Made by a program: the position numbers and the translations under genes. From a virus: a stretch of DNA of 21,788 nt. The stretch spans positions 1-21,788 of IMG/VR virus record IMGVR_UViG_3300029448_000505. One strand, written 5' to 3'. Under the pieces are notes generated by a model. It saw nothing but the letters and a program-made list of their open reading frames with translations, ran no database searches and was not told where the DNA came from. This document shows, piece after piece, positions 1-21,788 of this stretch (the stretch's first letter is position 1; each line of letters starts with the position of its first letter).

Positions 1-1
1 A

Positions 2-1048
2 ACTGCTAATAATTTAATTTTTGCTAATACTACTTCTTATACAGAAAGAATGCGTATTACTGATGGCGGAGATGTTTCTATAGGTTCAGACCATGCTGGA
101 TTTAGTGGTTGGAGAGTTTTAAATTTACGAGGGGAAGCTGGTTCAGGGGCTTTGGTAAATTGGGAAGCAAATGATGCAACTCGTAAAGCCGCTATTGCAC
201 AGAGTGGAAGTGATTTAAGATTGCAAGTTTTTGATACTGGTTCAATTACTTTTGAACCTGGAACTGGTACAGAAAGAATGCGTATTGATAGTGCTGGAAC
301 AATATTTCAAGGAACTACAAGTCCAACATTACATTCAGCAGTTAGAGGTATAGTATTTGAAAATGGCTCAATAATAAATGATGTCACTAGAGGGGCTGGT
401 AAATCTATGACATTAGCACAAAATGCTGCTGTAGATTCGGGCAATACTTGGGCATATTTAGCTACTGATGAAGCTAGTTATTATCAACAGTTCGGTGGTA
501 AGCATTATTTTGCTACTGCTCCGTCTGGAAGTGCTGGTGCAGATATAACTTTTGATAATAAAATGATTATTGATAATGACTATGTTGTACCTAAAATGAA
601 TTTTCATTATTCCAATAGTAATACTGGGGACACTGGATCGACAACAGGAAACGAAATTTCTGCGGGCCTAGGTGTGCTAATGCTAAAACAACAAATTACA
701 GTTCGAGCAGGAAGTAAAATTATAGTATGGTGTGATAGTGGTCAGATAACTCAGGCTAGCACTGGGGGATATAACCCTCAAATGGCAATATACATAGACT
801 CGCATGCGAGTACTCCAAGTAGAGGACCAAATCATAGAATAAATCAAGATGGAGACCATCGATGGTATCCTGGCGAATCTGGAAATTCGCGTATATTTTT
901 AACAGCTATAGGTGCAAAAAATATTAGTACTGCTGGTACTTATTACATATATGTATATGGTGGGTCATACAACGGTGGAACCTATACATTTAATTCCCAA
1001 GGTGCCACCAGAGGATGTTCAATAGTGTGGGCGGAGGTAATGCAATAA
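2..1048 (+). CDS. Tail fibre / receptor-binding structural protein, C-terminal part (5' truncated)
   Basis: The reading frame is open from base 2, so the gene begins before the window and about 348 codons of its C-terminal part are visible. The protein carries phage-fibre repeats: TERMRITDGGDVSIGS early on, GTERMRIDSAGTIFQG about 76 residues later, and a degenerate FDNKMIIDNDYVVPK. TERMRI followed by D/G-rich turns is characteristic of trimeric tail fibres of marine T4-like phages. The last 150 residues (from about NFHYSNSN to WAEVMQ) have a different, Gly/Ser/Tyr-rich beta pattern without repeats and probably form the knob that meets the receptor. The only ATG near the left edge (base 50) lies inside a repeat, so it is not the real start. 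The stop overlaps the start of the next gene (TAATG). The family assignment rests on repeat style; the receptor is unknown. Confidence 0.75.
   Translation, partial: TANNLIFANTTSYTERMRITDGGDVSIGSDHAGFSGWRVLNLRGEAGSGALVNWEANDATRKAAIAQSGSDLRLQVFDTGSITFEPGTGTERMRIDSAGTIFQGTTSPTLHSAVRGIVFENGSIINDVTRGAGKSMTLAQNAAVDSGNTWAYLATDEASYYQQFGGKHYFATAPSGSAGADITFDNKMIIDNDYVVPKMNFHYSNSNTGDTGSTTGNEISAGLGVLMLKQQITVRAGSKIIVWCDSGQITQASTGGYNPQMAIYIDSHASTPSRGPNHRINQDGDHRWYPGESGNSRIFLTAIGAKNISTAGTYYIYVYGGSYNGGTYTFNSQGATRGCSIVWAEVMQ
41..286 (+). repeat. Direct 18-bp repeat encoding the TERMRI fibre motif
   Basis: The 18 bases ACAGAAAGAATGCGTATT occur exactly at 41-58 and again at 269-286, a period of 228 bp (76 codons) in the same frame. 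They encode TERMRI, the recurring element of the fibre shaft. Perfect conservation at DNA level suggests recent duplication or exchange between fibre repeats. Confidence 0.8.
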
Positions 1049-1404
1049 TGGAAAGTTTTATACAAGAAGAAAAAGATATTTACACAGGTTATCCAGTAGC
1101 TTTAGGAAATTTAAAACCAGGAGCAAGTTGGAGTATGTCAGGAAATGATTACGATACTTTAGAATGGCATGACATTAACACACTTACAAAGCCAACTAAA
1201 GCAGAAGTAGATGCTGAAGTTTTAAGACTCACAAATGAGTGGAATACTAAACAACTCAATATTGGATTACAAAGACAAGGGGAATATCCTCCACTGGCAG
1301 ATTTTGCTGATGCGATGTATTGGAGCAGTAAAGGCGACGATAGTAAATTAACAGCATATTATGCATCATGTGATGCTGTAAAAACAAAATATCCTAAGGA
1401 ATAA
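1048..1404 (+). CDS. Small tail-fibre-associated protein (possible fibre assembly/chaperone type), 118 aa
   Basis: The start is taken at ATG 1048 rather than 1015. The 1048 ATG overlaps the stop of the fibre gene (TAATG) and has GGAGG at 1033-1037, about 10 bases upstream, while 1015 has no ribosome site and would overlap the fibre gene by 34 bases. The C-terminal half, with YPPLADFADAMYW, then GDDSKLTAYYASCDAVKTKYPK, resembles a short domain often found at the end of, or immediately after, phage tail fibre genes. That domain has a pattern of YPP.ADF.DA, a run of residues, then CDAVK.KYPK. Its function is not established; a chaperone or fibre-tip accessory role is inferred from its position. 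No signal peptide or membrane segment is seen. Confidence 0.6.
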   Translation: MESFIQEEKDIYTGYPVALGNLKPGASWSMSGNDYDTLEWHDINTLTKPTKAEVDAEVLRLTNEWNTKQLNIGLQRQGEYPPLADFADAMYWSSKGDDSKLTAYYASCDAVKTKYPKE

Positions 1405-1444
1405 AATAAGGCTTGGATTTCAGTAAAAATAGGATAGAAAACAT

Positions 1445-1452
1445 TATAAATA
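1445..1452 (+). promoter_or_regulatory. T4-type late promoter for gp13
   Basis: Exact TATAAATA octamer, the -10 element read by the gp55 late sigma factor, lies 20 bases upstream of the gp13 ATG at 1473. AGGA at 1462-1465 provides the ribosome site. No -35 element is seen, as expected for T4 late promoters. The 68-base gap holds nothing else recognisable. Confidence 0.8.
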
Positions 1453-1472
1453 GATTATAATAGGAATAAATA

Positions 1473-2435
1473 ATGGCAAAACCAAATAGTAAAACAACAT
1501 TTATAGATTACTGCTTAAGAAGTTTAGGTGCGCCTGTAATAGAAATCAATGTTGATGATGACCAAATAGATGATAGAGTAGACGAAGCTCTTCAATTCTA
1601 TCAGTTTTACCATGCTGATTCTATTGAAAAAATGCATTTAAAGCATAAAGTAACTAATTCAGAATTAACATTAACTGGTGCAGTTGCTGGTAATTTCTCA
1701 GTAGGAGAAAAGATTACCGGTTCAAATTCTGGAGCAATTGCTACAATTAAAACAGCAACTGGAAATAAGATTACATACAGCGCTTTAAAAGATTCAAATA
1801 AAGCATTTAGTACAGAAACAATAACTGGTGGAACATCTGGTGCAACAGCTGTGATAGCATCTATTACAAAGGGTGATATCGAAAACGGATACATTACTTT
1901 AAATGATTTAGTAAGAGATGTTGTAAGAGTTATGCCTATAAGAGATACAGTATCATCAACTGATATGTTTGATATCAGATATCAGATTCATTTAAATGAT
2001 ATTCATTCAGTTGGATTTATGGGTAATCTTACAGAATATGTAATGTCACAACAGTTTTTATCGCTTTTAGACCAAGTCATAGATTCAGACGAAAAACATA
2101 TTAACTTTGAAAGACATAAAAATCAATTGCGTATTGATATGGATTGGGATAATGAACTTGAAGTTAATGATTATATTGTTATTGAATGTTATAGAGTGAT
2201 AGACCCTGATACATATACAGATGTATATAATGATTATTTCTTAAAAAGATATGCAACAGCATTAATCAAAAGACAATGGGGTACAAACTTAATCAAGTTC
2301 GAGGGTATGGTAATGCCAGGTGGCGTAACATTTAATGGACGTCAAATATTTGATGATGCAAACGAAGAAATTACAAGATTAGAGGAAGAAGCTAGATTGA
2401 ACTGGGAACAGCCAGTCGACTTCATGACAGGATAA
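1473..2435 (+). CDS. 13: Neck protein gp13 (head completion) with inserted repeat domain
   Basis: gp13 forms, with gp14, the neck that closes the filled head and joins it to the tail. The N-terminus (TFIDYCLRSLGAPVIEINVD, residues 9-28, followed by DDQIDDRVDEALQFYQFYHAD) and the C-terminal half (DIHSVGFMGNLTEYVMSQQF and IKFEGMVMPGGVTFNGRQIF) match the gp13 family of T4-like marine phages. Length is 320 aa against 309 in T4. Residues about 63-134 look inserted. They break the usual junction between KHKVTN and DIENGYITLND and contain two copies of an F-S-x-E-x-I-T-G-x-x-S-G-A motif (residues about 75-92 and 112-128). The gene heads the neck-packaging operon behind a late promoter; gp14 follows 3 bases after the stop, with AGGA at 2429-2432 serving it. 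Confidence 0.9.
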   Translation: MAKPNSKTTFIDYCLRSLGAPVIEINVDDDQIDDRVDEALQFYQFYHADSIEKMHLKHKVTNSELTLTGAVAGNFSVGEKITGSNSGAIATIKTATGNKITYSALKDSNKAFSTETITGGTSGATAVIASITKGDIENGYITLNDLVRDVVRVMPIRDTVSSTDMFDIRYQIHLNDIHSVGFMGNLTEYVMSQQFLSLLDQVIDSDEKHINFERHKNQLRIDMDWDNELEVNDYIVIECYRVIDPDTYTDVYNDYFLKRYATALIKRQWGTNLIKFEGMVMPGGVTFNGRQIFDDANEEITRLEEEARLNWEQPVDFMTG

Positions 2436-2438
2436 ACC

Positions 2439-3377
2439 ATGCCGAGAAACGTATACTTTTCTCAGGCCGTCAAAAGTGAACAACACTTATATGAAGACCT
2501 GATAATAGAATCCCTAGGAATATATGGACAAGATGTCTATTACATTCCACGTACAATAGTAAATAGAGATAGTGTTTTAAATGATGACCCTGCGTCAACA
2601 TTCGATGATGCTTACCTTATGGAAATGTATATTGATAATCCAGAAGGCTTTGATGGCGCCGGTGATTTATATAGTAAGTTTGGTTTAGATATAAAAGACG
2701 AAGCTACATTTATAGTATCACGTAGAAGATGGGATGATAGAGTTGGTGTTTTCCATAGTGCGGTAGAAAATCCAAGACCTACTGAAGGAGATTTAATCTT
2801 CTTACCAATGACAAATAGTTTCTTTGAAATTAGTTTTGTAGAAGATGAACAACCATTTTATCAATTACAAAATGTTCCAGTATATACTATGAAATGTTCA
2901 TTGTTTGAATATAATGATGAAGATTTTGAAACTGGTATTGTTGGTATTGATGATGCAGTATCTCAAGTAGGATATCAATTACCATTAGATATTACAATAT
3001 CTGGTGGAACTCATTTTGAGGTTGGTGAAATTGTAAGACAAACAGTAGATTCAAGTGTGACACCTAACATAATTGTATTTGGTGAAGTTCAACAAAGAAC
3101 TAAATCATCAGATATATTAAGTAAAATATGGGTATCTAATATTGGAACAACAGGTTCAACTGATGCTAAGTCATTTACTCAAGGCGGTACAATAACAGGT
3201 GATACATCAGCATATACAGGTACTATTGCTAAAGTATATAGCGATGTCACAGATACTACAGGTAATTCTTGGTCAACAGATGAACAAGCACAAAACGTAG
3301 AATTTGAAATAGATGCAGATGGATTTATAGATTTTTCAGAAGCTAATCCATTTGGCGACCCATCGGAGACTTACTAA
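2439..3377 (+). CDS. 14: Neck protein gp14
   Basis: gp14 is the second neck protein of T4-like phages. The N-terminus (PRNVYFSQAVKSEQHLYEDL, then YGQDVYYIPR) and the segment VFHSAVENPRPTEGDLIFLP are typical of the family. So are the C-terminal DADGFIDFSEANPFGDPSE residues. At 312 aa it is longer than T4 gp14 (256 aa). The extra length lies mostly in residues about 188-272, a Gly/Thr/Ser-rich stretch (HFEVGEIVRQ, then TQGGTITGDTSAYTGTIAKV) similar in style to the insert in gp13. The stop overlaps the gp15 start (TAATG), implying coupled translation and matched amounts of the neck and tail-completion proteins. Confidence 0.9.
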   Translation: MPRNVYFSQAVKSEQHLYEDLIIESLGIYGQDVYYIPRTIVNRDSVLNDDPASTFDDAYLMEMYIDNPEGFDGAGDLYSKFGLDIKDEATFIVSRRRWDDRVGVFHSAVENPRPTEGDLIFLPMTNSFFEISFVEDEQPFYQLQNVPVYTMKCSLFEYNDEDFETGIVGIDDAVSQVGYQLPLDITISGGTHFEVGEIVRQTVDSSVTPNIIVFGEVQQRTKSSDILSKIWVSNIGTTGSTDAKSFTQGGTITGDTSAYTGTIAKVYSDVTDTTGNSWSTDEQAQNVEFEIDADGFIDFSEANPFGDPSETY

Positions 3378-4120
3378 TGTTTGGAGACCATTTTTATCAT
3401 TCAACAATGAGAAAGTCAGTGGCTGTATTTGGTACACTGTTTAATAATATTCAAGTAGTAAGAAAGAAAGCTGATGGCAGTACTATAAATCAAATAAGAG
3501 TTCCTCTTGCTTATGGACCTAAAGATAAATATTTAGCACGTATTGATAGTAGCGCTACTTCATCAATGGGTATTAAATTACCAAGAATGGCATTTGATAT
3601 AACAGGTATTACATTAGATACTACTCAAAAAATGGCTAAAAGAAATATTATATCAGAAACACATGGGTCAGATATTACTAAAAAGAAAACAATAAAGCAT
3701 TATACTTCTTATGATATTGGTATGTCATTATATATTTTAGCTAAAAATCAAGATGATGGACTACAAATTGTAGAACAAATATTACCGTATTTTCAACCAG
3801 AATATAACGTTACTATTACACCAGTTGAAGGATTTAATTATAAACAAGATGTTTCTGTTATACTTGGCGGTATTAGTATTGATGACCAATATGAAGGAGA
3901 CTTTACTGAAAGAAGAGTACTTACTTATCAATTAGATTTTACAATGAAAATGAAATTCTTCGGTCCAACAGCTGACCAAAAAATTATACGTGAAGTTAAT
4001 TTAGACTTCCATGAAAAAGATAATGTTGGCAGAATGTTCGAAGAAATGGACTTTACTGTCGGTGGCTCAGATACTGCAGATAGTTTCACAGTAACTGAAA
4101 CTATTACTGAAGGTGGATAA
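3377..4120 (+). CDS. 15: Tail sheath stabiliser and completion protein gp15
   Basis: gp15 caps the finished tail, stabilises the sheath and is the surface to which the head-neck complex binds. The 247-aa protein (T4: 272 aa) begins MFGDHFYHSTMRKSVAVFG, followed by LFNNIQVVRK and VPLAYGPKDKYLARI, a signature of this family in T4-like phages. The C-terminal part (QLDFTMKMKFFGPTADQKII) also fits. CGGAG at 3364-3368 is a good ribosome site 8 bases before the ATG, which overlaps the gp14 stop by one base. The stop in turn overlaps the start of gp16 (TAATG), placing it within one translationally coupled neck-packaging unit. Confidence 0.9.
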   Translation: MFGDHFYHSTMRKSVAVFGTLFNNIQVVRKKADGSTINQIRVPLAYGPKDKYLARIDSSATSSMGIKLPRMAFDITGITLDTTQKMAKRNIISETHGSDITKKKTIKHYTSYDIGMSLYILAKNQDDGLQIVEQILPYFQPEYNVTITPVEGFNYKQDVSVILGGISIDDQYEGDFTERRVLTYQLDFTMKMKFFGPTADQKIIREVNLDFHEKDNVGRMFEEMDFTVGGSDTADSFTVTETITEGG

Positions 4121-4527
4121 TGGATAAAAAAGAAAAGATGGCAGCAAATCTACAAAAGAATTTGCCATCAGTTAAAAATAGACCTATTAAAATAGATAAA
4201 GATATTAAAGATGATTATGAGTTTTCTCGTAAAACATATAAAGACTTAATATATACTGGTACTCGTTCAATGGATGTACTTGCTGAATTAGCAAGAGAAT
4301 CAGAGCATCCAAGAGCATTTGAAGTGCTTGCTCAAACAATAAAAAATATCGGTGATACTACTGAAAAGCTTATGTCTTTACAAAAGAAAAAGAAAGACTT
4401 AACTGCAGATGAAACTGAGAAACAAAGAAACGTGACGAATAATAATATGTTTGTGGGTAGTACAACAGACTTACAAAGACTTTTATTAGATAGAGATAAT
4501 GTGATTGATGCAAAAGTTAAAGAATAA
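4120..4527 (+). CDS. 16: Terminase small subunit gp16
   Basis: The small terminase subunit recognises concatemeric phage DNA and regulates the large subunit ATPase/nuclease. This 135-aa protein (T4: 164 aa) contains the conserved central part DYEFSRKTYKDLIYTGTRSM and AELARESEHPRAFEVLAQTI. It then shows a helical, coiled-coil-like KNIGDTTEKLMSLQKKKKDL segment and the family's NNNMFVGSTTDLQRLL C-terminal element. AAGGTGG just upstream of the ATG inside gp15 is the ribosome site. The end overlaps the gp17 start by 20 bases. Identity is supported both by sequence and by its fixed place before gp17. Confidence 0.9.
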   Translation: MDKKEKMAANLQKNLPSVKNRPIKIDKDIKDDYEFSRKTYKDLIYTGTRSMDVLAELARESEHPRAFEVLAQTIKNIGDTTEKLMSLQKKKKDLTADETEKQRNVTNNNMFVGSTTDLQRLLLDRDNVIDAKVKE

Positions 4528-6121
4528 TGAGTTTGGTTATCTAGGCAATCCGTCTGTCAAAAGAGATGGAGTTGAAACTGAATTTACAAAAGAGGACATT
4601 CTAGAATATCAAAAATGTATGAGAGACCCAGCATATTTTGCTAGGACGTATATTAAAATTATAAATCTAGACGAAGGATTAGTTCCATTTGATTTATACC
4701 CTTATCAAGAAAAAATGTTTAATCATTTTAATGATAATAGATTTAGTATAGTATTAGCATGTAGACAAAGTGGTAAATCAATATCTTCGGTTGTATATCT
4801 TTTATGGTATGCAGTATTTCATCCAGAAAAAACAATTGCAATATTAGCAAATAAAGGAGCAGTTGCAAGAGAAATGCTCGCGCGTATCACGCTCGCGCTA
4901 GAAAATTTACCATTCTTTTTACAGCCAGGGTGTAAAGCTTTAAATAAAGGAAGTATAGAGTTTAGTAATAATAGTAAGATAATAGCTTCAGCTACTTCTG
5001 GTAGTTCAATAAGGGGTTTATCAATTAACTTACTTTTTCTTGATGAGTTTGCTTTTGTAGAAAATGACGCACAGTTTTATACATCAACCTATCCTGTAGT
5101 ATCTGCTGGTAAAGATACTCAGATTATTATTACATCTACAGCAAATGGAATAGGTAATATATACCATAAACTATGGGAAGGTGCAGTACAAAAAACAAAT
5201 GAGTTTAGACCGTTTAGAGTAGATTGGTGGGATGTACCAGGAAGAGATGATAAGTGGAAAAAAACTACAGTATCTAATACATCTGAATTACAGTTTGAAC
5301 AAGAGTTTGGCAATACGTTTCATGGAAGAGGTAATACATTAATTAGTGCTAATCATTTATTATCTCAAGTAAGTGTTGACCCAGAGTTTTTTAAGGAAAA
5401 CGTTTACATATATAAACAGCCAATTGAAGGCCATGAGTATGTAATGACAGTTGATGTATCTAAAGGCAGAAATCAAGATTACAGTACATTTACAATAATT
5501 GACGTAAGTGAACAACCATTTGAACAGGTTGCAGTATTTAGAGATAACAATATATCTCCAATGCTATTACCAGATATTATATACAAGTATGCAAATACAT
5601 ATAACGAAGCTTATGTAGTTGTTGAAAGTAATGACCAAGGAGCTGTTGTTTGTAATGGATTATATTATGATTTAGAATATGAAAATATGTTTGTAGAATC
5701 AAGCATTAAAGCAAATGCTCTTGGTGCTACTATGACTCGAAGAGTTAAACGTATTGGTTGTTCAAGCATAAAAGACTTAATAGAACAAGGTAAACTAAAA
5801 ATTAATGATGCCAATACAATTGTTGAAATGAGTACATTTGTGAGTAAGGGAAATAGTTATATGGCTCAAGCTCCTAATCATGACGATTTAATGATGAACT
5901 TAGTTCTTTTTGCTTGGTTTACTACAACTGATGTATTTCAAGCTTTGACAAATATCGATATGAAAGATATGTTATATAAAGAAAGACTTAAAGCTATTCA
6001 AGACGATATGTTGCCATTTGGTTACGTTGAGAGTGGGAACTACGAAAAGGATAAATATACTAAAGACGAAGATGGGAACATTTGGTTCGAACAAGAGTGG
6101 ACAGGAAATGCAAAATTTTAA
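4508..6121 (+). CDS. 17: Terminase large subunit gp17 (packaging ATPase and nuclease)
   Basis: gp17 powers DNA translocation into the prohead and cuts the concatemer. Start is ATG 4508; a TTG one codon earlier is possible but less likely. Of 537 residues (T4: 610), the N-terminal ATPase shows Walker A CRQSGKS (85-91), Walker B LLFLDE (175-180) and coupling motif TSTANG (209-214). The C-terminal RNase H-like nuclease shows its acidic residues in MTVDVSKGRNQDYS (Asp315), VVVESNDQGA (Glu373) and NHDDLMMNLVLFAW (Asp459/460). All catalytic motifs are intact. The gene overlaps gp16 by 20 bases and the following ATP-grasp gene by 14. A short GC-rich patch at 4877-4900 stands out from the surrounding AT-rich codons. 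Confidence 0.95.
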   Translation: MQKLKNNEFGYLGNPSVKRDGVETEFTKEDILEYQKCMRDPAYFARTYIKIINLDEGLVPFDLYPYQEKMFNHFNDNRFSIVLACRQSGKSISSVVYLLWYAVFHPEKTIAILANKGAVAREMLARITLALENLPFFLQPGCKALNKGSIEFSNNSKIIASATSGSSIRGLSINLLFLDEFAFVENDAQFYTSTYPVVSAGKDTQIIITSTANGIGNIYHKLWEGAVQKTNEFRPFRVDWWDVPGRDDKWKKTTVSNTSELQFEQEFGNTFHGRGNTLISANHLLSQVSVDPEFFKENVYIYKQPIEGHEYVMTVDVSKGRNQDYSTFTIIDVSEQPFEQVAVFRDNNISPMLLPDIIYKYANTYNEAYVVVESNDQGAVVCNGLYYDLEYENMFVESSIKANALGATMTRRVKRIGCSSIKDLIEQGKLKINDANTIVEMSTFVSKGNSYMAQAPNHDDLMMNLVLFAWFTTTDVFQALTNIDMKDMLYKERLKAIQDDMLPFGYVESGNYEKDKYTKDEDGNIWFEQEWTGNAKF

Positions 6122-7283
6122 CGAATTTACAACTGAAAAAACAGTAATAACAGAGGAAGAAAAAAGTTATAGGTATGTATACTTATGGTATGATGACCCT
6201 GAAGACCCTGATGACCCAGAAGCTACTGCAGATGATTTTATAAAAGAAGGAGATTCTGTAGGTTTAAAAGGATTTAAAGTTGATGTACAAGGTGCTTATT
6301 CTGATTTAGAAGATGGAGTAAGGTATATCTATGATGGCATGTCTGATAAAAAAGAAAGAAAGTTTAGAATAGACGAAAACACATTAGTATTTGTAAGAGC
6401 TCCAGTTACTAAAAGAAAAGCCTGGTCAGACTTTTTAACTCAGTTAGAAAGAGCTGGCGTTGTATGTGTTAACACTCGTGCATGTATGGAAATAACATCT
6501 GATAAATATAGAACAAGTTTATATCTTGCTGAAGCAGAATTAGCTCAGCCTAAAACAGTTTTAGTTCATCATCCAGAAAAAGCAATACCTGCTATGGAAA
6601 GACTTGGTGGCAAATATCCAGTTATTCTTAAAACACTTACAGGTTCGTTAGGTATTGGTGTTATTAAAGTAGATTCAGAAAGTTCATTACATTCAACTGT
6701 ACAGTTATTGTATAAGTTAGACCCAAACATGGGTGTATTACTACAAGAAATGATTAAGGACTTTACATTCGATATACGTGCTCATGTTATTGGTGGTAAA
6801 TTTCATGGAGCAATTAAAAGACCTGTAGTAGCAAAAGACTTTAGAAGTAATGTATCACTTGGTTCTAAACCGGCTCCTATAGAGTTAACGGAATTAGAAA
6901 TAGAACATGTTGAAAAGGCAGCAAAAGCTGTTGATGGTTTATGGGTAGGGGTAGATATATTCCCATCTAAAGATAGAAAAACAATACCACCAATGTTTAT
7001 TGAAATTAATTCAACACCAGGTACAAAAGGATATAGAAAAGCTACTGGTGAAAACCTAGCTAAAAATATATTAGTAAAATTTAAAAATAGAGATTATTGG
7101 CTCAAACCTAATACATATAAATCAATGTTTGAAGATAAGATACAAACAGATAGTATGGAGTTTGATGGAGATGTTGTAAAATGGTCTAAAGAAGGTATAC
7201 AATATGAACATGATATAATTGGTATATCAGATAAAAATCCTATAATAGAACATAATTCTATCGAAGTTGAGTTACTTCGTTAG
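6108..7283 (+). CDS. RimK-like ATP-grasp ligase
   Basis: ATP-grasp carboxylate-amine ligases activate a carboxyl group with ATP and join it to an amine. RimK, the closest relative by eye, adds glutamates to ribosomal protein S6. ATG 6108 is chosen: it overlaps the gp17 stop by 14 bases, whereas an upstream in-frame start at 6018 would lie deep in gp17. The 391-aa protein has an unusual acidic N-terminal region with YDDPEDPDDPEATADDF (28-44), then a complete ATP-grasp core. The core shows YPVILKTLTGSLGIGVIK (170-187, ATP-binding Lys175), LLQEM (211-215), FDIRAHVIGGKFHGAIKR (221-238), DFRSNVSLG (244-252), GVDIF (281-285) and the metal-binding FIEINSTPG (297-305). About 55 residues after this are unlike standard RimK. 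Substrate is unknown; glutathione-synthase-like activity is an alternative. Confidence 0.88.
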   Translation: MQNFNEFTTEKTVITEEEKSYRYVYLWYDDPEDPDDPEATADDFIKEGDSVGLKGFKVDVQGAYSDLEDGVRYIYDGMSDKKERKFRIDENTLVFVRAPVTKRKAWSDFLTQLERAGVVCVNTRACMEITSDKYRTSLYLAEAELAQPKTVLVHHPEKAIPAMERLGGKYPVILKTLTGSLGIGVIKVDSESSLHSTVQLLYKLDPNMGVLLQEMIKDFTFDIRAHVIGGKFHGAIKRPVVAKDFRSNVSLGSKPAPIELTELEIEHVEKAAKAVDGLWVGVDIFPSKDRKTIPPMFIEINSTPGTKGYRKATGENLAKNILVKFKNRDYWLKPNTYKSMFEDKIQTDSMEFDGDVVKWSKEGIQYEHDIIGISDKNPIIEHNSIEVELLR

Positions 7284-7295
7284 AAACCAATTTGT

Positions 7296-7303
7296 TATAA
7301 ATA
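7296..7303 (+). promoter_or_regulatory. T4-type late promoter for gp18-gp19
   Basis: Exact TATAAATA in the 81-base gap between the ATP-grasp gene and gp18, 61 bases upstream of the gp18 ATG. The leader ends with the strong ribosome site AGAGGA at 7352-7357. It would make the tail sheath and tube genes independently expressed late in infection. Confidence 0.8.
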
Positions 7304-7364
7304 AGTATGTATTGAATATTCTTATTATGACACATATTAACTAACTCAAATAGAGGACAAAGCG

Positions 7365-9077
7365 ATGGCATTTCAAGTATCACCAGGCGTCGAGGTAAAA
7401 GAAATCGACGCAACGAATGTAGTTCCAGCCGTATCAACCAGCATTGGTGGATTCGCAGGCGCATTCAACTGGGGTCCAGTGGAGCAATTAGTAACAGTAG
7501 GTTCTGAACAAGAACTTGCAGCGACTTTTGGCGCTCCAGACGATTCCACAGCTAAACACTTCTTAGTAGCAGCATCTTTCTTAAAGTATGGCAATGCACT
7601 AAAAGTGGTTCGAGTAGCTTCCGGTCATTTAAACGCGACCGCACAGGGTACAGGACAGCTGATAAAAAATGATGAAGATTACGCGAATAATTATGGAGCA
7701 GGTCAGCTTAATTTGGGGTTATGGGCAGCTAAACATCCAGGAATACTGGGTAATAGTTTAAAAGTATCAATGATATCACAGGGTATATCTTCCTTTTCAG
7801 GTTGGGCATATTCTGGTAATTTTGATGCTGCACCAGGTACATCAACAGCAGCAGCTGCTGTAGGAGTCACTAATGACGAACTACACATTGCAGTTATTGA
7901 TGAAGACGGAGCTATCTCCGGAACAGCTGGTACAGTATTAGAAACATTCGGATTCTTATCTCAAGCATCTGATGCTAAGAAAGATGATGGTACTTCAAAC
8001 TACTATGTTGATGTTATAACAAGTCAATCTAACTATATTCGTTGGATCGACCATGATAGCACTAATTTAGATGAAGCTGGCTTTACTCTAGCAGCAGCGA
8101 AAGCAGCTAACACAGATAGTGAAGGCTCTAACCAATTTAAGACACATACTGCAGCAATTGAAGCTTCACTTTCGGGTGGAACTGACGATAACGCACCAAC
8201 AGTTGGAGAAATAGCAGCCGGATTCGATCTTTTATCCGACGCAGAAACTGTAGATGTTAACTTACTTTTTGCAGCAGCAGACGCCGATGGCGCTGAAGCA
8301 ATTGCAGAAGATTTAATATCAATAGTAAATGCAAGGAAAGATTGTATGGCATTTATATCTCCACCACTAGAAGACACTGTTAACAATGCTACTCCAGCAG
8401 CAAGCGTAAAAGCTTTTGCTGATGGTTTAACATCAACATCTTACGCTTCATGTGATTCAACAGCATTATATGTATATGACAAATATAACGACAAATACAG
8501 ATATATAGCTGCTTCAGGACACATGGCAGGACTTTGCGCAAATACTGATTCAGTAGCTGATGCATGGTTCTCACCAGCAGGTGTAAACAGAGGTCAACTT
8601 TTAGGAGTAACTAAATTAGCATTTAATCCTAAGAAAGCAGATAGAGATTCTTTATATAAAGCAAGAGTCAATCCTATAGTATCATTACCTGGACAAGGTA
8701 CTTTACTATTTGGAGACAAAACTTTATTAAGTAGACCTTCAGCATTCGATAGAATAAATGTACGTAGACTTTTTATAGCATTAGAAAAAGCGGTTAGCAC
8801 AGCAGCTAAAGCGCAACTATTCGAATTTAACGACGAATTTACAAGAGCACAGTTCAGAAACTTAGTTGAACCGTTCTTAAGAGACGTCAAAGGTAGACGT
8901 GGACTTTCAGACTTTTCAGTAGTTTGTGATACCACTAACAACACTAGCTCAGTAATTGATGGTAATAAATTTGTAGCTGATATTTTTATCAAGCCAGCAA
9001 GAAGTATTAACTTCATAACATTGAGTTTTGTAGCAACGAGGTCCGGAGTAGAATTCTCCGAGATCTCAGGTTCATAG
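7365..9077 (+). CDS. 18: Tail sheath protein gp18
   Basis: Contractile tail sheath subunit; it wraps the gp19 tube and shortens on infection. The 570-aa protein (T4: 659 aa) starts with the family hallmark MAFQVSPGVEVKEID and continues with SIGGFAGAFNWGPVEQLVTV. It ends in the conserved sheath core: FDRINVRRLFIALEKAVST, then FEFNDEFTRAQFRNLVEPFL, RRGLSDFSVVCDTTNNT and FIKPARSINFITLSFVATRS. The middle (about residues 140-300) is variable and Ala/Asp-rich and corresponds to the exposed outer domains. The gene has its own late promoter and a strong ribosome site, as expected for one of the most abundant virion proteins. gp19 follows after 11 bases, with AGGAG overlapping the gp18 stop. Confidence 0.95.
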   Translation: MAFQVSPGVEVKEIDATNVVPAVSTSIGGFAGAFNWGPVEQLVTVGSEQELAATFGAPDDSTAKHFLVAASFLKYGNALKVVRVASGHLNATAQGTGQLIKNDEDYANNYGAGQLNLGLWAAKHPGILGNSLKVSMISQGISSFSGWAYSGNFDAAPGTSTAAAAVGVTNDELHIAVIDEDGAISGTAGTVLETFGFLSQASDAKKDDGTSNYYVDVITSQSNYIRWIDHDSTNLDEAGFTLAAAKAANTDSEGSNQFKTHTAAIEASLSGGTDDNAPTVGEIAAGFDLLSDAETVDVNLLFAAADADGAEAIAEDLISIVNARKDCMAFISPPLEDTVNNATPAASVKAFADGLTSTSYASCDSTALYVYDKYNDKYRYIAASGHMAGLCANTDSVADAWFSPAGVNRGQLLGVTKLAFNPKKADRDSLYKARVNPIVSLPGQGTLLFGDKTLLSRPSAFDRINVRRLFIALEKAVSTAAKAQLFEFNDEFTRAQFRNLVEPFLRDVKGRRGLSDFSVVCDTTNNTSSVIDGNKFVADIFIKPARSINFITLSFVATRSGVEFSEISGS

Positions 9078-9088
9078 GAGATTAAGAC

Positions 9089-9616
9089 ATGGCAATATTA
9101 GGCGTAGACGATTTTAAATCAAAATTAGTAGGCGGTGGAGCAAGGTCTAACCTTTTCAAGGTGACTATGAACTATCCAAGTTATGCACAAGGTGATGTTG
9201 AACAAACATCTTTCATGTGTAAAACAGCTCAGATGCCTGCATCAATTATAGCACCTATCCCTGTATTATTCAGAGGTAGAACATTGCAAATAGCTGGTGA
9301 CAGAACATTTGACCCTTGGACAATTACTGTAATCAACGATGTTGATTTCACAGTTCGTAACGCTATGGAACGTTGGATGAATGGTATTAATGGACATAAC
9401 GAAAACACAGGATTATCTAATCCTACTGACTATCAGGCTGATGCAATTGTTGAACAATTGAATAAGGCTGGAGAAGTTACTAAGAAATATGACTTTAGAG
9501 GTCTATTTCCAACTAACATTTCTGAGATAGAAGTAAGTTATGACTCTGAAAATACTATAGAAGAGTTCACTGTTGAATTCCAGGTACAATACTGGGAATC
9601 AGACACTACTTCGTAG
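9089..9616 (+). CDS. 19: Tail tube protein gp19
   Basis: gp19 hexamers stack to form the inner tail tube through which DNA passes. The 175-aa sequence (T4: 163 aa) shows FKSKLVGGGARSNLFKVTMN at the N-terminus, SFMCKTAQMPASIIAPIPV, the FRGRTLQIAGDRTFDPWTIT strand pair, and VRNAMERWMNGINGHNENTG. It ends with IEEFTVEFQVQYWESD. These are the recognised features of T4-like tube proteins. It shares a transcription unit with gp18 (11-base gap) and is followed by a late promoter for gp20. Confidence 0.95.
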   Translation: MAILGVDDFKSKLVGGGARSNLFKVTMNYPSYAQGDVEQTSFMCKTAQMPASIIAPIPVLFRGRTLQIAGDRTFDPWTITVINDVDFTVRNAMERWMNGINGHNENTGLSNPTDYQADAIVEQLNKAGEVTKKYDFRGLFPTNISEIEVSYDSENTIEEFTVEFQVQYWESDTTS

Positions 9617-9619
9617 GTA

Positions 9620-9627
9620 TATAAATA
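9620..9627 (+). promoter_or_regulatory. T4-type late promoter for gp20
   Basis: Exact TATAAATA starting 3 bases after the gp19 stop. By T4 spacing, transcription should start near 9633, so the mRNA would begin almost directly with the hairpin at 9637-9657. Confidence 0.8.
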
Positions 9628-9636
9628 ATATTAGAC

Positions 9637-9657
9637 GAGGGGATATAATGTCCCCTC
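9637..9657 (+). promoter_or_regulatory. 5'-leader hairpin upstream of gp20
   Basis: Perfect 7-bp stem, GAGGGGA (9637-9643) pairing with TCCCCTC (9651-9657), around the 7-base loop TATAATG. It lacks a following T-run, so it is not an ordinary terminator. It sits at about +5 of the transcript predicted from the late promoter at 9620, and upstream of the GAGGT ribosome site (9668-9672), which stays free. A 5'-terminal stability element or an RNA-processing site is plausible. Confidence 0.6.
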
Positions 9658-9678
9658 CGATAGTATTGAGGTAAATGT

Positions 9679-11181
9679 ATGGCTGAATTATTTGGCTTTG
9701 AAATAAATAGAAAGAGTTCTAAAGGAAAAGAACTACCTTCATTCGTTCCTAAGACGGACGAGGATGGCTCGGGTGTAATTCAAGCGGGCGGTCACTTTGG
9801 CGCGTACATCGATATGGATGGCGACAAGTTCAAAAATGAAGTTGACTTGATACTAAAATATAGAGATATAGCATCACAACCAGAATGCGATGCCGCTGTT
9901 GAGGATATAATAAATGAATCAATAGTAGGTAATAATGATGAGTCACCTGTTAATTTAGTATTAGACGAATTAGAAATATCAGACAAAATGAAAGACGCTG
10001 TCAAATTTGAATTTGATACAGTCCTTAAATTATTAAACTTTAACGCGTATGCTCATGATATATATCGTAAATGGTATATTGATGGAAGGCTGCCGTATCA
10101 TATTATAATAGATAAAAGCTCACCTAAAAAAGGTATTCAAGAACTGCGATATATCGACCCTACCAAATTAAGAAAGGTGAAAGAGGTTGAAGAAAAGCAG
10201 GACCCTAAAACAGGCGCTAAGATTATAGAAAAAAGCGATGAGTTCTTTTTATTCCAAGACAAATTAATGTCTGGAGCAGAACAAGGATTAAAAATATATC
10301 CTGATGCAATTGCATACTGTACATCTGGTCAAATGGACCCAGGTAGAAAAAGAATATTATCTTATTTACATAAAGCTTTAAAACCAGTGAATCAACTTAG
10401 AATGATGGAAGATTCACTAGTCATATACAGAATATCACGTGCCCCAGAACGTAGGATATTTTATATTGATGTTGGTAATTTACCTAAAGGTAAAGCCGAA
10501 GAATACCTAAGAGGTATCATGAATCAATATAGAAACAAGTTGGTATATGACGCATCGACTGGTGATATCAAAGACGATAAGAAACATATGAGTATGTTAG
10601 AAGACTTTTTCCTACCAAGAAGAGAAGGTGGAAGAGGTACTGAAATCACCACGCTACCAGGCGGCGAAAACTTAGGACAAATAGATGATATTATATACTT
10701 CCAAAAGAAACTATATAAGTCACTTAATGTTCCAGTTAATAGATTAGAACAAGAAGCTCAGTTTACACTAGGTAGAAGTAGTGAAATAACAAGAGATGAA
10801 GTAAAGTTTAAGAAGTTCATAGACAGATTAAGAAAAAGATTTTCTGATTTGTTTATGCAATTATTAAAAACTCAATTATTACTCAAAGGTATTATTACTG
10901 AGAGTGATTGGAAAGATTGGAAAGAAAGTATTGCCTTTGATTATATTGAAGATAACTATTTTTCTGAACTTAAACAATCAGAAATGTTGAGAGAAAGATT
11001 TGATATGCTAGGAAACTTAGATGAATATGTAGGTAAATACATTTCAAATGAATGGATACGTAAAAACGTATTACGTCAGACTGACGATGAGATTGAAGAA
11101 ATCAAAAAACAAATCGATCAAGAGACAAAAGATGGAGATAATGATACTCCAGATGCAGACGACCCTCGTTGGGACGGATAA
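9679..11181 (+). CDS. 20: Portal protein gp20
   Basis: gp20 forms the dodecameric portal at one head vertex; it initiates capsid assembly and is the docking site for terminase and neck. The 500-aa protein (T4: 524 aa) carries typical stretches: IQAGGHFGAYIDMDGDKFKN, LILKYRDIASQPECDAAVED, YDASTGDIKDDKKHMSMLED, FFLPRREGGRGTEITTLPGG and LNVPVNRLEQEAQFTLGRSS. The C-terminus is charged (QIDQETKDGDNDTPDADDPR). ATG 9679 follows GAGGT at 9668-9672; the ATG at 9675 is out of frame. The gene has its own late promoter and leader hairpin. Confidence 0.95.
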   Translation: MAELFGFEINRKSSKGKELPSFVPKTDEDGSGVIQAGGHFGAYIDMDGDKFKNEVDLILKYRDIASQPECDAAVEDIINESIVGNNDESPVNLVLDELEISDKMKDAVKFEFDTVLKLLNFNAYAHDIYRKWYIDGRLPYHIIIDKSSPKKGIQELRYIDPTKLRKVKEVEEKQDPKTGAKIIEKSDEFFLFQDKLMSGAEQGLKIYPDAIAYCTSGQMDPGRKRILSYLHKALKPVNQLRMMEDSLVIYRISRAPERRIFYIDVGNLPKGKAEEYLRGIMNQYRNKLVYDASTGDIKDDKKHMSMLEDFFLPRREGGRGTEITTLPGGENLGQIDDIIYFQKKLYKSLNVPVNRLEQEAQFTLGRSSEITRDEVKFKKFIDRLRKRFSDLFMQLLKTQLLLKGIITESDWKDWKESIAFDYIEDNYFSELKQSEMLRERFDMLGNLDEYVGKYISNEWIRKNVLRQTDDEIEEIKKQIDQETKDGDNDTPDADDPRWDG

Positions 11182-11184
11182 TTT

Positions 11185-11192
11185 TATAAATA
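11185..11192 (+). promoter_or_regulatory. T4-type late promoter for the prohead core/capsid genes
   Basis: Exact TATAAATA directly after the gp20 stop, followed immediately by an overlapping TATATAAA. The gp67-like ATG is at 11212 with AAGGATAA upstream. No further late promoter is seen before gp21, gp22 or gp23, so this one probably feeds that whole group together with read-through from gp20. Confidence 0.75.
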
Positions 11193-11211
11193 TATAAACA
11201 AGGATAAACAA

Positions 11212-11415
11212 ATGAATGTAAATGAATTGATAAAGAATCTACAAGATGGAGATAACGTTTCGGCAAATAGACAGTTTAATACTGTGATGGCTGATAAAAT
11301 GACAGCTGCTCTTGATGCAAAGAAAATAGAAATTGCGTCAGGAATAGTTCAGCGTAAAACTTCAGAGGAAGAAGTTCCTGTAGTAGCTGAAGAACAAACA
11401 ACTGAAGAGGAATAA
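11212..11415 (+). CDS. 67: Prohead core protein, gp67-like
   Basis: A 67-aa protein in the slot between portal and prohead protease, where T4 has gp67 and gp68. The N-terminal part (MNVNELIKNLQDGDNV, then FNTVMADKMTAALDAKKIEI) is helical and similar in pattern to T4 gp67. The C-terminus is strongly acidic and ends EEQTTEEE, again as in gp67, a minor scaffold-core component that gp21 cleaves during maturation. T4 gp68 has no separate counterpart here. The call depends on position and composition as much as on sequence; gp68-like is the alternative. Confidence 0.65.
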   Translation: MNVNELIKNLQDGDNVSANRQFNTVMADKMTAALDAKKIEIASGIVQRKTSEEEVPVVAEEQTTEEE

Positions 11416-11438
11416 TATCCTCTATACTAGGTATTTAA

Positions 11439-12095
11439 ATGAAATTAATAACAGAGTACGTAGAACAAAATATAGAAACGATTTGTGAACAAAAGAAAGA
11501 TGGTAGTAAAGACTATTTCATCGAAGGTGTGTTCATGCAATCGAATAAAAAGAACAGAAACGGTCGTATTTACGAGAAAAAGTGTTTAGAAAATGCTGTA
11601 GAAAAATACGTCGTTGAACAAGTTAAACAAGGAAGAGCTGTTGGAGAGTTAAATCATCCAGAAGGACCAACAGTAAACCTTGACAAAGTTTCACACAAAA
11701 TCACTGATTTGCATTGGCAAGGAAATGATGTTGTAGGAAAGGCATCAATATTAAAGACACCTATGGGAAAAATAGTCGAAGGACTACTCGAAGGTGGAGT
11801 TAAGCTTGGTGTTTCAAGTCGTGGTATGGGAAGTCTTGTACAGAAGAATGGCGCTAGTTACGTGGGGGACGACTTTATGTTGGCCACAGTAGATATCGTT
11901 CAAGACCCAAGCGCTCCAAGTGCATTTGTAAATGGAGTGATGGAAGGTGTTGAATGGGTATGGGATAACGGCCTTATTCGTCAACAAGATATTGAAGCAA
12001 TTGAGACTGAAATTAAACGCGCTCCTCGCAAGGATTTGCAAGAAGCTGAAATAAGAGCGTTTAAAAATTTCCTCTCTAAATTAAATCTAAAATAG
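11439..12095 (+). CDS. 21: Prohead core protease gp21
   Basis: gp21 is the serine protease assembled inside the prohead; it digests the scaffold and trims the capsid protein before packaging. The 218-aa protein (T4: 212 aa) starts like the family (MKLITEYVEQNIETICEQKK). It has the catalytic histidine in GELNHPEGPTVNLDKVSH (His73) and the nucleophile in LGVSSRGMGSL (Ser126/127). A likely third catalytic residue lies in the ATVDIVQDPSAPSAFV region. LQE followed by A at residues 200-203 fits the gp21 cleavage rule (I/L-x-E before A/G), consistent with self-processing near its C-terminus. Ribosome site is weak (AGGT near 11430). Confidence 0.92.
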   Translation: MKLITEYVEQNIETICEQKKDGSKDYFIEGVFMQSNKKNRNGRIYEKKCLENAVEKYVVEQVKQGRAVGELNHPEGPTVNLDKVSHKITDLHWQGNDVVGKASILKTPMGKIVEGLLEGGVKLGVSSRGMGSLVQKNGASYVGDDFMLATVDIVQDPSAPSAFVNGVMEGVEWVWDNGLIRQQDIEAIETEIKRAPRKDLQEAEIRAFKNFLSKLNLK

Positions 12096-12107
12096 GAGAA
12101 AACTATT

Positions 12108-13253
12108 ATGTCAGACGACAGAAATCAGTCAGACTTAGTTACATCTGTTGAAGAAGAGCAAGTTGATGCTCTCGTTGAAAATGAAATTTTAGACGAGGAA
12201 TCTCTTGAAGAAACTTATGGCAAAGGCAAGAAAAAAGTCAATGCTATGAAACACAGCTCTAAAGAAGAACCAGTAGAAGAAGAGGAAGACGAAGACGAAG
12301 AGGAAGTCAAAGAAGACGCACCTGCAGTCGAAATTCCGAAAACTAAAGCTGGAGTTATTCAAGCAACAGTTGATATGCTAAAGAAGGCTAAATCAGAAGA
12401 CGCAAAAAAACTTTATTCAAAGTTAGTGACTATTGATAGTGAACCTGAATCAATTAAATCAGAAAAGGATGCAGAAAAAGCTGTATCAGGCAAAATGCCA
12501 GAACCTAAAGCAAAAGCTAAGGTTGAGGCTATTGACTTTTCAGATGACATTGATGCAATCATTAAAGAAGAAGCAACTTTATCTGAAGGATTCCGCGGAA
12601 AAGCATCTGCAATATTCGAAGCAGTACTTACTAGTAAGTTAAGCGAAGAAGTTGACAGACTTGAAGCAGAATATGCGCAAAATTTAGAAGAAGAAGTTAG
12701 CGAAGTTCATTCTTCACTAGTAGAAAAGGTAGATTCATACCTTAACTATGTAGTTGAAGGTTGGATGGAAGATAACCAACTCCAAGTACAAGAAGGTCTT
12801 AGGACTGAAATTGCTGAAGAGTTTATGACTTCACTACAATCAGTGTTCAAAGAACACTACATCGAAGTACCAGAAGGTAAAGAAGACCTCGTTGATGACC
12901 TTAGCGAACAAGTTTCTGAATTAGAAAGTACTTTAAACAAAACCACAGATGATAATATCGAATTACATGCTAAAGTTCAAGACTTTGAAAAACAAGCTGT
13001 AGTAAGAGAACAATCATTAGGGCTTGCTGATACTGAAGCTGAGAAATTAGCATCATTAGTAGAAGATATCGATTTTGATAGCAAAGAAACTTTCGAAATG
13101 AAAGTTAAAACTGTTAAAGAATCATACTTTAAAAATGAAACTAACGAAACAGTTGATGAGGTTGACAGTTTATTAGGAGATGGAGCAGTCGAATCAGACG
13201 TTTCAGATGCTATGAGCAGATACTCAGCAGCTATAACAAACTTTAATAATTAA
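12108..13253 (+). CDS. 22: Prohead scaffold protein gp22 with long acidic N-terminal extension
   Basis: gp22 is the main internal scaffold around which gp23 assembles, later degraded by gp21. Residues about 150-381 follow the T4 gp22 pattern: GFRGKASAIFEAVLTSKLSE, EVDRLEAEYAQNLEEEVSEV, LNYVVEGWMEDNQLQVQEGL, and a final MSRYSAAITNFNN. They are rich in charged coiled-coil sequence. The protein is 381 aa against 269 in T4. The extra N-terminal 150 residues hold a highly acidic block (residues 51-70, mostly Glu/Asp) and a helical EIPKTKAGVIQATVDMLKKA segment. LSE followed by G at 158-161 is a likely gp21 cut site between extension and core. AGGAGA precedes the ATG. Confidence 0.9.
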   Translation: MSDDRNQSDLVTSVEEEQVDALVENEILDEESLEETYGKGKKKVNAMKHSSKEEPVEEEEDEDEEEVKEDAPAVEIPKTKAGVIQATVDMLKKAKSEDAKKLYSKLVTIDSEPESIKSEKDAEKAVSGKMPEPKAKAKVEAIDFSDDIDAIIKEEATLSEGFRGKASAIFEAVLTSKLSEEVDRLEAEYAQNLEEEVSEVHSSLVEKVDSYLNYVVEGWMEDNQLQVQEGLRTEIAEEFMTSLQSVFKEHYIEVPEGKEDLVDDLSEQVSELESTLNKTTDDNIELHAKVQDFEKQAVVREQSLGLADTEAEKLASLVEDIDFDSKETFEMKVKTVKESYFKNETNETVDEVDSLLGDGAVESDVSDAMSRYSAAITNFNN

Positions 13254-13264
13254 GGAAAACAAAA

Positions 13265-14596
13265 ATGTTTAATGCAGATAAAAACTTAATGGAAAAATGG
13301 AGTTCAGTACTCGACCACGAGTCAGTCTCCCCTATCCAGGATAACTACAAGAAAGCTGTCACAGCTAGATTGTTAGAAAACCAAGAAGTTGCCTTACAAG
13401 AAGAAAGAGTTCAAGCACAAGGAAATTATATTTCTGAAGCAGCAGCTGCCAATAATATTGGTGGCGGTAATATTGGTTCATTTGACCCAGTATTAATCTC
13501 TCTCGTACGTAGAGCAATGCCAAACCTTATTGCTTATGATATCGCTGGCGTTCAGCCAATGAGTGGACCAACAGGTCTTATCTTTGCAATGAAATCAAAA
13601 TACTCAACTCAGGGTGGAACAGAGGCTTTATTTGATGAAGCTGATACTGACTTCTCTGGAACAGGTACTCATCAAGCTGAACCAACAGGTTTAGGTGGTG
13701 CAACAGACGCAGATACAGACGGAAGTATTGCTGATACAGCAGCAGCTGATATCACTAACACATTCGGTTCTGGTCTTGCTACATCAGCGGCAGAAAGATT
13801 AGGAGTTGGCGAGTCCGGCGACGGTTCTTTCGGTGAGATGGCTTTTTCAATTGAGAAATCAACTGTCACAGCTAAATCAAGAGCTTTAAAAGCTGAATAC
13901 ACAATGGAATTAGCACAAGACCTTAAAGCAGTTCATGGATTGGACGCTGAAGGCGAACTTGCTAATATCCTATCAGCTGAAATATTGGCTGAAATCAACA
14001 GAGAAGTTGTTAGAACAATTTTAACAAAAGCTAAAATTGGTGCTTTACAAACTTCTACTGCTGTAAGTGGTATTTTTGATGTTAACACAGACTCAGACGG
14101 AAGATGGATGGTAGAGAGATTTAAAGGTCTCATCATGCAGATTGAAAGAGAATGTAATGTTATCGCTAAAGAAACAAGACGTGGAAAAGGTAATTTCATT
14201 ATCTGTTCTTCAGACGTTGCTTCAGCTTTAGCAGCTGCTGGAATGTTGGATTATACTCCAGCTTTATCAGCTAACTTGAATGTTGATGACACAGGTAATA
14301 CTTTTGCTGGTGTTCTTAACGGAAGAGTTAAAGTCTATATCGACCCTTATGCAACTATTGACTTTGTATGTGTAGGTTATAGAGGAACAAACCCGTATGA
14401 TGCAGGTATGTTCTACTGTCCTTACGTACCATTAACAATGGTTAAAGCAGTTGGTGAGAATGACTTCCAACCAAGAATGGGATTCAAAACAAGATACGGT
14501 ATGGTTGCAAATCCATTCGTAGCTGCTGACGGCACCGGTACAGACCGTGCTAACCAGTACTTCAGAATCTTCAGAGTTGACGACATTATGGTGTAA
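13265..14596 (+). CDS. 23: Major capsid protein gp23
   Basis: gp23 builds the icosahedral shell. The N-terminus LMEKWSSVLDHESVSPIQDN is the family signature, and the segments DPVLISLVRRAMPNLIAYDI, GVQPMSGPTGLIFAMKSKYS and NEFFDEADTDFSG-type residues (ALFDEADTDFSGTGTHQAE) follow. The C-terminus has VYIDPYATIDFVCVGYRGTN, YCPYVPLTMVKAVGENDFQP and FFRIFRVDDIMV-like QYFRIFRVDDIMV. Length is 443 aa (T4: 521). ISE followed by A at residues 56-59 is a good gp21 maturation site, comparable to the removal of about 65 residues in T4. AAGGAAA precedes the ATG. A strong terminator with a UUCG loop follows the stop by about 30 bases. No gp24 vertex paralogue is present in the window. Confidence 0.95.
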   Translation: MFNADKNLMEKWSSVLDHESVSPIQDNYKKAVTARLLENQEVALQEERVQAQGNYISEAAAANNIGGGNIGSFDPVLISLVRRAMPNLIAYDIAGVQPMSGPTGLIFAMKSKYSTQGGTEALFDEADTDFSGTGTHQAEPTGLGGATDADTDGSIADTAAADITNTFGSGLATSAAERLGVGESGDGSFGEMAFSIEKSTVTAKSRALKAEYTMELAQDLKAVHGLDAEGELANILSAEILAEINREVVRTILTKAKIGALQTSTAVSGIFDVNTDSDGRWMVERFKGLIMQIERECNVIAKETRRGKGNFIICSSDVASALAAAGMLDYTPALSANLNVDDTGNTFAGVLNGRVKVYIDPYATIDFVCVGYRGTNPYDAGMFYCPYVPLTMVKAVGENDFQPRMGFKTRYGMVANPFVAADGTGTDRANQYFRIFRVDDIMV

Positions 14597-14624
14597 ACCG
14601 TAGTTAGTTAAATCTAATTCGACT

Positions 14625-14652
14625 AAAGGGTTTCTTCGGAGACCCTTTTTTT
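14625..14652 (+). terminator. Rho-independent terminator after gp23
   Basis: A 10-bp stem (14625-14634 with 14639-14648, one G-T wobble) closes the extra-stable tetraloop C(TTCG)G and runs into seven Ts (14646-14652). This is a textbook phage terminator and closes the head-gene transcript. A near copy lies at 15346-15372. Confidence 0.92.
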
Positions 14653-14657
14653 ATGTG

Positions 14658-14665
14658 TATAAATA
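14658..14665 (+). promoter_or_regulatory. T4-type late promoter for the porin-like gene
   Basis: Exact TATAAATA five bases after the T-run of the gp23 terminator, 33 bases upstream of the chosen ATG. Transcription restarts here right after termination, so this gene is expressed late but independently of gp23. Confidence 0.82.
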
Positions 14666-14697
14666 TTTTAGTATTAATTAAACAATGGAGAAATACA

Positions 14698-15327
14698 ATG
14701 AATAAAATAATGTTAATAGGACTATCTATATTATCCCTTTCACAAGTTGCAAGCGCTAATATAAGTGGTACTATTGGAGTGGAGTCTGAATACTTTTTCA
14801 GAGGAGAAAGCCAAGGCGAAGGAACCGCTATGCAAATGTCATTACATGGCGAAAAGTCTGGTTGGTTTGGTGGAGTGTGGGCAAGTGAAATTGACCATGA
14901 AGTTTCTAGTTGGGAACATAACTTTTATGGAGGTTATTCTTTTGATTTATCAGAAGATACAAGCTTTTATGGAGGTGTAATTGACTATGATTACGATAGC
15001 CATTGGTTAAAAGTTGGACCAGATGCTGAAAATAATAAAAATGATTTAAAGGAATACTTTATTGGTAGTTCATACAAAAGTGTTTCATTGGAACATTATG
15101 TTGACTCAGATAATAGTGACCTTACATATACTCAATTTGGATATGATTTACCACTAGGTTTAGCTATGATAGACCTTATGTTAACTTGGGGTAGACACAA
15201 TACCGGAGAAGACGTATTAGGATTAAAAGGTACAAAAGCTTTTGGCGATTGGGATATATCAATTATGGCAATGAAGAGAGATGAAATGAAATCTCATTCT
15301 TCTTTAGGTATACACTACAACTTTTAA
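14698..15327 (+). CDS. TorF/Gcw_chp-like outer-membrane beta-barrel (putative porin) with signal peptide
   Basis: Start ATG 14698 has GGAG at 14687-14690; an in-frame ATG at 14653 lies before the promoter and is rejected. The 209-aa product begins with a Sec signal peptide (NKIM, hydrophobic LIGLSILSLS, then QVASA, cut after Ala20). The mature part has ISGTIGVESEYFFRGESQGE, SGWFGGVWASEID and HNFYGGYSFDL. These resemble the bacterial TorF-family putative porin (Gcw_chp) pattern of a VxSDYxFRGxSQ opening followed by GxYxGxWxSN. The chain alternates polar and aromatic residues in short strands and ends SSLGIHYNF; a terminal Phe is the usual signal for outer-membrane insertion by BAM. It is a bacterial-type protein in the midst of virion genes, with its own promoter and terminator. 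Alternative: a non-pore OmpX-like envelope protein. Confidence 0.8.
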   Translation: MNKIMLIGLSILSLSQVASANISGTIGVESEYFFRGESQGEGTAMQMSLHGEKSGWFGGVWASEIDHEVSSWEHNFYGGYSFDLSEDTSFYGGVIDYDYDSHWLKVGPDAENNKNDLKEYFIGSSYKSVSLEHYVDSDNSDLTYTQFGYDLPLGLAMIDLMLTWGRHNTGEDVLGLKGTKAFGDWDISIMAMKRDEMKSHSSLGIHYNF

Positions 15328-15345
15328 TAACTTTAAGAATTATTT

Positions 15346-15372
15346 AAGGGTTTCTTCTGAGACCCTTTTTTT
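15346..15372 (+). terminator. Rho-independent terminator after the porin-like gene
   Basis: A 9-bp stem (15346-15354 with 15359-15367, one G-T wobble), loop TTCT and a run of seven Ts. It differs from the gp23 terminator by one loop base (TTCT instead of TTCG), which loses the extra-stable tetraloop. Confidence 0.9.
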
Positions 15373-15377
15373 ATGTG

Positions 15378-15385
15378 TATATATA
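15378..15385 (+). promoter_or_regulatory. Degenerate late promoter upstream of the 71-aa protein
   Basis: TATATATA, one base from the late consensus TATAAATA, in the same position relative to the terminator as the exact octamer at 14658. It lies 43 bases before the ATG at 15429, which has AGGAGA at 15418-15423. Activity is plausible but probably weaker. Confidence 0.5.
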
Positions 15386-15428
15386 ATAGGTACACTAAAG
15401 TACAGACACATACACACAGGAGAAAGAT

Positions 15429-15644
15429 ATGTCAAACGGAAAATCAGGCTTTGAAATAAGAGCCGACTTACTACACCAAGCTCAAGGTTTATTAGAGCAA
15501 AACATCCAGAGAAAAGTCGATGCAATTTATATGCATAACGATAATCATCCAGATGATAAGAAACCTTTACCAGCCGCTTCAATTAGCGCAGGCGATGTGA
15601 TAGCAATTGCTGGTGAATTAAACGAATTTGTTAATAGTAAGTAA
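15429..15644 (+). CDS. Conserved small T4-like phage protein of unknown function, 71 aa
   Basis: A short soluble protein starting MSNGKSGFEIRADLLHQAQG and containing IQRKVDAIYMHNDNHPDDKK, then ASISAGDVIAIAGELNEFVN. Similar small proteins, with a GFEIR.-LL opening and a closing DVI..A..L.EFV helix, are familiar near gp23/gp3 in marine T4-like phages, but no function is known to me. It has a strong ribosome site (AGGAGA) and sits alone between the porin cassette terminator and the gp3-like gene. No membrane segment, signal peptide or metal motif is seen. Confidence 0.75.
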   Translation: MSNGKSGFEIRADLLHQAQGLLEQNIQRKVDAIYMHNDNHPDDKKPLPAASISAGDVIAIAGELNEFVNSK

Positions 15645-15652
15645 TAAACTCG

Positions 15653-15660
15653 TATAAATA
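15653..15660 (+). promoter_or_regulatory. T4-type late promoter abutting the gp3-like gene
   Basis: Exact TATAAATA ends only 5 bases before the ATG at 15666. With T4 late spacing, transcription would begin at or next to the A of the ATG. No purine-rich ribosome site is present between the previous stop and this ATG. Confidence 0.75.
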
Positions 15661-15665
15661 GATAT

Positions 15666-16136
15666 ATGGCAACTTTAACTACAAACAAGAATTTTTTGAG
15701 TCCAGTAGGATTTCAATTTAAAATTTCCAGCAACCTTTATCCTAATCTAGAATATTTTGCTGTTGCAGCTACGTTGCCAGGTCTTAATATGACACAGGCA
15801 GAACAGAGTTATCGTGGCGTTAACTTATCATTTACTGGAGACAGACTTACATTTGATGATTTATCACTACGTATTAATATAACTGAAAACCTTGATAACT
15901 ATATTGAGACATTTGATTGGATGCATAAGTTAGTTCAGCAAAAAGATGCTGAAGACTTAAAAGTAGACGCAACTCTTCTTATACTTACATCACATAATAA
16001 TGTAGTAAAAGAAGTAGAGTTTAAAGGAGTATTCCCAACAAGCATGGAACCTATACAATTTGACGCACAAGCAGAAAGCGTTGAGTTTGTACAAATGGAA
16101 GTCAGCTTTGGTTATACTTACTTTGAATTTAAATAA
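15666..16136 (+). CDS. 3: gp3-like tail terminator / tube-fold protein
   Basis: The 156-aa protein has the tail-tube type fold signature: NFLSPVGFQFKI near the start, LEYFAVAATLPGLNM, LSFTGDRLTFDDLSLRINIT, NLDNYIETFDWMHKLV and a closing VEFVQMEVSFGYTYFEF. In marine T4-like phages a protein of this kind between gp23 and uvsY is annotated as gp3, which ends the tail tube and stabilises the sheath (T4 gp3: 176 aa). By sequence alone a second gp19 or a gp54-like tube initiator cannot be excluded. The start is unusual: the late promoter ends 5 bases upstream and no Shine-Dalgarno is present, yet the N-terminal residues look complete for the family. Confidence 0.7.
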   Translation: MATLTTNKNFLSPVGFQFKISSNLYPNLEYFAVAATLPGLNMTQAEQSYRGVNLSFTGDRLTFDDLSLRINITENLDNYIETFDWMHKLVQQKDAEDLKVDATLLILTSHNNVVKEVEFKGVFPTSMEPIQFDAQAESVEFVQMEVSFGYTYFEFK

Positions 16137-16140
16137 ACAG

Positions 16141-16169
16141 TTTACAAAAGCATAAAAGTATGGTATAAT
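16141..16169 (+). promoter_or_regulatory. Early/middle sigma70-type promoter for uvsY-uvsW
   Basis: TTTACA (16141-16146), 17-bp spacer, TATAAT (16164-16169) with an extended -10 (TATGG directly upstream). Bases 16155-16175 are identical to 18643-18663 before gp55. Predicted start of transcription is near 16176, two bases before the uvsY ATG at 16178. Confidence 0.88.
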
Positions 16170-16177
16170 AGTATAGT

Positions 16178-16624
16178 ATGAATAATTTGCAACAAATATT
16201 AGAAATGTGGAAAACAGACTCGGTAATAGATGAAATGAATCTAGACGAAACATCGAGAGATTCCGCTAAACTCCACGGTAAATACCTAGAACTTCTTTCA
16301 GTAAATCGTATGAAGCTCAAAAAAGCTGAACTTGAATTTAAAGTTATACTTAAAGACAAGTGGCTACACCTTAATGGTAAAATGAGTAAAGTAGAGATTG
16401 ATGAAAAAGGCTGGGACTATGACCCACTCAATGGAATAACTGTATTAAAAGGAGACATGGATTATTATTATAATGCTGACCCTGTAATACAAGAACATCA
16501 AGCAAAGATACATTACCTCGAAGAAGTTTGCAGTACTTTAAAAGAGATATTAGAAAACGTTAAATGGCGACATCAAAATATAAAGAATATGATTGAATGG
16601 AGAAAGTTTACTAGCGGAGCCTAA
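16178..16624 (+). CDS. uvsY: Recombination mediator UvsY
   Basis: UvsY helps the phage recombinase UvsX replace single-strand-binding protein gp32 on ssDNA, and so supports recombination-dependent replication. The 148-aa sequence (T4: 137 aa) aligns by eye with T4 UvsY from the first residues (NNLQQILEMWKTDSVID with T4 LEDLQEELKKDVFID). It continues with KLHGKYLELLSVNRMKLKKA and ends in the basic helical ILENVKWRHQNIKNMIEWRK. It overlaps uvsW by one base (TAATG). There is no ribosome site, and the strong promoter at 16141-16169 would give a leaderless transcript. Confidence 0.9.
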   Translation: MNNLQQILEMWKTDSVIDEMNLDETSRDSAKLHGKYLELLSVNRMKLKKAELEFKVILKDKWLHLNGKMSKVEIDEKGWDYDPLNGITVLKGDMDYYYNADPVIQEHQAKIHYLEEVCSTLKEILENVKWRHQNIKNMIEWRKFTSGA

Positions 16625-18120
16625 TGGATACTGTAACGATTCAAAAGAAGAATGAAGTCTTCTTAAATGTACAATGTGACCCCTCAATAGAAATGGAACT
16701 ATCAGAACATTTTCAGTTCTTTGTTCCAGGCTATAAATTTATGCCAGCTTACAGAAATAGAATGTGGGATGGCAAAATCAGATTATACGATTCCAGAAAG
16801 AAATTATTATACACAGGATTGCACAAATATTTGCGTGAGTTTTGTGACGTAAGGGATTATAACCTAGAAGTGATAGATTCGCCAGCCTATGGTGCACTGC
16901 AGTCCGCCCTCAGCCCTGACATAGATGGGCTATTATCACAAATGTCCCTTTCTGTGAACGGAGCTGATATAATACCCCGCCCATATCAGTTGGAGGGACT
17001 CTCGCACACGCTTTCTCAGGAAAAATCCTTATTACTATCACCTACTGCTTCTGGGAAGAGTTTAATCATATATTTAGCTATAAGATATTTCCTAGATGTT
17101 TTTGAAGGTAATGTTTTGCTTATAGTACCTACGACATCATTAGTAGAGCAAATGTATTCTGATTTCGGAGACTATTCTTCGAAGGATACTTGGTCTCATG
17201 CAGATAATTGCCATAGAATATATTCAGGTAGAGAGAAACATAACGTAAATCAGAGAGTTATTATATCAACTTGGCAATCAGTTTATAAATTACCACAATC
17301 TTGGTTTGCCAGTTTTGGGATGGTGATAGGAGATGAAGCACATAATTTTAAAGCTAAGTCATTGACAAGTATATTAGAAAAATGTACTGAAGCAAAATAT
17401 CGTATTGGTACTACTGGAACATTAGATGGAACTCAAACTCATCAGCTCGTATTGGAAGGATTGTTTGGTCCAGTATATCAAGTGACTACTACAAAAGAAT
17501 TAATGGATAATGACGATTTAAGTCAATTAGATATAAATATACTTATACTAAAATATAAAGAAGAATACTGTAAGCAGATAGTTAAAGAAAAATATCAACA
17601 AGAGTTAGATTTTATAGTACGATATGAGCCAAGAAATAATTTTATAAGCAATTTAGCTTTAGACCAAAAAGGAAATACATTGATACTCTTTAATTATGTA
17701 GATAAACATGGTAAACCTTTGCATACATTATTGCAAAATAAAATGCCAAAAGATAGAAAACTGTTTTATGTATCAGGAGAAACAGATGTCGATACAAGAG
17801 AATCAGTCCGTGAGATTACCGAGAAAGAGAAAGACGCGATTATTGTCGCAAGTATCGGGACTTTTTCTACTGGGATTAATATACGTAATCTTCATAATAT
17901 TATATTTGCCTCTCCAAGCAAAAGTCAAATTAGAGTCCTACAATCAATCGGGAGAGGATTAAGAAAGAGTGAAGATGGACAAGATACAAAGATATATGAT
18001 ATAGCAGATGACTTACACTGGAAAAATCAAAAGAATTATACCCTACAACATGCCGCTGAAAGAATTAAAATCTATTCTAAAGAACGGTTTAACTACAAAA
18101 TGTTTGATATAAATATATAA
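16624..18120 (+). CDS. uvsW: DNA/RNA helicase UvsW
   Basis: UvsW is a superfamily 2 helicase that unwinds R-loops and branched DNA and drives the switch from origin-dependent to recombination-dependent replication. The 498-aa protein (T4: 587 aa) has an N-terminal substrate-binding domain (NVQCDPSIEMELSEHFQFFV, YRNRMWDGKIRLYD). The helicase motifs follow: PRPYQLEGL (118-126), Walker A SPTASGKS (139-146), GDEAH (236-240), GTTGT (262-266) and QSIGRGLR (440-447). All key residues are intact. Start overlaps the uvsY stop. Codons 86-135, the linker before the Walker A motif, use G/C-ending codons unlike the rest of the gene. Confidence 0.95.
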   Translation: MDTVTIQKKNEVFLNVQCDPSIEMELSEHFQFFVPGYKFMPAYRNRMWDGKIRLYDSRKKLLYTGLHKYLREFCDVRDYNLEVIDSPAYGALQSALSPDIDGLLSQMSLSVNGADIIPRPYQLEGLSHTLSQEKSLLLSPTASGKSLIIYLAIRYFLDVFEGNVLLIVPTTSLVEQMYSDFGDYSSKDTWSHADNCHRIYSGREKHNVNQRVIISTWQSVYKLPQSWFASFGMVIGDEAHNFKAKSLTSILEKCTEAKYRIGTTGTLDGTQTHQLVLEGLFGPVYQVTTTKELMDNDDLSQLDINILILKYKEEYCKQIVKEKYQQELDFIVRYEPRNNFISNLALDQKGNTLILFNYVDKHGKPLHTLLQNKMPKDRKLFYVSGETDVDTRESVREITEKEKDAIIVASIGTFSTGINIRNLHNIIFASPSKSQIRVLQSIGRGLRKSEDGQDTKIYDIADDLHWKNQKNYTLQHAAERIKIYSKERFNYKMFDINI

Positions 18121-18121
18121 T

Positions 18122-18520
18122 ATGGAAGGACTAAATATAAGACACTTTAAACTCATGAATGGCGAAGAGATAATTGGTCTCGTTGCTATTAAGAATGATG
18201 ATAATTTTATAATTGAAAGACCGGTAAGACTGAATCCTAGTATGTTAGGTGGAGTTCAGTTTGTAGCTTGGTTTCCTTTCAGTGATGCAAAACAATTTAA
18301 AGTTTTTAAGAGCGCAATTTTACAACATGTTCCTGTAGCAGAGTCTATAAAAGAAACATATGTGAACTTCTCTCTTAAAATGGATAGACCAATTCAAACT
18401 GTTCAGACTAAAACAGACCAAGAGCTCTTAGAAGAATACGAGAGTCGACTTGCTTCTGGTACTGACCACTTTGATGAGGAACCACTCAATGAGCTGGATA
18501 AGAAGAGAACATTACATTAA
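18122..18520 (+). CDS. Sm-like domain phage protein of unknown function
   Basis: The 132-aa protein opens with IRHFKLMNGEEIIGLVAIKN, then NFIIERPVRLNPSM, GVQFVAWFPFSD and a strand pattern ending AILQHVPVAESIKETYVNFS. A first strand carrying L.NGEEIIG, with a following I.RPV.L strand, is the pattern of small Sm/Lsm-type beta-barrel proteins common in marine T4-like phages. Such folds often bind RNA as rings, but that is inference for this protein. The C-terminal 40 residues are acidic and disordered-looking (TDQELLEEYESR, DHFDEEPLNELDKK). It follows uvsW after one base without a clear ribosome site, suggesting coupling. The minus-strand promoter at 18582-18554 would produce antisense RNA over it. 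Confidence 0.65.
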   Translation: MEGLNIRHFKLMNGEEIIGLVAIKNDDNFIIERPVRLNPSMLGGVQFVAWFPFSDAKQFKVFKSAILQHVPVAESIKETYVNFSLKMDRPIQTVQTKTDQELLEEYESRLASGTDHFDEEPLNELDKKRTLH

Positions 18521-18553
18521 TATAGTATCCTCTACCGCTCCGGGTGTTAATAT

Positions 18554-18582
18554 ATTATACCATAAAAACAGGCAAATGTAAA
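18554..18582 (-). promoter_or_regulatory. Leftward sigma70-type promoter, antisense to Sm-like/uvsW
   Basis: Read on the minus strand: TTTACA (18582-18577), 17-bp spacer, TATAAT (18559-18554), with the same TATGG extended -10 and TTTACATTT opening as the gp55 promoter. Predicted start is near 18547. No minus-strand gene lies downstream; only a few short stop-interrupted frames follow. Confidence 0.75.
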
Positions 18583-18589
18583 CGATTAT

Positions 18590-18606
18590 TTTCACTTTTT
18601 GTGAAA
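18590..18606. other. Small inverted repeat between the two divergent promoters
   Basis: TTTCAC (18590-18595), loop TTTTT, GTGAAA (18601-18606); 6 bp, extendable by 3 more A-T pairs after a 2-base mismatch on each side. It lies between the -35 boxes of the mirrored promoters. It could be an operator for a dimeric regulator or a weak bidirectional hairpin; there is no clear T-run for termination. Confidence 0.4.
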
Positions 18607-18628
18607 TAAATTTAAATTAAATTATTCC

Positions 18629-18657
18629 TTTACATTTACACCAAAGTATGGTATAAT
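18629..18657 (+). promoter_or_regulatory. Early/middle sigma70-type promoter for gp55
   Basis: TTTACA (18629-18634), 17-bp spacer, TATAAT (18652-18657), extended -10 TATGG. Bases 18643-18663 are identical to the uvsY promoter. A start near 18664 gives a leader of about 16 bases including GGAG at 18668-18671, correctly spaced to ATG 18680. Host polymerase can thus make the late sigma factor before late transcription begins. Confidence 0.9.
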
Positions 18658-18679
18658 AGTATATTATGGAGAAAATATT

Positions 18680-19255
18680 ATGACTAAGGTCAAACCAAAA
18701 GATAAACCACATTACGTTAACAATCGAGAATTCTCTGAAGCAGTCATGGATTATGCTATCGAAGCACGTGATTGTCGACAAAAAGAGAAGAAAGTTCCTA
18801 CAGTTCCTGATTACATTGCAAAATGTTTTATTAGAATATCTGAAGGACTGTCTCACAGACCGAACTTCGTTCGGTACACTTATAGAGAAGAAATGGTTAT
18901 GGATGCTGTTGAAAATTGCTTAAGAGCAATTGGTAACTATAACATTGAAACTGCTACAAGAACTGGAAAGCCTAATGCATTTAGCTACTTTACTCAAATA
19001 TGCTACTTTGCATTTATTCGTAGAATAACTAAAGAAAAGAAACAACAAGATATCAAATTCAAATTCATTGAGAAGATGGGTATAGAAGATTTTGTTCAAA
19101 TGGGTATGGATAGCGAAGGAGCTGAACAAACTATGGCTTATGTTGATACATTAAGACAAAGGATTGGTACTATTCGTACTAAAGACGAAGCTATTAAGAA
19201 ATTTGCAAAAGAGGAGAAGAAGCGAGAGAAAGAAAAACTTGAGCTGTTTATGTAA
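18680..19255 (+). CDS. 55: Late-transcription sigma factor gp55
   Basis: gp55 replaces host sigma on RNA polymerase and directs it to TATAAATA late promoters with the help of the sliding clamp and gp33. The 191-aa protein (T4: 185 aa) has the strongly conserved YVNNREFSEAVMDYAIEARD, VPDYIAKCFIRISEGLSHRP and NFVRYTYREEMVMDAVENCL. The region-2-like NAFSYFTQICYFAFIRRITK and KEKKQQDIKFKFIEKMG follow. The C-terminus is basic and charged (KKFAKEEKKREKEKLELFM), as in T4 where it contacts the clamp. Its targets are seen in this window at 1445, 7296, 9620, 11185, 14658 and 15653. Its stop overlaps the next start by one base. Confidence 0.95.
   Translation: MTKVKPKDKPHYVNNREFSEAVMDYAIEARDCRQKEKKVPTVPDYIAKCFIRISEGLSHRPNFVRYTYREEMVMDAVENCLRAIGNYNIETATRTGKPNAFSYFTQICYFAFIRRITKEKKQQDIKFKFIEKMGIEDFVQMGMDSEGAEQTMAYVDTLRQRIGTIRTKDEAIKKFAKEEKKREKEKLELFM
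18859..18875. repeat. Perfect 17-base hairpin inside gp55
   Basis: ACCGAAC (18859-18865), loop TTC, GTTCGGT (18869-18875), a perfect 7-bp inverted repeat. It overlaps the codons for RPNFVRY, a strictly conserved protein segment, so it may be partly forced by the amino-acid sequence. Confidence 0.6.
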
Positions 19256-19458
19256 TGAAAAAAGTAAGTACAAAACAAAACCAAAGACATTTACGTCTTA
19301 TGAAAAAAAGAACAAGAAAGGCTGAAATAAGAAAAGAGCGAAGAGAAGAGGTAATGGCTCAAATGCTTATAATCAAACAGTCTCATAAAAGAATAGCAAG
19401 AACTCAGAGAAAAATGAGTAAACTTGCAAAACAAGCAGCTGCATCTAGAGCACTATGA
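19255..19458 (+). CDS. Very basic small protein between gp55 and gp47
   Basis: A 67-aa protein in which about a third of residues are Lys or Arg (for example RHLRLMKKRTRKAEIRKERR), predicted to be one or two long helices. Its ATG overlaps the gp55 stop (TAATG) and its stop overlaps the gp47 ATG (ATGA), so it is embedded in a coupled unit. I do not recognise a family. Composition suggests nucleic-acid or polymerase binding; small open reading frames occur in this slot in related phages. It could be a cofactor for gp55 or for the gp46/47 nuclease, but nothing in the sequence decides this. Confidence 0.7.
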   Translation: MKKVSTKQNQRHLRLMKKRTRKAEIRKERREEVMAQMLIIKQSHKRIARTQRKMSKLAKQAAASRAL

Positions 19459-20516
19459 AAATAGCTATATTGAATGACACACATTGTGGTGTCAGAAACA
19501 GCAGTGATATATTCTTAAACTATCAAGAGCGCTTTTATGAAGAGGTATTTTTTCCTTATCTAAAAGAACATGACATCAAACAGATATTGCATTTAGGAGA
19601 TTATTATGAACACCGTAAGTTCGTTAATTTCAAAGCTCTTAATCAAAATCGTAAACATTTTCTTGAGCCTTTGCGTGATGCTGGTATTACTATGGATATC
19701 ATTCCTGGTAATCATGATGTTTATTTTAAGAATACTAATGAGCTATGTTCCCTCAAAGAACTCTTAGGTTATTTTACATCTAACGTAAACATTGTAATGA
19801 AGCCAACTGTATTAGACTATGACGGTCTTGGAGTTGCGGTTATACCATGGATTAACAACTCAAACTATCAAGAGTATGTCGATTTTGCATTAAATTGTAA
19901 AGCTCCAATATTGGGAGCTCATTTGGAATTGAAAGGATTCGATTTAATGGCAGGGATGCCTAATCCACATGGTATGAATGCAGATATCTTTTCAAGATTT
20001 GAAATGGTTCTATCAGGTCATTTCCATACTAAATCAAGTCAAGGCAACGTTACCTATCTTGGTTCTCAAATGGAATTTACCTGGGCTGATGTTGATGACC
20101 CTAAGTTCTTTCATGTACTTGATACTGAAACAAGAGAAATCGAAGCAGTAAGAAATCCAATAACTATATTTAAAAAGGTTATATATGATGATGTTAAAGT
20201 AGATTATGACAAAATAGATGTAAGTCAATATGAGAAACATTTCATCAAACTGATTGTTATAAATAAAAATGACTTGTATATGTTTGACAAATTTGTTGAT
20301 AGATTACAGAATATAGAAACATATGAACTTAAGATTGCAGAATCTTTTGAAGAGTATCTAGGAGAAAGCGTTGAAGACGAGAAAATATCTCTTGAAGATA
20401 CTAATCAACTATTAGATTCATATGTTGAAGCTGTAGATACTGACCTAGACAAAGAACATATCAAAATTGAATTGAGAAAGCTTTATACAGAAGCACAGAA
20501 CCTAGAGGTTGTATGA
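19455..20516 (+). CDS. 47: Recombination endonuclease subunit gp47 (SbcD/Mre11-like)
   Basis: gp47 is the phage Mre11/SbcD nuclease, which with gp46 resects DNA ends to start recombination-dependent replication. The 353-aa protein (T4: 339 aa) carries the full metallophosphoesterase set: NDTHCG (Asp8, His10), LHLGDYYEHR (Asp49), PGNHD (Asn86, His87), GAHLE (His156) and SGHFHTKS (His189, His191). The C-terminal part (ITIFKKVIYDDVKVDYDKI onward) is the variable capping/gp46-binding region. ATG overlaps the preceding stop (ATGA), and the end overlaps gp46 in the same way. Confidence 0.95.
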   Translation: MKIAILNDTHCGVRNSSDIFLNYQERFYEEVFFPYLKEHDIKQILHLGDYYEHRKFVNFKALNQNRKHFLEPLRDAGITMDIIPGNHDVYFKNTNELCSLKELLGYFTSNVNIVMKPTVLDYDGLGVAVIPWINNSNYQEYVDFALNCKAPILGAHLELKGFDLMAGMPNPHGMNADIFSRFEMVLSGHFHTKSSQGNVTYLGSQMEFTWADVDDPKFFHVLDTETREIEAVRNPITIFKKVIYDDVKVDYDKIDVSQYEKHFIKLIVINKNDLYMFDKFVDRLQNIETYELKIAESFEEYLGESVEDEKISLEDTNQLLDSYVEAVDTDLDKEHIKIELRKLYTEAQNLEVV

Positions 20517-21788
20517 TACATTTTAAATCATGTGAATGGAAGAATTTCCTATCCACCGGTAGTGACCCTATCAAAATCCAACTAGATAAAACACCTACAA
20601 CATTAATCGTTGGCCAGAATGGCGCAGGTAAATCTACTTTACTTGACGCTCTTTCGTTTGGTTTATTTGGTAAGCCACACAGAGATATAAAGAAAGACCA
20701 AATGATTAATAGTATCAATAAAAAAGGTACTATCGTAACTGTTGAAATGACAATTGGAAGTCATGAGTTTAAAATTGTAAGAGGAATCAAACCAGGTAAG
20801 TTTGAAATCTATCAGAATGGTAATCTTATTAATCAAGCATCTAATGCAAGAGATTATCAGAAGTTCTTAGAACAGAATATACTTAAGCTCAATCATAAAT
20901 CTTTTCACCAGGTAGTTGTACTTGGTTCGTCTTCGTTTATACCATTCATGCAATTACCAGTATGGTCAAGAAGAAATATTATAGAAGACCTATTAGATAT
21001 CAATATCTTTTCAAAGATGAATATGTTATTAAAGGAAAGAAACTCTAAAATAAAAGAAGAGCTTACTGATGTCAATCATCAAATCGATATCTTTAAAACA
21101 AAGATGGATTCTCAAAGTAAGTATATCAAAGATTTGCAAGAGTTAAATGATGACCAAATACAAAACAAAAGAGATTCTATTGATATACACAAAGAAGATA
21201 TTAACAAGTTATTTGACGAAAGTAAAACTCTTGGAAAGAATCTGACAGCATCTATATCAGCTGAAGAGAAACATAGTACTGAAATTGTAAAGAAAATGTC
21301 TCAACTAGATTCATATGATATGTCATTTAATGATAAGATAAAAGGATTAGTTGAAGAAAGCAGATTCTATGAAGACAACGATACATGTCCAACATGCGAC
21401 CAGGATATAGATGAAGAACTGAAAACTCAAAAGATAGAATCAGTCAAATCAAAAGCTCAAGAAATACAAAAAGCCAAAGGTGACTTAAGCAAGAATATAG
21501 CTGATATGAAAACTGAACAACAAGCAGTATCAAATAGTCTAAATTCACTTCGTCAAAAACAACAAAAGATAAATAGTAATAATGACGCAATAGCTTTAAT
21601 TCAAAAGGAAGTTAATAAAGTACAAAAGGAAATAGATAATCTCCAAGGACAAACAGGAGATGTATCAAAAGCTAAAAGAGACTTAACTCAATTAAGAAAG
21701 AATAAAGATAAGTCGACTGAAAAGAAGCTTGAATATGTAGAAGAAAGAACTTATAACGAAGTCATAGGAGAAATGCTAAAGGATACTG
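20513..21788 (+). CDS. 46: Recombination endonuclease subunit gp46 (SbcC/Rad50-like), 3' truncated
   Basis: gp46 is the Rad50/SbcC-type ATPase partner of gp47. The frame opens at ATG 20513, overlapping the gp47 stop (ATGA), and runs off the window after 425 codons without a stop; T4 gp46 has 560 aa. It starts MIHFKSCEWKNFLSTGSDPI and has Walker A VGQNGAGKSTLLDALSFGLF (residues about 33-52). It continues with the conserved VVVLGSSSFIPFMQL and RRNIIEDLLDINIFSKMN. The coiled coil that follows contains a zinc-hook CPTC (Cys292, Cys295) within NDTCPTCDQDI, then the returning coil. The Walker B/signature half lies beyond the window. Confidence 0.95.
   Translation, partial: MIHFKSCEWKNFLSTGSDPIKIQLDKTPTTLIVGQNGAGKSTLLDALSFGLFGKPHRDIKKDQMINSINKKGTIVTVEMTIGSHEFKIVRGIKPGKFEIYQNGNLINQASNARDYQKFLEQNILKLNHKSFHQVVVLGSSSFIPFMQLPVWSRRNIIEDLLDINIFSKMNMLLKERNSKIKEELTDVNHQIDIFKTKMDSQSKYIKDLQELNDDQIQNKRDSIDIHKEDINKLFDESKTLGKNLTASISAEEKHSTEIVKKMSQLDSYDMSFNDKIKGLVEESRFYEDNDTCPTCDQDIDEELKTQKIESVKSKAQEIQKAKGDLSKNIADMKTEQQAVSNSLNSLRQKQQKINSNNDAIALIQKEVNKVQKEIDNLQGQTGDVSKAKRDLTQLRKNKDKSTEKKLEYVEERTYNEVIGEMLKDT

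Follow-up and report, generated by a model that had tools for sequence, protein, structure and literature searches.

The window, that is, the whole stretch of DNA analysed here, comprises 21,788 nucleotides (positions 1 to 21,788 of IMG/VR record IMGVR_UViG_3300029448_000505). It belongs to a marine, T4-like phage that infects bacteria, and it is a T4-like block of structural and replication genes, the T4-like character being as the original prediction had it: gp13, gp14, gp15, gp17, gp18, gp19, gp20, gp21, gp22, gp23, UvsY, UvsW, gp55 and gp47 were recognized. Judged by gp23, the nearest isolates are Pelagibacter phage HTVC008M, the Methylophilales phages Melnitz and phage C48C1, with about 61–62% identity. 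The block contains two gp19-like (tail-tube family) genes, at 9089-9616 and 15666-16136, which are about 25% identical to each other. The region between gp23 and the second of them has the following features:

13265-14596, + strand: gp23 major capsid protein, left anchor of the TorF locus
14626-14665, + strand: left 40-nt repeat, with an intrinsic terminator followed by the predicted late promoter TATAAATA at 14658-14665
14626-15345, + strand: 720-nt cassette unit (one repeat plus TorF), missing from the near-identical contigs L046 and L048-L052
14698-15327, + strand: TorF/Gcw_chp family putative outer-membrane porin, 209 amino acids, with predicted Sec signal peptide 1-20 and C-terminal beta-signal
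15346-15385, + strand: right 40-nt repeat, with a terminator hairpin at 15346-15367 followed by the promoter-like TATATATA at 15378-15385
15429-15644, + strand: 71-amino acid protein with no Pfam match; in relatives it follows TorF (slot A) or precedes TorF (slot B)
15666-16136, + strand: gp19-like tail-tube-related protein, right anchor of the TorF locus

The product of the 209-codon reading frame was assigned to its family by profile searches. It matched Pfam Gcw_chp (PF09694) with 46.1 bits against a cut-off of 24, over residues 20-191, and NCBIfam TIGR02001 ("TorF family putative porin") with 61.3 bits against a curated cut-off of 47.15. In the Pfam model the match spanned positions 8-186 of 230, and in the TIGR model 25-201 of 244; about 45 positions at the end of the models were unmatched, although the end of the protein is a strand-like segment. 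No PHROG match was obtained, even at E 0.1, and phage annotation is therefore likely to miss the protein. The protein has in common with the proteobacterial TorF/Gcw_chp proteins the opening Y-x-F-R-G-x-(S/T)-Q, a similar length and a signal peptide. The latter, predicted by rule and by the conservation of K3, A18 and A20, is MNKIMLIGLSILSLSQVASA followed by N; it ends in ASA, and M1, K3, A18 and A20 are invariant in seven phage homologues. With its aromatic last residue, the C-terminus SLGIHYNF agrees with the pattern of BAM beta-signals and is the sole end of this kind among the 24 proteins of the window; S202, G204, Y207 and F209 are invariant in the phage homologues. Among cellular TorF proteins, none of 27 C-termini fitted the strict beta-signal pattern used, and many ended in F or L. 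So, the family identity, the signal peptide, the TorF-type opening and the BAM-fit end advanced in the original prediction were all borne out, and TorF, as read from these features, is probably an exported protein of the outer membrane. The dN/dS ratios of TorF (0.07-0.31) indicate purifying selection.

Concerning the start of the gene, an in-frame ATG at 14653 (224 amino acids) was considered and rejected, because the additional stretch consists of the promoter and the 5′ leader, and in relatives the gene begins at the second ATG, which has a GGAG site. The start at 14698 is thus the likely one.

The fold was approached by structure prediction and by analysis of the sequence pattern. AlphaFold models built from phage-only alignments of 9 and then 7 sequences had mean pLDDT of 30.8 and 38.2, respectively; the second showed ten strands within residues 55-207, and two further strand-like segments (22-35 and 43-52) precede them. 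In a hand-drawn layout of 12 strands, the inside/outside alternation was greater than in shuffles (p about 0.004). Of the 50 best Foldseek matches to this low-confidence model, 48 were barrels of the transmembrane or outer-membrane kind (OmpG, KdgM, OmpU and designed barrels), with TM 0.57/0.68 and rmsd 3.2 for the KdgM porin, all of the matches having E above 0.01 and none below 0.001. A sequence search for solved structures among TorF relatives found none. Since the AlphaFold confidence stayed low, the barrel claim leans on other evidence: with family membership, sequence periodicity and the low-confidence model considered together, a barrel fold is likely, while the number of 12 strands is a guess. 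The barrel of the original prediction is thus likely, in view of the strand-like alternation and of the structural matches to a model of low confidence.

The TorF gene is flanked by two direct repeats, 95% identical to each other and spaced 720 nt start-to-start. In the left one, the terminator hairpin (14625-14648) is AAAGGGTTTC-TTCG-GAGACCCTTT, and in both repeats a T-run adjoins the hairpin. Promoters and terminators were called as sequence matches. The motif TATAAATA lies 40 nt upstream of the TorF start codon in the window, where it occurs in nine copies on the + strand and zero on the − strand, several of them directly preceding late structural genes. TATAAAT is the T4-like late promoter motif, used also in the Melnitz study (PMC9004378). 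In all 14 records with readable upstream DNA, the window included, a terminator and TATAAATA are found 25-40 nt before the TorF start codon, in both slots. The late promoter, also anticipated originally, is therefore supported by the motif, which suggests that TorF would be switched on together with the structural genes.

The distribution of the gene was studied in IMG/VR relatives, searched with the gp19-like neighbour protein. This search found 325 loci. The 80 most similar to the clade of the window were read, so that the counts that follow do not represent frequencies in nature. Among these 80, the interval from gp23 to the gp19-like gene was complete in 75 loci, with TorF present in 8 and absent from 67. 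Four states of the interval were distinguished: 68-96 nt with neither small gene, 347-409 nt with the 71-amino acid gene only, 762 nt with TorF only, and 1040-1097 nt with both. The presence or absence of the 71-amino acid gene is independent of that of TorF, which makes it a second optional late gene at this locus.

The most precise comparison is with six contigs without TorF (L046 and L048-L052), in which gp23, the 71-amino acid protein and the gp19-like protein are 99–100% identical to those of the window, and nucleotide identity is 97–99% on both flanks. Their interval measures 352 nt and is exactly 720 nt shorter than that of the window (1072 nt), and at the junction a single repeat copy is joined straight to the right-hand flank. 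A one-repeat empty site of this kind would be expected after recombination between the two repeats or after insertion via one of them, and agrees with either direction of change. This mobile cassette with exact empty sites is a refinement beyond the original prediction.

The marine TorF family was found in 15 IMG/VR records, 14 of them at the window's locus, and on these grounds host contamination or misassembly was rejected. Counting the window, TorF lies between gp23 and the second gp19-like gene in 15 viral records, in two alternative slots. It precedes the 71-amino acid gene in the window, L002-L005, L008 and L009, and follows it in L010, L035, L036, L041 and L045; no 71-amino acid gene accompanies it in L006 and L007, and the contig of L011 ends within TorF. 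The record off the locus, L032, is a T4-like contig; its ORFs were read as including UvsX-like and DnaB-like genes. Its TorF relative (L032:5434-6108) is 47% identical, is located downstream of the DnaB-like helicase gene and of a 77-amino acid membrane-type protein, and lacks TATAAATA.

In the isolates HTVC008M, Melnitz-2, C48C1 and Mosig, no TorF was found in the region after gp23, and a profile search of the whole genomes gave no Gcw_chp. These results bear on the possibility that TorF, with head and tail genes around it, is not an outer-membrane protein but part of the virion or a periplasmic structural accessory. This is very improbable, as the signal peptide and the C-terminal beta-signal are conserved, and the gene is missing both from the four related isolate genomes and from the near-identical phages. 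An ordinary virion component is rejected on the same absences, and presence in only 8 of the 75 loci is not that of a core T4-like virion gene. This distribution, with homologues at the same locus in some relatives only, agrees with what had been expected of a protein that is not an ordinary virion component. Conversely, the TorF cassette has the attributes of a moron, namely its own predicted promoter and terminator, and presence/absence at a fixed site among close relatives. Altogether, the TorF gene is very probably a late moron that codes for an outer-membrane porin and that the phage can do without or exchange, rather than a gene for a core virion protein.

The exchangeable character is apparent also in the divergence of the alleles. 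Between the window and L009, dS was 0.44 for TorF, 0.19 for the gp19-like gene and 0.25 for gp23, while TorF and gp19-like values were 0.43 and 1.34 with L007, and 0.51 and 2.15 with L010. In L035, the neighbours are mostly 93–97% identical to those of the window and TorF just 62%. Since the divergence of TorF is out of step with that of its neighbours, TorF alleles have been exchanged between lineages.

With respect to origin, TorF relatives were present in 159 of 369 sampled genomes of Gammaproteobacteria versus 48 of 337 of Alphaproteobacteria. A 38-sequence tree placed the marine phage copies in a single clade of their own (support 100/99), which, together with their being phage-encoded with a late promoter, sets them apart from the proteobacterial proteins. 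Cellular and phage TorF are roughly 25–40% identical, mostly near 30%, in the aligned part, and two scans of genome contigs gave no close cellular donor; the 15 pattern hits from these scans were chance matches, with no reading frame among them being a TorF protein. The designation "host-type" used in the original prediction is thus correct at the level of the family, while a close donor was not found.

A TorF gene is also carried by Acinetobacter phage AB1I1M-1 (OQ627712), likewise with a T4-like genome, where it is already annotated as a TorF family putative porin. It is about 31% identical to TorF of the window over 39% of the query, and it lies among small hypothetical and nucleotide-metabolism genes, not in a structural block. 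No close IMG/VR relatives of it were found, and its grouping with the marine clade is weak (60/36), which fits one or two acquisitions.

As to function, we propose that TorF is a small outer-membrane beta-barrel, probably 12-stranded and monomeric, encoded by a self-contained late cassette in the order terminator, late promoter, gene, terminator. The cassette would enter or leave the region between gp23 and the gp19-like gene when homologous recombination takes place in the terminator-promoter repeats. Late in infection, TorF would be exported by Sec, and BAM would insert it into the outer membrane of the host. There it would form a narrow, acidic pore and so make the membrane more permeable to small solutes during virion production. 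The pore would probably prefer cations, since the proposed lumen side in the hand-drawn layout has 14 acidic and 3 basic residues. The combined proposal of a barrel porin, a mobile late moron cassette and a benefit through solute permeability falls somewhat short of an even chance, and solute permeation as the main benefit to the phage is a tentative choice, for which the late timing is no more suitable than for exclusion or lysis. Shewanella torF is listed as a TMAO reductase system outer membrane porin (PMC5955497). A functional study of any TorF protein was not found in the literature, where searches on Gcw_chp gave nothing, and on TorF with phage nothing relevant.

The same barrel and cassette could serve phage-phage competition instead, by masking, replacing or crowding out a receptor, so that competitors would no longer adsorb to the infected cell (or its debris) and progeny would not be inactivated. 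Precedents for competition of this kind via the outer membrane are the Lc porin of phage PA-2 and Llp of T5. The patchiness of TorF within near-identical phages and the swapping of diverged alleles are typical of competition genes, and the proposed extracellular loops vary more than the strands (mean pairwise difference 0.388 vs 0.256). Exclusion by surface change has, moreover, been proposed for pelagimyophages (PMC7029224). However, the loops are just moderately more variable, dN/dS is low, and late expression would cover only the end of infection. The known exclusion genes of T4, on the contrary, are early. Taken by itself, superinfection exclusion is rather unlikely to be the explanation; it is nearly as likely as solute entry.

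Returning to the pore proposed above, it could also weaken or depolarise the envelope and hasten the release of progeny. The late promoter would suit this role, and relatives within the group carry another outer-membrane pore, CsgG, for which a role in lysis timing has been proposed (PMC9004378). Nevertheless, no lysis gene was recognized adjoining TorF, most related phages manage without it (67 of the 75 loci have no TorF at this position), and porins normally do not destabilise membranes, which makes a lysis aid improbable.

Among these roles, which correspond to the three that the original prediction named as possible, we tentatively prefer solute permeation. It is worth comparing TorF with the CsgG/CsgF pore of pelagimyophages and Melnitz, another channel of the outer membrane that phages of this broad group have acquired. 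The proteins are unrelated, and the CsgG/CsgF locus is a hypervariable region between the replication and structural modules. CsgG occurs in HTVC008M, in Melnitz-2 and in one of the window's relatives, of 128 kb, and the TorF carriers are all short contigs. Uptake, lysis and exclusion have all been discussed for CsgG (PMC7029224, PMC9004378, PMC9599517).

Accessory outer-membrane barrels are also encoded by temperate phages, as is the case of lambda Lom and the PA-2 Lc porin. Like TorF, these are phage-encoded, but they belong to other barrel families, Lc being a trimeric general porin. Barrels in temperate phages and one T4-like isolate with an annotated TorF were thus already known; new are the occurrence of a TorF family among marine T4-like phages, its location within the late structural block with a conserved late promoter motif, and the exact presence/absence cassette bounded by repeats. 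The phages of this group are placed with those whose hosts are among the most abundant bacteria of the sea, and phage genes acting on the host outer membrane late in the lytic cycle have hardly been studied; the case of TorF suggests that the virus remodels the outer surface of its host while new particles are built. Natural phage pairs differing by one 720-nt porin cassette offer a ready comparison for the value of the channel to a lytic phage, and repeat-bounded terminator-promoter cassettes a simple, testable route by which accessory genes may enter a tightly packed late operon. A broader, speculative reading, more probably wrong than right, is that phages of this group make general use of the duplicated terminator and late-promoter block as a handle for recombination, through which late, host-derived envelope genes would be swapped between capsid and tail genes with neighbouring transcription undisturbed, TorF resetting the outer membrane of the infected cell against competitors or for import.

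Two other observations were made elsewhere in the window. A RimK-like ATP-grasp ligase gene (6117-7283, + strand; Pfam RimK, 105 bits) lies between the terminase gp17 and the tail sheath gp18, an unusual position for an enzyme of the peptide-ligase type. Besides, two 63-nt blocks, 75% alike, precede UvsY (16123-16185) and gp55 (18611-18673), and both have near-consensus sigma-70 promoters (TTTACA-17-TATAAT with TG), which are probably early or middle promoters.
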